DNA from: Prevotella sp.
GTDB taxonomy: Bacteria > Bacteroidota > Bacteroidia > Bacteroidales > Bacteroidaceae
Assembly (NCBI GenBank): GCA_017554105.1
Contig: JAFZIY010000019.1
Span: forward strand, 109,675-173,674
Reading direction: 5' to 3'
DNA: 64,000 bases
Shown here one piece after another: positions 1-64,000 of this stretch (positions are counted from its first letter, which is position 1; each line of letters starts with the position of its first letter). Under the pieces are notes generated by a model. The model was not told the origin of the DNA. It saw only the letters and a list, made by a program, of their open reading frames with translations, and ran no database searches. Both the position numbers and the translations under genes were made by a program.

Positions 1-3000
1 ACGAACTTCCATCTTCGTTGGCGTGCAGGCCATTCTCATCCAGCTTAAGCGTGAAAGGCAGCATGATTGTGGCATTCACGGCCTGTGCGTAATCAGACTG
101 GGTCAGCACTCGGGTATAAGTTGCTTTGTTTGCAGCATCCACCTGTATGTCGTAAGGTGTGTAGAATGGGTACTTGTCGGTCAGCTCAATATCCTTTCCA
201 GCCTGTAATCCTCTTGTACTCGACGTACTCGGTTTTTCATAAGCCACATTGACGAGAGTCGATGTGGTGTTTTCTGGTAAGAACACAAGTGCATTGGGGT
301 TAAGTTCTTTCTTTAAGTCAGTCAACGTTTTATATACAGAATTCTGACTACTATTGAGCATCGCATAAAGTGGCGTACCATCCACGTAAAGTATCTGCTT
401 CATGCTTGCAGGTGCAGTTGAATTGTTGTCATCAAGAGTTTTATCAATAGGTGATATTTTCCAATCACTTGTTGTGACATGACCGGCTAATGTGGCATTA
501 TAAGCATTAGCATGATTAGCAGCTATTTCTTGCCCGGCCGCATATGACGTGCCACACACGTTATTTACTGCGGTTGCTTCTTCTGCTGTAAGGAATGCTC
601 CAGCAGCAATAGCTCCATGAAGAGTTGCATTAACAGAATCACATTCTGCTTGATCCTTATATCTCACACCTTCACGTCCCTGAATGTGGTCGAGGATTTC
701 CTGATAAGTCAGATAGCCCGTTACCTTCTGGCCAGTATTAACATCTGTATCAGCGACATCAAGTGTCAGACCCCACATGCTGTCTTCCTTGTCGTCTCCA
801 GTACCGTCATTGTATAACGTCTTATTGTAAATCTTCGTCCATGTTAACTTTGGAGTGAAGGTCTTAGCTATCAATTCTATCTCCATTCGATAGAAGGCAT
901 AGTAGCGGTGCTGCCAACCATCTGTAGGAGCAATGTTCCAGCGAGTTTCGTCAGCGGTAAACACATAATATGTGCCAGTTTTTTGATTCTGTTTACTTGC
1001 ATTCAGCACACAGGGGATGAATTTTCCAAGGCTATCGCTTGGTGCAATTGGGTAGTAGGCTGTTGAATCACCAGGATTCTTGGTCTCCAAATATTTCTTG
1101 ACAGAGAAAGGATACTCTGTGAGGTAGCCCGTCGTAGCATGACCTGCTTTGGCCAAGTCTTCAGCATTGTTAAACTTGAAACGGTATTTACCTGCATCGA
1201 CAGTATAAACCTTGTCTTCGTAAGTGTGGTTAGGGCTATATTTGTTGTTGTTATATAGACCGCCATCTTCATGTCCATCAACTTCAATGAAATAGGGTGA
1301 TCTTACAAAACTGTAACGGGCAGCCCCATTTCCTCCGTCATAATAGGTTTCGTCACCATACTTACTATAAAGTCCAGAGAAGGTGAAAGTCAGATCCTCG
1401 TTTCCATAATCTGCAGGAACATAGAAGATGAACCTGTCACCTGCTACAGAGAAGTTATCAGCCGTAAACGTCTGTGTCAGTTGCAGCACATCTCTGTCAT
1501 CATGGCAGACAATATCCATCTTGTCGATATATGGATCAAGTGCCTGTAAATACAAGTCGACTGTAATAAAAGCCATTGCATTCGCACTAAAAGGTATCAA
1601 TTCGCCATTGGCGTTTTTACGTAAGATCTCAAACTTAATGGCATCGTTGTTCAATATACCCAAATCTTTGCTTCCAGTTGCATTACTTGAGTTAACCGCA
1701 ATCAAGCTGTCTGCTGTCGTGATTTTTTCGCCTGTGCGATCATAGAGCCGTATATAATAATCTTCACTCCCTAAAGCATAATTAATTTTGGCACCCACAA
1801 TACGATAGCCAATTGGAACCATGTTGCCAGCTTTGTTTTTTATCTGTATGGGTGGTTCCACATAATAGATGTCACTTTTCAGACCGTACCAATAGTCACC
1901 ACCATTATTAACCTTATAAATATTCTTTGTGGCTGCCACACCTTCTTTTGGCACATTGCCGCCAAGTTCGGTATTCATTCCATAAGCATCATCCTGGTAA
2001 ATATAGTTAAATGCATCAAGATTCTCCACTTCGCCCCATGTGTATGTGAACGCAGTGTTGTTTGTTCCTGGCTGTGTGTGGTTGGTCATCTCACCAATAT
2101 CGATCTTGTTGGTTTTGAAGGCTGCGGAATCCACACTTACAGCTGTATTAGAAGCTTCTGTCGGTTTTACATTCGCCGTAAAAGTTCCCTCTGCTGTAAA
2201 CGTGATTTCAAACGACTCGATGGTCAAACCATAGAAACAATAGTTTTTTACAAGCCTGAAATAGATTTGGTTACCCATATCGTCTTCGGACTGACTGGTA
2301 CGGCTGATGGTGTATTTCTTGTTTACATCACTTGGGTTGATGTCGGTATCGCCATCATCCGCTGTAGCAGTAGCTAAAATATCTGATGCAGTTTGTCCAA
2401 TTTGTCCATTTTGCCAGTTTGTACCAAGTTCAATGTATCTTACTTGGTCTTCATTGTATCCAGAACTATTACAATCAGCTCTGCTGGAGTGTCCACTGTT
2501 TGTTTCGTTATCGGGCCACATTTTCGTTTCGTAGAAGCGCATGGTGGCAGTCTGACCTTGATTCAAAGGTTCATCGTTATCATTAATACTTGCAAAATCT
2601 CCTGTACCCACATTGGAATTGTCTCCAACCAAATCGTTAGCCAAAACCAAGGTATAGCCTGTGATACGATAACCCTTGGGGAGAGAAACAACTATGTATG
2701 ATGGTCGGCGACCACCCACAATTGTTATTTTACCATTACGTTGACCAAAGACGGCTGATGGTTCCAGTACTTCACCATTCGTAAGGCCATCTCGGTCAGT
2801 ACCTGTCATAGACAGTGCCAACTGCTCGTGACGCCACAAGGATCTGTAACCTTGTGCAAAACCTGTTTCATTTTCGTCTGTCACAGCCGCCAACAAACTA
2901 CCATGAATGAGGTCAATGGTCACATTCTGTGCCACACTTTGCGTGGTTCCGGTTACCATCATGAGTAACATGAGAATCCACCTGCTAAGTGTTTTGTTAG

Positions 3001-3016
3001 ATAATCGTTTTTTCAT
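1..3016 (-). CDS. Large secreted protein, C-terminus cut by window edge
   Basis: The frame starts at ATG 3016 and stays open for about 1005 codons to the left edge, so the 3' end lies outside the window. The N-terminus (MKKRLSNKTLSRW, then a hydrophobic stretch ending TQSVAQ) is a typical signal peptide with cleavage near residue 30. The rest is rich in D, N, T, Y and G with beta-strand-like alternation, as in large surface or secreted Bacteroidota proteins. I see no catalytic motif and recognise no family. The expected Por-type tail cannot be checked because the end is missing. Composition is continuous along the frame and opposite-strand frames are short, so the reading frame itself is secure; function is unknown. 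Confidence 0.8.
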   Translation of the reverse strand, partial: MKKRLSNKTLSRWILMLLMMVTGTTQSVAQNVTIDLIHGSLLAAVTDENETGFAQGYRSLWRHEQLALSMTGTDRDGLTNGEVLEPSAVFGQRNGKITIVGGRRPSYIVVSLPKGYRITGYTLVLANDLVGDNSNVGTGDFASINDNDEPLNQGQTATMRFYETKMWPDNETNSGHSSRADCNSSGYNEDQVRYIELGTNWQNGQIGQTASDILATATADDGDTDINPSDVNKKYTISRTSQSEDDMGNQIYFRLVKNYCFYGLTIESFEITFTAEGTFTANVKPTEASNTAVSVDSAAFKTNKIDIGEMTNHTQPGTNNTAFTYTWGEVENLDAFNYIYQDDAYGMNTELGGNVPKEGVAATKNIYKVNNGGDYWYGLKSDIYYVEPPIQIKNKAGNMVPIGYRIVGAKINYALGSEDYYIRLYDRTGEKITTADSLIAVNSSNATGSKDLGILNNDAIKFEILRKNANGELIPFSANAMAFITVDLYLQALDPYIDKMDIVCHDDRDVLQLTQTFTADNFSVAGDRFIFYVPADYGNEDLTFTFSGLYSKYGDETYYDGGNGAARYSFVRSPYFIEVDGHEDGGLYNNNKYSPNHTYEDKVYTVDAGKYRFKFNNAEDLAKAGHATTGYLTEYPFSVKKYLETKNPGDSTAYYPIAPSDSLGKFIPCVLNASKQNQKTGTYYVFTADETRWNIAPTDGWQHRYYAFYRMEIELIAKTFTPKLTWTKIYNKTLYNDGTGDDKEDSMWGLTLDVADTDVNTGQKVTGYLTYQEILDHIQGREGVRYKDQAECDSVNATLHGAIAAGAFLTAEEATAVNNVCGTSYAAGQEIAANHANAYNATLAGHVTTSDWKISPIDKTLDDNNSTAPASMKQILYVDGTPLYAMLNSSQNSVYKTLTDLKKELNPNALVFLPENTTSTLVNVAYEKPSTSSTRGLQAGKDIELTDKYPFYTPYDIQVDAANKATYTRVLTQSDYAQAVNATIMLPFTLKLDENGLHANEDGSS

Positions 3017-3552
3017 AATCGCATTATATTATTTATTTAAAAATTTTGTTTGTATATCATTTAATAATAGAGATTAGGTAGGGTTCCTACGGGAACAGTA
3101 TTCGCCAATAGGATATTAGTCGTAGCGGTGACGCTACGGCACAGCATGAATAACCATCGTGCGCCTCTCTGCCGCACAATGCCCCTTGTCGTTTGGTCGT
3201 TGTGTCTTCATACTTTATAGCTCTATGTTGTTATTAAAACTTATAGGGTCCGATTTCTAATTTTAGTTACTTATAGGCGTCATGACATATTTCTGTGCAA
3301 AGATAATATAAAATAACAAACAAATAGTAAAAACATCAAGAAAATCTGCGCAAAGATAATAAAAAAAAGACAAACAAATAGTAAAAACGCTAAAAAAATT
3401 CGATTTTTAACACTTTTCGCTGAAAAAACGAACAGATTAGTAGTTGCTGTAACATATGCAACTATTAGCACTTCACTCGAGGTGTTCCGCTGTTTTTCGC
3501 TGTAGATATTAAGAAAAGAAGGGAAATATTTGCATAGTTGGGGAAAAGTTAG
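3017..3552. other. Gene-free spacer, AT-rich, with hairpins and a tandem repeat
   Basis: About 540 bases without a credible gene lie between the divergent left-edge gene and the rimP promoter. It holds a perfect 7-bp hairpin with a GTGA loop (3121-3138, CGTAGCG...CGCTACG), a second small hairpin near 3160-3178, and a directly repeated AT-rich segment (3298-3334 and 3351-3388). A 63-codon minus-strand frame here is low-complexity and is not called. Confidence 0.6.
3298..3388 (-). repeat. Direct repeat of ~37 bp, each copy with a TATCTTTG box
   Basis: Two copies (3298-3334 and 3351-3388) start with CAAAGATA and share ACAAACAAATAGTAAAAAC; their starts are 53 bp apart. Read on the minus strand, CAAAGATA is TATCTTTG, the Bacteroidota -7 box, so these may be tandem promoters for the left-edge gene with a leader of about 280 nt. 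No well-spaced -33 element is visible, so the promoter reading is tentative. Confidence 0.5.
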
Positions 3553-3560
3553 TACCTTTG
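3529..3560 (+). promoter_or_regulatory. Promoter of rimP-nusA-infB
   Basis: TTTG at 3529-3532 and TACCTTTG at 3553-3560 are separated by 20 bases, matching the known Bacteroidota -33/-7 arrangement (TTTG, 19-21 bp, TAnnTTTG). The predicted start near 3567 gives a leader of about 55 nt before the rimP ATG. Confidence 0.8.
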
Positions 3561-3576
3561 CAACCGTTCAGTGGAA

Positions 3577-3610
3577 TGTGGGACCTGAGAAGGGTTCCAC
3601 ATTTTTATTT
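3577..3610 (+). terminator. Terminator-like hairpin in the rimP leader
   Basis: TGTGGGACC (3577-3585) pairs with GGGTTCCACA (3592-3601), with one bulged G, around the loop TGAGAA. It is followed at once by TTTTTATTT. It lies between the promoter and the rimP start codon, so it looks like an attenuator. Control of this operon by NusA-sensitive termination is known in other bacteria; its operation here is inferred. Confidence 0.55.
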
Positions 3611-3621
3611 AAACTTATTGT

Positions 3622-4086
3622 ATGATTGACAAAAACATTGTAAGAGATTTAGTTAACCAGTGGCTCGAGGGAAAGGAATATTTCCTCGTTGACATTGAAG
3701 TGAATGCCGACGACAAGATTGTTGTTGAGATTGACCATGCCGACGGTGTGTGGATTGAGGACTGTGTGGAACTGAGCCGTTTCATAGAGGAGCATCTCAA
3801 CCGTGATGACGAGGACTATGAACTGGAGGTGGGCTCTGCAGGACTGGGCCAGCCTTTCAAGGTGGAGCAGCAGTATCTGAACTTCATCGGTAAGGAAGTG
3901 GAGGTTCTCGGTGCCGACGGCAAGAAGGTGAAGGGTGTACTGAAGACTGTCAACGGCAGGGACTTCACCGTGGGTGTTGAGGAGAAGGTGAAGGTTGAGG
4001 GCAAGAAGCGTCCTGTAATACAGGAGATAGAGCATGCCTTCAATATGGACGAGGTGAAATACTGCAAGTATCTCATCAAGTTTTAA
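3622..4086 (+). CDS. rimP: Ribosome maturation factor RimP
   Basis: A 154-residue cytoplasmic protein with RimP features: an N-terminal alpha/beta domain containing VDIEVNADDKIVVEIDHADG and the stretch DYELEVGSAGLGQPF (usually EVSSPGLxRPL), then an SH3-like C-terminal part with GKEVEVLGADGKKVKGVL. RimP assists 30S subunit maturation. It is the first gene of the operon, 39 bases before nusA, in the classical rimP-nusA-infB order. The family's SPGL motif reads SAGL here, as is common in Bacteroidota. The ATG is preceded by an AT-rich leader without a Shine-Dalgarno sequence, normal for this phylum. Confidence 0.93.
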   Translation: MIDKNIVRDLVNQWLEGKEYFLVDIEVNADDKIVVEIDHADGVWIEDCVELSRFIEEHLNRDDEDYELEVGSAGLGQPFKVEQQYLNFIGKEVEVLGADGKKVKGVLKTVNGRDFTVGVEEKVKVEGKKRPVIQEIEHAFNMDEVKYCKYLIKF

Positions 4087-4125
4087 AGGGTAAAACTATC
4101 GAATATAAACAAAAACAATATAACA

Positions 4126-5382
4126 ATGGCAACAAAGAAAGAGACCATCAGCATGGTCGAAACTTTTAAGGATTTCAACGAGTCGAAACATATCGACCGT
4201 ACTACTCTCGTGAGTGTGCTTGAAGAGAGTTTCCGCAACGTGATAGCAAAGATCTATGGTTCTGACGAGAACTTCGACGTCATCGTGAACCCTGACAAGG
4301 GTGACTTTGAGATTTACCGCAACCGTGTCGTTGTGGCTGACGGAGAGGTTGAGGACGAGAACAAGGAGATCTCTCTCAGTGAGGCACGCAAGATAGAAGA
4401 CGACTATGAAGTTGGTGAGGACGTGTCGGAGCGTGTTGATTTCGCCAAGTTCGGTCGTCGTGCTATCCTGAACCTGCGCCAGACTCTTGCATCGAAGATA
4501 CTTGAGTTGGAGCATGACTCTCTGTATAATAAGTATAAGGACCGCGTAGGTCAGGTAATCAGCGCCGAGGTTTATCAGGTGTGGAAGCGCGAGGTACTGC
4601 TCGTTGACGATGAGAACAACGAACTTGTATTGCCGAAGAGCGAGCAGATACAGAAGGACCAGTACCGCAAGGGCGAGACACTGCGTGCTGTTATTCTGCG
4701 CGTTGACAATGAGAACAACAACCCGAAGATTATCCTTAGCCGTACCAGTCCGGTGTTCCTTGAGCGTCTGCTTGAGGCTGAGGTGCCAGAGATTGCCGAC
4801 GGACTTATCACCATCCAGCGCGTGGCTCGTATGCCGGGTGAGAGGGCTAAGATTGCAGTGGAGAGCTACGATGAGCGCATCGACCCAGTAGGTGCTTGTG
4901 TGGGAGTCAATGGTGGTCGTGTTCGTGGTATCGTGCGTGAACTGTGCAACGAGAACATCGATGTCATCAACTACACTGCCAACACCAAGCTGTTCATCCA
5001 GCGTGCGCTCAGTCCTGCCAAGGTATCGAGTCTCACCGTTGACGAGGAGAACCACAAGGCAGAGGTTTACCTGAAGCCCGAGGAGGTGTCGCTTGCTATC
5101 GGCCGTGGCGGTTTGAACATCAAGCTTGCTTCGATGCTTACAGGCTTTACTATTGACGTATTCCGTGAGGTTGACGAGAATGAGGCAGACGAGGATATCT
5201 ATCTGGACGAGTTCTCTGACGAGATTGACCAGTGGGTTATTGATGCCATCAAGGGTATCGGTCTAGACACTGCCAAGGCTGTTCTTAACGCTCCCCGCGA
5301 AATGCTTATCGAGAAAGCCGACCTTGAGGAGGAGACCGTTGACAATGTCATCCGTATCCTGAAAGCCGAGTTCGAGCAATAG
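4126..5382 (+). CDS. nusA: Transcription termination/antitermination factor NusA
   Basis: 418 residues, the usual length for NusA without the proteobacterial acidic repeats. Residues 1-130 form the RNA polymerase-binding N-terminal domain. An S1 domain follows (about 135-205, from GQVISAEVYQVWKREVLL), then two KH domains (PVGACVGVNGGRVRGIVREL at about 250 and EEVSLAIGRGGLNIKLAS at about 320). A short helix-hairpin-helix-like tail (IDAIKGIGLDTAKAVLNAP) ends the protein. NusA binds elongating RNA polymerase and modulates pausing, termination and antitermination. It is cotranscribed with rimP. The usual neighbour infB is displaced by an inserted gene cassette that begins right after the stop codon. 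Confidence 0.95.
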   Translation: MATKKETISMVETFKDFNESKHIDRTTLVSVLEESFRNVIAKIYGSDENFDVIVNPDKGDFEIYRNRVVVADGEVEDENKEISLSEARKIEDDYEVGEDVSERVDFAKFGRRAILNLRQTLASKILELEHDSLYNKYKDRVGQVISAEVYQVWKREVLLVDDENNELVLPKSEQIQKDQYRKGETLRAVILRVDNENNNPKIILSRTSPVFLERLLEAEVPEIADGLITIQRVARMPGERAKIAVESYDERIDPVGACVGVNGGRVRGIVRELCNENIDVINYTANTKLFIQRALSPAKVSSLTVDEENHKAEVYLKPEEVSLAIGRGGLNIKLASMLTGFTIDVFREVDENEADEDIYLDEFSDEIDQWVIDAIKGIGLDTAKAVLNAPREMLIEKADLEEETVDNVIRILKAEFEQ

Positions 5383-5389
5383 CTCTATT

Positions 5390-5850
5390 AAGTTAGGAGT
5401 TAGGAGTTAGGGGTTAGGAGTTAAGTTGAACGTGTATGGAAAATTTCAGAGACTTCATTTTTAACAAGTGTGTAGATTTCTCCATCAGGATTACAAAACT
5501 CCATACTTATCTAACCAAAGAGAAACATGAAATGGTTATCTCTAAACAAATACTCCGAAGCGGGACAAGCATAGGTGCCAATCTGGCAGAAGCACAATAT
5601 GGCATAAGTAGGAAGGATTTCCATTCGAAATGCTATATTTCTCTCAAGGAGACAGCCGAGACGATGTATTGGTTGGTTGTTCTTTATCGGTCAGGTCTTC
5701 TGAATGAAGATGAGTACGAGTCATTGAACAAAGATGCCGAGGAATTGAAACGGCTTTTCATGTCGATAACTAAGAATACAAAAGAAATAATACGGGAAAA
5801 AGAAGATGGAGAAATAGAAAAAGGAGAGTAAAACTCCTAACTCCTAACTT
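5390..5850. repeat. 19-bp perfect inverted repeat bounding a one-gene cassette
   Basis: The left arm 5390-5408 and right arm 5832-5850 are perfect reverse complements (AAGTTAGGAGTTAGGAGTT). The arms are built of 7-bp units GTTAGGA: four tandem units (one GTTAGGG) at 5392-5419, and TCCTAAC units at 5835-5848 and 5856-5862 on the other side. They enclose the four-helix-bundle gene exactly. A transcript through this region could fold into a long stem with the gene in the loop. A single related copy lies at 28226-28250. Confidence 0.8.
5436..5831 (+). CDS. Four helix bundle protein (23S rRNA intervening-sequence type)
   Basis: 131 residues, all helical in appearance. It carries the family core: LRSGTSIGANLAEAQYGISRKDFHSKCYISLKE in overall shape (residues about 42-73, key residues S-I-G-x-N-x-x-E-A), then an ETxYWL segment. 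Family members (TIGR02436 as I recall) were first seen inside intervening sequences of 23S rRNA genes and resemble the Avd accessory protein of diversity-generating retroelements. Biochemical function is unclear. Here the gene sits between nusA and infB, which are normally adjacent, and is flanked by inverted GTTAGGA repeats, so it looks like a mobile or passenger cassette. No reverse transcriptase is nearby. The C-terminus is charged and low in complexity. Confidence 0.85.
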   Translation: MENFRDFIFNKCVDFSIRITKLHTYLTKEKHEMVISKQILRSGTSIGANLAEAQYGISRKDFHSKCYISLKETAETMYWLVVLYRSGLLNEDEYESLNKDAEELKRLFMSITKNTKEIIREKEDGEIEKGE

Positions 5851-5872
5851 ATAATTCCTAACTGTTAGACAT

Positions 5873-8671
5873 ATGAGTGTAAGATTAAATAAGGTAATTA
5901 GAGAACTAAACATAGGACTTCAGACGGCAGTTGAATTCCTTGAGAAGCGCTCGAATCTCGGCGAAGTGAAGGCAGAACCGAGTTTCAAGCTCAATGATGC
6001 GCAGTATGAAGCGCTCATCGAGGCGTTCAAGAAAGACAAGGAAGTGAAGGTTGATGCCAACAAACTGTTCACGAAGAAGTCGAAGGACAAGGAAAAGAAG
6101 AAAGCCGAGCGCATAGAGGCTAAGGTGGAGACTGCTCCACAGCAGAAGTTTACTCCGCTCGGAAAAATCGACCTTGAGAGCCTGGGCAAGCCTGCACCTA
6201 AGAAAGAAGAGAAGGTGGAGCCTGCCGTGGAGAAGAAAGTGCCCGAGGTGAAGAAACCTGAGGTGAAGGTGGAAAAGGCTGTTTCTAAGCCAAAGGCTGA
6301 GGAGCCTGTAGTGGAGGAGAAGGAAGAGCCTAAGACACAGGAGCAGCCTGTTCAGGAAGAGCAGCCGAAGCAGGAACCCGCTGAAGAGCCGGTTCAGCAG
6401 CCTAACGAGCAACCAGAGCCAGATGAGGATGAACTGGAAGACAACAACGTGTTCACCCTGAAGAGCGAGAAGAAACTTGCTCCAAAGGTTAAGGTGCTCG
6501 GCTCCATAAACCTTGACGAACTGAACCAAAGCACTCGTCCCAAGAAGAAGTCGAAGGAGGAGAAACGTCGTGAGCGCGAGGAAAAGGCCGCTCAGTTGAA
6601 ACCTCAGAACGGCGAGAAGAAGAAGCGTCAGCGCATCACAAAGGAGCGTGTTGATATAGAGGCTGCAGGTCGCCAGGCATCGCAGCAGCAGAATGGCGGT
6701 GGCAAGGGACAGCAACAGGGCAATGGCAAGAAAAAGAAGAAGAACCGTCCGCAGAAGCCTCTTGAGGTGAACGAGGAAGACGTAGCACGTCAGGTAAAGG
6801 AGACTCTGGCGCGACTGACCTCGAAGACTCAGAACAAGAAAGGCGCCAAGTATCGTAAGGAGAAGCGTGAGGCTGTCCACGAGAAGATGGATGCCCAGGA
6901 GGCAGAGGCACGTGCAGAGAGCAAGGTACTGAAACTGACGGAGTTTGTTACCGTCAGCGAACTTGCCACGATGATGAACGTCGGCGTGAATCAGGTAATT
7001 GGAACCTGTATGTCGATAGGCATTATGGTAAGTATCAACCAGCGCCTTGACGCAGAGACGATAAACATCGTTGCCGACGAGTTCGGCTTCAAGACAGAGT
7101 ATGTCAGTGCCGAGGTTCAGGAGGCAATCACCGAGGAGGCAGATGACGAGAACGACCTCCTGTCGCGTGCTCCTATCGTTACCGTGATGGGACATGTCGA
7201 TCATGGTAAGACCTCGCTGCTCGACCATATCCGCAACACCAACGTCATCGCCGGTGAGGCGGGAGGTATCACGCAGCACATCGGTGCATACAATGTGACA
7301 CTCTCTGACGGACGAAAGATTACGTTCCTCGACACTCCGGGACACGAGGCGTTCACCGCCATGCGTGCACGTGGTGCTCAGGTAACGGATATCGCAATCA
7401 TCATCATCGCAGCCGACGACTCCGTGATGCCTACCACAAAGGAGGCCATCGCCCACGCACAGGCTGCCAACGTGCCAATGGTATTTGCCATCAACAAGAT
7501 AGACAAGCCTGGTGCTAACCCCGACAAGATTCGTGAGGATTTGGCTAATATGAACCTCCTCGTGGAAGAGTGGGGCGGTAAGTACCAGTGTCAGGAGATT
7601 TCTGCCAAGAAAGGCATGGGTGTTGACGAACTTCTCGAGAAGGTGCTTCTCGAAGCCGAGATGCTCGACCTCAAGGCTAATCCTAACCGTAATGCCACAG
7701 GTTCCATCATCGAGTCAAGTCTCGACAAGGGGCGTGGATATGTCAGCACGGTGCTCGTGTCAAACGGTACGCTGAAGGTAGGCGACGTAGTGCTCGCAGG
7801 AACGTCATACGGACGCATCAAGGCGATGTTCAACGAGCGTAACCAGCGCATACAGCAGGCAGGACCATCAGAGCCCGCAATAATACTGGGTCTCAATGGC
7901 GCCCCTACTGCAGGTGACTCGTTCCATGTGATGGGCTCGGAGCAGGAGGCTCGTGAGATTACAAACAAGCGAACACAGTTGCAGCGTGAGCAAAGTCTGC
8001 GTACCACGAAGACTGTGGGTCTCGACGAGATATCACACCGTATTGCTCTCGGTGAGTTCCACGAACTCAATATCATCGTTAAGGGTGATACTGATGGTTC
8101 TATCGAGGCATTGGCTGACTCGTTCATCAAACTCTCTACCGAGAAGGTTCAGGTGAACGTCATCAACAAGGCAGTGGGTCAGATCAGTGAGAACGACGTA
8201 ATGCTTGCAAGTGCTTCAGATGCCATCATTGTAGGATTCCAGGTGCGTCCTTCTGCCGATGCCCGTAAGGTGGCAGAGCGTGAGGGCGTTGAGATAAACA
8301 CCTATTCAATCATCTATGATGCCATCGATGAGGTGAAGTCAACGATGGAGGGTATGCTCGACAAGGTGAAGAAAGAGATTGTCACTGGTGAGATTGAGGT
8401 TAAGCAGGTGTTCAAGATTTCCAAGGTCGGCACTGTTGCCGGTGGTCTTGTCATCGACGGCAAGGTACACAACAAGGACAAGGCGCGTGTTGTGCGCGAC
8501 GGTATCGTCATCCACACCGCTCCTATCGATGCCCTCAAGCGCTATAAGGACGATGCCAAGGAAGTGGCAACGGGCTTGGAGTGTGGTATCTCGCTCGTCA
8601 ACTTCAACGACATCCAGGTCGGAGATATCATTGAAACATTCACCGAGATTGAGGTTGAACAGAAACTGTAA
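5873..8671 (+). CDS. infB: Translation initiation factor IF-2
   Basis: 932 residues. The N-terminus ([21 protein letters not shown]) is the IF2-N type helical subdomain. Residues about 60-320 are a long K/E/P/Q-rich linker, as in other Bacteroidota. A second IF2-N module ([16 protein letters not shown]) precedes the GTPase. The G domain has G1 GHVDHGKT (440-447), G3 DTPGH and G4 NKID. Domains II, III and IV follow, ending IGDIIETF-like ([17 protein letters not shown]). IF-2 places initiator tRNA on the ribosome with GTP. It is the last gene of the rimP operon. Its stop codon is followed within 8 bases by a GC-rich palindromic repeat, which may act as a partial terminator before sufB. Confidence 0.96.
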
Positions 8672-8678
8672 AAAGTAA

Positions 8679-8712
8679 CCCACCCTATTTTCCTCCCCAA
8701 GGGAGGGATTTA
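8679..8712. repeat. GC-rich palindromic repeat, copy 1 (infB-sufB gap)
   Basis: CCCACCC followed by a palindrome CCTCCC-caa-GGGAGG. It has the same core as the copies inside sufB, sufC, sufD and near 32.1 kb. Confidence 0.7.
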
Positions 8713-8731
8713 TGACAGTATAATAAAAGAT

Positions 8732-10237
8732 ATGGATACTGAAATCAGCAAGGGAAACCAAGCACCCCTCCCCTCGGGAGGGGATGGAGGTGGGTTGGAC
8801 TTCGTCCGTCAGGTTGCTGAACAGAAATATGAGTTCGGCTTCACGACGGATGTGCATACGGAGATTATAGAGAAGGGGCTGAACGAGGATATCGTTCGGC
8901 TCATCTCTGCTAAGAAAGGGGAGCCCGAGTGGATGCTGGAGTTCCGCCTGAAGGCTTTCCGTCACTGGCAGACTCTGAAACAGCCTACGTGGGGACATGT
9001 GCATATACCACCCATCGACTACCAGGAGATTTCATACTATGCCGACCCAATGGCAAAACCGAAGAAGGAAGGACCGAAGAGCGTTGACGACATCGACCCA
9101 GAGTTGATGAAGACCTTCGACAAACTGGGAATACCCCTTGAGGAGCGTCTCGCCCTTAGCGGTACTGCCGTGGATGCCATCATGGACTCGGTGTCGGTGA
9201 AGACCACTTTCAAGGAGAAACTCCGTGAGAAGGGCATTATCTTCTGCTCCATCGGTGAGGCAATCAAGGAGCATGGCGACCTCGTGAGGCAGTATCTCGG
9301 TACTGTGGTGCCATACAAGGATAATTTCTATGCCGCTCTCAACAGTGCGGTGTTCAGCGACGGCTCTTTCGTTTATATCCCCAAGGGCGTGCGCTCGCCG
9401 ATGGAACTGAGCAGTTATTTCCGCATCAATGCCCGTAATACAGGACAGTTCGAGCGCACTCTAATCATTGCCGACGACGATGCTTACGTCTCTTATCTTG
9501 AGGGATGCACAGCACCGATGCGCGACGAGAACCAACTGCATGCCGCTATCGTGGAGATAATCGTGAAGGACCGTGCCGAGGTGAAATATTCTACGGTGCA
9601 GAACTGGTATCCCGGCGATGAGAATGGTAAGGGCGGTGTACTCAACCTTGTAACCAAGCGCGGTGACCTGCGCGGTGAAAGTTCGAAACTTTCATGGACA
9701 CAGGTGGAGACAGGCTCGGCGATAACATGGAAGTATCCGTCGTGCATACTGCGTGGCGATAACTCACAGGCAGAGTTCTACAGCGTGGCTGTCACCAATA
9801 ACTATCAGGAGGCGGACACGGGAACGAAGATGATTCACATCGGACGCAACACCCGTTCAACCATAATATCCAAAGGAATATCGGCAGGACACTCACAGAA
9901 CTCATACCGAGGACTGGTGCGTGCCGCTTCAACGGCAGACAACGCGCGCAACTACAGTTCGTGCGACTCTCTGCTTCTTGGCAGCGACTGCGGTGCCCAC
10001 ACCTTCCCTTATATGGATGTGCACAACGACACTGCCATCTTTGAACACGAGGCAACGACTTCGAAAATCAGTGAGGACCAACTGTTCTATTGCAACCAGC
10101 GCGGCATTCCCACCGAGCAGGCGGTAGGACTCATCGTCAACGGCTATGCCAAGGAAGTACTCAATAAACTCCCGATGGAGTTTGCCGTTGAGGCTCAGAA
10201 ACTATTGAGCGTATCGCTGGAGGGAACGGTAGGATAG
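8732..10237 (+). CDS. sufB: Fe-S cluster assembly scaffold SufB
   Basis: 501 residues, close to the family length of about 480-495. Family hallmarks are [21 protein letters not shown] near the N-terminus, the central beta-helix with [24 protein letters not shown], and the C-terminal [19 protein letters not shown] with conserved cysteines. SufB forms the SufBC2D scaffold that builds Fe-S clusters with sulfur from SufS. Residues 11-22 ([12 protein letters not shown]) are encoded by a GC-rich palindromic repeat (8762-8797) inside the reading frame; family members lack this insert. An alternative TTG start at codon 22 directly after a GGAGGTGGG stretch cannot be excluded, but the ATG at 8732 is in frame and better supported. 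Confidence 0.95.
8761..8798. repeat. GC-rich palindromic repeat, copy 2 (inside sufB)
   Basis: Core CCCCTCCC-ctc-GGGAGGGG, then ATGGAGGTGGGTTGG. It is read in frame as SufB residues 11-22. It aligns base by base with the sufD N-terminal copy at 11204-11240. Confidence 0.8.
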
Positions 10238-10241
10238 GATT

Positions 10242-10352
10242 AGCCCCCTAAGTTAGGGGGATGGGGGTCTGAACAGGCGCAGATTCTCTTTATAAACAAT
10301 TAATGGTCTGATAGACGCTTGTTCAGACCCCTAACCCCTAACTTAGGGGGCT
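10242..10352. repeat. Inverted-repeat element between sufB and sufC
   Basis: Left arm 10242-10279 and right arm 10316-10352 are near-perfect reverse complements of about 37 bp. Each contains the motif CCCCCTAAGTTAGGGG. The arms enclose 36 bp of AT-rich sequence. The right arm ends 5 bases before the sufC ATG. It fills almost the whole 120-base gap and looks like a non-autonomous palindromic element. As RNA it would form a long hairpin between two genes that must be co-expressed. Confidence 0.8.
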
Positions 10353-10357
10353 CGAAA

Positions 10358-11110
10358 ATGTTAGAAGTTCGAAACTTACATGCAAAAATAGGAGACAAGG
10401 AGATTCTGAAAGGAATCAACTTGACTATCAACAATGGCGAGACCCATGCTATCATGGGACCCAACGGGTCGGGTAAGTCAACACTCAGTGCCGTGCTCGT
10501 AGGCAATCCGCTCTATGAGGTGACGGAAGGCGAGGCTTATTTCAACGGCAAGAACCTCTTGGAGATGAAGCCAGAGGACAGGGCTCACGAAGGACTTTTC
10601 CTCTCTTTCCAGTATCCTGTGGAGATTCCAGGTGTGTCGATGACCAACTTCATGCGTGCCGCAGTGAACGAGAAACGCAAGTATCTCGGACAGGACCCGC
10701 TCAGTGCAGCCGATTTCCTTAAGATGATGCGTGAAAAGCGTAAGATAGTGGAACTTGATGCTAAACTCTCCAACCGTAGTGTCAACGAGGGATTCAGCGG
10801 TGGAGAGAAGAAACGCAACGAGATATTCCAGATGGCTATGCTCGAGCCGAAGCTGAGCATTCTCGATGAGACAGACTCTGGTCTTGATGTCGATGCCATG
10901 CGCATCGTGGCAGAGGGAGTGAACAAACTGTCAACACCAGAGAGTTCATGCATAGTGATAACCCACTACGACCGTCTGCTGGAGATGATACGTCCGCAGT
11001 ATGTCCATGTGCTCTATCAGGGACGCATCGTGAAGACTGCTGGTCCGGAACTGGCAAAGGAGATTCAGGAGCATGGGTATGATTGGTTAAAAAAGGAGCC
11101 CACCCCCTGA
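10358..11110 (+). CDS. sufC: Fe-S assembly ATPase SufC
   Basis: 250 residues from the ATG at 10358 (MLEVRNLHAKIGDKEIL), the usual SufC start and length. An upstream in-frame ATG at 10319 would translate the palindromic element and is rejected. ABC ATPase motifs are Walker A GPNGSGKST (34-42), the SufC-type signature FSGGEKKRNE, Walker B LSILDETDSGLD and the switch histidine in VITHYD. SufC binds SufB and SufD and powers cluster assembly in the cytoplasm. The last residues (EPTP) and the TGA stop fall within another GC-rich palindromic repeat (11096-11139), so the natural C-terminus may have been altered by its insertion. Confidence 0.95.
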   Translation: MLEVRNLHAKIGDKEILKGINLTINNGETHAIMGPNGSGKSTLSAVLVGNPLYEVTEGEAYFNGKNLLEMKPEDRAHEGLFLSFQYPVEIPGVSMTNFMRAAVNEKRKYLGQDPLSAADFLKMMREKRKIVELDAKLSNRSVNEGFSGGEKKRNEIFQMAMLEPKLSILDETDSGLDVDAMRIVAEGVNKLSTPESSCIVITHYDRLLEMIRPQYVHVLYQGRIVKTAGPELAKEIQEHGYDWLKKEPTP

Positions 11111-11139
11111 CCCCTCCCAAAGGGCGGGGTGATAGAACT
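11096..11139. repeat. GC-rich palindromic repeat, copy 3 (sufC end)
   Basis: GCCCACCCCCTGA then CCCCTCCC-aaa-GGGCGGGG. It supplies the last four SufC codons and the stop codon TGA, and runs into the sufC-sufD gap. Confidence 0.75.
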
Positions 11140-11175
11140 CCTGAATAATATTAGAAAGAATCAGACAAGAAGACA

Positions 11176-12582
11176 ATGGACAAAATAGACGCCACCACTA
11201 ATGAAACTCCCATCCCTTCGGGAGGGGTTGAGGGTGGGTATCAATACATCGAACTCTACCAGCAGGCACGCCAGATGATTTTCAGTCATTCTGTCGATGT
11301 CATGAACGCGCTGCGTGATGAGGCTTTCAGTGACTTCCAGCGCTTAGGGTTCCCTACGAAGAAGGTGGAGAGGTATAAATACACCGACATCCCATCGCTC
11401 TTCGCACCCGACTATGGGCTGAACCTTAACCGTTATGATATTCCCGTTGACCCTTACGAGGCGTTCCGCTGTGACGTTCCAAGTCTCTCGACACTCCTTT
11501 ATTTCGTTGTCAACGATGCTTTCTATCAGGAAGTGTTGCCCAAGGTATCGCTGCCAGAGGGTGTGATTATCGGCTCGCTCAGGGATAATGCCGACATCGT
11601 GAAGACATACTATGGTCGCTTGGCGAAGACAAGTGAGGATGGCATCACTGCCCTCAACACTATGCTGGCGCAGGACGGACTTCTCGTTTACGTACCACGT
11701 GGAGTGCGTGTGGAACGAACCATACAGGTGATAAACATTTTAAAAGCTCCCTCCCTATTGGGGAGGGCAGGGGGAGAGGCCTTCATGTCCAACCGCCGTG
11801 TGCTTATCATAGCGGAGGAAAGTGCCGAGATGAAACTGCTCTTCTGCGACCACACTGCCGATGACTGCAATTTCCTCACCACTCAGGTCATTGAGGTGTT
11901 TGCTGGAGAGAACTCTAATGTGGACCTCTATTGCATGGAGGAGACACACGCAAAGAACATCCGTCTGAGCAATGTATATGTGCGACAGGAGAGCAACAGC
12001 AAGGTGAAGCATAACATTCTGACGCTGCACAATGGAACCACACGAAACAAACTCGACCTTGTGTTGGCAGGTGATGGTGCAGAATGCCAGTGCAACGGCT
12101 GTGTGATTGCTGACAAGCATCAGCATGTTGACAATAATACGCTCATCATCCATGAGGCACCGCACTGCACTTCAAACGAACTGTATAAGTATGTCCTCGG
12201 ACAAAGTGCCACGGGAGCTTTTGCCGGTCGCGTCTATGTCGCTCACGGAGCACAGAAGACATCATCGCAGATGACCAACCAGAACCTCACCTCAACACGT
12301 GAGGCACGCATGTTCACGCAGCCTATGCTGGAGATATATGCCGACGACGTGAAGTGCGCACACGGTTCCACCGTAGGACAACTGAACGATGCGGCACTGT
12401 TCTATATGCGTCAGCGAGGTATCCCCGAGAAGGATGCGCGTATGCTGTTGCAAATTGCTTTCGTGCGTGAGGTCATCGACCAGGTGGAACTGACACCCCT
12501 GCGCGACCGTCTCCACTACCTCGTGGAAAAACGATTTAGGGGAGAACTGAGCAAGTGCGAGGGTTGTAGACTGTGCAATTAA
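11176..12582 (+). CDS. sufD: Fe-S cluster assembly protein SufD
   Basis: 468 residues. SufD features are KKVERYKYTDI near the N-terminus, the beta-helix core, and the C-terminal block YVAHGAQKTSSQMTNQNL ... DDVKCAHGSTVGQLN, which holds the conserved histidine that meets SufB at the cluster site. SufD completes the SufBC2D scaffold. Two stretches are encoded by GC-rich palindromic repeats: residues 11-22 (TPIPSGGVEGGY) and about 191-202 (APSLLGRAGGEA). The second lies in the core of the protein. The last residues, KCEGCRLCN, contain a C-x2-C-x2-C cluster. The ATG at 11176 starts the frame. Transcription ends at the hairpin at 12585-12616. Confidence 0.94.
   Translation: MDKIDATTNETPIPSGGVEGGYQYIELYQQARQMIFSHSVDVMNALRDEAFSDFQRLGFPTKKVERYKYTDIPSLFAPDYGLNLNRYDIPVDPYEAFRCDVPSLSTLLYFVVNDAFYQEVLPKVSLPEGVIIGSLRDNADIVKTYYGRLAKTSEDGITALNTMLAQDGLLVYVPRGVRVERTIQVINILKAPSLLGRAGGEAFMSNRRVLIIAEESAEMKLLFCDHTADDCNFLTTQVIEVFAGENSNVDLYCMEETHAKNIRLSNVYVRQESNSKVKHNILTLHNGTTRNKLDLVLAGDGAECQCNGCVIADKHQHVDNNTLIIHEAPHCTSNELYKYVLGQSATGAFAGRVYVAHGAQKTSSQMTNQNLTSTREARMFTQPMLEIYADDVKCAHGSTVGQLNDAALFYMRQRGIPEKDARMLLQIAFVREVIDQVELTPLRDRLHYLVEKRFRGELSKCEGCRLCN
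11204..11240. repeat. GC-rich palindromic repeat, copy 4 (sufD N-terminus)
   Basis: CCCATCCC-ttc-GGGAGGGG followed by TTGAGGGTGGG. It is translated as SufD residues 11-22, the same codon positions and frame as copy 2 in sufB. Confidence 0.8.
11744..11780. repeat. GC-rich palindromic repeat, copy 5 (inside sufD)
   Basis: CTCCCTCCC-tattg-GGGAGGG then CAGGGGGAG. It is read in frame as SufD residues about 191-202 without interrupting the frame. Confidence 0.75.
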
Positions 12583-12584
12583 CA

Positions 12585-12620
12585 AAAGAAAGGGAACCGT
12601 TTGGCTCCCTTTCTTTATTG
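12585..12620. terminator. Bidirectional terminator, sufD / secreted protein
   Basis: A 14-position stem with one mismatch (12585-12598 with 12603-12616, AAAGAAAGGGA...TCCCTTTCTTT) has loop GTTT and is flanked by A-rich and T-rich tracts. It lies between convergent genes and can serve both strands. Confidence 0.85.
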
Positions 12621-12634
12621 TTTGTTTATTTAGT

Positions 12635-13393
12635 TTACTTTACCACGGTCTTCTTACCATTCTGGATGATGACTCCCTTAGTGGTGTTGGTCACCTTTTG
12701 ACCATTCAGGTTGTAGATGTTGTTGTTATCAGCATTCTTTATATTTACGCTGTTGATGCCTGTAACATCTGACGGTGAGAGGTGGACGATGCGCAATTCC
12801 TTGGCAGTGGCGCTCTGCTGGTTCCATGTAAAGCCACAACGGGTGGGCAGGAACTTCTGGTCGGCATTAGTCTTAAACAAGACAGCCTCCAGAGGTGTCA
12901 CGTCCTGCTGGGCGGGGATGCCGTAGCGACCAGTTTTCCCAATGGTATCCCATGAACTGCTGAAGGTCACGGAGTTACCGTTGTTATCGGTCATGTGGAT
13001 GGCGGTCAACTCATTGTCTATCATTATGGCATCACTGCATTTTACGCGCAGGTACTGATTCTTTGGAGAATAGACCAGGTAAGGCACGCCAGCCTGAATG
13101 CCATCTGCAGTGCACTCTAAGAAATAGAGGTTCAGAACAGCACCTTCTTGTTGAATATACAGGAAGCGTTCAATTTTGATATCACCCAATTGTTCGGCGC
13201 TAACCGACATGGGCAGACACAGCGTATTGTAGCCTGCATAGAAATGGCGGTTCAACTGAACGTCCTCGCCGTTTTGTAGCAATTCTATATCCAGTTTCGG
13301 CGAACTGGCATAGATGTTCTTCACTTTGTTTTGTGCAAAAGCCGTAGTACTGACTGTCGTTGCCAGCATCATTGCAAGTAGTAACTTTTTCAT
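12635..13393 (-). CDS. Small secreted protein with Por-type tail
   Basis: 252 residues with a clear signal peptide (MKKLLLAMMLATTVSTTAFAQ). The body is beta-rich, with one segment (residues about 55-120, NTLCLPMSVSAEQLG ... AGVPYLVYSPK) like the domain often found near the end of large Prevotella surface proteins. The last 30 residues (YNLNGQKV ... KGVIIQNGKKTVVK) match the tail shared by four other secreted proteins in this window, which resembles a type IX secretion sorting signal. Function is unknown. It stands alone on the minus strand between sufD and sufS, splitting the suf genes. A TATCTTTG box lies at 13433-13426 with no clear -33. Confidence 0.8.
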   Translation of the reverse strand: MKKLLLAMMLATTVSTTAFAQNKVKNIYASSPKLDIELLQNGEDVQLNRHFYAGYNTLCLPMSVSAEQLGDIKIERFLYIQQEGAVLNLYFLECTADGIQAGVPYLVYSPKNQYLRVKCSDAIMIDNELTAIHMTDNNGNSVTFSSSWDTIGKTGRYGIPAQQDVTPLEAVLFKTNADQKFLPTRCGFTWNQQSATAKELRIVHLSPSDVTGINSVNIKNADNNNIYNLNGQKVTNTTKGVIIQNGKKTVVK

Positions 13394-13425
13394 AGGCTAA
13401 TATGTTTTAGGTGATAGTATTGGTG

Positions 13426-13433
13426 CAAAGATA
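13426..13433 (-). promoter_or_regulatory. -7 box of the 12635-13393 gene
   Basis: TATCTTTG on the minus strand, 33 bases before the start codon. No convincing -33 element. Confidence 0.5.
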
Positions 13434-13476
13434 GAAAATTAATACGAATAATGAGTAAAAAATTATGTTATTTTTG

Positions 13477-13484
13477 TACCTTTG
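13477..13484 (+). promoter_or_regulatory. -7 box of sufS
   Basis: TACCTTTG, 22 bases before the sufS ATG. The -33 region is A/T-rich without an obvious TTTG. It implies that sufS is transcribed separately from sufBCD. Confidence 0.55.
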
Positions 13485-13506
13485 CCACGTAATTTAGGAA
13501 AAAGAC

Positions 13507-14775
13507 ATGTACGAAATACAGAAAATACGTGAGGATTTCCCCATACTGAGCCGCGAGGTATATGGCAAACCGCTGGTATATCTCGACAATGCCGCCACGA
13601 CACAGAAGCCGCGGCAGGTGGTTGACGCGTTGGTGGAGGAGTACTATAACGTCAACGCCAATGTGCATCGCGGTGTGCACTACCTCTCGCAGCAGGCAAC
13701 CGACCTGCACGAGGCGGCACGCGAGCGTGTGCGACGTTTCATCAACGCTGGCAAGACAGAGGAGATAGTCTTCACGCGAGGCACTACGGAAAGCATCAAT
13801 CTCGTGGCTTCATCCTTCGCGGAGCAGTTCATGAAGGAGGGCGACGAGGTGATTGTCTCTGTCATGGAGCATCACTCCAATATCGTACCTTGGCAGTTGC
13901 AGGCGATGAGGCGTGGAATACGTCTGCGTGTCATTCCCATGACCGACGACGGCAGGCTGTGTCTTGACGAGTATGAACGACTGTTCAACGAACGCACATG
14001 CATCGTCAGCGTGGCTCATGTGAGCAATGTGTTGGGTACGGTGAATCCCGTAGCCGACATCATACGCATTGCCCACGAGCACGATGTGCCGGTGATGATA
14101 GACGGGGCACAGAGCGCTCCCCACTTCAAAGTTGACGTGCAGGCGCTCGACTGCGACTTCTTCGCATTGTCAGGTCATAAGATGTACGGTCCCACAGGTG
14201 TAGGTGTGCTCTATGGCAAGGAGAAATGGCTGGAGCAATTGCCGCCATATCAGGGTGGGGGAGAGATGATAGACCGCGTCACCTTCGAGCATACCACCTT
14301 CGAGCGGCTGCCGTTCAAGTTCGAGGCGGGAACACCCGACTATGTCGCAACCAATGGACTGGCATGTGCCATCGACTATCTTGAGAGTCTTGGAATGGAG
14401 AACATTGCGGCGCATGAGCAGGACCTGACACGCTATGCCATGCAACGGCTCGGCGAGATAGAGGGAATGCACATCTACGGCCCCTCCATCGATGACTCCC
14501 AGAATGGCTCAATGGCTCACGATGCGGTAATCTCTTTCAACGTCCAACAGCCATCATCAATCACCCATCACCCAGACTTCATCCATCATTTGGATCTCGG
14601 CACACTTCTCGACCGCCTCGGCATAGCCGTGCGCACGGGACATCACTGTGCCCAGCCGCTGATGGACCGTCTCGGAATACTCGGTACCGTGCGTGCTTCC
14701 TTCGCTCTTTATAACACCCGTGAAGAGGTGGATGCACTCGCCGCAGGCATCGCACGAGTGGCACAGATGTTTTGA
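13507..14775 (+). CDS. sufS: Cysteine desulfurase SufS
   Basis: 422 residues, slightly longer than the E. coli protein (406). PLP-enzyme landmarks are YLDNAATTQKP near the N-terminus, TRGTTESINLV, the PLP lysine in SGHKMYGPTG (K225), and the active-site cysteine in RTGHHCAQP (C381) with the group II spacing typical of SufS. It takes sulfur from cysteine and passes it to the SufBCD scaffold; no sufE or sufU is visible in the window. It is separated from sufBCD by an opposite-strand gene and has its own -7 box. Its last 125 bases (14656-14780) are duplicated at 15976-16100 with seven differences, all synonymous. Confidence 0.95.
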   Translation: MYEIQKIREDFPILSREVYGKPLVYLDNAATTQKPRQVVDALVEEYYNVNANVHRGVHYLSQQATDLHEAARERVRRFINAGKTEEIVFTRGTTESINLVASSFAEQFMKEGDEVIVSVMEHHSNIVPWQLQAMRRGIRLRVIPMTDDGRLCLDEYERLFNERTCIVSVAHVSNVLGTVNPVADIIRIAHEHDVPVMIDGAQSAPHFKVDVQALDCDFFALSGHKMYGPTGVGVLYGKEKWLEQLPPYQGGGEMIDRVTFEHTTFERLPFKFEAGTPDYVATNGLACAIDYLESLGMENIAAHEQDLTRYAMQRLGEIEGMHIYGPSIDDSQNGSMAHDAVISFNVQQPSSITHHPDFIHHLDLGTLLDRLGIAVRTGHHCAQPLMDRLGILGTVRASFALYNTREEVDALAAGIARVAQMF

Positions 14776-14800
14776 TTAAAGAAGTAAAACAATCAGGCTT

Positions 14801-15982
14801 ATGAAAAAAATCTTGATGATAGCAATGATGCTGGTAGCAAGTGCTGCCGCCTTTGCCATTGACAGCGACGCCCTCAAGGCAGTCATGAGTTCAAATAACT
14901 ATGCTGAAGCCGCAAGACTGCTCAAGCAGAACATCGGTCAGATGGCAGGCAACGCAGAGAAGGCCAAGGCTTACAACCACTTGGTTGACCTTGCAATGAA
15001 AACAGTATATGAGCAGGCCGCTATCATTGCCGAGAATCAACCATGTGACACATTTGAACTGGCCAACGCTATCTGTGATGCCATTGAGAGTGCTGTAGAG
15101 TGTAACAAGTACGACCAGCGGCCTGATGCAAAGGGTGTGGTAGCACCATCATACAGCAATCTAAACGCACAACGCGTATGGGCCGTACGTTACCACTTGG
15201 TAAACATCGGTCAGAATCAGGCTACCAATGGTAACACAAAAGCCGCTTTGAAGTACTGGGGCACTTTTGCGCTCTCTAACGAAGAGCCACTCTTTGCCGA
15301 ACAGGATCACGCACCAGAGAGCGACTTCATCGGTCAGGTGGCATTCTTTGCAGGCCGCTATGCCTACGATGAGGGAGATATGGCTGCCGTACGCCGCTAT
15401 CTTGCAATTGCCAAAAAGGATCCAAGAGAGAAAAGAAACGCTATCAACCTCGAGATATTTGCCATACGCTACAACCTGAGGAGTCACAATGACTCTCTAA
15501 GGGCTATCAACGAGCTGAAGGCCATGTACAAGGCTGAACCAGAGGACGATGCCGTGCTCGACGCTCTTAACGGCATGTACGACGGCATGAACGACAGAGC
15601 AGCTCAGGAAGCACTACTCGACAATCACCTGGCTAAGTATCCCAATAGTTTTGCAGCTCTTGCCAACAAGGGGCTTCTGGCTATAGAAGACAACGACCCT
15701 GTCAAGGCTATCGAGTGGTTGCAGAAGGCTATAGTCTATATGCCCGATAATGCTGTCATCTACACCTATCTTGGAATCTGTTACCTTTCTTTGGCTTCAA
15801 ACACTCAAGACAACGCAAAGATGAAAGAGTACTACAAGCAGGCCATTTGTGCCTTTGACAAAGCTAAAGAAATCGATCCTGACAAGCAGATGTCTATCTG
15901 GGGCGACTATCGCTATCAGGCTTACTGTGGACTCTACGGTGAGAACGACGCACGTACCAAAGCTGCCGAGGCAGACCGCTGA
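14801..15982 (+). CDS. Periplasmic TPR-repeat protein
   Basis: 393 residues with a signal peptide (MKKILMIAMMLVASAAAFA). The mature part is helical with degenerate repeats at the start (NNYAEAARLLKQNIGQMAG) and clear TPR units at about residues 250-370 (PNSFAALANKGLLAIEDNDP, then KAIEWLQKAIVYMPDNAVIY and YYKQAICAFDKAKEIDP). Such proteins are common protein-interaction scaffolds; the partner is unknown. It starts 25 bases after sufS, so it is probably cotranscribed. The last codon (CGC) and the TGA stop belong to the duplicated sufS fragment, so the gene either ends by chance in it or has lost its original C-terminus. Confidence 0.85.
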   Translation: MKKILMIAMMLVASAAAFAIDSDALKAVMSSNNYAEAARLLKQNIGQMAGNAEKAKAYNHLVDLAMKTVYEQAAIIAENQPCDTFELANAICDAIESAVECNKYDQRPDAKGVVAPSYSNLNAQRVWAVRYHLVNIGQNQATNGNTKAALKYWGTFALSNEEPLFAEQDHAPESDFIGQVAFFAGRYAYDEGDMAAVRRYLAIAKKDPREKRNAINLEIFAIRYNLRSHNDSLRAINELKAMYKAEPEDDAVLDALNGMYDGMNDRAAQEALLDNHLAKYPNSFAALANKGLLAIEDNDPVKAIEWLQKAIVYMPDNAVIYTYLGICYLSLASNTQDNAKMKEYYKQAICAFDKAKEIDPDKQMSIWGDYRYQAYCGLYGENDARTKAAEADR

Positions 15983-16095
15983 TGGACCGCCTCGGAATAC
16001 TCGGCACCGTGCGTGCCTCCTTCGCTCTTTATAACACCCGCGAAGAGGTGGATGCGCTTGCCGCAGGCATCGCCCGAGTGGCACAGATGTTTTGA
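15979..16095 (+). pseudogene. sufS 3'-end fragment
   Basis: In the frame starting CTG 15979 it encodes LMDRLGILGTVRASFALYNT and on through AGIARVAQMF plus stop, identical in protein sequence to the SufS C-terminus. It has no start codon and overlaps the stop of the TPR gene by 4 bases (CTGA). It is a remnant, not an expressed gene. Confidence 0.9.
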
Positions 16096-16145
16096 TTAAA
16101 TATACAAGAAGTGCCAAACCGTTTTGTCACTTATATCAAATGATG

Positions 16146-16211
16146 GAACAATGTTATTAACTTTGTTGAACAATCTTAATAACTTTGTCGAACAAAGTTA
16201 ATAACATTGTT
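16146..16211. repeat. 22-bp tandem repeat, three units
   Basis: Three adjoining 22-bp units of the form GAACAA-xx-TTAATAA-xx-TTGTT. The first and third units are perfect reverse complements over 21 bp (16147-16167 and 16191-16211). The same unit occurs four times at 32218-32305. It lies in the convergent gap after the TPR gene. Confidence 0.85.
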
Positions 16212-16294
16212 AGGCGTTTTGTATGTTATTGATAGCCAAGTAGTTGCAAATAACGAATTTTAATGCAATATTTGAGCGGAAAACTGCATAAAAA

Positions 16295-16378
16295 ACTACG
16301 AATTTCACGAATTAAACGAATTATTTCTTGTCAATTATCTACAACATGAAAATTCGTGAAATTCGTGAAATTCGTAGT
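16295..16378. repeat. ACTACGAATTTCACG palindrome, copy A
   Basis: An 84-bp element beginning ACTACGAATTTCACG and ending CGTGAAATTCGTAGT, with partly complementary inner arms. It lies in the gap between convergent genes (15982 and 16396). Copies B and C are at 20334-20399 and 29335-29393. Confidence 0.85.
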
Positions 16379-16395
16379 GAAATAATCTTATGTTT

Positions 16396-17325
16396 TTACT
16401 TTGCCATGTAATAGAAGGAGTTCAGACCTTGTGCAGGGAAGTGGTATATGTATTCCACATATTCTGGTTTCTTCTTTGTCACAGTTTCTATGATCTTTGC
16501 AATCTGCTTGTCATCGAGTTTCTTCGGGTCGAGTTGGCGAGCGTTAATTTCCTCTTCGGCAATCTCTGATAGACTCTTGTTGTACTTGATGAAGAAGTTG
16601 CCATCTTCTTCTCTGATTTCAACGTTTTCCGTGGTCTTTTCTGACTCAGGAATCATTTGGCAGTCAATGCTGTAATTGACAGGGATGGCCAGAGCATCGT
16701 TGAGCAACACGCCCACCTGAAGAGTCTCTCCATCGAGTTCGTCATACTGGTCACCAATGAAAATGTCCTTATACTTGCCGTCTTTCAGCACACGGCACTT
16801 AAGGTTCATCTCATCTCCGTTTTTCTCAAGCATATCTGCCTTGATGGGTGCCATCTCGATGTCACCGACACATTTTTTGGGGATGTATGCGCTTTCTATG
16901 TCGCACCATTTGTTGAGGATGCACACCTTATAGAAGTCGCCCTCCTCACCAAGCACAGGAAAGATTCTGCCTACGCAGGCAATAGCATCTGTACCTAAGT
17001 CAAATCCTTGCAGACGAGGCTGGTCAGACCACTGATATTTCTGCTCGCAGAAGTCACTCTCGCAGTTAGACTCAAGCCACCGCTGCAGAGAAGGGCTGTT
17101 GTTATCAGCCTGCTTCAAGAGTGGCGCTCCTTCAGCTTCATCTTCTACTGTCACCACTACGAATTTCTTGAATGGCGGTGTGCTTACGTTGATTACGCTC
17201 TCTGTCTTTGCTGTTGTCTCAGTCGTTTCCGCTTTCTCAACAGTCTTCTTGTCGCTGCAATTCGCTGTCAGCATGGGAATCATCACGCCCAACAGCACTA
17301 AAAATAAGTTCTTCATCGTTTTCAT
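16396..17325 (-). CDS. Lipoprotein of unknown function
   Basis: 309 residues from the ATG at 17325 (MKTMKNLFLVLLG). A lipobox ends in LTANC with the lipidated cysteine at residue 23, followed by a T/E-rich linker. A longer frame start at 17355 falls inside the -7 promoter box and would precede the transcription start, so it is rejected. The body has about seven cysteines, some of them paired (LESNCESDFCEQ, RIFPVLGEEGDFYKVCILNKWCDIE), and an acidic C-terminal half. No family is recognised. It is monocistronic on the minus strand, with its own promoter. Confidence 0.8.
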   Translation of the reverse strand: MKTMKNLFLVLLGVMIPMLTANCSDKKTVEKAETTETTAKTESVINVSTPPFKKFVVVTVEDEAEGAPLLKQADNNSPSLQRWLESNCESDFCEQKYQWSDQPRLQGFDLGTDAIACVGRIFPVLGEEGDFYKVCILNKWCDIESAYIPKKCVGDIEMAPIKADMLEKNGDEMNLKCRVLKDGKYKDIFIGDQYDELDGETLQVGVLLNDALAIPVNYSIDCQMIPESEKTTENVEIREEDGNFFIKYNKSLSEIAEEEINARQLDPKKLDDKQIAKIIETVTKKKPEYVEYIYHFPAQGLNSFYYMAK

Positions 17326-17352
17326 ATCAGTTAATATATTGGATTTATGCGA

Positions 17353-17382
17353 CAAAGATAAGAAAACTTTTTTACTCTACAA
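17353..17382 (-). promoter_or_regulatory. Promoter of the 16396-17325 lipoprotein gene
   Basis: TTG at 17382-17380 and TATCTTTG at 17360-17353 on the minus strand, 19 bases apart. Confidence 0.7.
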
Positions 17383-17401
17383 TGAAGATTAATGAAAAAA
17401 A

Positions 17402-17476
17402 TGGTAGTCCCTCCGAGAATCGAACTCGGATCTAATCTTTAGGAGAGACTTGTTCTATCCATTGAACTAAGGGACC
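17402..17476 (-). tRNA. tRNA-Arg (anticodon CCT)
   Basis: 75 bases on the minus strand, including an encoded CCA. The acceptor stem is GGTCCCT/AGGGACT with one G-T pair, the D stem is GTTC/GAAC, the anticodon stem AGTCT/AGATT holds loop CTCCTAA, and the T stem is CCGAG/CTCGG. Anticodon CCT reads AGG arginine codons. The cloverleaf is complete. The promoter is at 17563-17533. Confidence 0.95.
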
Positions 17477-17530
17477 ATCATTGACTTGCAATTACGGCAG
17501 CGAAAAAACGCAAGCCCCTGCAATTGCGGT

Positions 17531-17632
17531 TGCAAAGTTAGTGCAAATCGAGCGAAATACAAAATAATTTATCTTTTTTTATTTCCGAGATGCAGCCAAA
17601 CCTCATGCCGCAAAGCATCATAAAGTTACTGT
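17531..17632. repeat. Promoter-containing dispersed repeat, copy 1
   Basis: About 100 bp, matching 22503-22602 with small indels: promoter, then TTTATCTTTTT, ATTTCCGAGATGCAGCC and ATAAAGTT. Both copies drive a minus-strand gene (tRNA-Arg here, metG there). Confidence 0.8.
17533..17563 (-). promoter_or_regulatory. Promoter of tRNA-Arg
   Basis: TTTG at 17563-17560 and TAACTTTG at 17540-17533 on the minus strand with a 19-base spacer. The spacer is identical, apart from one base, to that of the metG promoter at 22535-22505. Confidence 0.8.
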
Positions 17633-17737
17633 TTTTATACCGTATTACCAAATTTGAGGAGTTATAATTTGATTTTGTAAAAAAATATCCAATACCGTTT
17701 AAACCATCGCTATTGTTTGTCCGTCTAATAAACAGTT

Positions 17738-20305
17738 ATGAACAAGATCTTATTTGTAACGTGCTTGTTATTGGCAAGCACGATATCTGTATTTGCACAG
17801 AGTGGGGTAGTAAAAGGTAAAGTAGCAGACAAAAGCACTGACGAGGCATTTCCATACGTTACAGTCATTGTGAAGGATGCTACAGGTGAAAAAACTATTG
17901 ACGGCGGAGTCACTGACATTGAGGGTTCTTTCAGTTTCAAAGGACTGGCACTTGGTTCCTATCAACTGGAGGTTTCATATGTCGGATACAAGACTTTGAC
18001 GAGGAAGTTCGCGCTTACCAGCGCCAAGCCTTCGCAGGTTTTCCATAAACTTTACTTGCAGGAGGATGCCACAATGCTCAAGGAGGTCACCGTGACAGGG
18101 CAGATGTCGTCGATGCGACTGGAGGTTGACCGTAAGTCGTACGACGTGAATCAGCAGATAGCCAATTCAGGTGGCTCGGCAAGCGATGTGCTTGAGAACA
18201 TCCCTTCGGTGGAGGTCGACAACGACGGAAACATCTCGTTGCGTGGTAACGAGAGCGTCGAGGTATGGATTAACGGTAAGGCGAGCGGACTGACCACAGA
18301 CAACCGCGCCGAGATATTGCAGCAGTTGCCTGCCGAGAGCATAGAGAAGATAGAGGTGATAGACAACCCGTCGGCGAAGTTCTCTGCCGAGGGAAGTGCC
18401 GGAATCATCAATATTGTATTGAAGAAGGACCGCAAGGCGGGCTACTACGGCTCGTTGCAGGTGGGTGGAAACACCAATGGCGGTGCCAATACCAGTGCAA
18501 ACATCAACTATTCGAGTCCGAAGTTCGACGCATACGCCAATGTGGGATATCGTCACCGCCGCAATCACTTGGGCGGAGGATGGAGCGACCAGACATATCT
18601 GCAGACCAACGAGTACCAGAACTACACGTCAAGGAACCATAGCCAGGGTAACAACCTCTTTATGCGCGCTGGTGTCACATGGCATGCAACGGAGAAAGAC
18701 GACCTGACGCTGAGCGGTATGGGCATGATAGGAGGACGCAACAACTCCACCAGTACGCTCTATCATTATGGATTCAATGGCGGCGCAGGTGACACGAGTA
18801 TAATGGACCGTCTGACCAATTCCCGCGGAAACAACCACTTCATCCATGCTGAGATGAACTACAACCATACGTGGAGCGCCCAGCATAAGTTGGATGTGAT
18901 GGTGGGATTCAACCGTTGGTCGAGTGACAACCTCAACTACTACCAGGACAGCACGGTTGTTTACGACCCTCTTTCCACCACCTATGACTATCAGTATCGT
19001 CCGATGTTCAACTCCAACCATGCGTGGGAGGCAAAGGTGGACTACGAGAACCAGATAACAAGCATCTTTAAGTTACAGGCAGGATATAACGGACGTTTCT
19101 CTCATGAGAACAGTCCACAGGAGTCATGGATGGACTATTCGTCATGGACGGGCGAGAATATTGTTGAGGACAAGGACTACTTCAACCGCTTCATCTACGA
19201 CCAGGATACCCACGCACTCTATGCCACGGCATCGCTGCAACTGGGTAAATTCGGAGTTATGGGGGGTCTGCGCGGAGAATATTGGCGCGTGAACACCGAG
19301 AGTTATGACTGGTGGCAGGAGCATGATGCCACGAAGCGTGAGGCTCCGTTCAAGAAAGACTTCTTCCAACTCTTCCCCAGTGTGTTCATATCATACCAAC
19401 TGACACCGACGCAGCAGTTGCAGTTGAACTACACACGCCGACTTCGTCGTCCTTGGGGTGGACAGTTGAATAACTTCAAGAATACAAGAGACGCTTCGAT
19501 GGTGGAGTTCGGTAACCCATACCTTACACCGGAGTATTCCAATGCGTTCGCACTGAACTATCTCAAGCAGTGGACCGAGCACACCCTGTCGTTGTCGGCA
19601 TACTACAGACCAACGACAGACGTGATGCAGCGCATAAGGTATCTGAACCAAACTGACGGCAAAATGTACCAGACGACAATGAACGTAGCCAAGAACCTCA
19701 GCACGGGTATCGAGATGGTGCTGAAGAACAGGTTGTTCAAGATTGTCGATCTCACAACGACACTCAATGCATATTATTATAAGATAAACGGATTCAAGTT
19801 CGACATTGAGGGACAGACAATCACTGGCGAGGAGGACCATAACTTCTCATGGACGGGAAGAATGATGGCGTCGGTAAGACTGCCTTACGACATCAGTGTG
19901 CAGTTGACGGGTAACTACCGCTCACGTCAGGTAGTGACACAGGGTTATCGCAAGCCTATCTATGGCATGGACCTCGGCGTGCGCAAGACATTCTTCGACA
20001 AGCAACTTGCCGTATCGCTGAATGTGCGTGACCTGCTCAACAGCCGTCACTTCGAGACATTCACATCAAGCGACACCTTCACGCGTCATCAGCGTAACTG
20101 GAGAGGTGGACGCATGGCGAACCTCAGCGTCACTTGGAACTTCGGTAATATGAGGAAGAAACAGCAGAGGCCAGAGGATGGTGATGACGGTCCAGACGAC
20201 GACCAGCAGAACAACGGATTCCCACAACAGAATAATGGTTTCCAGCAACGACAAAACAATAACTTCCAACAGCAGAACAACAACTTTGGTGGAGGTGAGG
20301 AGTAG
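17738..20305 (+). CDS. TonB-dependent-receptor-like outer membrane beta-barrel protein
   Basis: 855 residues. The signal peptide ends VFAQ (residue 21). A carboxypeptidase-regulatory-like domain follows (about 24-110, GVVKGKVADKSTDEAFPYVTV), then a plug domain (about 118-230, ENIPSVEVDNDGNISLRGN and SAKFSAEGSAGIINIVLK), then a beta-barrel to about 800. The C-terminus is an unusual low-complexity tail of D, N, Q, G and F after residue 805. It resembles the outer membrane beta-barrel family without SusD partner. The substrate is unknown. It stands alone and shares a palindromic terminator region with metG, the convergent neighbour. Confidence 0.9.
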   Translation: MNKILFVTCLLLASTISVFAQSGVVKGKVADKSTDEAFPYVTVIVKDATGEKTIDGGVTDIEGSFSFKGLALGSYQLEVSYVGYKTLTRKFALTSAKPSQVFHKLYLQEDATMLKEVTVTGQMSSMRLEVDRKSYDVNQQIANSGGSASDVLENIPSVEVDNDGNISLRGNESVEVWINGKASGLTTDNRAEILQQLPAESIEKIEVIDNPSAKFSAEGSAGIINIVLKKDRKAGYYGSLQVGGNTNGGANTSANINYSSPKFDAYANVGYRHRRNHLGGGWSDQTYLQTNEYQNYTSRNHSQGNNLFMRAGVTWHATEKDDLTLSGMGMIGGRNNSTSTLYHYGFNGGAGDTSIMDRLTNSRGNNHFIHAEMNYNHTWSAQHKLDVMVGFNRWSSDNLNYYQDSTVVYDPLSTTYDYQYRPMFNSNHAWEAKVDYENQITSIFKLQAGYNGRFSHENSPQESWMDYSSWTGENIVEDKDYFNRFIYDQDTHALYATASLQLGKFGVMGGLRGEYWRVNTESYDWWQEHDATKREAPFKKDFFQLFPSVFISYQLTPTQQLQLNYTRRLRRPWGGQLNNFKNTRDASMVEFGNPYLTPEYSNAFALNYLKQWTEHTLSLSAYYRPTTDVMQRIRYLNQTDGKMYQTTMNVAKNLSTGIEMVLKNRLFKIVDLTTTLNAYYYKINGFKFDIEGQTITGEEDHNFSWTGRMMASVRLPYDISVQLTGNYRSRQVVTQGYRKPIYGMDLGVRKTFFDKQLAVSLNVRDLLNSRHFETFTSSDTFTRHQRNWRGGRMANLSVTWNFGNMRKKQQRPEDGDDGPDDDQQNNGFPQQNNGFQQRQNNNFQQQNNNFGGGEE

Positions 20306-20333
20306 TTTTGAGGGATTTTAGCTTATAATAAAA

Positions 20334-20399
20334 ACTACGAATTTCACGCGCTCGGCTTTGCTATGAAAGCGGCAAAGCCGAGCGCGTGAAATTCGTAGT
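20334..20399. repeat. ACTACGAATTTCACG palindrome, copy B (28-bp perfect stem)
   Basis: Left arm 20334-20361 and right arm 20372-20399 are perfect reverse complements with a 10-base loop. The outer 15 bp are the family sequence; the inner part is GC-rich (CGCTCGGCTTTGC). It lies between convergent genes and is likely a bidirectional terminator. Confidence 0.9.
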
Positions 20400-20415
20400 A
20401 GTCTATAGTAAAATA

Positions 20416-22482
20416 TTACCCGACGATGCTTCCCGGCTTCACTTCATCGATAACCGATGTGACGTGAAGTGAACCGTCGAAGTCAACGGCGGAGAGTATC
20501 ATTCCCTGACTCTCGATGCCCATCATCTTGCGAGGCTCGAAGTTGGCGACGAACAACACTTGCTTGCCTGTCAACTGCTCCGGCTCATAATAAGCGGCGA
20601 TGCCGCTGAGGATGGTGCGCTCGGTGCCGCTGCCATCGTCGATGGTGAACTGCAACAGTTTCTTTGACTTCTTCACCTTCTCGCACTTCAGTACCTTGCC
20701 CACGCGTATGTCCATCTTCTCAAAGACATCGAAAGGAATGTTCTCCTTTATGGGCTCGGCTTTGAATGCTGCTGCCTCGTTCTCCTTTTTAATACGCTCG
20801 AGACGGTCGAGTTGTACCTGTATGGTGTCGTCCTCTATCTTCTCGAAGAGCAATGCAGGCTCTGCCATCTGATGACCGGGCTTCAGTATCTCTGTGCTGC
20901 CGAGTTGCTCCCAGTCGAAACTGTCAACGTTGAGCATCTGGCGCAGTCTCTTTGAACTGAACGGGAGGAATGGCTCGAAGGCGATGGAGAGGTTGGCCAC
21001 CAACTGCAGGGAGATATACAGTATGGTCTTCACGCGCTCCATGTCGGTCTTTGCCACTTTCCAAGGCTCGCACTCTGTGATATAGCGGTTACCGATGCGG
21101 GCGAGGTTCATGGCCTCAAACTGGGCATCGCGGAACTTGAACTGCTCCAGCAGAGTCTCTACCTTCTCCTTCACGTCCTTAAACTCCTCAAGGGCCTGGC
21201 GGTCAACATCAAGCAGTTCGCCACAGGCAGGTACCACGCCGTCGAAGTATTTCTTCGTCAGTTGGAGTGCACGGTTCACGAAGTTGCCATAGACTGCTAC
21301 GAGTTCGTTGTTATTGCGGTCCTGGAAGTCCTTCCAAGTGAAGTTGTTGTCCTTTGTCTCCGGTGCGTTGGCTGTAAGCACATAGCGTAGCACATCCTGC
21401 TTACCAGGCATATCCACAAGATACTCATGGAGCCATACGGCCCAGTTGCGTGAGGTGGAAATCTTGTCGTTCTCAAGGTTCAGGAACTCGTTGGCAGGCA
21501 CGTTATCGGGCATGATATACTTGCCGTGGGCTTTCATCATCACGGGGAAGATGATGCAGTGGAACACGATGTTGTCCTTTCCGATGAAGTGCACCAGACG
21601 GGTGTCCTCATCCTGCCACCACTTCTCCCATGAGCCCCATTTCTCAGGCTCCTTCTCACAGAGTTCCTTGGTGTTAGATACGTATCCGATGGGTGCGTCG
21701 AACCATACGTAGAGCACCTTGCCGTCGGCACCCTCCACGGGTACGGGAATACCCCAGTCGAGGTCGCGTGTCATGGCGCGTGGCTGCAGGTCCATATCGA
21801 GCCACGACTTACACTGTCCATAGACGTTTGGTCGCCACTCCTTATGACTCTCGAGAATCCACTGCTTCAGCCACTCCTGATAGTCGTTCAGTGGCAGATA
21901 CCAGTTCTTCGTCTCCTTCAGCACGGGAACCTCACCAGTTTCCTTAGACCGTGGGTTAATAAGTTCCGTGGGCTCCAGCGCACGGCCGCAACCCTCTTCA
22001 CACTGGTTGCCGTAAGCCTGCTTGTGGCAATAGGGACACTCGCCCACCACGTCACGGTCAGTGAGGAACTTGCCGGTTTTCTCGTCATAGAACTGTTTGG
22101 TGGTCTGTTCCACCAGTTTACCATCGTCGTACAACTTACGGAACCACTCGGCGGCAAACTTATGATGTGTTTCGCTGGTGGTGCGGCTATAGATGTCGAA
22201 TGAGATGCCGAACTCTTCGAAAGAGTCCTTAATCATCTTATGATAGCGGTCAACAACGTCCTGAGGGGTAATGCCCTCCTTGCGTGCTCGCTGGGTAACA
22301 GGTACACCGTGCTCGTCAGAGCCACCGATGAATACCACTTCCTGTTTCTTTAACCTGAGATAGCGCACGTAGATGTCGGCAGGCACATACACGCCGGCTA
22401 GGTGTCCGATATGCACTCCGCCGTTGGCGTAGGGCAGTGCGGAAGTAACCAAAGTACGCTTAAAGTTTTTCTTCTGTTCCAT
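20416..22482 (-). CDS. metG: Methionyl-tRNA synthetase
   Basis: 688 residues, full length. The class I HIGH motif is HIGH at residues 24-27. The zinc-knuckle region is [18 protein letters not shown]. The KMSKS-like loop reads KISTSRNWA. The anticodon-binding helical domain follows, then a C-terminal tRNA-binding domain of EMAP type (about 585-688, [20 protein letters not shown] ... [16 protein letters not shown]). It charges tRNA-Met in the cytoplasm. The promoter at 22535-22505 is nearly identical to that of the tRNA-Arg gene 5 kb away. Confidence 0.96.
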
Positions 22483-22502
22483 TGTTTTTTTCTTTATTTG
22501 GG

Positions 22503-22602
22503 CGCAAAGTTAGTGTAAATCGAGCGAAATACAAAGGATTTATCTTTTTATTTCCGAGATGCAGCCTAACTTCATGGTGCGAAACGATATAAAGTTCTTG
22601 CA
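22503..22602. repeat. Promoter-containing dispersed repeat, copy 2
   Basis: Matches 17531-17632 as described there. Similarity runs from the -7 box to about 65 bases upstream of the -33 box, further than a promoter alone requires. Confidence 0.8.
22505..22535 (-). promoter_or_regulatory. Promoter of metG
   Basis: TTTG at 22535-22532 and TAACTTTG at 22512-22505 on the minus strand, 19 bases apart, 23 bases before the start codon. Confidence 0.8.
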
Positions 22603-22681
22603 AAAAGCATGCGACGCAAGCGTCGAGCGACGAAAAACGAGTGTAATGCAAAAGAAAAACAGCCTTTCTTTTATGAGATAA

Positions 22682-22714
22682 ATCCGCTGCCATGTTTTGT
22701 GGGTGGCAGCGGAT
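22682..22714 (-). terminator. Hairpin after the 22726-23118 gene
   Basis: An 11-bp perfect stem (ATCCGCTGCCA with TGGCAGCGGAT) around an 11-base loop. On the minus strand it is followed by TTTATCTC. It lies 12 bases past the stop codon. Confidence 0.6.
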
Positions 22715-22725
22715 GGAGATAATTG

Positions 22726-23118
22726 TCAGAACATTATCTTAATGGCCGGGGCTTCCTCACCTTCGAAGATGATGACATCGGTAACCGGCTCGTAACTTAA
22801 TTGCACAAACTGGAATAGTTGAACTGCGACGAATGCCCCGTCGCGTGAGAAACAGGCTTCAGCCATGTAATTACCATAGTCAACAGACTTGGGGTGGAAG
22901 TCGCCTACCGACTGTGACAATTTCTCGCGCGAACCAGTGATGATGCGTCTCATGCGGTCACCATCTTCTTTCGAGAGTTCTATTTTTCTGGCTTCCAGCA
23001 TGCTGCCAGTGGGATTATAAACTGCTGTGACGCGAAGGCCGAACAGCGATTTGCTGATGCTTATACGGGCATCGGTGCAGATGTTGTTCCACATCTGCAA
23101 ACTTTTGATATTTGCCAT
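22726..23118 (-). CDS. Conserved-looking small cytoplasmic protein
   Basis: 130 residues, no signal peptide and no membrane segment. It begins MANIKSLQMWNNICTDARIS and has a mixed alpha/beta pattern with a hydrophobic C-terminus (VTDVIIFEGEEAPAIKIMF). The type recurs in Prevotella genomes as I recall, but no function is known to me. It is followed by a hairpin terminator. Both the start codon and the codon use fit a real gene. Confidence 0.7.
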   Translation of the reverse strand: MANIKSLQMWNNICTDARISISKSLFGLRVTAVYNPTGSMLEARKIELSKEDGDRMRRIITGSREKLSQSVGDFHPKSVDYGNYMAEACFSRDGAFVAVQLFQFVQLSYEPVTDVIIFEGEEAPAIKIMF

Positions 23119-23181
23119 GATAATAATTCTTTGTTAAACGATGATTCTCTCCTCCCTTCATCGATGGAGAAATGTCTCTTG

Positions 23182-23598
23182 TTAACAAAGAATACGTCTC
23201 AGCGCGATAACATAATAATGGCGCGGAGACGCAAAACCCATTCGTGCCCCTGACAGGAAATGACAGATGCATGTGGGCAGATAGTTTTGAAGTTTTGAAA
23301 GACTTACGGTCGCCCATTTGCCGGACTTGTTACTTGGCTTGCCCCCGTTAGAGGGAAGCAGGCGAACGGTACGGTGAGAGGCGACACGATGTGACGGCAG
23401 CGAGGAGCAAAACGAAGACCCGACAGGACTGCGGGGCTCCTCCGCCATGTTGTGAAGCAAATCGCTATGACTGCTCACCTGATTTTTGCGGTCGGCTTTG
23501 TCAGTGGCCACAGACTGTGCCATGACTCCTGTTGAGAAGTCAAGTACACCGCAAAACATCAGGGCGGCAAGCAGTATGCGCAGTAAGGACCTTGTCAT
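23182..23598 (-). CDS. Small secreted protein ending HYYVIALRRILC
   Basis: 138 residues with a plausible signal peptide (MTRSLLRILLAALMFCGVLDFSTGVMAQ). The mature part is basic, S/R-rich and cysteine-containing, with little predicted structure. It ends SPRHYYVIALRRILC. The terminal motif is one I recall from short Bacteroidota proteins of unknown role. A TATCTTTG box at 23631-23624 lies 26 bases before the ATG and supports expression. The basic composition leaves open a small chance that it is a spurious frame. Confidence 0.55.
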   Translation of the reverse strand: MTRSLLRILLAALMFCGVLDFSTGVMAQSVATDKADRKNQVSSHSDLLHNMAEEPRSPVGSSFCSSLPSHRVASHRTVRLLPSNGGKPSNKSGKWATVSLSKLQNYLPTCICHFLSGARMGFASPRHYYVIALRRILC

Positions 23599-23623
23599 AG
23601 TGATGCTTCTTTTGTCTTAGGTG

Positions 23624-23631
23624 CAAAGATA
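23624..23631 (-). promoter_or_regulatory. -7 box of the 23182-23598 gene
   Basis: TATCTTTG on the minus strand; no clear -33. Confidence 0.5.
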
Positions 23632-23746
23632 ATTAAAAAAGGTGTTATGACCAAATCATTTGTGTTTTTGTGTGTCATAAATTGTTTTCATTGTTTTTAT
23701 CCGAAAAAACACAGTATAAATGCATCAGTATATCCTTATTTTTTTA

Positions 23747-23754
23747 TATATTTG
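23747..23754 (+). promoter_or_regulatory. -7 box of the 23779-25032 gene
   Basis: TATATTTG, 25 bases before the chosen ATG. Its position shows that the longer frame start at 23647 lies upstream of transcription. No convincing -33. Confidence 0.55.
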
Positions 23755-23778
23755 CAACATGAAAAGATGAGGAGTATT

Positions 23779-25032
23779 ATGGGAAAGACATTTTATAGGT
23801 TTTCTGCGATGGCACTGCTTTTGTCGCTCGTTCTTGCGCTGTTGCCTGCCAATGCGACATGGGCGCAGGGCGACTCATTGCTGCTCCGTTATGAGGTGAA
23901 GGGTATTGTGCGTGATGCCAAGAGCAATCAACGCCTGCCATACGCTAGTGTTACAATTCCGGGGAAACACCATTCCACGGTGACAAACAGTGACGGAGAG
24001 TTCATCCTGAGGACTAATGAGCCTCCTCGTGAGGTGATGGTAAGTCACGTTGGATATGATACCCGACGTACCAACGTCACGACTGATGGTAAACCATTGA
24101 ACATACGTCTTGTGCCGAACTCCATCCAACTGAAAGAAGTGTTGGTGATGGCAAACGACCCGATGCTAATCTTACAGACGGCACTTGACAAAGTGAAGGA
24201 CAACTACATCACTCAACCCGAGAGATACCGCTGTTTCTATCGAGAGACGGCACAGAAACGCAGCAAGTATATCTATATTGCAGAGGCTGTGACCGATGTT
24301 TACAAGACATCATATACCCATCGTGACATTTCCGACCGCGTCTCAGTGGTGAAGGACCGTCGACTGCTCAGTCCGAAGGCCAGCGACACGTTGAGCGTGA
24401 AGGTGCTGGGAGGTCCCACCTATGCCATAAAACTCGACCTCGTGAAGAACCGTGATTTCCTGCTTAATCGTATGGAACTGGACCTTTATTCTTTGAAGAT
24501 GGGTACCCCTGTGAACATCGACGACCGTCTGCAATACGTAATAGAAATAGCGCCTTATGCTACGGTTGACTACCCATTGCAATACGGAAAGATTTATGTT
24601 GACCACGAAACACTTGCTTTCACACGCATCGAACTGTCTCTCGACGTTCGCGACCGTGACAAGGCAACGGAATATATGCTTGTGAGTAAGCCGGTAGGAC
24701 TGCGCTTCAAACCTCGCGAACTGTCCATGATTGTCAACTATAAATATGAGGACGGAGTAACGAGACTCAATTATTTACGTACTACTTTCCGCTTCAGTTG
24801 TGATTGGAAACGTCATCTGTTCAACACCAACTTCACTGCCGTGAGCGAGGTCGTGGTAACCGACCGCGACGAGTCGCCCGTACAGTTGATACCGCGTCGC
24901 GATGCCTACAGCACCCGTGCTTCGCTTTATGATACGGCGACCTATACCATAGACGACGATTTCTGGTCGGGGTATAACATCATCGAGCCTACAGAGAGTC
25001 TGGAAAAAGCGGTGAAGAGATTGATGAAATAG
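23779..25032 (+). CDS. Carboxypeptidase-regulatory-like domain protein
   Basis: 417 residues from ATG 23779 (MGKTFYRFSAMALLLSLVL), preceded by GAGGAG; ATG 23767 is an alternative. The frame extends upstream to 23647, but that part lies before the -7 box. The signal peptide ends NATWAQ. A CarboxypepD_reg-like beta-sandwich follows (about 30-115, YEVKGIVRDAKSNQRLPYASV ... VSHVGYDTRR). A long beta-rich domain after it carries the pattern YRCFYRETAQKRSKYIYIAEA, found in proteins of this architecture without a TonB barrel. It is probably an outer-membrane-associated or periplasmic protein; the role is unknown. It ends one base before the stop codon of the convergent M6 protease. Confidence 0.8.
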   Translation: MGKTFYRFSAMALLLSLVLALLPANATWAQGDSLLLRYEVKGIVRDAKSNQRLPYASVTIPGKHHSTVTNSDGEFILRTNEPPREVMVSHVGYDTRRTNVTTDGKPLNIRLVPNSIQLKEVLVMANDPMLILQTALDKVKDNYITQPERYRCFYRETAQKRSKYIYIAEAVTDVYKTSYTHRDISDRVSVVKDRRLLSPKASDTLSVKVLGGPTYAIKLDLVKNRDFLLNRMELDLYSLKMGTPVNIDDRLQYVIEIAPYATVDYPLQYGKIYVDHETLAFTRIELSLDVRDRDKATEYMLVSKPVGLRFKPRELSMIVNYKYEDGVTRLNYLRTTFRFSCDWKRHLFNTNFTAVSEVVVTDRDESPVQLIPRRDAYSTRASLYDTATYTIDDDFWSGYNIIEPTESLEKAVKRLMK

Positions 25033-27117
25033 TTATTTGAGAACCTTCTTTCCTCCTATTATATATATACCATGTGCGAGACGGTCGAAGTCGGTACCGA
25101 GATAGCGACCGTCTATGCTGTAGATGCGGCGGCTCTCTGCCTCGCGTTGTGGTGTGATGATGCTGATGCCAGTTGGAGCATCCTTCTCGGCATTGATATC
25201 ATCAAGGAAGAAACGGTTCTCGGTTACCATGAATGTGATGGTGGTAGTGCCTGTTCCTGTCAGTGTCACGGTGCATTCGTTCCATGTCTCGTTATTCAGT
25301 TCAAATGCTTCCTGCGACAGGGTGATGCTTTCGTTAGACGACGACAGCATCATGCTTCCGCCCTCTTGTCCCCAAGGCGCGGCTTTGAATGTCATAGTTG
25401 CAGAACCGTCCACTTCGAACTCTGGTGTCGTGGCGATGCCGGTCTTCTTTTTGGTGCCAAAGCGCGCACATTTATTTCCACCGTATGCCTGTGTCACTTC
25501 CCATCCAGTATTGTCAGGATTGAAGATTGATGTGGCAATGTTATCGCTCCATCGGTCATCGTTACCTCCATTTCCATTACAATTGTCGAATGTCTCCTTG
25601 AAGACAGATTCTCCTTGTGGGGGATCTTCGGGATAAACGTTATTGTTCACGAAGTTGAACTCCACCGTTCCATTACTCTTCTTGGTAATGTTGGTTACCT
25701 CGATGTTCATCAGTTTCGTGCCGTCATTGTTGTTGTTATACAACTTTGCCGCAGGTGTAGTGGTATTAGAGAAACTATTTACTGAACCATTGGGGAACAA
25801 GTCGCCTGATGTGCTGTAACCCGAATAGGAGTTGTCAGCGGCAAAGATGGTGCAGCGCTGGCGCGAGGATGTGTTGTTCACCTGGTTGGATTGCCATACG
25901 TTCTTGTCGTAATCGACGTGCATAATCATCAGTCCGCTACCATCTGCATACAGGTCCCAGCCTTTTTTCTGAATGTTCTGGAAGATGTAATACTCATCCT
26001 TGTGATTGGGGTTGTACATGATATACACATCGCCATAGTCCTCAAGCGACTTCATGCCCGTCACCTGCGTGTCTTCCTTCAGTTCAATAGGCTCTATCCA
26101 TCCGCAGAACATACGCTCATAACCGGTGTAGTTGCATGGTGTGTATCCTCCGTCGTTGTAGCAACCGTAGTCCATCAGCGACCAAGAGTCCATTCCGAAG
26201 TTTGATCCAGAGGGGCGGGTGTCGTAGAAGTCAGGCAGTCCGAGACAATGTGAGAACTCATGACATATCGTGCCCAGACCATTTATCTGGCTGCTGCCAT
26301 TCAACTCGGGACCACAGGCATAGGTGTCGATGTGCACTCCGTCGATGTCGAAGTCGGAGTTGGTCTCGCTCAGTTGCCATTCGTGGGGCCATATGGTGTT
26401 CTTTCCTCCACCGTCTGCCTCGCCCTTGCCGGCATAGATGATATAGACCTGGTCAACACAGCCGTCGCCGTCCCAGTCGTAGTCACCGAAATTCACCTGG
26501 TCGTCAACGAGATTACATGCCTCCACAACCATCTCCTGTGGATACATGTCATCACCTTGTGAGTCGTTCTGACCATAATAGGCATAGTTATTCGACACCG
26601 TCACGGGACCTACAACGTCGAAGGTAAGGTCGAACTGACCATTGCTCTGCGACGTGAAGTAGTCGTGCACCGAACCATTGAAATTGCCATCGCTGTACCC
26701 TTCGGTATTCACGATGTTGTTAAAACGTGACTGGTTGTTGGCTGTATTGAATGTCTTATCGCTGAAGTTAACGAGGATGATGATGCCTTTCTTCTCGCCT
26801 GTGTATGATGTGGGTACACCGAACTCCTTGTGACGTGAAGCGCGGCGCTCATTGCGTGCCTGTCTCTTTGCACCTGCCTTCTTTATAATGACTGACTTGT
26901 CTGCCTGCTCGAATATGTTATCAACAGCCGACTCAACGAACACCCTGCCGTCTTCAGCCTCATAGTAATGTCCGAACTCGTCGCCGCGAAGTTCAGCAAC
27001 GACCGTCGTACCGTCAGTAAGTGTGAGCGTTGTCTTCTGTCCTCTCTTTGCGGGAATGGCAGAGATGGTGAGCGTCGCCAATGTGAGCGACAGTAACAAA
27101 AATATCTTTTTCATCAT
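25033..27117 (-). CDS. Secreted M6-family metalloprotease
   Basis: 694 residues. The signal peptide ends TISA. A short propeptide-like domain (about 20-90, RGDEFGHYYEAEDGR) precedes the catalytic domain, which holds KKGIIILVNFSDKTF and the zinc motif HEFSHCLGLPDFYD (HExxH-x2-G-x2-D). A C-terminal beta-sandwich (about 520-640, VFKETFDNCNGNGG ... TITFMVTENRFFLDDI) resembles 'choice-of-anchor J' or carbohydrate-binding folds. The last 30 residues (YSIDGRY ... HGIYIIGGKKVLK) are the Por-like tail. It is probably exported by type IX secretion. A paralogue lies at 29419-31962. A -7 box lies at 27169-27162. Confidence 0.9.
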   Translation of the reverse strand: MMKKIFLLLSLTLATLTISAIPAKRGQKTTLTLTDGTTVVAELRGDEFGHYYEAEDGRVFVESAVDNIFEQADKSVIIKKAGAKRQARNERRASRHKEFGVPTSYTGEKKGIIILVNFSDKTFNTANNQSRFNNIVNTEGYSDGNFNGSVHDYFTSQSNGQFDLTFDVVGPVTVSNNYAYYGQNDSQGDDMYPQEMVVEACNLVDDQVNFGDYDWDGDGCVDQVYIIYAGKGEADGGGKNTIWPHEWQLSETNSDFDIDGVHIDTYACGPELNGSSQINGLGTICHEFSHCLGLPDFYDTRPSGSNFGMDSWSLMDYGCYNDGGYTPCNYTGYERMFCGWIEPIELKEDTQVTGMKSLEDYGDVYIMYNPNHKDEYYIFQNIQKKGWDLYADGSGLMIMHVDYDKNVWQSNQVNNTSSRQRCTIFAADNSYSGYSTSGDLFPNGSVNSFSNTTTPAAKLYNNNNDGTKLMNIEVTNITKKSNGTVEFNFVNNNVYPEDPPQGESVFKETFDNCNGNGGNDDRWSDNIATSIFNPDNTGWEVTQAYGGNKCARFGTKKKTGIATTPEFEVDGSATMTFKAAPWGQEGGSMMLSSSNESITLSQEAFELNNETWNECTVTLTGTGTTTITFMVTENRFFLDDINAEKDAPTGISIITPQREAESRRIYSIDGRYLGTDFDRLAHGIYIIGGKKVLK

Positions 27118-27161
27118 TATTTTATCCTATTTCGTGTTCTACAATAGTCCTTAACAAGGTG

Positions 27162-27169
27162 CAAAGATA
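27162..27169 (-). promoter_or_regulatory. -7 box of the 25033-27117 protease
   Basis: TATCTTTG on the minus strand, 45 bases before the start codon. Confidence 0.5.
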
Positions 27170-27232
27170 AGTCTTTCCTTTTATAAATATCTGTTTTCTA
27201 TTCGAAAATTATGGATTTATAACGTTTGGGTA

Positions 27233-27306
27233 GACATAATGACATAATGGGTAGACATAAAGACATAAGGGATAAACATAAATGGGAGGACAGAAAGACA
27301 TAAAGA
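27233..27306. repeat. Short irregular GACATAA reiterations
   Basis: GACATAA occurs at 27233, 27241, 27254, 27262 and 27297 in a purine-rich stretch between the WYL gene and the M6 protease. Low-complexity repeat, possibly slippage-prone. Confidence 0.5.
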
Positions 27307-27324
27307 GGGGAGAACAAATTTTTC

Positions 27325-28224
27325 TCAGCCATTGCTCATCGCTGACACTTTCTTACGAAGATATTCCTTGAATCCTTCATCACCTTTCACCTCAATGTCA
27401 TCATAGAGACCGAGAACGAAGCGTCCTATTCCAGCGTAACTGCAAACGGGGAGCCGCAGTAGCCATCGGCGGTCGGGTAGTGCACGGATATACTTCGTGG
27501 CACTGGGATATTCCTCTTTCAGTATATTGAACGACAACGGACCGAGTGTCATCTCAACCTCGTGTTGCACCTCGTCGGAGAACATGAAGATGTCGGTGTA
27601 CATCATGCGATGTCGTTCCTCATTGCCCCATTCGTCATCAAGAACCTCCACATCGCCCATCCTCGACACTTTGAATGTCTTGTTCATTCTTGACAGAGGC
27701 TCATAGCAGCGCACCTCGTTGTTATTGTTCATCAGCATGAACGGTTCAACAAGGCGGTCTTTCTCTGTCTTGCTGTGCGGAGAGTTATAGCGGTGGAGCA
27801 CAACCATGCGTTTGAACTTTATCGCTTTGTGGAGTTCCGAGACGTTATGTGCCGACTGTTCGCGCAACTCATTGTCGGCAAGGATATTGAAATCATAGAA
27901 GCGGTCGAGTTTTCTCATCAGGTTGGCAGTGATGGCGTCACGTTTATTCGAAGCCTCAAGCAGTCGTCTCACGGTGAGCATCTCGTCCTCGGTGAAGTCG
28001 ATGCGCTCTTGCAGTCGTGTGAAGAAGGGCGACTGTCGGTCGATGCTATAGATACTGCCCACTTTCTCTACGATGAAACCGCAGTCGCGGAAGAATTCCA
28101 GATAGTAATAGAAGTTCCTGCGGCTGATGTTCATCCTGTCGCATATCTGTTCCGATGTGTATCCTCTGTTGCCTGCAAGCAATAGCAGGAGGTTCAGTTC
28201 TCTTTCAAGTTTGTCGTGACGCAT
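27325..28224 (-). CDS. WYL-domain transcriptional regulator
   Basis: 299 residues. An N-terminal winged-helix region (residues about 5-60, GYTSEQICDRMNISRRNFYYYLEFF) is followed by a helical linker, a WYL-type SH3-like domain (about 140-215, KAIKFKRMVVLHRYNSPHSKTEKDRLVEPFMLMNNNNEVRCYEPL) and a WCX-like C-terminal domain. WYL proteins usually sense nucleic-acid or nucleotide ligands and control defence or stress genes; the target here is unknown. No defence genes are adjacent. A GTTAGGA-type repeat (28226-28250) abuts the start codon. Confidence 0.88.
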   Translation of the reverse strand: MRHDKLERELNLLLLLAGNRGYTSEQICDRMNISRRNFYYYLEFFRDCGFIVEKVGSIYSIDRQSPFFTRLQERIDFTEDEMLTVRRLLEASNKRDAITANLMRKLDRFYDFNILADNELREQSAHNVSELHKAIKFKRMVVLHRYNSPHSKTEKDRLVEPFMLMNNNNEVRCYEPLSRMNKTFKVSRMGDVEVLDDEWGNEERHRMMYTDIFMFSDEVQHEVEMTLGPLSFNILKEEYPSATKYIRALPDRRWLLRLPVCSYAGIGRFVLGLYDDIEVKGDEGFKEYLRKKVSAMSNG

Positions 28225-28225
28225 T

Positions 28226-28250
28226 GGAGTTAGGAGTTAGAAGTTAAGAG
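28226..28250. repeat. GTTAGGA-type repeat before the WYL gene
   Basis: GGAGTTAGGAGTTAGAAGTT matches the arms of the cassette between nusA and infB, as a single half without a partner arm. It lies directly upstream of the WYL start codon. Confidence 0.7.
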
Positions 28251-28280
28251 GTGGCGATTATGTTTTATAAGTCTGAGCCC

Positions 28281-28913
28281 TTAGAATTCAAACTTCAATT
28301 CCAATTGTCCGTCCCCGAGAAGGTTATAGCTTTTGCGGTGATACGGAGTGATGCCATGTTGCTTTATTGCCTCGCGATGTTTCTTGGTGGGGTAGCCCTT
28401 GTTGCTCTTCCAGTCGTACTGAGGATATTCTTCCGCGAGACGGTCCATGTAATCGTCTCGATAGGTCTTTGCCAATATACTTGCAGCGGCGATGGACAGA
28501 TACTTTGCGTCGCCCTTTACTACGCAGGTGTGCGGTACGGTCTGTCCGTCTTTTGCCTGTGGGTCATGGTAGGGTTTGAACTTGTTGCCATCGACGATAA
28601 TTGCCTCTGGTCGCACCTTTAGTTGGTCGAGTGCTCGGTGCATGGCGAGAATAGAGGCGTTGAGGATGTTTATCTTGTCAATCTCCTCAGGTGTCACGAT
28701 GCCTACAGCCCATGCCACGGCATCGCGCTCTATCTGTTCACGCAGCATTTTACGGCGACGGTCGGTGAGTTGCTTCGAGTCGTTCAGTTCGTCATTTACG
28801 TAATCGGCAGGGAATATCACTGCCGCAGCATACACGCTACCGGCAAGACAACCTCGCCCTGCCTCGTCGCATCCTGCCTCGATAGCACCCTCGTGATAGT
28901 ATTGTTTTAGCAT
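28281..28913 (-). CDS. rnhB: Ribonuclease HII
   Basis: 210 residues, normal length. RNase HII motifs are CDEAGRGCLAGSV with catalytic D16 and E17, DSKQLTDRRR, a central acidic residue in AIIVDGN, and AAASILAKTYRDDYM with GYPTKKH at the C-terminal end. It cuts RNA in RNA/DNA hybrids and single ribonucleotides in DNA. It lies upstream of the WYL gene on the same strand with a gap of 56 bases, so the two may be cotranscribed. Confidence 0.95.
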   Translation of the reverse strand: MLKQYYHEGAIEAGCDEAGRGCLAGSVYAAAVIFPADYVNDELNDSKQLTDRRRKMLREQIERDAVAWAVGIVTPEEIDKINILNASILAMHRALDQLKVRPEAIIVDGNKFKPYHDPQAKDGQTVPHTCVVKGDAKYLSIAAASILAKTYRDDYMDRLAEEYPQYDWKSNKGYPTKKHREAIKQHGITPYHRKSYNLLGDGQLELKFEF

Positions 28914-28975
28914 TTCTATATGTTTTTTTAACTAAAAACGTTGCATTTGTGAACTTATTGTGCACAAACAGTATA

Positions 28976-28983
28976 TATTTTTG
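28976..28983 (+). promoter_or_regulatory. -7 box of the 29008-29289 gene
   Basis: TATTTTTG, 24 bases before the chosen ATG. It lies within the longer upstream reading frame, which argues against a start at 28960. Confidence 0.5.
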
Positions 28984-29007
28984 CAGCAGATAATAAACAA
29001 AAGGACT

Positions 29008-29289
29008 ATGAACAAGACAATGACAACGAGCAGCAACACCATTACAATGGTGGCACTCACAGCAGCAAAGAGAGTAATCAGTGTTTATGACAACATGATG
29101 AATACTGTGACCGATTTCTATAGCAAGCAGTTGGAACGCAGAGTAAACCGCCGACAGACCATCACGCTCCTTGAGGCACAACTCGCCTTCTTCCTCGGTA
29201 TCATGCCAATCGACATGCCGATGATTCTGCGCATCGCCTTCACTGCATGGACGGTGATTGCGGTAAGGAAGTGCAAGAGATGTCTATAA
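29008..29289 (+). CDS. Small basic protein with a C-terminal hydrophobic segment
   Basis: 93 residues from ATG 29008 (MNKTMTTSSNTITMVALTAA). A helical region contains RVISVYDNMMNTVTDFYSKQLERRVNRR, then a hydrophobic stretch (LAFFLGIMPIDMPMILRIAFTAW). It ends KCKRCL. The upstream part of the open frame precedes a probable -7 box. Function is unknown. It is divergent from rnhB and followed by copy C of the palindrome family, whose T-run makes it a good terminator. Confidence 0.65.
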   Translation: MNKTMTTSSNTITMVALTAAKRVISVYDNMMNTVTDFYSKQLERRVNRRQTITLLEAQLAFFLGIMPIDMPMILRIAFTAWTVIAVRKCKRCL

Positions 29290-29334
29290 ACAAAGAATAA
29301 AACGGACTGTACGGACTAATATAAACTACGAATT

Positions 29335-29399
29335 TCACGAATTGTACGAATTGGTTCAAATGAATAATTCGTCTGATTCGTGAAATTCGTAGTCTTTTT
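29335..29399. repeat. ACTACGAATTTCACG palindrome, copy C
   Basis: Left arm from 29335 and right arm ending 29393 pair over about 28 positions with three mismatches, around a 10-base loop. It is followed by CTTTTTT. It lies in the convergent gap between the small protein gene and the second M6 protease. Confidence 0.85.
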
Positions 29400-29418
29400 T
29401 CTTAGTTATATCCGTTGC

Positions 29419-31962
29419 TTAGTGGTTTATCACCTTCTTGCCGTTGATGATAACGATGCCACGGTAGGATGGGTTTACTTTCTGTCCTGAAAGGTTATAC
29501 ATTATGCCATCCTTTTCCCCAACAAATGGTATGTTGCTGATACCTGTGGGAGCTTCTACTTCTGTCGGTGTTTCCAGCATATACAATTCATTTATTATTG
29601 ACCCGTTGAAAACATCTGTTCCATATATCACAGGGAGATCGAAATACTTTCCGTTATAGTTCTTGAGACTGATGCCTGTTACCCCCAACTTGTTGTAATA
29701 TTTTACGCGAAGGTCACCGCTGACAGCATACACCTGCTTGTTGTCAAGAATCAATTGCGCTGATTTCACCAACACATAGTCTGCATAATCAGCTTCTGTA
29801 AGATCTTCCAAATACACTTCACGTGGCTGTACAGTCGGACCAGCTACAATTGTAATGCCTGATGTTGAAGTGTTATCAGTTTCAACAACTATAGGCATAT
29901 TGTTGCTATACCCCAGTTTTGCATAAAAATCTCCGTTGACAATATCGTTACGTGTAACTCCAAGGTTGATGCCGCTTATAATGATGCTTCCCGATGCGTC
30001 CCGTATGTATGTTTGATTGTCTTTGACATACAGCACTTCTGCGTCTTGCAGACTCAATATCACCTCCATCCCTTCATCTGTTGATTTAAATTCGGAAATG
30101 TTGCAGATAGGTGTCTCTATGACAGTAACATTGCACGAGGCTGTGATATTGTTATTGCTTTTTACAGTAATGATACTTGTTCCAAGTGTAAGTGCCTGCA
30201 CACGTCCTTCTTGGTCAACAGTGGCAATGCTTGGATTGCTGCTGGTCCATGTCATTGTGAAGTCTGCATACTCTGGTGTGGGAACAGGATTCAACACTGT
30301 TGACATACCAACACCAATCTTTTTAGATTCCGGCAGTGTTAAGGCTGTCAGTGTTAAAACATCCTCTACTCCAAAAGTAATTATGTTGTTTTCTTCCTTT
30401 ATGTTCTTCAATCCCCAGTTGCTGCTTTTTCCTGCCCACGTCTTCAGCGATGGTGTGGTCTCGTTGTTTATTTCCGTTATTCCGCCCGTGCCAGGGAAGG
30501 GATCGCTGTCAGAGGCGCCAGTGCCGTTCATTGCGCGAATCAACTCAAAATAGTTGTGGTCCGGATTGCAGTTTACCTCGTTGTTCACCCACACGTTGGT
30601 GTTGGTGGAGTCGACGCGCCATATCAGCATGCCGTGTCCTGGCAAGTATTTGTCCCATTGGCTTTTCTGACGGTTCTCTATCATGAAGTATTCCTTGTTC
30701 TGTTTGGTGTTCATCCGCAGTGCCTCGTTGCTGGTGTTCAGTGGGTTCAGGGTATATTCCTTCTCTTCATTGATATAGTTCAGTGTGCCAAGGAATCCCA
30801 GTGTGTATTTCTCGAAGGCATTATATCCTGCAGGTGTACGGCTCTTGTTAAGATAACTTGCTCCCGACATCACGTCCCAGTTGCCTGGGTCATTGCTCAG
30901 TCCGTCGTCCTCATAGTTAGTGTCATAGTGGTCCTCCAGTCCGAGCACATGACTGAACTCATGGCATATCGTGCCGATACCGTCGATGAACGAATACTCA
31001 GGATAATCAGCATACGCCTCATATCCGCCCATCTCCACGCTGCACGCATAGCGTCCGAACTTCATGTTGTCGTATTTCAGTCCGTAATAATATGAATACC
31101 AGGCGAGGTCGCTGGCATACGGCCACAGATAGTTTTGGTCATTGTCTCCGTAGTTGCTGCCGTAACCCGACACGATGAAATAAACCATATCCACCGACCC
31201 GTCGTTGTCAGCGTCATAGTCAGCATAGTTGACATATTGGTTTGCCTTTTGCAATGCTTCCTTAGCAATGGGGTAGAAGTTTGATGTCTTGTGTGCATCG
31301 GTGGTAACATAGCTCACCTGAATAGGTCCTACTACATCGAACGAAGGATCGAAGATGCCGTTGGAGTTGTCGTAGTAATAGTCTCTCACGCTTCCCGTGC
31401 ATGCGTTGAATGTTGTGCCGTTCTCGTCATAATAGCCGTTGTAGTCGGGAGTGTTAGCCATATTGTTGTAGAACTCATTGGCATCGCTGCGCTGGAATGG
31501 ACGGTCTGAATACTCCACGAGGATGATAAGTCCCTTGAAATTGCTGTAGTCGTATCCCGAGGCGCTCAACCCCTTCTTCACGTCCTTTTTCTGAAGCGAC
31601 TTTGCGCGCTGCTTGAACTGCTGTTGCTCAGCGGTCATGTCAGCATGCTGCATCTTCGCCTGCGTAGCGAGGAATGTCTTTTCCTTGACATCACGTTTCT
31701 CTGTGTCATGAGCCACGATGTCTGTCGCTGTCATAATGCCGTTCTGCTTCACGGCATAACAGTAGTATCCATACTTGTTCTTCTCCACGGTGTAGCCATC
31801 GGCTGTCGTTGTGAAACTCATGAACTCGTCGCCGTGAAGGCGGATGGTGACGGTACTGCCGTCTGGTTGTTTCACACTTATGGCTCCTTTGTATGCAGGT
31901 ACGGCCATTGCCGAGCATATACTCATCAGGAAAGACAATAATAGTAGAATTGTTCTGTTCAT
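29419..31962 (-). CDS. Secreted M6-family metalloprotease with Ig-like domain
   Basis: 847 residues from ATG 31962 (MNRTILLLLSFLMSICSAMA). A longer frame start at 32031 lies upstream of the promoter and is rejected. The propeptide-like part has RLHGDEFMSFTTTADGYTVE. The catalytic domain has FKGLIILVEYSDRPF and zinc motif HEFSHVLGLEDHYD. A BIG2-like Ig domain follows (about 530-615, GVGMSTVLNPVPTPEYADF ... NITASCNVTVIE), then an OB-like domain and the Por-type tail (YNLSGQKV ... GIVIINGKKVINH). It is a paralogue of the protease at 25033-27117 but has a different C-terminal module. Own promoter at 32020-31990. Confidence 0.9.
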   Translation of the reverse strand: MNRTILLLLSFLMSICSAMAVPAYKGAISVKQPDGSTVTIRLHGDEFMSFTTTADGYTVEKNKYGYYCYAVKQNGIMTATDIVAHDTEKRDVKEKTFLATQAKMQHADMTAEQQQFKQRAKSLQKKDVKKGLSASGYDYSNFKGLIILVEYSDRPFQRSDANEFYNNMANTPDYNGYYDENGTTFNACTGSVRDYYYDNSNGIFDPSFDVVGPIQVSYVTTDAHKTSNFYPIAKEALQKANQYVNYADYDADNDGSVDMVYFIVSGYGSNYGDNDQNYLWPYASDLAWYSYYYGLKYDNMKFGRYACSVEMGGYEAYADYPEYSFIDGIGTICHEFSHVLGLEDHYDTNYEDDGLSNDPGNWDVMSGASYLNKSRTPAGYNAFEKYTLGFLGTLNYINEEKEYTLNPLNTSNEALRMNTKQNKEYFMIENRQKSQWDKYLPGHGMLIWRVDSTNTNVWVNNEVNCNPDHNYFELIRAMNGTGASDSDPFPGTGGITEINNETTPSLKTWAGKSSNWGLKNIKEENNIITFGVEDVLTLTALTLPESKKIGVGMSTVLNPVPTPEYADFTMTWTSSNPSIATVDQEGRVQALTLGTSIITVKSNNNITASCNVTVIETPICNISEFKSTDEGMEVILSLQDAEVLYVKDNQTYIRDASGSIIISGINLGVTRNDIVNGDFYAKLGYSNNMPIVVETDNTSTSGITIVAGPTVQPREVYLEDLTEADYADYVLVKSAQLILDNKQVYAVSGDLRVKYYNKLGVTGISLKNYNGKYFDLPVIYGTDVFNGSIINELYMLETPTEVEAPTGISNIPFVGEKDGIMYNLSGQKVNPSYRGIVIINGKKVINH

Positions 31963-31989
31963 TTTTGTATTCTCATTTATATTTGTGGG

Positions 31990-32020
31990 CAAAGATACGA
32001 AGAAACACTTAGATATGCAA
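31990..32020 (-). promoter_or_regulatory. Promoter of the 29419-31962 protease
   Basis: TTG at 32020-32018 and TATCTTTG at 31997-31990 on the minus strand, 20 bases apart. Confidence 0.75.
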
Positions 32021-32097
32021 AATATAAACACTTTTTAAAGATTAACCATGTCAACCATTCTCAGATAATCCCCCACCAATTATAATGTTATGATACA

Positions 32098-32142
32098 GGG
32101 GATTCCCCTACCATCGCGGGGGAGGGACAGGGGTGGGGTCGG
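32098..32142. repeat. GC-rich palindromic repeat, copy 6
   Basis: GGGGATTCCCC, then CGCGGGGGAGGGACAGGGGT and GGGGTCGG. It resembles the suf-operon copies but is more diverged and lies outside genes. CCCCCACC at 32069-32076 may be its other edge. Confidence 0.55.
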
Positions 32143-32217
32143 TGTTTTTATGTCCGATTGATGCCACTTTTAAACACGTTTTGTAACCTGTTGGTTTCCA
32201 ACTGGATACAAATAGGG

Positions 32218-32305
32218 TAACAAAGTTAATAACTTTGTTGAACTATCTTAATAACTTTGTTGAACAAAGTTAATAACATTGTTGAACAATCTTAATAATA
32301 TTGTT
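32218..32305. repeat. 22-bp tandem repeat, four units
   Basis: Four adjoining 22-bp units (32218-32239, 32240-32261, 32262-32283, 32284-32305) of the form GAACAA-xx-TTAATAA-xx-TTGTT. Each is nearly palindromic. The same repeat with three units lies at 16146-16211. Confidence 0.85.
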
Positions 32306-32420
32306 CAGCAGTTTGACATTAGTTGGGTGATGAATGTTGGCTTTTGGGTATTTCCGTAGTTATATAAGAAATAACATTCGATGTTTTTTTGTTTCTTTTG
32401 AGTGACGTGGCGACGGAAAA

Positions 32421-32455
32421 AAATCGAGGAGCCTCAGTAGACTCCCCGACTTTTT
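32421..32455. terminator. Terminator of the SusCD operon
   Basis: A 9-bp stem (32425-32433 with 32440-32448) has a 6-base loop; on the minus strand it reads CGGGGAGTC...GGCTCCTCG followed by ATTTTTTT. The plus side also has TTTTT. Confidence 0.8.
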
Positions 32456-32484
32456 ATTATTTTCGTTATCGTTATCGTTGTGGA

Positions 32485-34464
32485 TTACTTAACGATTACT
32501 TTCTTGCCGTTCTTGATAACAATGCCCTTATAGTTATCGTTTACACGCTGACCAGCGAGGTTGAAGATACCCTTGTTAGCAGTGCTCTCTTCTGTAGCCT
32601 TCACAGAATCGATACCGCTAACTGCTTCCATTGAGATGGTTGCACCAGCCATGTAATAATCGAGGTAGTACAGTTTGTCAATGTATCCTGCGTTTACAGC
32701 GAATCCCTCTTGGAATTTATATACTTTTGCAGAGTTGTCAACTTTAACGACAACATCACCAAGTACAGCCGCTGATGTTTGAGCTGTCGATCCAAGGAGG
32801 AAGAGACGGTAAGAACTATATGTTCCCATGTCCTGTCCTGCTGCGAATGTGTAAGTGTCGGTATCGGTCTTTGTTCCTTTAATCCACTCGTTGTTGCCAG
32901 CAATGTTGCTGATGTAAAGATTGTCACCGTCAACACATACCTTAACATTAGATGTCACTGAATTACCATCACCATCAGTAGCATTGAATTCGTTTGTCGT
33001 GATAGTTCCTGTTGGAGCGGTAGTCAATATTGGATGAGGAATGTTGTACCATGTGATTTCAGACTCGTGTGTCTCGCCACCACCATGATATATGCTCTTG
33101 ATACCTATCTTGTCAAGTTCCTCTGTTCCGCTATTAAAATAGAATGCACCATCGTAGAAGTCCCATTCCTCGGTGAAAGTAGCAGGAATCTCTGTCATGT
33201 CCTCTTCAAGTTTCGTGTATAGGTCTTTGGTGAATGTGTATATTTCAGGTGAGCCAAATTCATCCTCAACATAAATCTGATAAGCAAGTTTATCTGCTAC
33301 CATACCTTCGTTATTGGTATCAACAAGAGGAAGGTTGAACTCGAATATATCACCAGATGTTGCATACCTAATGTTGGTTATAGTCGGATTAGAAGGAGTT
33401 GCTGCTTTCTCCACTATCTTTGAAATCACAACATTTTCTTCATACCCCCAGAGTCCTGTACTAGTCCCTCCGTCGTCTATGCAATACAGGAGTACACCAT
33501 CTTCTGAGGTAAGCTTGTTTTCTTCTGAATTCAGGGTAAATGTCACGTCAGAATAATAACCGCCAGAAACACCTCTAAAATAGAAATTGTATCTGCTTCT
33601 GTATGTTCCATAGTACTGTCCCTGTTCGAACAGAACATCATTACCATCTCTCATACCTTTTACCCATGCTTCTGGGAAATAATCACATAGTCCCTGAATA
33701 TAAACCTCATCGCCATAGAAACCAACCTTTACACTCTTGGTTACTTCGGTCGCATCCCAGTAATCTGTTCCAGAATAGGTCCAATCTTCAGCTACAAGAT
33801 CTGTTGGTGGCTCTACAGGAATGTCAATGTCGTCACCTGCGGGTGCCACAACCACGTTCTCACCGTAAGCATACATACCTGTGAGAGCAGTATTCAATGT
33901 AGCCACAGCGTCAACGAAAGTAAATGTATTTGTTTCCTCATCAAATGTTGCTGTGGCATCAATTTTGTTGTTGTCGTCATCACATGCACCGAAATATACA
34001 TCCGCTCCTACATTGCCAAGATACTGTCCTATAGGGAATACTACAGTGTTGTTGTCGGTGAATGTACCCTTTATATAAGCGTCACTTGCATAGTAATCGA
34101 CACCCTGGATGTAAACATCGTCACCGTCCCAGTAAACCTTAACGGTGCGCTCAACATTCTGTGTTGGTGACCATCCTGATGACGTATAATAATGGTATTC
34201 TCCAGTAACAACAAAGTACTCTGCATCGAGATCTGAGGGAGGAGTGACAACCTCAGCCTTGCGAGGTGCTTTGTTCCTAAGAGAATTGCTTTGCTCAACT
34301 GGGGTAGGATCTGTCTTCGATGTTGCAGCAACTAATACTTTTGCTGAAATGTCATTCAGATCAAGAACCCTACTTTTGTTAAGACTCACGTCAACCTTTT
34401 GTGCAAAGGCGACTGCTGACACGAGAAGTGCCAACGTCATAAGTGTAAACTTCTTAATTTTCAT
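32485..34464 (-). CDS. Secreted protein with three internal repeats and Por-type tail
   Basis: 659 residues from ATG 34464 (MKIKKFTLMTLALLVSAVAFAQ); a codon six bases upstream is TTG. Three related units occur at about residues 75-200, 205-340 and 490-600. Each has a central pattern V-K-V-x(3)-GD-x-[VL]-YI-x(7-9)-[AE]-[WY]-[IV]-KG, then an F-x-x-GQ-x-x-G segment. The middle spacer (about 345-480) is a different domain. The tail reads FNLAGQRV ... KGIVIKNGKKVIVK. Function is unknown. It is the last gene of the SusC/SusD operon, 45 bases after the DUF4302 gene, with a strong terminator behind it. A surface ligand-binding role is an inference from context. Confidence 0.82.
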   Translation of the reverse strand: MKIKKFTLMTLALLVSAVAFAQKVDVSLNKSRVLDLNDISAKVLVAATSKTDPTPVEQSNSLRNKAPRKAEVVTPPSDLDAEYFVVTGEYHYYTSSGWSPTQNVERTVKVYWDGDDVYIQGVDYYASDAYIKGTFTDNNTVVFPIGQYLGNVGADVYFGACDDDNNKIDATATFDEETNTFTFVDAVATLNTALTGMYAYGENVVVAPAGDDIDIPVEPPTDLVAEDWTYSGTDYWDATEVTKSVKVGFYGDEVYIQGLCDYFPEAWVKGMRDGNDVLFEQGQYYGTYRSRYNFYFRGVSGGYYSDVTFTLNSEENKLTSEDGVLLYCIDDGGTSTGLWGYEENVVISKIVEKAATPSNPTITNIRYATSGDIFEFNLPLVDTNNEGMVADKLAYQIYVEDEFGSPEIYTFTKDLYTKLEEDMTEIPATFTEEWDFYDGAFYFNSGTEELDKIGIKSIYHGGGETHESEITWYNIPHPILTTAPTGTITTNEFNATDGDGNSVTSNVKVCVDGDNLYISNIAGNNEWIKGTKTDTDTYTFAAGQDMGTYSSYRLFLLGSTAQTSAAVLGDVVVKVDNSAKVYKFQEGFAVNAGYIDKLYYLDYYMAGATISMEAVSGIDSVKATEESTANKGIFNLAGQRVNDNYKGIVIKNGKKVIVK

Positions 34465-34515
34465 AATCAAAACAATTTAGTTAATAATTTAATGTTATTA
34501 TTTTCAATATTAATA

Positions 34516-35883
34516 TCATTTAATGGTGCTGAACGATGTGTTGCCGTCTAACGAAACATATGATGCCTCGTCGGGAGTGAAGTAATTGCTTGTTGGTGTA
34601 ACGTTGTATGTTCCTGATAATGCTGCACCCAAAGCCCTTACTACTTCTATTACTTCTGCGCTACGTGCCTTCATGTTGTTGTCGAGATTTGCGTCTTCTG
34701 CACATGTTATGGTAATTTGTCCCCCTGCCGGAACACTTCTTTTTAAAGCCAAACCTCCCTTTGCGCTGGATGTCTTACGAGTATTTGTGTACCATTCAAC
34801 AACAAGACCTATTACATAGTTACCTTGTGTATCGATTCTACCATTAGATTGTCCGATACCTATACGTGAGAGAGAATAGTTTCTGTTTGATGCTTTCAGT
34901 GCAGCATCGAGTTGGTCGTAGAGAATCCTTAGGTTTTCAGAAAGCCTCTCTGCGTCAATCCATAGGATTCCTTTTTTCTCAGCCAGATAATCTTCCCACA
35001 TGGCAACGACTTTCACCGTTCCATCCTCGTTCAATAGACATGTTCCGTCATCGCTAAGTTTGAACTCTTGGAAAGTATTCTCCCCGAGGGTATTCTCGTG
35101 TTCAAGACGGAAACCGTCGGGAGTGAAGCAGCATGCGAGAGAGTCTATCTTAAGAGGGTCATTAACACGCTCGCAATAACGGAAAATACCTCTGTGAAGA
35201 CCGACGAAACACATAGTGTCAACTTCGTTCGTTACAAAATATCCCTTGAGATCTGGATTGGCAATATTATCTTTCATTGCCTTGGTGTCCGCAATATACT
35301 CTTCCCATGTGCGGTCACACTTGGCAAGACGAACCTCTGCACGATATCGTTCACCACGCAGAATTACCTCATCGTCTTTGTAAGACATTACAACGAAGTT
35401 GTTGTCCCCCTGCATTCCAGCACCGTCTTTTATAATATAATCTGGTGCTTGCCATGGGCTTACAGGGTCAACGAATGGAGAAAGCACGTCGTTCCATGTG
35501 TTAAAAGCAAGCACTGGTCCGTCCTCAAGCAACATCTCGTAGAGACTGCTGAACTCAGTGTATTTGTTGGCTCTGCCGTCACGCAGAAGCCTATGGTCAC
35601 TTGCAAGCAGCACCTTCTCGCTGTCCTCGAACTTGGCAAAGAGGTTGAAGCCTTCGAAGTGGGCAACACCTGTACCTGTGTAGTATTGCATCACCCATCC
35701 GTTGGGCGCGTTAACCAATACATTCTGTATCGCCTGGTTGGTGTGCTCGATTCTCAGAGAGGCACTCTCGTCGAAGAAGTCCTCGTCTTCAAAGGAACAC
35801 GCCGTGAGCGTTACTGACGCAACAACACCTGAGAAGAGAAGTGATGTTGCCATCTTGCCTATATTACTGATATATCTTTTCAT
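34516..35883 (-). CDS. DUF4302-type lipoprotein
   Basis: 455 residues with a lipoprotein signal ending SVTLTAC (cysteine 29) followed by acidic residues SFEDEDFFDE, typical of surface-exposed Bacteroidota lipoproteins. It contains a conserved-looking block early on (IQNVLVNAPNGWVMQYYTG) and GRANKYTEFSSLYEM-type sequence, which I associate with DUF4302. These proteins accompany SusC/SusD and zinc metallohydrolase lipoproteins. It is fourth in the operon, 29 bases after the metallopeptidase. The biochemical role is unknown; ligand capture at the cell surface is inferred from context. Confidence 0.8.
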   Translation of the reverse strand: MKRYISNIGKMATSLLFSGVVASVTLTACSFEDEDFFDESASLRIEHTNQAIQNVLVNAPNGWVMQYYTGTGVAHFEGFNLFAKFEDSEKVLLASDHRLLRDGRANKYTEFSSLYEMLLEDGPVLAFNTWNDVLSPFVDPVSPWQAPDYIIKDGAGMQGDNNFVVMSYKDDEVILRGERYRAEVRLAKCDRTWEEYIADTKAMKDNIANPDLKGYFVTNEVDTMCFVGLHRGIFRYCERVNDPLKIDSLACCFTPDGFRLEHENTLGENTFQEFKLSDDGTCLLNEDGTVKVVAMWEDYLAEKKGILWIDAERLSENLRILYDQLDAALKASNRNYSLSRIGIGQSNGRIDTQGNYVIGLVVEWYTNTRKTSSAKGGLALKRSVPAGGQITITCAEDANLDNNMKARSAEVIEVVRALGAALSGTYNVTPTSNYFTPDEASYVSLDGNTSFSTIK

Positions 35884-35912
35884 AATCTGTTTATGTTACG
35901 GATTGATAACTA

Positions 35913-37208
35913 TTAGTCCTGAATGTCGTAAATAGTAACCTCGTTAGCGATGTACTCGTTGATGTTCTTCTGACGTTCCTTCACTTCCTTGCGCAGTTGG
36001 AAAGCGTCGAGTCCCCACTTGTCGGTGTACCAGTTTGTTGCGATGTCAATCTTCTTCAGCATTGCGTTTATGCCTGCAATGTTGTCGTCACTCTTGATTT
36101 CAACCCATGGCAGGAAGTCATCCTTGAATGAGGTGAATGAACGATATTTGGCGTAAGAATATTTCGGTACCATTTTTGTCGATTCCTTGTTCACCACCTC
36201 GGATGTTAGGTCACAGTGAACATCTAACACATAGCGTCCAGTCTCGACATATTTACCTTCTATCTGGTCATACTCTGATTCTGTGTACAGAGTGAAGTTA
36301 TTCCAGTGGCATGAAGCGTCATCAATGTTTGTGATGTCAAGTTTCTCAATGAGTTCGAGCATCTGTTCCTTGTCACCCTGGCGCACTCCATTTATGCAGG
36401 CATTGATAAGGCGCATCATCCAACGGTAGTTTGTATCGGTGATGATACATGAGAGAGTCTCCACAAAGTCCTCGTAGGTTGCAGAGGAGGCATAGTGGGT
36501 AACATATCCCAGTGCATGGGTTTCCACGGAGTCACGCTCCTGCCAGTTGATTGGGTCGTATGATCCTGAAGTCACCTGACCGAAAGTCACAGGATATGAC
36601 TTTGTCTGGTGCAAAATGTGTGAGAACTCATGGTGCATGGTATGGAAGAAACGTTCGTTGAGAACTGTGATGTCATCATCAGTGTATTCCACTCCTTCGC
36701 TGTAAGGCTTCATCTCGTTTACATTGTACAATGTGATTTTCACACCGCCGGCAGCAGTTCCAAGTACCTCGGTTCCTGTTGTCGGGCTGTAGCCGGAAGA
36801 ACCGATGAAGTGGAAGATACGTGGACCATACTGCTTCATGAAGTTATCACCAGCATACTTAGTGTAAACATCATAGAACAAGTAGCGGATGAAGTGTGCC
36901 AGCAACTGCGAACGGTTGTAGTCGGCAGGTGTCAACTGGAAGTTCATATCAGATGCTGGGAAGTTGAAGCGATACTGCACGTCAACATTGTAAGGCACCA
37001 CGAAATTGTCGTAAAGCCACTGGTCGAATGGTCCTGTTGCCTTGCTGTTATCCACAACAGGAACGGTTGTGTCGAAGATTGACTCTGTGAAGTCGTCCTC
37101 GCTGCGGCAAGATGAGAACAATCCTGTTGCCAAGAGCATTGCAAATAGGCAAACGCCAAGGATGCCTTTCCGCATCGCTCCGTTTGTTTTTATTGTGTTC
37201 TTTCTCAT
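35913..37208 (-). CDS. Zinc metallohydrolase lipoprotein (SusCD-associated)
   Basis: 431 residues; lipobox ending LFSSC, with cysteine 34. The zinc motif is HHEFSHILHQ (HExxH) at about residue 190, followed downstream by a glutamate-rich segment (WQERDSVETHALGYVTHYAS) that can supply the third ligand. It fits the family of 'substrate import-associated zinc metallohydrolase lipoproteins' (PF15890/TIGR04549 as I recall), which sit next to SusC/SusD pairs. It probably cuts a peptide or protein substrate at the cell surface before import. A second in-frame ATG at residue 12 is possible. It is 46 bases after susD. Confidence 0.88.
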   Translation of the reverse strand: MRKNTIKTNGAMRKGILGVCLFAMLLATGLFSSCRSEDDFTESIFDTTVPVVDNSKATGPFDQWLYDNFVVPYNVDVQYRFNFPASDMNFQLTPADYNRSQLLAHFIRYLFYDVYTKYAGDNFMKQYGPRIFHFIGSSGYSPTTGTEVLGTAAGGVKITLYNVNEMKPYSEGVEYTDDDITVLNERFFHTMHHEFSHILHQTKSYPVTFGQVTSGSYDPINWQERDSVETHALGYVTHYASSATYEDFVETLSCIITDTNYRWMMRLINACINGVRQGDKEQMLELIEKLDITNIDDASCHWNNFTLYTESEYDQIEGKYVETGRYVLDVHCDLTSEVVNKESTKMVPKYSYAKYRSFTSFKDDFLPWVEIKSDDNIAGINAMLKKIDIATNWYTDKWGLDAFQLRKEVKERQKNINEYIANEVTIYDIQD

Positions 37209-37254
37209 ATTCTTATATATTATATGGTCTGAAAAAATGATTCAACATAATTCC

Positions 37255-38937
37255 TTACTCGGCAAGGATTGGATTAGAGGTCATAACAGAACTTTGGTCT
37301 GGCAGAGTCTGTGTGCGGTCGGTTGAAGGATAACCGGCGGCTATCACGTTGTTAGGAATCTGCAGTACACGGCGTGGGTCGTTCCAATACAGGTAGTCGT
37401 GATGAATCTCGTCCTCAACCGGGCCACGGTATGCGTGATGAACGGTGATGCCGTAGCGCTTGATGTCGAACCAGCGGAGTCCCTCGAACATTGTCTCAAT
37501 ACGGCGGAAGTGGAGGATACAGTTAAGAACGTTTGTCTCCTGCTCGTTAAGAACCTTGAACTGAGAACTCATTTGCTGTGGATGTATATCGTTAACCCAG
37601 ATGTTGTTTTCAGGAGTTCCCTTATATTTGTTATCTATCTTGTCCTGTGTCAGTGGATCATCAATCTGCTTCGAGGCGGTCCAAAAACCGAGGTCTTCTA
37701 TTGCCTTGTCACTCTGTCCAAGATAAAGCTCAGCCTCTGCACGGCAGAGAAGCGTCTCCTCAGCGGTGAATGGCTGATAGACGATATGTACCCAACCAAT
37801 ACCGGCAATCTTGTCAGAATACTCGAAATACTCGTAAACGCGGAACAACCATGATCCATATTCTGAACCTGCAGCCCAGCGGTAGATCTTACCATCGAAT
37901 GCGGGAACACGTCCGCTCCAGTTAGGACCGCCGCCTTCATAGAGGATGTCCTTTGTTGAAGGGATGTTCTCTGATTTGCTGCCGTCGTTGATAGCATAGC
38001 GGCATGCTGAAAGCATACGGTCTTGCAGCGAATAGGTTGCGAGCAACAGGTAGTTGCATGCTGCAGTCTCGTCGTTGTATGAGTTGAGCAGTGAGTTGAT
38101 GGTGTTTGCGCTGAATGTAGCCCACTTGCGAAGTGATGATGACGGGTTTGCACCCAATGCTGCATTGGCATATTTCAAACAATTCTCATAGTCGCGCTTG
38201 AAAAGATAGAAACGTGCAGCGAGAGCATATGCCGCATTGCGGTTGAAATGGTATGCCGGAACACTGTAGTAAGAGTCGTCGATAAGGTCGATACCCTCAA
38301 GAATGTCCTTCTCGATGAGGTCGTAAACCTCTTTCACACTCTTCAGGTACTCAGAAGTACTATAGTCAACAGAAACGGTGGTCTCCGGCTCGGTAACGTA
38401 TGGAATACCACGGTCGTTCATGCTCTGTGTGTCATCCTTATATGCCTCTGCGAAGACATTAACCAGTGTGAAGTGCAGATATGCTCTCAGGATATGAGCC
38501 TCTCCCCATGATGGCGACAGTTTAGGATCGTGTGCTGGATCGTCGCTCATTTCTCTCATTGCGGCAATCGCATGGTTACAAACGGCAATTCCCTGATAGT
38601 ATGCTTCCCATACCTGATAAGGTGTGTCGTCATCACCGGTGCTGTAGTTGCGGATATCCTCCCACTTGTATGCTTCTTCCTGGAAAGCCTCGTAAGCATC
38701 GTTGTGAGTGGCTGGAACAACTACGTTATTGTCAACGAGGTTGTCACCGCTGAGCTCGCAAATCACTGCCGGAACGGCAACAGGATAGCCAGAGGTAAGC
38801 AGCTGCTTCACCTTCTCGGGTGTGTCTATCTCTGTACGGTTGTCTGGCACTGCGTCAAGTTTGTCGGAGCATGCTGTAAATACCCCTAAAGAGGCAACCA
38901 GTGCCAATGCTAATGCTATGTTCTTATATAATTTCAT
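37255..38937 (-). CDS. SusD/RagB family nutrient-binding lipoprotein
   Basis: 560 residues. The lipobox ends GVFTAC (cysteine 23), followed by SDKLDAVPDN as in SusD proteins. TPR-like helices and a C-terminal SusD domain follow, with LRRIETMFEGLRWFDIKRYGI-like sequence (here FRRIETMFEGLRWFDIKRYG) and the closing WNDPRRVLQIPNNVI. It caps the SusC channel and binds substrate at the outer membrane. It lies 18 bases after the SusC gene. In this locus the partner genes are a peptidase and DUF4302, not glycosidases, so a peptide substrate is more likely than a glycan. Confidence 0.95.
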   Translation of the reverse strand: MKLYKNIALALALVASLGVFTACSDKLDAVPDNRTEIDTPEKVKQLLTSGYPVAVPAVICELSGDNLVDNNVVVPATHNDAYEAFQEEAYKWEDIRNYSTGDDDTPYQVWEAYYQGIAVCNHAIAAMREMSDDPAHDPKLSPSWGEAHILRAYLHFTLVNVFAEAYKDDTQSMNDRGIPYVTEPETTVSVDYSTSEYLKSVKEVYDLIEKDILEGIDLIDDSYYSVPAYHFNRNAAYALAARFYLFKRDYENCLKYANAALGANPSSSLRKWATFSANTINSLLNSYNDETAACNYLLLATYSLQDRMLSACRYAINDGSKSENIPSTKDILYEGGGPNWSGRVPAFDGKIYRWAAGSEYGSWLFRVYEYFEYSDKIAGIGWVHIVYQPFTAEETLLCRAEAELYLGQSDKAIEDLGFWTASKQIDDPLTQDKIDNKYKGTPENNIWVNDIHPQQMSSQFKVLNEQETNVLNCILHFRRIETMFEGLRWFDIKRYGITVHHAYRGPVEDEIHHDYLYWNDPRRVLQIPNNVIAAGYPSTDRTQTLPDQSSVMTSNPILAE

Positions 38938-38955
38938 AATCGTTGTTGTTTTAAT

Positions 38956-41900
38956 TTAGAAACCTAAACGCAGTGTAAGTGTATATTGTTTACATATAGG
39001 AGAGGCAACACCACCAGAATTGATGAACTCTGGGTCTTGTCCGTTCAACTTCTTGTCTGCGTAGATAAGGAACAAGTTGGTTGCTGCGAACTTAACTGAC
39101 AAGTTAGAGAGGAAAATCTTCCTGATCAGTTCTTGCGGCATGGTGTATGTAAGGGCGATTTCCTTCATACGGATGAACTTGCCGCTTGCGATACGAGCAG
39201 TAGAGTAGTCGTATGCGTTGTATGCTGTACCCAACAGTGTTGAGCCGTAGCGGTCGAGTTGGTTGAGCGATGCTATGGTCGGGATGTTGGTCTTTGCCTC
39301 GTCGCCAGGAGCCATCCAGCGGTTCTTGAACTCGCGTGGCAGTGCCGACAGGTCACTGTAGCGTGCGTGGAACACTGGGTCGAGACGTACTACATTACCA
39401 CCAGAGTAGGTTATGAACACGTCGAGATTCAGTTTACCCCAGTTTGCATTGTAGTTGAAGGTGTTGTTCAGTGAACCATACCATGTCGGGTCTGACGGAC
39501 CTTCGTAGATAAGGAAGTCGTTCAGGTTCTCTGTCTCCTGGAAGTTCACGTCACCCACGGTAGCCTCTCCAATCTCGTTGTAAACCATTGGCAGACCTTC
39601 TGAGTTGAGTCCAGCGAACTTGTAACTGAAGATTGAACGTACTGGGTAGCCTTCCAGAGCATATCCCTGACCACTAACGAGGTCAACGGCGCGGCTGGCA
39701 GTCTCCAGTGTGGTAATCTTATTCTTTGCGTTAGAATAAACGAAGTCTGTGGTCCACTTGAATCGTGGAGTAGCGATGTTAACGGTTGAAATACCAAGCT
39801 CGATACCATGAGAGCTCATGTCGGCAACGTTAGCATACTTTGCAATCTGACCACCTGCACCCTGAGTGTATGTGCGGCCGATAAGATCGTAGTTGTTACG
39901 CCAGTAGGCATCGAATGTAACGGCGATGCGGCTGTTCAGGAAACCTAAGTCAAGACCGACGTTCCACTCATGCTTCTTCTCGTAGGTCAACTCGCTGTTG
40001 GCAAGGTCAGAGATGTAAATCTGCGACTCTGCTGCAGATGTGGTTGGTCTCCAAGAGTTCTTTGTCTGGAAGATGGCCTGTGCGTTGGTTACCCATGCAG
40101 GACCTGTATCAGCGGTAAGTGAGTAGCTACCGCGGATCTTCAGTTGTGACAACCACTTCTCAGTGCTCTTCATGAAAGGCTCGTTAGTCATGTCGTATGC
40201 TGCAGAGATGTTCCATGTAGGCAACCAACGGCTCTGACGGGTCTTACCGAGGCGGTTTGTACCCTCGTAGCGGAATGTACCGTTGATGGTATAGCGCTGG
40301 TCGAAGCTGTAAACAGCCTGTCCGTAGTAAGCGAGGTTGTTGGTGCGAGTGAACGACTCACCGAAGTACTCGGTGTTCTCCTCGTTCATCTGCTTGAGCC
40401 AGAGGTACGGGGTGTATGTGATACCACCGTTGTTGAACTGGTATCCCCAACCTGTCCACCATGTGCCGGTGCGTTTCACTGAAGAATACTCTGTACCAAT
40501 CATGGCGTTCACTGTGTGCTTGTCAGCATAAACATCGCGGTATTCAGCCATGAAGCGGTATCTGTTAGAACGCATCTTGTCGTCATACTGATACTTGATA
40601 CCACCCACTGGGAGCACAGACTCTGGCAATGCCAGTTCGTTGTCCGGGTCGGTATAGAGCAGTGAGTTGCTGTCACGAATCGTCGAGTTGTCGTCCTGTG
40701 CGTCAGTACCTGCACGGTATGCATTTGCCTGGTTGGCATTATCCATAACGTTGTGCTGACGGTTTGTGTTTGACATACGGGTAGAAATGAGTCCACTCAG
40801 TGTAACCGAACGTATTGGCTTGTACTCCAGTTCTGCACGGAACATGAGCTCGTCAACGTTGATGTCATTGTAGTTGTTCTCCAACTCGTCGAAGATATTG
40901 AATCCCGTGTAGAAACGGGTGTAGTTGATGTTCGGGTCAAGACAGCGGCTGGTGTTCATAGCGTAACTGAACGGGTTGATATCGAAGTCACGCTTTACCT
41001 CACCAGTTACCACGTCGGTGGTCTGGTTGAGTGAACCAGGAGCCTCCTGGTCACGGTGGCTACCCTGTGATGCCAGTCTCACGGTCAAGTTGCTCAATAT
41101 GTCGTAAGAGGTGTTTCCGTTGAATGTGTAACGTCTAACCTTACTGCGGTTTACATATTGTCCTGGATCGTCCATGAGTGACATTGAGAAGTAAGTCTGT
41201 GACTTCTCAGTACCACCAGAGATACTTAATGAATGGTTCTGTGAGATGCTATTAGAGAACAGCAGGTCGAACCAGTCGGTGTTACGGAACTCTGCCTGTT
41301 GCAGATAAGCGTTGCGCGCAGCCTCGGTATTCTCCAGTCCGTAGGTACCTGTAATTGGGTCGTACCTTCTCAACTGCTGGAACATATATCCGTAGACACC
41401 GGTGTTCTGTGCGTTAACGAGGTTCTCCAACTGGAGCCATCCCTTGTCAGCCATTTCCTTGTAAACACCCATCATCTCCTGAGAGTTCATGATGTTGTAG
41501 TTGGCATAAGAGGGCTTCAGACGTGTGGTGAACTCACCAGTGTATCCCACTGTAGCGCGTCCCTTTGTTCCTCGCTTGGTGGTGATAACGATCACACCAG
41601 CCATAGCGCGGGCACCGTAGATTGATGTTGCGGAACCGTCCTTAAGGATGGTGAACGACTCGATATCGTCAGAGTTCAGACCTGCCACGGCTGATGAAAT
41701 CAGCGTCTTTGCATCACCTGATGATAACTCGTCGGCGCTCACGTCAACGTTATCCTCATAAATCACACCATCGATAACCCACAGTGGCTTACTGTTACCG
41801 TAGATTGAGGTAGCACCGCGGACACGGATCTTTGGCGAAGCACCGAAAGTACCGCTCACGTTGGTAACCTGCACACCTGCAACACGTCCTTCGAGAGAAC

Positions 41901-42318
41901 GGCTCACGTCTGCCATACCAGACAATTTTGTTTTGTCGGCGTCAATCTTGGAAGATGCACCAGTGAAAAGGCGCTTGTCCATCTTCTGCATACCTGTAAC
42001 CACGACTTCGTCAATCTGCTGCGTGTTCTTGTCGGGATTGAGGACAATCTTCATTCCCTGTCCACCCTTGAGGGTGACAGTCTCCATGCCGATGTAACTA
42101 ACTGTGATTTGTGGATTCTTAACTTGAGTGGTAATAGAGAAATTACCATCATAATCGGTTGCCGCACCTACTTGAGTGCCCTTTATCATCACCGAAGCAC
42201 CGATGACTGGCTCGCCATCTTCAGAAGAGGTGACGGTACCAGAGACAACCGTTTGCGCCTGAACCAGCCCTACGAATAGGGAAAGGAAGGCGAAAATCAT
42301 ACAAAGTCTTAATTTCAT
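38956..42318 (-). CDS. SusC/RagA family TonB-linked outer membrane transporter
   Basis: 1120 residues from ATG 42318 (MKLRLCMIFAFLSLFVGLVQAQ). A longer frame start at 42378 lies next to the -7 box and is rejected. A CarboxypepD_reg-like domain (VVSGTVTSSEDGEPVIGASV) precedes the TonB-box region (IDEVVVTGMQKMDKRLFTGA), the plug (SLEGRVAGVQVTNVSGTFG, IRVRGATSIYGNSKPLWVIDG, SIYGARAMAGVIVITTKRG) and a 22-strand barrel. It imports a substrate with its SusD partner using TonB energy. It is first in a five-gene operon. The promoter is at 42413-42383. Confidence 0.96.
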   Translation of the reverse strand: MKLRLCMIFAFLSLFVGLVQAQTVVSGTVTSSEDGEPVIGASVMIKGTQVGAATDYDGNFSITTQVKNPQITVSYIGMETVTLKGGQGMKIVLNPDKNTQQIDEVVVTGMQKMDKRLFTGASSKIDADKTKLSGMADVSRSLEGRVAGVQVTNVSGTFGASPKIRVRGATSIYGNSKPLWVIDGVIYEDNVDVSADELSSGDAKTLISSAVAGLNSDDIESFTILKDGSATSIYGARAMAGVIVITTKRGTKGRATVGYTGEFTTRLKPSYANYNIMNSQEMMGVYKEMADKGWLQLENLVNAQNTGVYGYMFQQLRRYDPITGTYGLENTEAARNAYLQQAEFRNTDWFDLLFSNSISQNHSLSISGGTEKSQTYFSMSLMDDPGQYVNRSKVRRYTFNGNTSYDILSNLTVRLASQGSHRDQEAPGSLNQTTDVVTGEVKRDFDINPFSYAMNTSRCLDPNINYTRFYTGFNIFDELENNYNDINVDELMFRAELEYKPIRSVTLSGLISTRMSNTNRQHNVMDNANQANAYRAGTDAQDDNSTIRDSNSLLYTDPDNELALPESVLPVGGIKYQYDDKMRSNRYRFMAEYRDVYADKHTVNAMIGTEYSSVKRTGTWWTGWGYQFNNGGITYTPYLWLKQMNEENTEYFGESFTRTNNLAYYGQAVYSFDQRYTINGTFRYEGTNRLGKTRQSRWLPTWNISAAYDMTNEPFMKSTEKWLSQLKIRGSYSLTADTGPAWVTNAQAIFQTKNSWRPTTSAAESQIYISDLANSELTYEKKHEWNVGLDLGFLNSRIAVTFDAYWRNNYDLIGRTYTQGAGGQIAKYANVADMSSHGIELGISTVNIATPRFKWTTDFVYSNAKNKITTLETASRAVDLVSGQGYALEGYPVRSIFSYKFAGLNSEGLPMVYNEIGEATVGDVNFQETENLNDFLIYEGPSDPTWYGSLNNTFNYNANWGKLNLDVFITYSGGNVVRLDPVFHARYSDLSALPREFKNRWMAPGDEAKTNIPTIASLNQLDRYGSTLLGTAYNAYDYSTARIASGKFIRMKEIALTYTMPQELIRKIFLSNLSVKFAATNLFLIYADKKLNGQDPEFINSGGVASPICKQYTLTLRLGF

Positions 42319-42382
42319 AAAATGCTGACTTTTCTGAGAGTTATTAACTAATTTAAAATATACTTTTTCACGTTCCAAGTTG

Positions 42383-42413
42383 CAAAATTAAGTTATTTTT
42401 TCTTTTCTTGCAA
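42383..42413 (-). promoter_or_regulatory. Promoter of the SusCD operon
   Basis: TTG at 42413-42411 and TAATTTTG at 42390-42383 on the minus strand, 20 bases apart. The leader to the ATG is about 58 nt. Confidence 0.75.
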
Positions 42414-42463
42414 GATAAAAGTTACAAAATTGATATTTTCTGTATCATTTTTAACAAATATAC

Positions 42464-42508
42464 CATAAAAAAAGTATAAAAGGAAACGACACGAAGCCGT
42501 CTCCTTTT
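42464..42508 (-). terminator. Terminator of the PL11 operon
   Basis: Stem AAAAGGA/TCCTTTT (42478-42484 with 42502-42508) extended by ACG/CGT around a TTCG-centred loop. On the minus strand it is followed by ATACTTTTTTT. Confidence 0.8.
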
Positions 42509-42541
42509 ATAATGAAACATAGCGAAAATGGTGCTCTTTGT

Positions 42542-42781
42542 CTATTTGGCAAATGACTCTTCATCCCATAGAGATTGGAAAGGACTATATCCGAGGTCCT
42601 TTTCATTCTCATCCAGTTCATCGTCGACCAAATAGCCTTCCTTTCCGTTCAGGTCTCCGCCACTTTCACCTCCCCCGATGATGGTGGCGGTACTCGTGTT
42701 GATAATCTCTTCGGCAATGCTCTCAGCCGCGTAGATGTGGCACAGTGTTGTTGCGGGTTTTGTATAGGGTTTCTTGTTCAT
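42542..42781 (-). CDS. 79-residue acidic protein with a GGG motif
   Basis: It begins MNKKPYTKPATTLCHIYAAE, a pattern of short Prevotella proteins that start with KKxYxxP and a cysteine or methionine-rich helix. The centre has TSTATIIGGGESGGDLNG, and the C-terminal half is very acidic (DDELDENEKDLG). No signal peptide is seen. It starts 15 bases after the stop of the rhamnogalacturonan lyase gene and is followed by a strong terminator, so it is cotranscribed. The glycine run recalls leader peptides cut at double glycine, but no modifying enzyme or peptidase-exporter is adjacent. Function is unknown. Confidence 0.65.
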   Translation of the reverse strand: MNKKPYTKPATTLCHIYAAESIAEEIINTSTATIIGGGESGGDLNGKEGYLVDDELDENEKDLGYSPFQSLWDEESFAK

Positions 42782-42796
42782 GCGAATATTCTCGGG

Positions 42797-45700
42797 TTAT
42801 TTTACAATCACTTTTCTTCCGTTCACAATATATACACCTTTCTTCAGACGCCAGTTCTCAGGAATTTTGCGGCCTTGCAGGTCATACACCTCGTTGCGTG
42901 TAGAGGTCGGTATATCAAGGATTTCCGTGGAAACACCAGAATCTTCGAATACAGTCTGAACGTTCTTCGCGCCGTTGGATGTCAATCCTTGGAAGTAGCC
43001 ACGATAGCCTTTCAGGCGCATTTTGATGCCGTCTGTTTCCACGCGACTCAGTCCGCTGGTGGTGAAGAAGTAGTCGTCGGTGGTGAAGGCTTTCTGTCCT
43101 AAGTCGGTGTAGGTACCCACGAAGGAGAAATATCCGTTGCTGATAAACGGTTCCAGAGTCGGTGCACTGGTGATGCCCATGATGAGATAAGGAGCGCTCT
43201 TTGTCACGCCTTTTATCAAACATGGCTCGTTGGCGGTGATTGCTGTTATGTTGTCGTTTGCTGTCTCCACTTCGATAGTCTCAAAGTAGATTTGACCGCC
43301 ATTACCTTTACCCGTCTCGAGGTTTGCCACGGTAACCTCATTACCGAACACCTCTCGAACTTGTGCCACGGTCATGTCGAACGGTACCACCATTGTTGCC
43401 CATGTCGATGTACTCGTCAGTCCGTTGCGCCACAAGTGTGCGTTGCCTGTCGTGCTCACCGCCTGCGGCAGAGTCGTTGCCAGTTCATCGTGGATGGCCA
43501 CTGGAAGATAGTCGTTGCTGATGCTTCCGCTATTGCCAGTCTTTATGAATGGATATTTAGCCTCAAAGGTCTTAATACCTGATGCGTAGCCGTCAACGCT
43601 CGAATACACACGAAGTGTTCCTGGCTCAGTGAAGGTGAAACTGTTGATGTTCGTGGGTGGTTCGGCAACCTTAATATTATCAATTTGTATATACGACCAG
43701 GCTCTTCCAGTTTCCACATAGAAACCTTGCAAGTTGAGATTAATGTTGGTGTCGCTGATGGTATATGATCCCGTTCCAATTTCTGAAGAACCAGACTTGA
43801 TGGTGTAAGTAATCGTCCTATTGTTTTGATCTACATTCACGATGTAGTGGTACCAAGCGGCATCAGAAAGAGTATATGTGCTTGAAGCTTCTTCTACTGT
43901 GTAGTTTGTACTATAGTTTACTCCACCTGATATTTTGAATAAATAATTAGTCGTTGAAATCTCAGTATTGGAATAAGGCATTTGGGCTCCCACACCATAA
44001 AGGATAATCTTGTTGGGGGTATAATTACCGACAGTATAGTGCATAGCTGCATCAAACTCAATGGTGTATTTTTCTGCGGTGATAGCTGTTTCCAATTTTT
44101 TGTAAGCATTTCTCGGTCCACTTCCATTACCATGTGTAAACTCTATATAATTGCCATAAGTGTCATGACCAGTCATAAAGTTCACAGACGCATATTGGGT
44201 AGTCCAGTCGCTTGCGTTTGATGCATTTTCATAATTTTCATTGTAAAGCACCGTTTCGTTAGTGCTGCCAATGCTCGTTTCTGTACCGTCAAGCGAGGTA
44301 AATGTGCCTGATAGGGTGGGGGCTTGGCCATTTGTATTGTTTGCAACGATGCTGACAATAGGCAAATAATATTTTTCTGGAGAAGTAGAGGGGTAGGCTG
44401 TTTTTACGTTTCCATACGGTGCCATGCCAGTCAGGGCGATAGTGGCTTCGTTGGCAGTAGCCACATCGGATACCTGGAGATAAAGGATTCCGTCTTCATG
44501 GATAAGCCTAAGGTTGCTGGCGTTGATAGCAGCACACTCTATTTTCACCCGTGAGAGGTCGCCGTTGACTGTAGTTACATTGCCGATGGGGTAGCGTCCG
44601 TTACCTAATGTGCTGGACATGTTCAGTTTAAACACAGGTTCGATGTATTCGGGGCCATAATTCTCCCAAGCGTCTATGCCCGCCTTCGAGTCGTCGATGT
44701 TCAAGATGGTAGCGTTTAGCCAGTCATGCTCAGCATCGTCCATGCCATTTACATCCAATACCACGCGGGCACCGTAGTTCAGCGTCAGTTCAGATATGTT
44801 CACACGGCTGCAATCTCCTCCACCTACATTCAGCGTGGCGCCATATTCCATTGTGAGTCCGTTGTTAAACGTTCCGCCCGTCGTATTTAGCGTGGTGTGG
44901 CGATTCATCCATACCGCACTGTTCTGTATCGTACCGTCAAAGTTCACCGTTCCGCCCCAGATGTCGGTTGCGCCTGAATTGGTATGAACGGCATTCGACA
45001 TATTAAGGATACCATTACCCTGCTTCACCAGGCGCGTTTCGCCCGACATGGCTCCGCCCGTCAGGTTGCAGGAATAGGTAGTTGTCGTTATGTTGTTGTT
45101 ATTGTCGTGGCCCTGCACCCATGTCGGTACATTGATGGTAAGCACGGCAGGAGAACCACCGCTTATGCTTATTGACGTATTGTCATATTCATTGTGCAGC
45201 ACGTGTTTGCCGTTGTAACTTCCATCGATGTTAGTATTATTGCCAACAACCTCTCTGCCATTGGTTATCAACGGTGGGGGAGCCACGGTATATCCCTCCA
45301 TCTCGCCGAGGAAATAACTCAGGTGAGGTGGCTGGTTATAGGCCATCATCTGCCATACCATCGCCTGACGGTACTGGTGGTCGTGCCATAGGGTGGGCAG
45401 ACTGTAATTGGTGCTCATACCACTTGTGTATATACGCACGTTTTGTCCACAACGTACTACAATCTCCTCGCGCCAGTCGCCTATAAGGTCGCCTTGGAAA
45501 CAAGGATTGTTTTTCGAGTCGTTGTTCATGTTACAACCATCAGATTGAAAAATGCGACCATTCTCATGATCAATGATAGCAGCATCTCTTGCTGTACCTG
45601 GACTATTCAAAACTTCATCGCCCAAATCACCGTCCCAAAAAATGCGGAAGTTCAATTGAGACCAATAGAGTGCTGCCCGAGTGTCTGTTGGTGCGGTAGC

Positions 45701-47287
45701 GACAACTATGTCTTTCACGGAAGAATACAAATCCGTAGAAGCAGAAGTGGCGATACACCCTGGTATCGTACTTGAGAAGTTTCCAATCAAAGCACGCCCA
45801 TCATCCTTATCTGCCGTTTTACGTATATAGATTTCACTGGTTGTAGCGTTGCGATAATTCATACCGGGATTATCCTCGTTGCATCCGAAAAACTCCAGTC
45901 CTGGGCGGTATGGGTCGAAATCACCTACATGCTGGGCATCACCATGACCTAAACCTGTGGTGGAGAGCCCTTGGAAATTATCATCTATCACCATCGATCC
46001 ATAAACAATTTCGTCACGCCCGTCCTCATCCACATCAGCAATGACGAAGTTATGGTAGCCCTGCCCATACCAGGGTGACCCGCTGATGTTATTGTTCCAA
46101 GTCCACAATTGAACCCACCTGTTTTGATAGTCTAAGTACATGACCATCATTTTGTGGCGGGTGTATATACCTCTTGCCATAAACAGGGTGGGCTCTTGAC
46201 CGTTAAGATAAGGTACGCCGAAGAAATACTTTGAGGAGCGGTGTCCATAACCGTCTCCCCAGGCAGCACTTAAGTCAGTCTCACCAGCTTCAAGTCGTTT
46301 CAGTGGGTATTCCATCTGCTGATACAATTCGCCCGTCTCTCCATTCAGGTAAAGCAGATATTCTGCACCCGAGTTCGTATATGCCATACTGGCGATGTTC
46401 GTACCATCTGACTGTCTATGCGACATCCAATTCTGCCGGGTATTCGCATTCATATCGCCGATGGTGTAGAGCCGTGTTCTTCCGTCGTTGCCATACACAA
46501 TCATGTTATCAGCACCGCGCAGCACCACCTCGGCCTTACCGTCCTTTTGCCACCAGTCGAAGGCAATGATATTGATTTCGGTAGAATTGCTGCTAACCAT
46601 ATTGGGACCGCAATCAATGCGCCACATTAGTGTAGCAGTAACGGCATTCTCATCCGTAGGATGCCAATTGATGTCGTATGCATCCAGAACCACAAACTCT
46701 TTTGATTCGTAAGGATAAATACGATAAATGGGAATCGGGTTCCCGTTTTTATCATTTACGTCTGCATATGTATTTGTGAACACACCAGTTGCATCCACCG
46801 TGTTCAACCGCTTAATAATCATCTCTAATTCACCGTCGCCGTCAAGGTCGGCAAATTCCGCGTCGTTGGGTTCATAGTGCGATGTAACATCGTTGCCTTC
46901 GCGGTCATAGACAGCGGCCAGCGGGATGTCAATGAAGCCTGCAGTACAGCTATTGTAATCATATTGTTCCCACGTCTTGATCGCCTTGCACTTTTCCTGC
47001 TCCACACCACCTACAACGGCAGCTACTTGATACTGGGTATCTGACGTTGCGCTTTGGTTGTCGCTGTAGTTTGTGGTGGTCAGACCCGATGCCAGTAATG
47101 AGCCGTTCTTGTACAGGTTATAAGTAACGTCATAATATTCCGTTCCTAATCGTCGCCATGTTATGTAGTTGAAGTTGTTTTCCGGAATGGCTACAAGCCC
47201 TCTTCCAAGGTTGTCCACATGGCGCTGTGCGTTTACGGTGCCGACTGTCAGCATCGCGAGAAATATTAATATGTATGCCTTTTTCAT
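42797..47287 (-). CDS. Rhamnogalacturonan lyase, PL11 family, with long C-terminal extension
   Basis: 1496 residues. The signal peptide ends TVNAQ. Residues about 21-620 form the PL11 beta-propeller: RHVDNLGRGLVAI, DAEFADLDGDGELEMIIKRL, VIADVDEDGRDEIVYGSMVID, LGHGDAQHVGDFDPYRPGLE and QGDLIGDWREEIVVR, with many calcium-binding DxDxDG-like loops. Family members cut the rhamnogalacturonan I backbone of pectin. The remaining 870 residues are unusual in length: an autotransporter-like beta-helix repeat region (about 640-900), a lectin-like domain (about 1020-1190), a third beta-rich block and the Por-type tail (YDLQGRKI ... KGVYIVNGRKVIVK). Probably secreted and surface-attached. Confidence 0.9.
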   Translation of the reverse strand: MKKAYILIFLAMLTVGTVNAQRHVDNLGRGLVAIPENNFNYITWRRLGTEYYDVTYNLYKNGSLLASGLTTTNYSDNQSATSDTQYQVAAVVGGVEQEKCKAIKTWEQYDYNSCTAGFIDIPLAAVYDREGNDVTSHYEPNDAEFADLDGDGELEMIIKRLNTVDATGVFTNTYADVNDKNGNPIPIYRIYPYESKEFVVLDAYDINWHPTDENAVTATLMWRIDCGPNMVSSNSTEINIIAFDWWQKDGKAEVVLRGADNMIVYGNDGRTRLYTIGDMNANTRQNWMSHRQSDGTNIASMAYTNSGAEYLLYLNGETGELYQQMEYPLKRLEAGETDLSAAWGDGYGHRSSKYFFGVPYLNGQEPTLFMARGIYTRHKMMVMYLDYQNRWVQLWTWNNNISGSPWYGQGYHNFVIADVDEDGRDEIVYGSMVIDDNFQGLSTTGLGHGDAQHVGDFDPYRPGLEFFGCNEDNPGMNYRNATTSEIYIRKTADKDDGRALIGNFSSTIPGCIATSASTDLYSSVKDIVVATAPTDTRAALYWSQLNFRIFWDGDLGDEVLNSPGTARDAAIIDHENGRIFQSDGCNMNNDSKNNPCFQGDLIGDWREEIVVRCGQNVRIYTSGMSTNYSLPTLWHDHQYRQAMVWQMMAYNQPPHLSYFLGEMEGYTVAPPPLITNGREVVGNNTNIDGSYNGKHVLHNEYDNTSISISGGSPAVLTINVPTWVQGHDNNNNITTTTYSCNLTGGAMSGETRLVKQGNGILNMSNAVHTNSGATDIWGGTVNFDGTIQNSAVWMNRHTTLNTTGGTFNNGLTMEYGATLNVGGGDCSRVNISELTLNYGARVVLDVNGMDDAEHDWLNATILNIDDSKAGIDAWENYGPEYIEPVFKLNMSSTLGNGRYPIGNVTTVNGDLSRVKIECAAINASNLRLIHEDGILYLQVSDVATANEATIALTGMAPYGNVKTAYPSTSPEKYYLPIVSIVANNTNGQAPTLSGTFTSLDGTETSIGSTNETVLYNENYENASNASDWTTQYASVNFMTGHDTYGNYIEFTHGNGSGPRNAYKKLETAITAEKYTIEFDAAMHYTVGNYTPNKIILYGVGAQMPYSNTEISTTNYLFKISGGVNYSTNYTVEEASSTYTLSDAAWYHYIVNVDQNNRTITYTIKSGSSEIGTGSYTISDTNINLNLQGFYVETGRAWSYIQIDNIKVAEPPTNINSFTFTEPGTLRVYSSVDGYASGIKTFEAKYPFIKTGNSGSISNDYLPVAIHDELATTLPQAVSTTGNAHLWRNGLTSTSTWATMVVPFDMTVAQVREVFGNEVTVANLETGKGNGGQIYFETIEVETANDNITAITANEPCLIKGVTKSAPYLIMGITSAPTLEPFISNGYFSFVGTYTDLGQKAFTTDDYFFTTSGLSRVETDGIKMRLKGYRGYFQGLTSNGAKNVQTVFEDSGVSTEILDIPTSTRNEVYDLQGRKIPENWRLKKGVYIVNGRKVIVK

Positions 47288-47390
47288 TTAGTAGATGTTA
47301 TTACAAGTTAGGTCGAAATATTATGTTAAAACGCAGTTTGTAGAGCCTTCTTTAATTTGTTAGTGTCAATACAGACGACTCCAATCCGTG

Positions 47391-47422
47391 CAAATGTACG
47401 GATAATATCCCAAACTTCCAAA
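47391..47422 (-). promoter_or_regulatory. Promoter of the PL11 gene
   Basis: TTTG at 47422-47419 and TACATTTG at 47398-47391 on the minus strand, 20 bases apart. The leader is about 100 nt. Confidence 0.75.
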
Positions 47423-47489
47423 TAATTTTCGGAAAGTTTATGATTATATGATAAGATAGGGTCGAGAGTGGAGCAAAAAGAAGCGTGTT

Positions 47490-49382
47490 TTATGGCTCGA
47501 TTTGCTGACCGCTGAAAGTTGCAAAGTATTTAAGGCATACGTCGCGCCACTCCTGAGCGTTGTACACTTGATGGTTCAGGCGCTCGCTGACCTCCTCATA
47601 ACGTTGCTTGTCAACGTGCATCCACAGCATATTCCACGTTGCGCGGTGCTCTTTCACCTTCTCCACGCCGCGGTTGTAGTGCATGTTTAGCTCCTGCCAC
47701 AATGTGCGTCCGCTCTTCATCTTGTATGTCCAAGGCACATGATGGAACCACAGAAGATACTCTTCTGGACAGGTACTCAAGTTGTCATAGAGGCTGCAAT
47801 ATGGCTCACGATACTGTGCCACGGCATTTGTTCCCTTCGACGAGCGGTCGAATCCCACTCCTTCAGCATCTGCCTTGTGGTAATATACAGGACACCACTC
47901 AATAGGATATTGCGCCTTGAAGCCGTCGGGCTCGGGTCCGTAGTGGTGGTCGAACTTGAAGATATGGTGCAGTCCGAGTGGCATCATATAGTCAACGCAT
48001 GCCTCGCGGCTCTCCATCATCACATTTGTCATTTCCTTTACGAACTGGTTGTTTTGTGAGAACGTCTGGCAAAGCCATTCCTCTGCAATCTCCTCTGCTG
48101 ACAGTTGCGGGTTCCATGCCAATCGACCGAAGGCATACCAGTTGGCCTGTGAGAAATGGTGTCCGCACCAGTTACGGTCGTTTCCGATGTTGGCCACGCC
48201 GGCAATGCCCACCAGACTCTCTGGCGAAACAAACGAGAAGAACTCTTTCCACATCGTGGCGAGATATACAAGATGCAGTGACTGTCCCGTATATTCCTGC
48301 GTTATCTGTAGTTCCACCATATTAGGTGTCTCTTCTATCTGGTCGAATATCGGGCTGTATGGCTCGCGTGGCTGGAAATCGAGCGGTCCGTTCTTGGTCT
48401 GCAGGATGACATTTGGGCGGAACTTGCCATCGAGAGGCTTGAACTCCGACACCGCCTGTTTCACGCGGTCCTCGCCTTTGTGGTTGGCACCATATACGAA
48501 GCATCGCCACATCACGATGCCACCATATGGTTGCAAGGCATCAGCGAGCATATTGGCACCGTCGGCATGCGAGCGTTTGTAGTCGCCTGGGCCTGGCTGT
48601 CCTTCCGAGTTGGCTTTCACGAGAAAACCTCCGAAGTCGGGAATCAGTGCGTAAATCTCCTTTGCCTTTGCCTTCCACCATGCCACGACATCCTTGTCGA
48701 GTGGGTCGGCGGTCTTCGTTGCACCCAATGCCATGGGCGAAGCGAAGTTTATGCTCAGGTAAACCTTGATGCCGTAGGGGCGCAACAAATCGGCATAAAT
48801 CTTCACCGAGTCGATGTATTCGGCAGTGAGCATTTTTGGAGAGGCATTCACGTTGTTAAGCACTGTACCGTTGATGCCGAGCGATGCGTTGGCACGGGCA
48901 TATTCAGTGATTATTTGGGTGCTTGCTTTCGCATTCCAGAAGATGCTGTTGCCGGCATATCCGCGCTCGATGGACCCGTCGAGATTGTCCCAGTGGTTAA
49001 GGAGTCGTATTCCAAAAGCAGGTGCGGAGAACTTCGAGAGGTCTTGTTTCTTCTGTCCTATGCCCTGAGTACGCAACAGGTCGTATGCTCCATAGAGCAC
49101 ACCGATGTCTGTGCCAGCCTCTATGGTGACGCTGTTCATGTTGCCTTTTATCGAGAAAGCACCGTCCTTAGGGCCGTTCTCGCTTACCACGAGTTGCACT
49201 TTCGCCCCTTGCCAGTAGCGTTTCATCTCGTTTTTGGCGATGTCGATTGTCGGCGACTGCTTGTTTGCAGTCACTTGAGCCTTATTCACTTCATTGTAAC
49301 GCAGCCACAGGTCGTGTCCGTCCTCTGCGCTTGCCGCGATGCTGAACAGCATTGTCGCAAGCAAGAAAAGCATTTTCTTCAT
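47490..49382 (-). CDS. Alpha-glucuronidase, GH67
   Basis: 630 residues; signal peptide ending SIAASA. The sequence follows GH67 enzymes: GAYDLLRTQGIG, FGIRLLNHWDNLDGSIERGYAG, the DFGGFLVKANSEGQPGPGDY block, and DPLDKDVVAWWKAKAKEIY. The catalytic acids (Glu in NSEGQPGP and the Asp/Glu pair near ELQITQEYTGQ) are present as far as I can judge. GH67 removes 4-O-methyl-glucuronic acid from the non-reducing end of glucuronoxylan oligosaccharides. It lies 21 bases after the regulator gene on the same strand and completes the xylan set opposite it. The signal peptide places it in the periplasm or outside. Confidence 0.93.
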   Translation of the reverse strand: MKKMLFLLATMLFSIAASAEDGHDLWLRYNEVNKAQVTANKQSPTIDIAKNEMKRYWQGAKVQLVVSENGPKDGAFSIKGNMNSVTIEAGTDIGVLYGAYDLLRTQGIGQKKQDLSKFSAPAFGIRLLNHWDNLDGSIERGYAGNSIFWNAKASTQIITEYARANASLGINGTVLNNVNASPKMLTAEYIDSVKIYADLLRPYGIKVYLSINFASPMALGATKTADPLDKDVVAWWKAKAKEIYALIPDFGGFLVKANSEGQPGPGDYKRSHADGANMLADALQPYGGIVMWRCFVYGANHKGEDRVKQAVSEFKPLDGKFRPNVILQTKNGPLDFQPREPYSPIFDQIEETPNMVELQITQEYTGQSLHLVYLATMWKEFFSFVSPESLVGIAGVANIGNDRNWCGHHFSQANWYAFGRLAWNPQLSAEEIAEEWLCQTFSQNNQFVKEMTNVMMESREACVDYMMPLGLHHIFKFDHHYGPEPDGFKAQYPIEWCPVYYHKADAEGVGFDRSSKGTNAVAQYREPYCSLYDNLSTCPEEYLLWFHHVPWTYKMKSGRTLWQELNMHYNRGVEKVKEHRATWNMLWMHVDKQRYEEVSERLNHQVYNAQEWRDVCLKYFATFSGQQIEP

Positions 49383-49403
49383 TAGTGTATTTTGTTTGAT
49401 AGT

Positions 49404-52400
49404 TTATTGTTCTATTGTCTTTGACATGTCTGACTGGTCTGACGAGTCGGGTTTGACTGTATTGTCGGGCTTGTCAGTTATGTTCTGTTGTTCCTCAGCC
49501 TTGTGTTTCTGCTCGGCATATTCCGACGGGGTGACGCCAAAATGCTTCTTAAACACCGTGGAGAAGTGTGTCTGGTTGTTGAATCCTACGGCATAAGCCA
49601 CCTGTGTAACGTTTATCTTCCGCTCGCGGATAAGGCTTGCAGCCTGCTCCAGTCGCAGGTTACGGATGAAGTCGCCTGCTGAGATTCCCGTTATCTCTTT
49701 CATCTTACGGTGTAGTTGGGCACGACTTATGCCCACGTTCTCAGTGAGTTTCTCAACATTGAACTCTGGGTCGGAGATGTGCTCGTTGATGCATTTCATG
49801 ATGCGGTCCATCAGTTCGTCGTTGTTGCTTCTCACGTCGACCTTCTCCAGTTTCGCCTCCTGTCGTTGTGCTCCGGAGAACTTACCGCGCAGTCGACGCA
49901 CGTTGTCGATGAGGTTGTCGATGAGGATATGCAGTTCGTCCATGCTGAAAGGCTTGGCGAGATAGGCGTCAGCGCCGCGTCGCAATCCCTCAAGACGGTC
50001 TTTCACTGCTGCCTTCGAGGTGAGCAGAATCACTGGTACATCGCTGATATTCGGGTTTCCCTTGATTTTCTTCAGCAGTGTGATACCATCCATTTCGGGC
50101 ATCATAATGTCTGAAATTACCAAGTCATAGTCGCCTGTCAACAGCGCTTTCAGTGCCTCCTTGCCGTTGGGTGCGGCATCGAAATGATACCAGTTGCCCA
50201 GTTCGTTGCGTATGTAGCTTGCTATTTCCTCCTCGTCGTCGGCAATGAGAATCTTGGAGTTCTTGTTTGCCCGTGTCCTGCTATTGGCTTTGACGCTGTT
50301 AGTGGCATTGTGCATAGTGACATCCTCTATCATGTCAGGCGACAAGTGCTCCTTACCCTTCGGCAGGGTCACGGTGAGCACAGTACCCTTCACGCCGTCG
50401 GTACGGTTGTTTGCCCTTATCGTTCCGCCGTGAAGTTCTACTATCGCCTTGCTCAGGTTCAGTCCGATACCTGTGCCGTCGAGGTGTACATCACGTGCAT
50501 TGCTGCCCTGATAGAAGCGTTCGAAGAGCCTCTCAGGATTGCTCTCCTTAAGTCCGATGCCATTGTCGGTGACACTGATGACCACGTTTTCTTCCTTCTC
50601 CTGGAGTACAATGTTTATCTCTCCGCCGTCGAAGGTGTACTTGAAAGCATTGCTCAGCAGGTTGCTAATTACCTTGTCGAAGTTAATATGGTCTATCCAT
50701 ACCGTTACGGGCTTTGCCTCACGGGGCTTAATCCTGCCCTCTGGCGTTTCCACTTCGAAGGTGTAGCGCATGTTCCGTTGTTGAGCGTTGTATTGATAGA
50801 GCGTGAATACACCGTTGATGAACTGCACGAGGTTAGTCTCCCGACACTGTAGTTTCATCTGTTTGTTGTCAATCTTGTTCTCGTCGAGAATCTGATTCAC
50901 TAGCAGTTGCAGCCTTTGGGCGTTACGGTCGATTGTCTCGATGTCGTTGAGGCTCTCCTCGTCGAATGCCCTGGTCTTCAGTTTCTTCAGCGGTCCCATG
51001 ATCAGCGTCAGTGGAGAGCGTATGTCGTGGGTGGCGTTGATTAGGAATTTCATCTTCGACTCCTCCAGTTCTATCTTACGTTTGCGGTCAACATAGTAGA
51101 TGCCGAGCATGATGATGCATGCCGCAAGGAGTCCGTATAGTATGAAAGCCCCTATCGAGGCATACCATGGGTCTCGCACCCTCACCTCTATCACCTTGGT
51201 GTTTTTGGAGTAGATGCCGTTGTTCTGTGCCCTCACCTCGATGACATACTTGCCCGGTTTCATCTTGTTGAACGATATGGAGTTATTACCTTCGCCCGTC
51301 TGTGTCCATGTATCGGCTCCGTTGATGCGGTATTCGAAGTTGATGTTGTCGGCATTCTTGAACGTCAGCAGCGAGAACTCCATAGAGAAACTGTTCTCGT
51401 TGTAAGGCAATGAGAAATGGTCTTGGAAGCAGTCCTTCGACTTACCGTCGACAATGAAGTTGGTGAGATAAATGTCGCCCATCTCCATGTGCTGCTTCTT
51501 CACCTCCTCCGGATAGAATGCGGTGATGCCATCGCTGGTGCCGTAGGCTATCATGTCGTCATCGGCATGTATGGCGGCGCCGAGGATATACTCCTTTGTT
51601 GTCAGTCCGTTGCCGCTGATATGCTCAATGAACTGCTTGTCGTTGTGGTTGTAATGCCATATTCCCATCGAGGTGCTCAGCCACATATCGTTGGACTGGT
51701 CGATGGTGATGCTGTAAATAATCTTGTCTGTCAGTTTCTCGGCATTGTTGAAAGGCTCGGTCTTGTTCTTGTCACGCATGAAGATAAACATACCTTCGTG
51801 CGTACCTATTAATATGTTACCCTTGTTTGTCTCGCCCAAGGCGGAACACTGGACATGGTCGAGTTGCACATCCCATCCTAAGGGTTTGAACGACTGTTTC
51901 TCAGGGTCAAAGCATGAAAGACCGCTCGTCGTACCTATCCATAGTAGTCCGCGACTGTCATAGTAGAGCGCCTTTATCCAGTCGTTACATAACACGCCTT
52001 GCCCCGTGTCCTTGTCGCGCATGCTGTAGGCCTGTGTCTCACCGGTGTTGGTGTTATGTACTATAAGTCCCTTACCGTAATTGCAGATGAACAAGGTACC
52101 TCGCGAGTCGTCGGTGATGCAGTTGAGGTCCCATCCGTCTGTTTCCAACAGTGTCTGCTGGGAGCCCGTGGCAGGTGAGTATCTGTTCACCTTGTTCTCT
52201 GTGCACAGCCAGTACTGTCCGCGCTTGTCGCGGTAGATGTTGTTTGCCGTTGGCAGGATGTTGGACACCTGGCTCACCCTTCCGCTCTTGTCAAAACTGT
52301 AGAGTCCCGTGTTCTGAACGGTGCAAAGGATGTTGTTGTCGTCGCCGAGAGCCAGTGATGAGACGCTGCTTCCTATCTTGTGTCCCTGTTTCTCGAAGGT

Positions 52401-53414
52401 AAATGACTCAAAGATGTCCTTCTGCTGGCTCATCTGGAACAGTCCTTTCTTGTAGCAACTCACCCAAAGGTTGCCGTCTTTGTCCTCCATGATGTCGTTG
52501 ATGTTCGAGGAAGCAAGGTTGAAGTCGCTGTTTTCGATGTTCACCATCTCTGCCGTGGTGCTGCCTTTCTTTATAACGTATAGACCGTTTCCTGCCGTTC
52601 CGAGGTAAAGGTTACCCTCGCTGTCGAGTTGTGCTTTCAGTATCGAAGCCTTGCCGGAGAGCACCGTGAGGTCGTAGCCAGCATCGCCAATCTCCCCCGT
52701 GCTGTAGTCGTATCGCAGAATACCGTGGTGACAAACCACGATAAAGCCGCGATTGTCTGTACGTAAGAATGACATTGGCGGACCGAATGGCGACTCAAAG
52801 TCCTTAAACTCTGTTGGTTTGTTGTCCTTTATGGTGATGCGCGTCAGCGTCACGAGGTGACTCGAACGCCATAGATGGTGCTGGTTATCCTCGAAGATTC
52901 GACTGTAGAATTTATCCACGTCACGTTTCACGAAGTCATCAAGTCGTACGATTCTGTCCTCTCCCTTGCGTATGGCAAAAAGTCCCTCGCCTGCCGTTCC
53001 GATAAGAATGTCGCCGTTTGATGTCTCAAGCAGCGAGTTGGCTCGTGGTCTTAGGTTTCCAGGGAAACGGTAGCGGTGAAAACAGTCGTTGTGATAGTCG
53101 TACTGTGCTAATCCATAGGTGCATCCCACCCACAGACGCCCCTCGCTGTCACTCATTAGTCTCACCACCTCGTTATCGACGATAGTGGTGGAGTCGTCCT
53201 TATTATGCAGATATGGTGTAAAGCGGTAACCGTCGAACTTGTTCAGTCCATACTCCGTGCCAATCCAGATGAAACCATACTTATCCTGTAACACGCAGTC
53301 GATCAGGCTGCTTGTCATCTTCTCGCTGGTGTAAAGACATGACATTCCGGCCCTTACCAACATTGATAAGAGTAACAGACATGCAATCGTATAAAAATGT
53401 TTCAGTCTTTTCAT
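49404..53414 (-). CDS. Hybrid two-component regulator (XynR-like)
   Basis: 1336 residues in one chain. The signal peptide and periplasmic sensor (to about 780) are made of two-component-regulator propeller repeats (GFIWIGTEYGLNKFDGYRF, LLWIGTTSGLSCFDPE) and a Y_Y_Y domain. A membrane segment follows (ASIGAFILYGLLAACIIMLG). The histidine kinase has its H box in NATHDIRSPLTLIMGP and ATPase motifs NLLSNAFKYT, DNGIGL and GTGIGLNLSK. A receiver domain has DLVISDIMMPEMDG, and an AraC-type DNA-binding domain ends the protein. Such regulators sense a sugar in the periplasm. Flanking xylan genes and resemblance to the P. bryantii XynR arrangement suggest xylo-oligosaccharides. Confidence 0.95.
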   Translation of the reverse strand: MKRLKHFYTIACLLLLSMLVRAGMSCLYTSEKMTSSLIDCVLQDKYGFIWIGTEYGLNKFDGYRFTPYLHNKDDSTTIVDNEVVRLMSDSEGRLWVGCTYGLAQYDYHNDCFHRYRFPGNLRPRANSLLETSNGDILIGTAGEGLFAIRKGEDRIVRLDDFVKRDVDKFYSRIFEDNQHHLWRSSHLVTLTRITIKDNKPTEFKDFESPFGPPMSFLRTDNRGFIVVCHHGILRYDYSTGEIGDAGYDLTVLSGKASILKAQLDSEGNLYLGTAGNGLYVIKKGSTTAEMVNIENSDFNLASSNINDIMEDKDGNLWVSCYKKGLFQMSQQKDIFESFTFEKQGHKIGSSVSSLALGDDNNILCTVQNTGLYSFDKSGRVSQVSNILPTANNIYRDKRGQYWLCTENKVNRYSPATGSQQTLLETDGWDLNCITDDSRGTLFICNYGKGLIVHNTNTGETQAYSMRDKDTGQGVLCNDWIKALYYDSRGLLWIGTTSGLSCFDPEKQSFKPLGWDVQLDHVQCSALGETNKGNILIGTHEGMFIFMRDKNKTEPFNNAEKLTDKIIYSITIDQSNDMWLSTSMGIWHYNHNDKQFIEHISGNGLTTKEYILGAAIHADDDMIAYGTSDGITAFYPEEVKKQHMEMGDIYLTNFIVDGKSKDCFQDHFSLPYNENSFSMEFSLLTFKNADNINFEYRINGADTWTQTGEGNNSISFNKMKPGKYVIEVRAQNNGIYSKNTKVIEVRVRDPWYASIGAFILYGLLAACIIMLGIYYVDRKRKIELEESKMKFLINATHDIRSPLTLIMGPLKKLKTRAFDEESLNDIETIDRNAQRLQLLVNQILDENKIDNKQMKLQCRETNLVQFINGVFTLYQYNAQQRNMRYTFEVETPEGRIKPREAKPVTVWIDHINFDKVISNLLSNAFKYTFDGGEINIVLQEKEENVVISVTDNGIGLKESNPERLFERFYQGSNARDVHLDGTGIGLNLSKAIVELHGGTIRANNRTDGVKGTVLTVTLPKGKEHLSPDMIEDVTMHNATNSVKANSRTRANKNSKILIADDEEEIASYIRNELGNWYHFDAAPNGKEALKALLTGDYDLVISDIMMPEMDGITLLKKIKGNPNISDVPVILLTSKAAVKDRLEGLRRGADAYLAKPFSMDELHILIDNLIDNVRRLRGKFSGAQRQEAKLEKVDVRSNNDELMDRIMKCINEHISDPEFNVEKLTENVGISRAQLHRKMKEITGISAGDFIRNLRLEQAASLIRERKINVTQVAYAVGFNNQTHFSTVFKKHFGVTPSEYAEQKHKAEEQQNITDKPDNTVKPDSSDQSDMSKTIEQ

Positions 53415-53725
53415 CTTTTTGGGTCACTTCGGTTGACGCATTGCTTCTCGCAATGGTCTAATTGCACGCATTTCACGGCAAAGTTAAAAAAATAAATTAA
53501 TTGATGAAACATTTGAGAGGATACTTTTGCAACAAATATAATGAAAAAAATTGAAATGAAACAAATAAAAACTAAATCGCAACAAATTTAAGGGTGTTTT
53601 TTGAGTAATTTTGAGTATATTTGCACCATTGTTTGGAAATAACACTAAAAATTTCTGAAGAATAGATTGGCAGTTTCCTAAATCTTATAACCGGAATTAT
53701 TAAAAATCAATCAATAAAATCAAAA
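53415..53725. promoter_or_regulatory. Divergent control region of the xylan locus
   Basis: 311 bases between the regulator and the transporter operon. TATATTTG at 53616-53623 is a -7 box for the plus strand, and TAACTTTG at 53486-53479 (minus) one for the regulator; neither has a clear -33. GCAACAAAT-[AT]-TAA occurs twice, at 53529 and 53579, exactly 50 bases apart, with a weaker ACAAATAA between at 53560. These are candidate binding sites of the AraC-type domain. Confidence 0.55.
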
Positions 53726-55135
53726 ATGGAAAACAATCAAACAACTAGCGAAGCAAAAGGCTTCTACAAACTTTCGTGGTTGCAGAGAATCGGATTCGGT
53801 TCGGGCGACCTGGCGCAAAATCTTATTTTCCAAACGGTAGCGTGCTACTTGATGATTTACCTGACGACGGTATTAAAGATTAATCCGGCATTTGTCAGTG
53901 GACTTATTCTTGTGGTTCGTCTCATTGATTGTTTCTGGAGTCCTATTGTGGGACGCTATATAGACAATCGTAATCCTAAGTTGGGTAAGTATCGTGCATA
54001 CCTTCTCTATGGTGGTATTCCACTTACTGTGGCCGCATGCTTGTTGATGCTTCCTCAGGCTGCCACTTGGTCTATGACGATGAAGATTATCTATGCGTCA
54101 GTCAGCTACACCGTGCTGAGTATGATTTACTCAGTGGTTAACATACCTTACGGCTCGATTATGGCAAGTATGACTCGTGACAATGATGAGGTACTTATCC
54201 TCACTTCTACACGAATGGTATGTGCCAATATCGGTCAGATTATTGTTCAGGCCGGTTTCCCCATCGGACTTGCCATGTGTGTTCATACGGCAATCGACTG
54301 GAATCAGGCAACGTTCATGGCTATCGGTACGATTCCTGCTTTCATCATCCTGCCATCTCTGCCAATGTTGAAGAAATGGTTGGGTAAGAAGGGTCTCTAT
54401 TATACGCTTCTCTCAGTTGGTCTTGTTGGATTTGCCATTTTGTTCATCATTGGTAAGTTCTTCGATGTTGCAAGTTGCAATACAATTGTTCAGATTGCGA
54501 AGGTTATGACAGGTGTTGGACTCCTTGTTGGTTCTCTGATGTGGGCATTGGTTCCTGAAGTAATCACCGAGGCTGAGTATCGTACAGGAAACAGACCTGC
54601 TGCCACGGTAAACGCACTTGCCGGTGTTGCTTTCAAGGCTGGTTTCTCAATTGCCGGTTGGATTACTCCTCTGGTAATGGGATGGATTGGCTTTAACTTC
54701 GCCACTGAAGAGTCTGCATTGCCAACATCACCTGGTGCTTGGTTTACAGTTACGTGCGTTTTTGCACTCGTAGGTTTTGTTCTCTTGCTTCTTTGTTTCT
54801 TGGGCAGCAAGGAGAATATCACCACAACACCGGACAAGCCTGTTACATTTGGTGAAATGTGGCAGGAGTTCAAGGCAAATAAGTGCCTTCAGTTGGTTCT
54901 TAGTATCTTTGTTGTGGTATTCCTGGCATCATTCATCAGCGGACCGGTAAATGCATATTATCCGAAACTGGCAAATTATTCGACAATTGCACAGAACGCA
55001 ATTCTGGTGTTCACTTGCATCATTCCTGCCGTTCTCCTTGTTGTTGTAGGCTACCTGATTTACAAGTATCCTCTTACAGATGAGAAACTTGACGAAATAA
55101 ATAGAGAAATCGAAGCACGTAGCAATAATGAATAA
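53726..55135 (+). CDS. GPH-family sugar:cation symporter
   Basis: 469 residues with about 12 membrane segments. The N-terminus KLSWLQRIGFGSGDLAQNLIF and the loop with PIVGRYIDNRNPKLGKYRAYLLYG (acidic D-x-x-x-N then G-K-x-R) are typical of glycoside-pentoside-hexuronide symporters, as is the start of the second half (GTGNRPAATVNALAGVAFKAG-like). It probably takes xylo-oligosaccharides or xylose dimers across the inner membrane. It is first of three plus-strand genes; its last 8 bases overlap the xylanase start. The arrangement matches the xynD-xynA-xynB cluster reported in Prevotella bryantii. Confidence 0.92.
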   Translation: MENNQTTSEAKGFYKLSWLQRIGFGSGDLAQNLIFQTVACYLMIYLTTVLKINPAFVSGLILVVRLIDCFWSPIVGRYIDNRNPKLGKYRAYLLYGGIPLTVAACLLMLPQAATWSMTMKIIYASVSYTVLSMIYSVVNIPYGSIMASMTRDNDEVLILTSTRMVCANIGQIIVQAGFPIGLAMCVHTAIDWNQATFMAIGTIPAFIILPSLPMLKKWLGKKGLYYTLLSVGLVGFAILFIIGKFFDVASCNTIVQIAKVMTGVGLLVGSLMWALVPEVITEAEYRTGNRPAATVNALAGVAFKAGFSIAGWITPLVMGWIGFNFATEESALPTSPGAWFTVTCVFALVGFVLLLLCFLGSKENITTTPDKPVTFGEMWQEFKANKCLQLVLSIFVVVFLASFISGPVNAYYPKLANYSTIAQNAILVFTCIIPAVLLVVVGYLIYKYPLTDEKLDEINREIEARSNNE

Positions 55136-56237
55136 AAACATTAAGATACTGACACTCTGTCTGGTCATGATGCCATTGGCATCAATGGCTCAGCAGGGTT
55201 TGAAAGATGCCATGGGCAAGTATTGCCTGATTGGTGCGGCTGTAAATCAGTGGCAGAGTGACGGACAGGTACCTGAGGCTGATGTGGTGCTCGACAAGCA
55301 TTTCAACTGTGCCGTAGCAGAGAACTGCATGAAGCCAGAGACACTGGCTCCTGCAGAGGGCATATTCGACTTCCGCGTAGCCGATAAGTTCGTTAGTTAC
55401 TGTAAGCAGCATAACCTGAAGGTGATTGGTCACTGTCTGGTATGGCACTCACAAGCCCCCGACTGGTGGTTTACCAATGGCTATACAGCCATGCCGGCAT
55501 CTAAGGAAGTGCTGAAAGAACGACTCATCAAGCATATAAAGACCGTGGTAGGCCACTATAAAGGTCAGGTGCATGGCTGGGATGTGGTGAACGAGGCCAT
55601 CAACGATGACGGTACGTTCCGTAATTCTCCCTACTACAGACTGTTGGGTGAGGAGTTCATAGAGATTGCTTTCCGCACCGCCCATGAGGCAGACCCCGAT
55701 GCCGAACTCTACTATAACGACTATTCAATGGCTGGCGAGAAGAAGCGCGAGGCTGTATGCCGACTGGTGAAGAACCTGAAGGACAAGGGCTTGCGCATCG
55801 ACGGTGTGGGCATGCAGAGCCACAACGGACTCGATTATCCCAATCTGGAGGAATACGAGAAGAGTATCGATGCCTTTGCTGCCTGTGGCGTGAAGGTAAT
55901 GATTACCGAACTCGATATCAATGTACTGCCTAACCCACAGGGATTCGGTGGTGCTGCCGTGGAGCAGAACTTCGAGTTCCAGCAGAAGTACAACCCATAC
56001 GCCGCTGGTCTGCCTTCTGCCAAGCAGAAAGAGCTGGACAACCGTTGGCTTGAGTTGTTCAAGATTTATTACAAGCACCGCTCACAGATCAGCCGCATCA
56101 ACCTGTGGGGTATCAGTGACGGAGGTTCATGGCTCAATGGCTGGCCCATCAAGGGACGCACCAACTATCCGTTGCTCTTCGACCGCCAGTATCAGGCGAA
56201 ACCCGTTGTTAACGAAATCATCAAACTTTATAAATAA
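55128..56237 (+). CDS. Endo-1,4-beta-xylanase, GH10
   Basis: 369 residues with a signal peptide (MNKNIKILTLCLVMMPLASMAQ). GH10 motifs are HCLVWHSQAPDWWF, the acid/base glutamate in WDVVNEAIND (E156) and the nucleophile in MITELDINVLP (E261), with INLWGISDGGSWLN at the end. It cuts the xylan backbone; a single-domain enzyme, probably periplasmic or cell-associated. It starts inside the transporter gene (8-base overlap ATGAATAA), implying translational coupling. The GH43 gene begins 11 bases after the stop. Confidence 0.96.
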   Translation: MNKNIKILTLCLVMMPLASMAQQGLKDAMGKYCLIGAAVNQWQSDGQVPEADVVLDKHFNCAVAENCMKPETLAPAEGIFDFRVADKFVSYCKQHNLKVIGHCLVWHSQAPDWWFTNGYTAMPASKEVLKERLIKHIKTVVGHYKGQVHGWDVVNEAINDDGTFRNSPYYRLLGEEFIEIAFRTAHEADPDAELYYNDYSMAGEKKREAVCRLVKNLKDKGLRIDGVGMQSHNGLDYPNLEEYEKSIDAFAACGVKVMITELDINVLPNPQGFGGAAVEQNFEFQQKYNPYAAGLPSAKQKELDNRWLELFKIYYKHRSQISRINLWGISDGGSWLNGWPIKGRTNYPLLFDRQYQAKPVVNEIIKLYK

Positions 56238-56248
56238 ATCAGAAAACT

Positions 56249-57280
56249 ATGAAACCGCGTTATCTTTTCCCGAGTGACTATATGGCTGACCCCGCAGCCA
56301 ATGTGTTTAACGGACGCCTTTACGTCTATCCTTCGCACGACTGGGATGCCGGTGAGTGCTTCGACGACGATGGCGGTCACTTCCAGATGAGGGACTACCA
56401 TGTGCTGTCATGGGACGATGTTGAGAATGGCGAAGTTACCGACCATGGTGTAATCCTCGATGTCAAGGACGTTCCATGGGCTGAGAAGCAGATGTGGGAC
56501 AATGATGTCGTTGAGAAGGACGGCAAGTACTACCTCATCTTCTCTGCCAAGGAGTATAGCGGCGTGTTCCGACTGGGCGTGGCCGTTGCCGATAAGCCCG
56601 AGGGCCCGTTTATCCCTGAGAAGTTCCCTATCCGTGGATCGTTCTCCATTGACCCTTGTATGTTCAAGGACGATGATGGTCAGATCTACTGCTACTTCGG
56701 TGGACTCTGGGGCGGACAGTTACAGTGGGGCCGCACGCTCTACCACGGTTTTGAGGCTATCCCCGGCAAGTACGGCGATGATAATGGTCTCATCGACCTT
56801 GGTCCTGCACCCGACCACAAGACACAACTCTTCGCTAAGCCCGATGCACCCGCACTGCCCAGCAATGTGGTACGCATGACCGACGACGTGAAGCAGTTCG
56901 CAGAGGCTCCACGTCCAGTCATCATTCTCGACAAGGATGGACAGCCGCTGAAGGCCGGTGACCCACATCGTTTCTTCGAAGCATCATGGATGCATAAGTA
57001 CAACGGAAAGTACTACTTCTCTTACTCTACTGGTGACAGTCACTTCCTGTGCTATGCCACGGGTGACAACCCATACGGACCGTTCACCTATCAGGGTGTT
57101 ATCCTTGACCCTGTTGTTGGTTGGACAACCCACCACAGCATCGTTCAGTACAAGGGACAGTGGTATCTCTTCTATCATGACTGTTTTCCTTCTAATGACG
57201 TTACCCATCTTCGCTCACTGAAGGTACAGCGTCTCTTCTACAACGAGGACGGAACCATTCAGAAGGTGATAAATGAATGA
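56249..57280 (+). CDS. GH43 beta-xylosidase/arabinofuranosidase
   Basis: 343 residues without a signal peptide, so cytoplasmic. It is a five-bladed propeller enzyme: catalytic base Asp in SDYMADPAANVFNGRLYVYPSHD, pKa-modulating Asp in GSFSIDPCMFKDDDGQIYCYFG, and acid Glu in PHRFFEASWMHKYNGKYYFSYS. It probably releases xylose or arabinose from short oligosaccharides delivered by the symporter, like XynB of P. bryantii. No C-terminal GH43 beta-sandwich is present. It is last in the transporter-xylanase operon, which ends at the hairpin at 57330-57366. Confidence 0.93.
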   Translation: MKPRYLFPSDYMADPAANVFNGRLYVYPSHDWDAGECFDDDGGHFQMRDYHVLSWDDVENGEVTDHGVILDVKDVPWAEKQMWDNDVVEKDGKYYLIFSAKEYSGVFRLGVAVADKPEGPFIPEKFPIRGSFSIDPCMFKDDDGQIYCYFGGLWGGQLQWGRTLYHGFEAIPGKYGDDNGLIDLGPAPDHKTQLFAKPDAPALPSNVVRMTDDVKQFAEAPRPVIILDKDGQPLKAGDPHRFFEASWMHKYNGKYYFSYSTGDSHFLCYATGDNPYGPFTYQGVILDPVVGWTTHHSIVQYKGQWYLFYHDCFPSNDVTHLRSLKVQRLFYNEDGTIQKVINE

Positions 57281-57329
57281 TGTGCGTTTGATGGCATTTC
57301 GTTGTGCCAATGGTCACAAATCGAATAAT

Positions 57330-57366
57330 AAAAGATGTGGAATTGAATAGCAATTCCACATCTTTT
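57330..57366. terminator. Bidirectional terminator, 16-bp perfect stem
   Basis: 57330-57345 pairs with 57351-57366 (AAAAGATGTGGAATTG and its complement), loop AATAG. A-run and T-run flanks serve both the GH43 operon and the opposing radical SAM operon. Confidence 0.92.
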
Positions 57367-57422
57367 GCATTTCAACCGTGAATGTATTGGTCTGTATTAT
57401 GTCTTGTCCTGCTTATCGGCAG

Positions 57423-57647
57423 TTATTCTTGTTCATTCTGAATCTTAGTGGAGTAGGGGGTAGGTCTTACGCCGTACATAAGACGCACGCGTCCTGGGTC
57501 ACTGTCGATGGGTTTTACTTTCTCCTCATTCCCTTTTCCATTTTCATCATTCTCAAGAGACTTCGCCGACTTGCATGCGCCAAGTCCGAGCATTGCTATT
57601 ATGCCCATGCATACCATAGTGGTGATTTTCAGCAGCCAATGTCTCAT
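57423..57647 (-). CDS. Small lipoprotein E of the radical SAM operon
   Basis: 74 residues from ATG 57647, which overlaps the radical SAM stop codon as ATGA. A longer frame to 57668 would add seven residues and is less likely. The lipoprotein signal ends MLGLGAC (cysteine 25). A charged linker (K/E/N/D) leads to LMYGVRPTPYST, which carries Y-G-x5-Y (Y58 to Y65) like the four upstream lipoproteins, although the rest is unrelated. It is the last gene of the operon. By position and motif it is a candidate fifth substrate of the enzyme; this is inference. Confidence 0.8.
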   Translation of the reverse strand: MRHWLLKITTMVCMGIIAMLGLGACKSAKSLENDENGKGNEEKVKPIDSDPGRVRLMYGVRPTPYSTKIQNEQE

Positions 57648-58744
57648 AACAGTTTCTTCAGATGACATGTAATCAGTTTTCCTTCAGCATCGCGCAGGTG
57701 CATTGAGTTACCCTTGCAATAGCGGAAATGCTTGCAGTCGGCACATTCGTCCTTGTGCATCCATGAGCGGTCGCGATATGGCTGGTACTTGTTTTCCCAC
57801 ACTGTGAGGAAGTCGTCCTCATAGATGTTGCCCTGCGCATAGTCTGCCCTGATGCTCGCACAGGCAGCAATGTCACCGTTAGCCATTACCGAACCCACAC
57901 TGATTCCTGCCTGACAACCCAGCAGAGAGTCGCGCACCTCTCCCTCGTAGTTTCCGAGGAATCCCTCGCATCCGTATGCCGCTTTTATCACTCCTTCCTT
58001 CCTCGTCTTCTTGATGAAGTCCAACATCCCTTTGTATTGCTCGTTCGAGAGTTGCAGCATAGGGTCTTTTGCAGCCCTTCCCACGGGGAAGATGGAGAAC
58101 ATACGCCAGTGTTTCACATCTTTGCCTATTAAGAAATCGCGTATCTCAGCCAGTTTCGGGTATGTGCGTTGGTTGACGCAGGTCACCACATCGAACACAA
58201 GCCCCACTTTGTCGCGCATCTCCACAAGGTAGTCGATTGCCTCGCTGACACGTTGGAAACTATCTTTGTGCCCGCGCATCCAGTTGTGGTCGTCCTCCAG
58301 TCCATCGATGCTGACGGTTATCGAGTGAAGTCCCGCACGTCTCAGTGCTAACAGTTTCTCACGTGTTAGCAGCAGTCCGTTGCTCACCATGCCCCAAGGG
58401 AACCCACGTTCGTAGATTCCTTTGCCGCACAATTCTATGTCCTCACGCACCAGAGGCTCGCCTCCAGTCACGATGACGAACACCTTGTGAGGGTCCATTT
58501 TCTCCTTTATGCTGTCGAGAACGCGGAAGAAGTCCTCCCGAGGCATGTCTTTTGTGTTGGTTATCTGGCGGCAGTCGCTGCCACAATGCCTGCAATGCAC
58601 ATTACATCTCAGTGTGCATTCCCAAAAAAGCTGCGTCAACTGATGTTCACGCAAATAGTTGTTCTGCACCACTCGTGCCATTTCCAATGCGAGGCGGTGG
58701 CGCATGTCCAGACGGTAGTCGTTAGCGTTTGCTGTCTTTTCCAT
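57644..58744 (-). CDS. Radical SAM/SPASM enzyme of an rSAM-lipoprotein system
   Basis: 366 residues from ATG 58744; an in-frame TTG two codons upstream is an alternative. The radical SAM cluster is CNVHCRHC (C47, C51, C54), followed by TGGEPLVREDI (GGE motif) and TVSIDGLEDDHNWMRG. The C-terminal SPASM domain has cysteines in YGCEGFLGNY, LLGCQAGISVGSVMANGDIAACASI and the terminal DECADCKHFRYCKGN ... TCHLKK, enough for auxiliary Fe-S clusters as in peptide-modifying enzymes. It resembles what I recall as TIGR04133 (rSAM/lipoprotein system). The start lies inside lipoprotein gene D (23-base overlap). The probable role is modification of the adjacent small lipoproteins; the chemistry is unknown. 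Confidence 0.92.
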   Translation of the reverse strand: MEKTANANDYRLDMRHRLALEMARVVQNNYLREHQLTQLFWECTLRCNVHCRHCGSDCRQITNTKDMPREDFFRVLDSIKEKMDPHKVFVIVTGGEPLVREDIELCGKGIYERGFPWGMVSNGLLLTREKLLALRRAGLHSITVSIDGLEDDHNWMRGHKDSFQRVSEAIDYLVEMRDKVGLVFDVVTCVNQRTYPKLAEIRDFLIGKDVKHWRMFSIFPVGRAAKDPMLQLSNEQYKGMLDFIKKTRKEGVIKAAYGCEGFLGNYEGEVRDSLLGCQAGISVGSVMANGDIAACASIRADYAQGNIYEDDFLTVWENKYQPYRDRSWMHKDECADCKHFRYCKGNSMHLRDAEGKLITCHLKKLL

Positions 58745-58937
58745 TGTCAATGGTTGCGTCAGGACTTGTCATATTCTCTCCGATGGAGTCGTTATGCTCG
58801 ATGTAATCGGTGTTTGGCGTGCCATATTCCAATGGTTGTGGCAAGACCCTTCTGAACAGGTTGCAACTGCTGAAGCCCAGAGAAATAAGCACTGCCGATG
58901 CCAGCGCTACACCTACCTTTATTATTCCTTTTTTCAT
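58722..58937 (-). CDS. Small lipoprotein D of the radical SAM operon
   Basis: 71 residues. N-terminus MKKGIIKVGVALASAVLISLGFSSC (lipidated cysteine 25), then a short basic linker and LEYGTPNTDYIEHND, with Y38-G39 and Y45. The tail is D/S/T/N-rich and looks unstructured. It overlaps gene C by 4 bases (ATGA), and its end overlaps the radical SAM gene by 23 bases. It has the most diverged core (YGTPNTDY) of the four tandem copies. It corresponds, as I recall, to the TIGR04134 'lipoprotein with rSAM' type. Confidence 0.88.
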   Translation of the reverse strand: MKKGIIKVGVALASAVLISLGFSSCNLFRRVLPQPLEYGTPNTDYIEHNDSIGENMTSPDATIDNGKDSKR

Positions 58938-59155
58938 TTCTGGGTCTTTATCGTTGTAGAATCAATAACTTCGGGCTCCTCCACGTCAGGCTGGTCGAGT
59001 GAATCGACAAACTCTGATGGTGGTGGTCCATAAACATCGATAATCTCATTATTGTTAAAGGCCTTTTTACCGCACGATGTTATTCCCAGTGCCAAAAGCA
59101 CTGAGGAACCGATAGCGCCAAAAGCCCACTTCTTCAATCTATTTGTTTTTTTCAT
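58934..59155 (-). CDS. Small lipoprotein C of the radical SAM operon
   Basis: 73 residues. Signal MKKTNRLKKWAFGAIGSSVL then LALGITSC (cysteine 28). Core IIDVYGPPPSEFVDSL (Y42, G43, F49). The tail is acidic with proline and threonine. ATGA overlaps on both sides (with B at 59152-59155 and D at 58934-58937). The signal region is closest to that of lipoprotein A (RKWxxGxIGSSVL). It is the only tandem copy with phenylalanine at the second aromatic position. Confidence 0.88.
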   Translation of the reverse strand: MKKTNRLKKWAFGAIGSSVLLALGITSCGKKAFNNNEIIDVYGPPPSEFVDSLDQPDVEEPEVIDSTTIKTQK

Positions 59156-59358
59156 TTCTGTTTGCTTTGATTGTTTCCGCTGTCGGCAGGAGCCGGTGTT
59201 GTCGCCTGCACTTCTGCTGAGTCAGGTTTCACATAGTACTCCATTGGCGGCGGACCATATACCTTGGGCTGTGAAAGCGGACTGCAGCTTCCGAACCCCA
59301 TAGCCAGCAACACTGACGAAGTCAGCGCTCCTAATGCTTTCATTAATCCCTTTTTCAT
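59152..59358 (-). CDS. Small lipoprotein B of the radical SAM operon
   Basis: 68 residues. Signal MKKGLMKALGALTSSVLLAM then GFGSC (cysteine 25). Core KVYGPPPMEYYVKPDSAE (Y34, G35, Y41, Y42). The linker between the lipidated cysteine and the core is the shortest of the set (8 residues). The tail is A/T/P/S/Q-rich. ATGA overlaps with A and C. The tandem overlaps and shared signal sequence indicate origin by repeated duplication. Confidence 0.88.
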   Translation of the reverse strand: MKKGLMKALGALTSSVLLAMGFGSCSPLSQPKVYGPPPMEYYVKPDSAEVQATTPAPADSGNNQSKQK

Positions 59359-59567
59359 TTCTTGTCTTTTTCAGGTAATTGTACAACTGTATCAGGCACT
59401 TCTACTTGTTGGTTGTTAAGAGTGTCACTGTAAAACTCTGGCGGCGGACCATATACACACTCTATGTTCTCATGCCTGATGCCGTTTCCAGAGCATGCGG
59501 TAAATCCCAGTGCTGCAAGCACCGATGAACCGATAACACCTAAAGTCCATTTTCTTAGTCTGCCCAT
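59355..59567 (-). CDS. Small lipoprotein A, first gene of the radical SAM operon
   Basis: 70 residues. Signal MGRLRKWTLGVIGSSVLAAL then GFTAC (cysteine 25). Core ECVYGPPPEFYSDTL (Y39, G40, F45, Y46), preceded by an extra cysteine (C37) two residues before the tyrosine. The tail is V/E/Q/D-rich with DKK at the end. It is the promoter-proximal gene; the stop codon overlaps the start of B as ATGA. Confidence 0.88.
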   Translation of the reverse strand: MGRLRKWTLGVIGSSVLAALGFTACSGNGIRHENIECVYGPPPEFYSDTLNNQQVEVPDTVVQLPEKDKK

Positions 59568-59629
59568 AGTGTTTTTGTTTAGTGTTTGGTGTGTCGAAAT
59601 TTAAACGTGCAAAACCGTTTATGTCTCTG

Positions 59630-59661
59630 CAAAGATATGATAAAACGCTGAAACCACCAAA
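59630..59661 (-). promoter_or_regulatory. Promoter of the radical SAM-lipoprotein operon
   Basis: TTTG at 59661-59658 and TATCTTTG at 59637-59630 on the minus strand, 20 bases apart. The leader to lipoprotein A is about 55 nt. Confidence 0.78.
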
Positions 59662-59709
59662 CTTATATCATTTTTTTTATCATTTTGAAAGTATTCGAGA
59701 CGTCAAAAC

Positions 59710-59740
59710 TTTGCGTTTATAGGTTTTCTTTGTAATTTTG
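59710..59740 (+). promoter_or_regulatory. Promoter of gpmI
   Basis: TTTG at 59710-59713 and TAATTTTG at 59733-59740, 19 bases apart. The leader is about 43 nt. Confidence 0.78.
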
Positions 59741-59789
59741 CAACCGATTTAATAAAAAGAGGAAATCATTATTATTTTTTTATTATATT

Positions 59790-61310
59790 ATGGCAAAGAA
59801 AGCATTACTTATGATTCTCGACGGATGGGGAATCGGAAAACATGGCAAGGGTGACGTAATCTTTAATACCCCGACGCCTTATCTTGATTATCTAACTGCT
59901 GTTTCGGCTCACTCACAACTTATGGCTTCGGGCGAGGATGTTGGTCTTCCTGACGGTCAGATGGGTAACTCTGAGGTGGGTCACCTCAATATCGGTGCCG
60001 GTAGAATTGTCTATCAGGACCTCGTAAAGATAAACCGCGCCTGCAAGGACGGCTCAATAATGGAGAATCCGCAGGTGAAGGCTGCATTCACTTATGCCAA
60101 GGAGAACAACAAGAAACTCCACTTGATGGGTCTGACCTCCGACGGTGGCGTTCACTCAAGCCTCGACCATCTCTTCAAACTCATCGAGATAGGTAAGGCA
60201 TACGGACTGAAGAACCAGGTATTCGTACACTGTTACATGGATGGTCGCGACACCGACCCCCGCTCTGGAAAGGGATTCATCGAGCAGGTGCAGAAGGTGT
60301 GCGACGCCAACGACGCTGCAATAGCATCTATAGTAGGCCGCTTCTATGCCATGGATCGTGACAAGCGATGGGAACGTGTGAAGGAAGGCTACGACCTCAT
60401 TGTCAACGGCGTTGGCAAGCAGGCTACTGATATGGTGCAGGCAATGCAGGAAAGTTATGACGACGGCGTGACCGACGAGTTCATTAAGCCTATACATAAC
60501 AGTGGCGTCAACGGTTGCATCGAAGAAGGTGACGTTGTAATCTTCTTCAACTTCCGCAACGACCGCGCCAAGGAAATGACAATAGTACTGACTCAGGAGG
60601 ATATGCCAGAGCAGGGCATGAAGACCATTCCTGGCTTGCAGTACTACTGCATGACACCTTACGATGCTAAGTTCACAGGTGTGCATATCCTCTTCCCGAA
60701 AGAGAACGTTGAGGATACACTGGGCGAATATCTCAGCAAGAAAGGTCTCAAGCAGTTGCATACGGCAGAGACCGAGAAGTATGCCCACGTGACATTCTTC
60801 TTCAACGGAGGTCGTGAGGCACCTTACGAAGGCGAGGACCGTATCCTTGTTGCCTCTCCCAAGGTTGCTACATACGACCTGAAGCCCGAGATGAGCGCAT
60901 ACGAGGTTAAGGACAAGCTGGTTGGTGCCATCAATACTCAGGAGTATGACTTCATCGTTGTGAACTTCGCCAACGGCGATATGGTGGGACATACCGGTGT
61001 GTATAACGCCATTGCAAAGGCTGTCTGGGCTGTTGACAACTGCGTGCGTGAGGTAATAGAGGCTGCAAAGGCAAACGACTATGAGGCAATAATCATCGCC
61101 GACCACGGCAATGCTGACAATGCCATCAATGCCGACGGCACACCGAATACCGCACACTCGCTCAATCCTGTGCCATTTATTTATGTGACAAACAATAACT
61201 CGGCAACGGTGAAGGACGGACGTCTTGCCGATGTCGCTCCTTCCATTCTCCATATCATGGGATTGGAGCAGCCATCCGACATGACCGGTGAGAATCTGAT
61301 TGTTGACTAA
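59790..61310 (+). CDS. gpmI: 2,3-bisphosphoglycerate-independent phosphoglycerate mutase
   Basis: 506 residues, usual length. It opens with [12 protein letters not shown] (metal-binding Asp), and the catalytic serine lies in [16 protein letters not shown] (S61). Other metal and substrate motifs are [41 protein letters not shown] and [13 protein letters not shown]. It interconverts 3- and 2-phosphoglycerate in glycolysis with two manganese ions. It is monocistronic with its own promoter, divergent from the lipoprotein operon. Confidence 0.97.
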
Positions 61311-61444
61311 AGGGTCAGAAGATTTTTTAATAACGTGAATTCAACAAATACAAAATAAGGAAAGCTGTGTGTCAAATGTTCTCCGAACATTGACGCATGG
61401 CCCTGCTTTTCATCCGCATCTTGGAGAAAAAATATCAAATCAAT

Positions 61445-64000
61445 ATGAATACCCAACCAACTACATCGTCATTCATCGTGAGGGCGGCCGTGCTGCTGCT
61501 CACAGTGCTCACAACCACAGGAGCATGGGCGCAAAGCTCCACCACCGTCTCGACGGAGGATCTACTGAATAAGGCCATCACCGATGGTGCCACGAACATT
61601 CAACTTACTGAAGACATCAAACTCAACAAATTCCTCAACATCAACGGGATCACCGTGACTATCGACCTGAACGGCCACAGACTCTACCGCGAACTCGACA
61701 GCAGCTCTGATGATGGCCACATTTTCTGGGTTCACAACAACGGCAACCTAACCCTTGCGGACAACAGCAGCACCCATAGCGGCAGCATCGAGGGCGGTAA
61801 TGCCACCAACGGCGGCGGCATCAACGTCTGGCCCGGCTGTTCGCTCACCGTTAGTTACGTTACATTCAAGAACAACAGCGCGAGCGACAACGGCGGTGCC
61901 ATCTTTGTACGAAACGATGCCACCGCCACCATCAGCAATGCCACCTTCATCGGGAACTCCGCAGCCGACCATGCCGGTGCCATCTGGAACAACGGCACAT
62001 TCACGGCTACCGACTGCACCTTTACGGGCAACAGCTCTAGTGACGTGGGCGGCATCTACAACTCTGTGACTACTGACGGTGCGGGCAATGCCACCCTGAC
62101 GGGCTGCACCTTCACGGAGAACCAGGGCACCACAGGTGCGGGTGCTTTGGCCAATGCCATGGGCAATACGGAGATGACCATCGTCGGCTGCACCATTACG
62201 GGCAACACAGCAGGCAGCAACGGCGGCGGCATCTGGAACGGCGGAACTCTCAAAATGCAGGGCACAGTCACGGTGACTGATAATCATCGAAACGACGGCG
62301 TGGTCAGCAACGTGTACCTGAAGGATGAGAAGGTTATCACCCTGGCCGGCGCCCTCACAGAAGGTTCCAGCATCGGCGTGGAATTGGAAAACAACACGGG
62401 TACGTTTACCAGCGGATACAAAGACTTTCATTATTATACAGCCCCCAACACCTTTTTCACCGCCGACCTTTCTGTTGCTTTAAGCGTGGTATTTGACAGC
62501 AATCGTGAGGCATATCTGACCATCATCAACAACAATGATGAATATTACGTTGAGCGGTCGTGGGATAGCACGCACGAGAAAGTGGCCAGCACATATAAGT
62601 TCCTTAAAGGTATTATTGGCTATGACGCCACTCCCGTCGAGGGGCAGTACAAGGAAGTGACAAATGCCCCTGAGAGTTCCCCCAACGAATGGTTCGGCAT
62701 GGGCGGATATAGCGACAACGTAGCCGAATTCTACGTGGTTGAGGGAAACGTGCAACGTGAGACCATCGTCGTGCAGGGCAAGGACGTACATCTTGTCCTC
62801 GCCGACAACGCCACACTTACCCTCACCGGCGGACTGAAGCTGGAGGGCGACAACAAACTCTACATCCACAGCCAGTCGTATGGCGACAACATGGGCCGGC
62901 TGATAGTCACCAACAAATATGAAAAAGCTGCCGGCATCGGCAGCGCACGGGATGATGGTGCCGACAAAACTGTGGGCGAACTGGTCATCTATGGCGGACA
63001 CATCGAGGCTATTGGTGGAGAATATGGCGCAGGCATAGGCTCTTGTAGTGAAAGTGGTAATAAACAACTCTGCAATAAAGTCACCGTCTATGGCGGACAC
63101 ATCGAGGCTACAGGCGGTGAACATGCTGCCGGCATCGGAGGAGGAGCCCGAGCCCACGGAGGTGATTTTATCCTATATGATGGTACCGTGATAGCCATAG
63201 GTGGTGGAGGAACAATCAAAATCGTCAAAGGTAATTGGGCGGCGGCGCTCCTCGGAAGTTATTTAAACGCCGGAGGTGGAGCCGGTGTGGGAGGAGGTGG
63301 TATAACCAATCCTAAATTCGATCCATACGCTGGCTATGGTGGCAACGTGACTATTTATGGCGGTACACTCACGGCCACAGGCCAGTCTGCCGGTGCCGGC
63401 ATCGGTAGTGGTGGTTCTTTTTTTGGTGATTCTCATCAAAATCAACGATGTGGCGGTACATTCACGATGTATGGTGGAACGGTGACAGCCGCTGGCGGTG
63501 GTAGTGAAGCTGGCGCTGCTGCTGGCATCGGAGGAGGTTATCAAAATGGTGGTGGAACGGTCTATGTATCTGGTGGCACAGTGACAGCCACTGGTGGGCA
63601 AGGTGCGGCTGGTATCGGCGGCGGCTACTCAGCAATGGGAAGCGAAGTGACCATCACAGGCGGTACTGTTATCGCCACGACCAGCGTGAAGGAACATTAC
63701 AGCAATAGAGCCATCGGTCCTGGCCAAGGCAGCGATAACTTTGGCACACTGTCCATTGGCGACGCGATGATGGTGGGCGCCGGCAACAGTGGCAGCGTAG
63801 AGCGCATCTATGATGCCGACGAACGCAAGAACGCCTGCTGGTTTCGCTCCTACGCAGAAATTTCGCCCTGCACGCATCCTTCTGGAATCACCTTTACCAT
63901 TAACGATAGTGATACCCACACCTCTCATTGCAAGCACTGCTCTGTGTCGGAAACGGCAGAGCACTTTAACAGCGACGGCAGTGGCACATGCGTCTGCGGC
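61445..64000 (+). CDS. Beta-helix-like surface protein, C-terminus cut by window edge
   Basis: The frame runs from ATG 61445 through 852 codons to the last base, so the 3' end is outside. The signal peptide is MNTQPTTSSFIVRAAVLLLT and on to GAWAQ (residue 30). Residues about 35-310 form a right-handed beta-helix with Pmp-like units (GGAIFVRNDATATISNATF, GNTAGSNGGGIWNGG). Residues about 490-760 carry repeats of the form V-x-I-Y-GG-x(2)-x-A-x-GG-x(3)-AGIG (YGGHIEAIGGEYGAGIG and relatives), six or more copies. A cysteine/histidine-rich stretch near the edge (HTSHCKHCSVSETAEHF) follows. It is probably a surface adhesin or matrix protein; no enzyme motif is seen. Confidence 0.85.
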   Translation, partial: MNTQPTTSSFIVRAAVLLLTVLTTTGAWAQSSTTVSTEDLLNKAITDGATNIQLTEDIKLNKFLNINGITVTIDLNGHRLYRELDSSSDDGHIFWVHNNGNLTLADNSSTHSGSIEGGNATNGGGINVWPGCSLTVSYVTFKNNSASDNGGAIFVRNDATATISNATFIGNSAADHAGAIWNNGTFTATDCTFTGNSSSDVGGIYNSVTTDGAGNATLTGCTFTENQGTTGAGALANAMGNTEMTIVGCTITGNTAGSNGGGIWNGGTLKMQGTVTVTDNHRNDGVVSNVYLKDEKVITLAGALTEGSSIGVELENNTGTFTSGYKDFHYYTAPNTFFTADLSVALSVVFDSNREAYLTIINNNDEYYVERSWDSTHEKVASTYKFLKGIIGYDATPVEGQYKEVTNAPESSPNEWFGMGGYSDNVAEFYVVEGNVQRETIVVQGKDVHLVLADNATLTLTGGLKLEGDNKLYIHSQSYGDNMGRLIVTNKYEKAAGIGSARDDGADKTVGELVIYGGHIEAIGGEYGAGIGSCSESGNKQLCNKVTVYGGHIEATGGEHAAGIGGGARAHGGDFILYDGTVIAIGGGGTIKIVKGNWAAALLGSYLNAGGGAGVGGGGITNPKFDPYAGYGGNVTIYGGTLTATGQSAGAGIGSGGSFFGDSHQNQRCGGTFTMYGGTVTAAGGGSEAGAAAGIGGGYQNGGGTVYVSGGTVTATGGQGAAGIGGGYSAMGSEVTITGGTVIATTSVKEHYSNRAIGPGQGSDNFGTLSIGDAMMVGAGNSGSVERIYDADERKNACWFRSYAEISPCTHPSGITFTINDSDTHTSHCKHCSVSETAEHFNSDGSGTCVCG

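Follow-up and report, generated by a model that had tools for sequence, protein, structure and literature searches.

A Prevotella operon pairing a TIGR04133 radical SAM/SPASM enzyme with five small lipoproteins that share a putative Tyr-Gly modification site

Genes and features of the operon

The operon occupies the minus strand of the 64-kb stretch of DNA analysed here (the window) and consists of a promoter, four lipoprotein genes (lp1 to lp4), the gene of a TIGR04133 radical SAM/SPASM enzyme, a fifth lipoprotein gene (lp5) and a shared terminator. The parts listed in the original prediction, i.e. a promoter, four lipoproteins joined by ATGA overlaps, an enzyme with the sequence CNVHCRHC and a fifth ATGA-joined lipoprotein, are all present on that strand. 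The terminator that it described also exists, but it sits just beyond the range 57423..59661 assigned to the operon. This gene arrangement exceeds chance, as the enzyme reaches 552 bits on TIGR04133 and the pairing recurs in related loci.

The promoter (59630..59661, minus strand) was found by pattern match to the Bacteroides-type TTTG-N20-TATCTTTG element, of which the window contains nine sites vs 0.65 expected by chance; a sigma-70-type scan gave five sites vs 4.6 in shuffles. The lp1/lp2, lp2/lp3, lp3/lp4 and enzyme/lp5 junctions are ATGA overlaps, whereas lp4 and the enzyme gene share a longer overlap of 23 nt. The terminator-like hairpin (57330..57366, no strand assigned) is a 16-nt perfect inverted repeat with arms at 57330-57345 and 57351-57366, flanked by A/T runs. 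It is located between the operon and a converging gene and can therefore serve both directions.

The lipoproteins, all encoded on the minus strand, carry lipoboxes and signals that we called from the sequence by our own rules, and each harbours a putative modification site delineated from sequence and motif statistics. Lp1 (70 aa; 59355..59567) has the lipobox FTAC and the site V-YGPPP-EFY (VYGPPPEFY, 59430..59456), lp2 (68 aa; 59152..59358) has FGSC and V-YGPPP-MEYY (VYGPPPMEYY, 59233..59262), and lp3 (73 aa; 58934..59155) has ITSC and V-YGPPP-SEF (VYGPPPSEF, 59009..59035). Lp4 (71 aa; 58722..58937) has FSSC and E-YGTP-NTDY (EYGTPNTDY, 58803..58829), and lp5 (74 aa; 57423..57647) has LGAC and M-YGVRP-TPY (MYGVRPTPY, 57453..57479). 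The motif X-Y-G-x-(x)-P is thus common to the five proteins. The original prediction did not include this shared Y-G-x-P motif, which marks the likely modification site.

The lipoproteins had been assigned to TIGR04134, but none of the five reaches its cut-off of 39.8 bits: lp1, lp2 and lp4 score 13.5, 21.6 and 23.5 bits, respectively, lp3 has no TIGR04134 match at E<=1 and lp5 no NCBIfam match at E<=1. They are also devoid of acidic residues at positions +2 to +6. In Bacteroides, the surface-export signal requires an acidic residue there, according to PMC6222051, so the lipoproteins more likely face the periplasm. The outer-membrane layer that had been proposed was thus not supported.

The enzyme (366 aa; 57644..58744, minus strand, with its ATG at 58744) contains CNVHCRHC and matches Pfam Radical_SAM and SPASM. 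Its TIGR04133 assignment held in the profile search: with 552.2 bits against a curated cut-off of 425, it is a full member of the family. Alignments place the cluster cysteines at C47/C51/C54 and further conserved cysteines at 259, 277, 295, 334, 337, 343 and 360; no signal sequence was seen by eye. A PADLOC match to antiviral viperin (E 1e-18) was overruled by the TIGR04133 match (4e-166) and the SPASM domain. Eighteen distinct PDB sequences match the enzyme at E<=0.001, none of them named splicease; the best is cytosylglucuronate decarboxylase (5.6e-16).

The TIGR04133/TIGR04134 gene pairing is named as such by NCBI and annotated also in Treponema and Parabacteroides records, among them one of Parabacteroides distasonis (enzyme WP_036633130.1, lipoprotein WP_005853865.1); the family names give no product or site. 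No mention of TIGR04133, TIGR04134 or 'radical SAM-associated putative lipoprotein' was found in the PMC library searched. Scott et al. 2022, cited or summarised in PMC10373908 (section 10), PMC11002830, PMC11117315, PMC10885120 and PMC10533398, could already list these lipoproteins.

A short motif in the lipoproteins of related loci

Related loci were picked by enzyme similarity and come mostly from metagenome-assembled genomes. From one search, 52 of 80 loci (L033-L083 and L086) entered the motif counts; these counts excluded L084 (a fragment) as well as L085 and L087-L112 (other families, L089 being a partial relative). In 62 of 70 related loci, and in three more by eye, a signal-bearing ORF with the motif lies next to the enzyme gene; L034, L039, L052 and L059 showed no motif ORF although their enzyme appears intact. 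The 90 motif ORFs include a few doubtful ones, e.g. two in L078 and one in L033 that starts inside the enzyme gene. In the 64 of 70 loci parsed for lipobox ORFs (six clostridial loci were left out), YGx0-3P occurs in 71 of the 93 lipobox ORFs adjacent to the enzyme gene vs 5 of 99 control lipobox ORFs, at densities of 10.8 and 0.50 motifs per 1000 residues, respectively.

We aligned 77 of the 90 motif proteins, after dropping 13 (five near-copies in L009 and others that were doubtful or extra copies). Only the start Met and the Tyr are invariant; the lipobox Cys, the Gly and one Pro are conserved in at least 90% of the sequences, and mean column identity is 8%. Up to five sites occur within one ORF. 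TIGR04134 matches only 31 of the 77 proteins at E<=0.001. Between G000 and G016 the motifs are identical at 39 of 46 positions, a value inflated by our having matched lp2 and lp3 to G016 genes by motif similarity, and the tails at 40 of 126. A CYG variant of the motif tracks the enzyme tree, with 5 changes against a shuffled mean of 13.5 and none of 500 shuffles as low (63 labelled rows, those of L062 and L065 labelled by hand).

Enzyme and substrates co-occur across genomes. Among 60 genomes, with the G053 fragment counted as an enzyme, 14 have both, one has the enzyme only, none the substrate only and 45 neither (Fisher p ~9e-13); with enzymes over cut-off only, the counts in the same order are 13, 1, 1 and 45 (p ~4e-11). 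Of the 14 substrate-positive genomes, 12 contributed rows to the substrate profile, a bias towards hits in these genomes but not in the 45 negative ones. Every one of the 24 profile hits is within 688 bases of an enzyme gene or fragment, and none of the 45 genomes devoid of both a TIGR04133 match over cut-off and a fragment of it has a substrate-profile match at E<=1e-5. A general occurrence of such lipoproteins in the absence of the enzyme, which would have spoken against the original prediction, was thus not seen in these 45 genomes.

Several candidates were discarded in these searches. A weak match on contig 20 of the window's own genome (E 2.8e-5) showed no lipobox or motif ORF at that place, as was the case for L145; L146 and L147 were left out. 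Matches to the small-lipoprotein profile (E>=1e-4) cover signal-peptide positions only in G009 and G012, and in G027 correspond to YGVPPTQY inside a long frame that is not a lipoprotein. Of three plasmid records, two share one isolate code and are Bacteroidales 'plasmids' 98 and 422 kb long; they may be mis-assembled chromosome, and plasmid mobility is therefore not claimed.

CarboxypepD_reg lipoproteins are common in Bacteroidota, and on that ground one could argue that these are ordinary lipoproteins encoded next to a radical SAM enzyme unrelated to them, the motif being a general feature of envelope lipoproteins. We regard this as extremely improbable, given the scarcity of the motif in control ORFs, the location of every profile hit beside the enzyme and the presence of the motif in the clostridial loci L078-L081. 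Rather, motif enrichment, adjacency, co-occurrence and enzyme/motif co-variation support the prediction that the enzyme acts on the lipoproteins, and its action on the Y-G-x-P motif is well supported by these sequence comparisons.

We analysed 67 neighbouring proteins, chosen from 179 candidate ORFs, for a recurring third gene. No Pfam family appears in more than three of them (DUF6057 and PD40 in three each), and neither a transporter nor a protease family recurs, with at most two proteins per protease family. This agrees with the predicted lack of a dedicated transporter or protease; the nearby transporter or leader protease of a classical leader-cleaved RiPP system was not found among these neighbours. 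The modified lipoprotein might still be a precursor from which a protease encoded elsewhere frees a small active peptide after export, which is compatible with the modification favoured below. Many substrates do have short tails after the motif, and the protease of a RiPP may have its gene elsewhere, as described in PMC11117315. However, the rarity of proteases among the neighbours, the size of many substrates (>120 aa) and the CarboxypepD_reg-like domain of 23 of the 77 make this unlikely.

Relationships of the enzyme

After TIGR04133, the best profiles for the window enzyme include NirJ2 (122 bits), TIGR04053 (117.7) and, behind these two, TIGR04103 (115, far below its cut-off of 725); profiles of the crosslinking SPASM enzymes DynA, PapB and PqqE match weakly. 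The four clostridial relatives tested score 265-323 bits on TIGR04133, under the cut-off of 425, and heme and other profiles (AhbD, 140.7-177.7) score above TIGR04103 for them. Together with the CarboxypepD_reg-like domains, the presence of the heme-pathway profiles NirJ2 and AhbD in these lists could mean that the motif is a docking or activity signal and that the enzyme produces a small molecule or modifies another position, the lipoproteins being carriers or regulators. We consider this improbable: Y-G-P is the sole conserved feature of the 77 substrates besides the start and the lipobox, the site is repeated within ORFs, and no further family is common among the neighbours.

We built trees from 57 rows selected from 110 proteins, with a single row annotated as TIGR04103. 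In a more careful tree of 49 rows, from which six TIGR04133 rows and the long-branched PqqE and L128 were removed, one branch (96/82) unites TIGR04133 and its clostridial kin with TIGR04103 and GDL-type kin, vs 22 other proteins. The same grouping was obtained in a quick 57-row tree (91 SH-aLRT). TIGR04053 matches all 14 members of an enzyme alignment, but a close kinship was rejected, as joining the TIGR04133 and clostridial rows with the two TIGR04053-like rows, L117 and L091, gave an AU p of 2e-6. A loop signature ahead of the first auxiliary Cys, defined after inspection of the alignment, is present in 58 of 64 TIGR04133 enzymes, 6 of 6 clostridial and 6 of 7 TIGR04103/GDL-type enzymes, and in 1 of 33 others, namely L089, itself a TIGR04133 relative. 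In the alignment, the window enzyme is 27% identical to a Nostoc TIGR04103 enzyme and 29% to a Thermus TIGR04053 protein, whereas tblastn reverses the order (29.3%, 119 bits and 27.2%, 99 bits, respectively). With identity this low and rival profiles scoring alike, the case for a splicease kinship is made by the tree and a single loop.

The Nif11 precursor of the Nostoc TIGR04103 cluster ends with LYGLPPELF, close to VYGPPPEFY of lp1. The spliceases themselves are represented by PlpX, which presumably belongs to TIGR04103. According to PMC10533398, the tested PlpX splice tags include LYGLPI and GYG variants of the natural MYG/LYG sites, and PlpXY works without a leader.

The same Y-G-x-P-x-x-[x]-[YF] site could instead undergo another radical reaction, with no excision, such as a cyclophane or ether crosslink of the Tyr to a neighbour or to a second aromatic residue about seven positions on, or a modification at the Gly C-alpha. 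An aromatic residue is found at +5 to +9 in 97 of 122 sites (a raw count with no background rate), which splicing does not explain; Gly and Pro are conserved nearly as much as Tyr, the DynA, PapB and PqqE profiles do match, and the auxiliary-cluster Cys layout differs from that of the Nostoc enzyme, whose CX3C Cys is missing from the window enzyme while Cys259 is extra in the latter. Against this, the tree and the loop signature place the enzyme on the TIGR04103 side, and X-Y-G-x-P is a splicease site. A crosslink or Gly modification hence appears possible but doubtful.

Proposed modification and comparison with known systems

On balance, and with a slight lean in its favour, we propose a minimal, leader-independent system related to spliceases, in which the TIGR04133 enzyme modifies the Tyr-Gly of lipoproteins in the cytoplasm before export. 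Each of the five lipoproteins would be synthesised with an ordinary SPII-type signal and a single X-Tyr-Gly-x-(x)-Pro site. In the cytosol, the enzyme would recognise this short site in otherwise unrelated scaffolds, and modification would presumably come before export by Sec, transfer of the diacylglyceryl group and cleavage by SPII. The motif is of the type at which a related cyanobacterial enzyme excises a piece of backbone, and the lipoproteins are thus probably rebuilt before export. By analogy with PlpX, the enzyme would probably excise tyramine from the Tyr of X-Tyr-Gly, so that C8H9NO (~135 Da) would be lost and residue X would become an alpha-keto-beta-amino (ketoamide) residue. The end products would be modified envelope lipoproteins, probably facing the periplasm. 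As for their role, one may speculate that the electrophilic ketone makes them e.g. membrane-held protease inhibitors or covalent anchors.

More tentatively, and with appreciable doubt, Bacteroidales of animal guts and rumens, and some Clostridia via the sister clade, may possess lipid-anchored lipoproteins that are spliced by a stand-alone radical SAM splicease independent of leader and partner and that display ketoamides; these could be membrane-tethered protease inhibitors or covalent anchors. If so, backbone splicing would extend to lipid-anchored envelope proteins of anaerobes and gain a role beyond secreted peptide natural products, and the occurrence of one short motif in otherwise unrelated small lipoproteins would be explained. 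A splicease of 366 residues that needs no partner and tolerates many scaffolds would also be useful for placing reactive ketones in proteins. A pairing so far known by name only becomes testable: is ~135 Da lost at Tyr-Gly when the enzyme is present?

Catalogues already list the gene pairing, spliceases are an established class, and lipoproteins modified by MNIOs have been reported. The window system shares with the PlpX/PlpXY spliceases the X-Y-G-x-P sites, several per precursor, and a neighbouring tree position. In contrast, the precursors of those systems have Nif11/NHLP leaders, whereas the substrates here are lipoproteins and other secreted proteins, and X is M or L in PlpX sites but often E, K or C at TIGR04133 loci. 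No partner resembling the RRE protein PlpY was seen downstream in 45 loci, where the 18 small ORFs found at 16 loci are not alike except for one substrate pair. Leader independence was shown for PlpXY, and we infer it for the window system.

The modification of a lipidated, exported substrate had been deemed unusual, but there are MNIO precedents for SPII-exported peptides. In the DAG-RiPPs (RiPP-lipoprotein hybrids, DybA/NedA) of Bacteroidota, a cytosolic MNIO modifies a short motif in lipobox precursors, with tolerance for the scaffold and minimal loci, and SPI-exported variants exist too (PMC12636315). The likeness lies in a lipobox precursor, read by rule in the window, beside a RiPP-type enzyme and in a scaffold-tolerant motif. 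However, the MNIO is an oxygen-using iron enzyme acting on Cys motifs, whereas here a radical SAM enzyme is paired with a Y-G site whose position in the mature chain varies.

A further related system is that of the GDL-motif/DUF1843 peptides (TIGR03913), whose maturases share 47-48% identity with the Nostoc TIGR04103 enzyme and belong to the TIGR04103 side, outside the TIGR04133 branch. These substrates differ in being small peptides with no signal sequence. Four of the eight that we read have an N-terminal [LP]-Y-G site, and the other four have MYM, MYA or LYA.

The operon and its family assignment

The five small lipoproteins (lp1 to lp5) and the 366-residue radical SAM/SPASM enzyme are encoded in a minus-strand operon, and every element named in the original prediction was located. 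A match to the Bacteroides-type promoter pattern (TTTG-N20-TATCTTTG; 59661-59630, minus strand) is followed by lp1, lp2, lp3 and lp4, successive genes coupled through ATGA overlaps. The enzyme gene starts with the ATG at 58744, overlaps lp4 by 23 nt and is coupled via ATGA to lp5, and a perfect 16 nt inverted repeat (57330-57366), in keeping with the predicted terminator, lies between the operon and a converging gene. By eye, the plus-strand genes converging on the operon (53726-57280) resemble those for a sugar symporter, a GH10-type xylanase and a GH43-type enzyme. Two other minus-strand promoter sequences of the Bacteroides type (17533-17563 and 22505-22535), 5 kb apart, are near-identical, which suggests that the upstream region was duplicated.

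Profile searches assigned the enzyme to TIGR04133, as had been proposed (552 bits for a cut-off of 425). The companion assignment of the lipoproteins to TIGR04134 was not supported, with 13.5, 21.6 and 23.5 bits for lp1, lp2 and lp4 and no match for lp3 and lp5 (cut-off 39.8). The same genome has a second TIGR04133 locus (L003:4800-6390, contig 11) with a single lipoprotein of 136 residues, which carries MYGGPN; this protein is charged and helix-rich in appearance. In Treponema saccharophilum pTS1 (L114:3806-4450), a gene annotated as an Mpi-type DNA invertase adjoins the lipoprotein/TIGR04133 pair.

A search for a recurring partner family among 67 neighbouring proteins found none in more than three of them, in line with the predicted absence of a dedicated transporter or protease. 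DUF6057 was matched by three of the 67; judging from similar gene orders, its members are probably at loci L049, L052 and L073, and at L052 no motif ORF was seen either.

A Y-G-x-P site in the enzyme-adjacent lipoproteins

Although their linkers and tails vary, all five lipoproteins share an X-Y-G-x-(x)-P motif (VYGPPPEFY, VYGPPPMEYY, VYGPPPSEF, EYGTPNTDY and MYGVRPTPY in lp1 to lp5). We collected 70 enzyme loci: that of the window, 14 from genomes (including the second own locus), 52 of the 80 in one locus collection and three from plasmid records. In the 64 loci parsed, YGx0-3P was present in 71 of 93 enzyme-adjacent lipobox ORFs vs 5 of 99 at other positions in the same sequences, with densities of 93 per 8,611 residues in the former and 51 per 102,637 in long ORFs. 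When the signal rule was relaxed, the motif was found in 90 of 310 adjacent signal ORFs, compared with 34 of 1,347 controls, and 62 of the 70 loci had at least one adjacent motif ORF. Among the remaining eight, L062, L065 and L075 do carry the motif, in a protein overlooked by the signal rule, and no motif ORF was visible beside the enzyme in L034, L039, L052 and L059. In L013 (genome G035, contig 39) a stop interrupts the TIGR04133 gene, and none for a substrate was found near it; the two may have been lost jointly.

Across 122 sites, V, E, M, L, K and C predominate at X, Pro occupies position +3 in 78%, and 97 sites have an aromatic residue at +5 to +9, a figure without a computed background. 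Of the 90 motif proteins, 77 were aligned (mean identity 8%); Met1 and the motif Tyr were the only invariant residues, and conservation was at least 90% for the lipobox Cys, the Gly and one Pro. Just 31 of these 77 match TIGR04134 at E<=0.001. Pfam detected CarboxypepD_reg in 23, and others have short tails or appear helix-rich. Non-lipobox motif proteins encoded 3' of the enzyme (L057:5107-5652, L062:5085-5579 and L063:5096-5755) have what we read as a secretion-type signal, with two YG sites apiece. In the clostridial relative L075, a YGVP site upstream of 3221 directly precedes a hydrophobic helix in a protein that is not a lipoprotein.

The co-occurrence of enzyme and motif that had been put forward as a check was borne out in 60 genomes (the own genome and 59 relatives). 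TIGR04133 exceeds the cut-off in 14, including G035 with its internal stop, and G053 has a sub-cut-off copy that is broken or at a contig end. The substrate profile built from the 77 aligned proteins, which is biased in that 12 of the 14 substrate-positive genomes contributed rows to it, matched at E<=1e-5 in 13 of the 14 genomes over the enzyme cut-off and in G053; 45 genomes have neither (Fisher p ~9e-13 with G053 counted as enzyme-bearing, ~4e-11 otherwise). All 24 matches lie 0-688 bases from an enzyme gene or fragment. A separate profile, built on just the small lipoproteins, has strong matches (E<1e-6) in the own genome (G000), G016, G057, G058 and G023 only. The enzyme is rare across the phylum (3 of 392 genomes in an even draw).

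The CYG variant, whose site comes immediately after the lipidated Cys, is distributed in accordance with the enzyme tree, with five changes vs a shuffled mean of 13.5 and none of 500 shuffles that low. Between G000 and the related genome G016 (five pairs, two of them selected by motif), the motif is best conserved (39/46 identities), compared with signals (79/123), linkers (44/82) and tails (40/126).

Probable relationship to spliceases

PlpX, the splicease that excises tyramine at X-Tyr-Gly (PMC11002830; PMC10373908), is taken here to be itself a member of TIGR04103; a review assigns it IPR026482. According to PMC10533398, its natural sites are MYG and LYG, its tags include LYGLPI and no leader is required. 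In a Nostoc plasmid cluster annotated as TIGR04103, the Nif11 precursor ends in IALYGLPPELF, close to the VYGPPPEFY site of the window.

A careful 49-protein tree has a branch that separates TIGR04133, its clostridial relatives, TIGR04103/GDL-type enzymes and two related proteins from 22 others (ultrafast bootstrap 96, SH-aLRT 82); a quick tree of 57 proteins gave the TIGR04133/TIGR04103 grouping an SH-aLRT of 91. Grouping of TIGR04133 and the clostridial rows with two TIGR04053-like rows was rejected in a test on the 49-protein tree. The loop ahead of the first auxiliary Cys reads GYYGPYE in the Nostoc enzyme and GFLGNYE in that of the window; a single pattern covering it, formulated post hoc from an alignment already inspected, occurs in 58/64 TIGR04133, 6/6 clostridial and 6/7 TIGR04103/GDL-type proteins and in 1/33 others, the exception (L089) being itself a relative.

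Several observations count against this kinship, however. The window enzyme is 27% identical in the alignment to the Nostoc enzyme and 29% to a TIGR04053 protein (29.3% and 27.2%, respectively, by tblastn), NirJ2 and TIGR04053 rank ahead of TIGR04103 among its profile matches, AhbD and others do so for the clostridial kin, and no gene similar to that of PlpY, the partner of PlpX, was found downstream of the enzyme. Compared with the Nostoc enzyme, that of the window has Cys259 and lacks the final Cys of CX2CX5CX3C.

The DUF1843/GDL peptides (L118:585-1285, L121:2144-2857 and L124:1287-1742) have a Tyr site at their start, [LP]YG in four of the eight read and MYM, MYA or LYA in the rest. Their maturases share 47-48% identity with the TIGR04103 enzyme of Nostoc; these peptides may thus be splicease substrates too.

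The gene pairing (NCBI catalogue), spliceases and lipidated RiPPs for MNIOs are already known. As far as the literature was searched, what is new is the YGxP site on scaffolds of varied type, the relationship to spliceases and the extension to Clostridia, part of which Scott et al. 2022 may include.

Predicted chemistry and location

In our estimation the motif site is very probably modified. If so, tyramine excision would be the chemistry that we moderately favour on sequence grounds, because of the enzyme's kinship and the nature of the site. No signal sequence is apparent by eye in the enzyme, which is hence expected to act in the cytosol on an unfolded chain, in which it would recognise a short site ahead of Sec export and lipidation. 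As reported in PMC12636315, the DybA and NedA systems show that a RiPP enzyme can outpace export of its lipoprotein substrate. Unlike the enzyme of the window, theirs are MNIOs, and neither 'radical SAM' nor 'rSAM' appears in the main text of that paper.

An outer-membrane or periplasmic layer of lipoproteins had also been envisaged. Of 71 mature lipoproteins, 44, including all five of the window, have no acidic residue at +2 to +6, where the Bacteroides surface-export signal needs such residues (PMC6222051), so that the periplasmic face is expected. The clostridial kin L078-L081 have VYGPP lipoproteins, which suggests that an outer membrane is dispensable.
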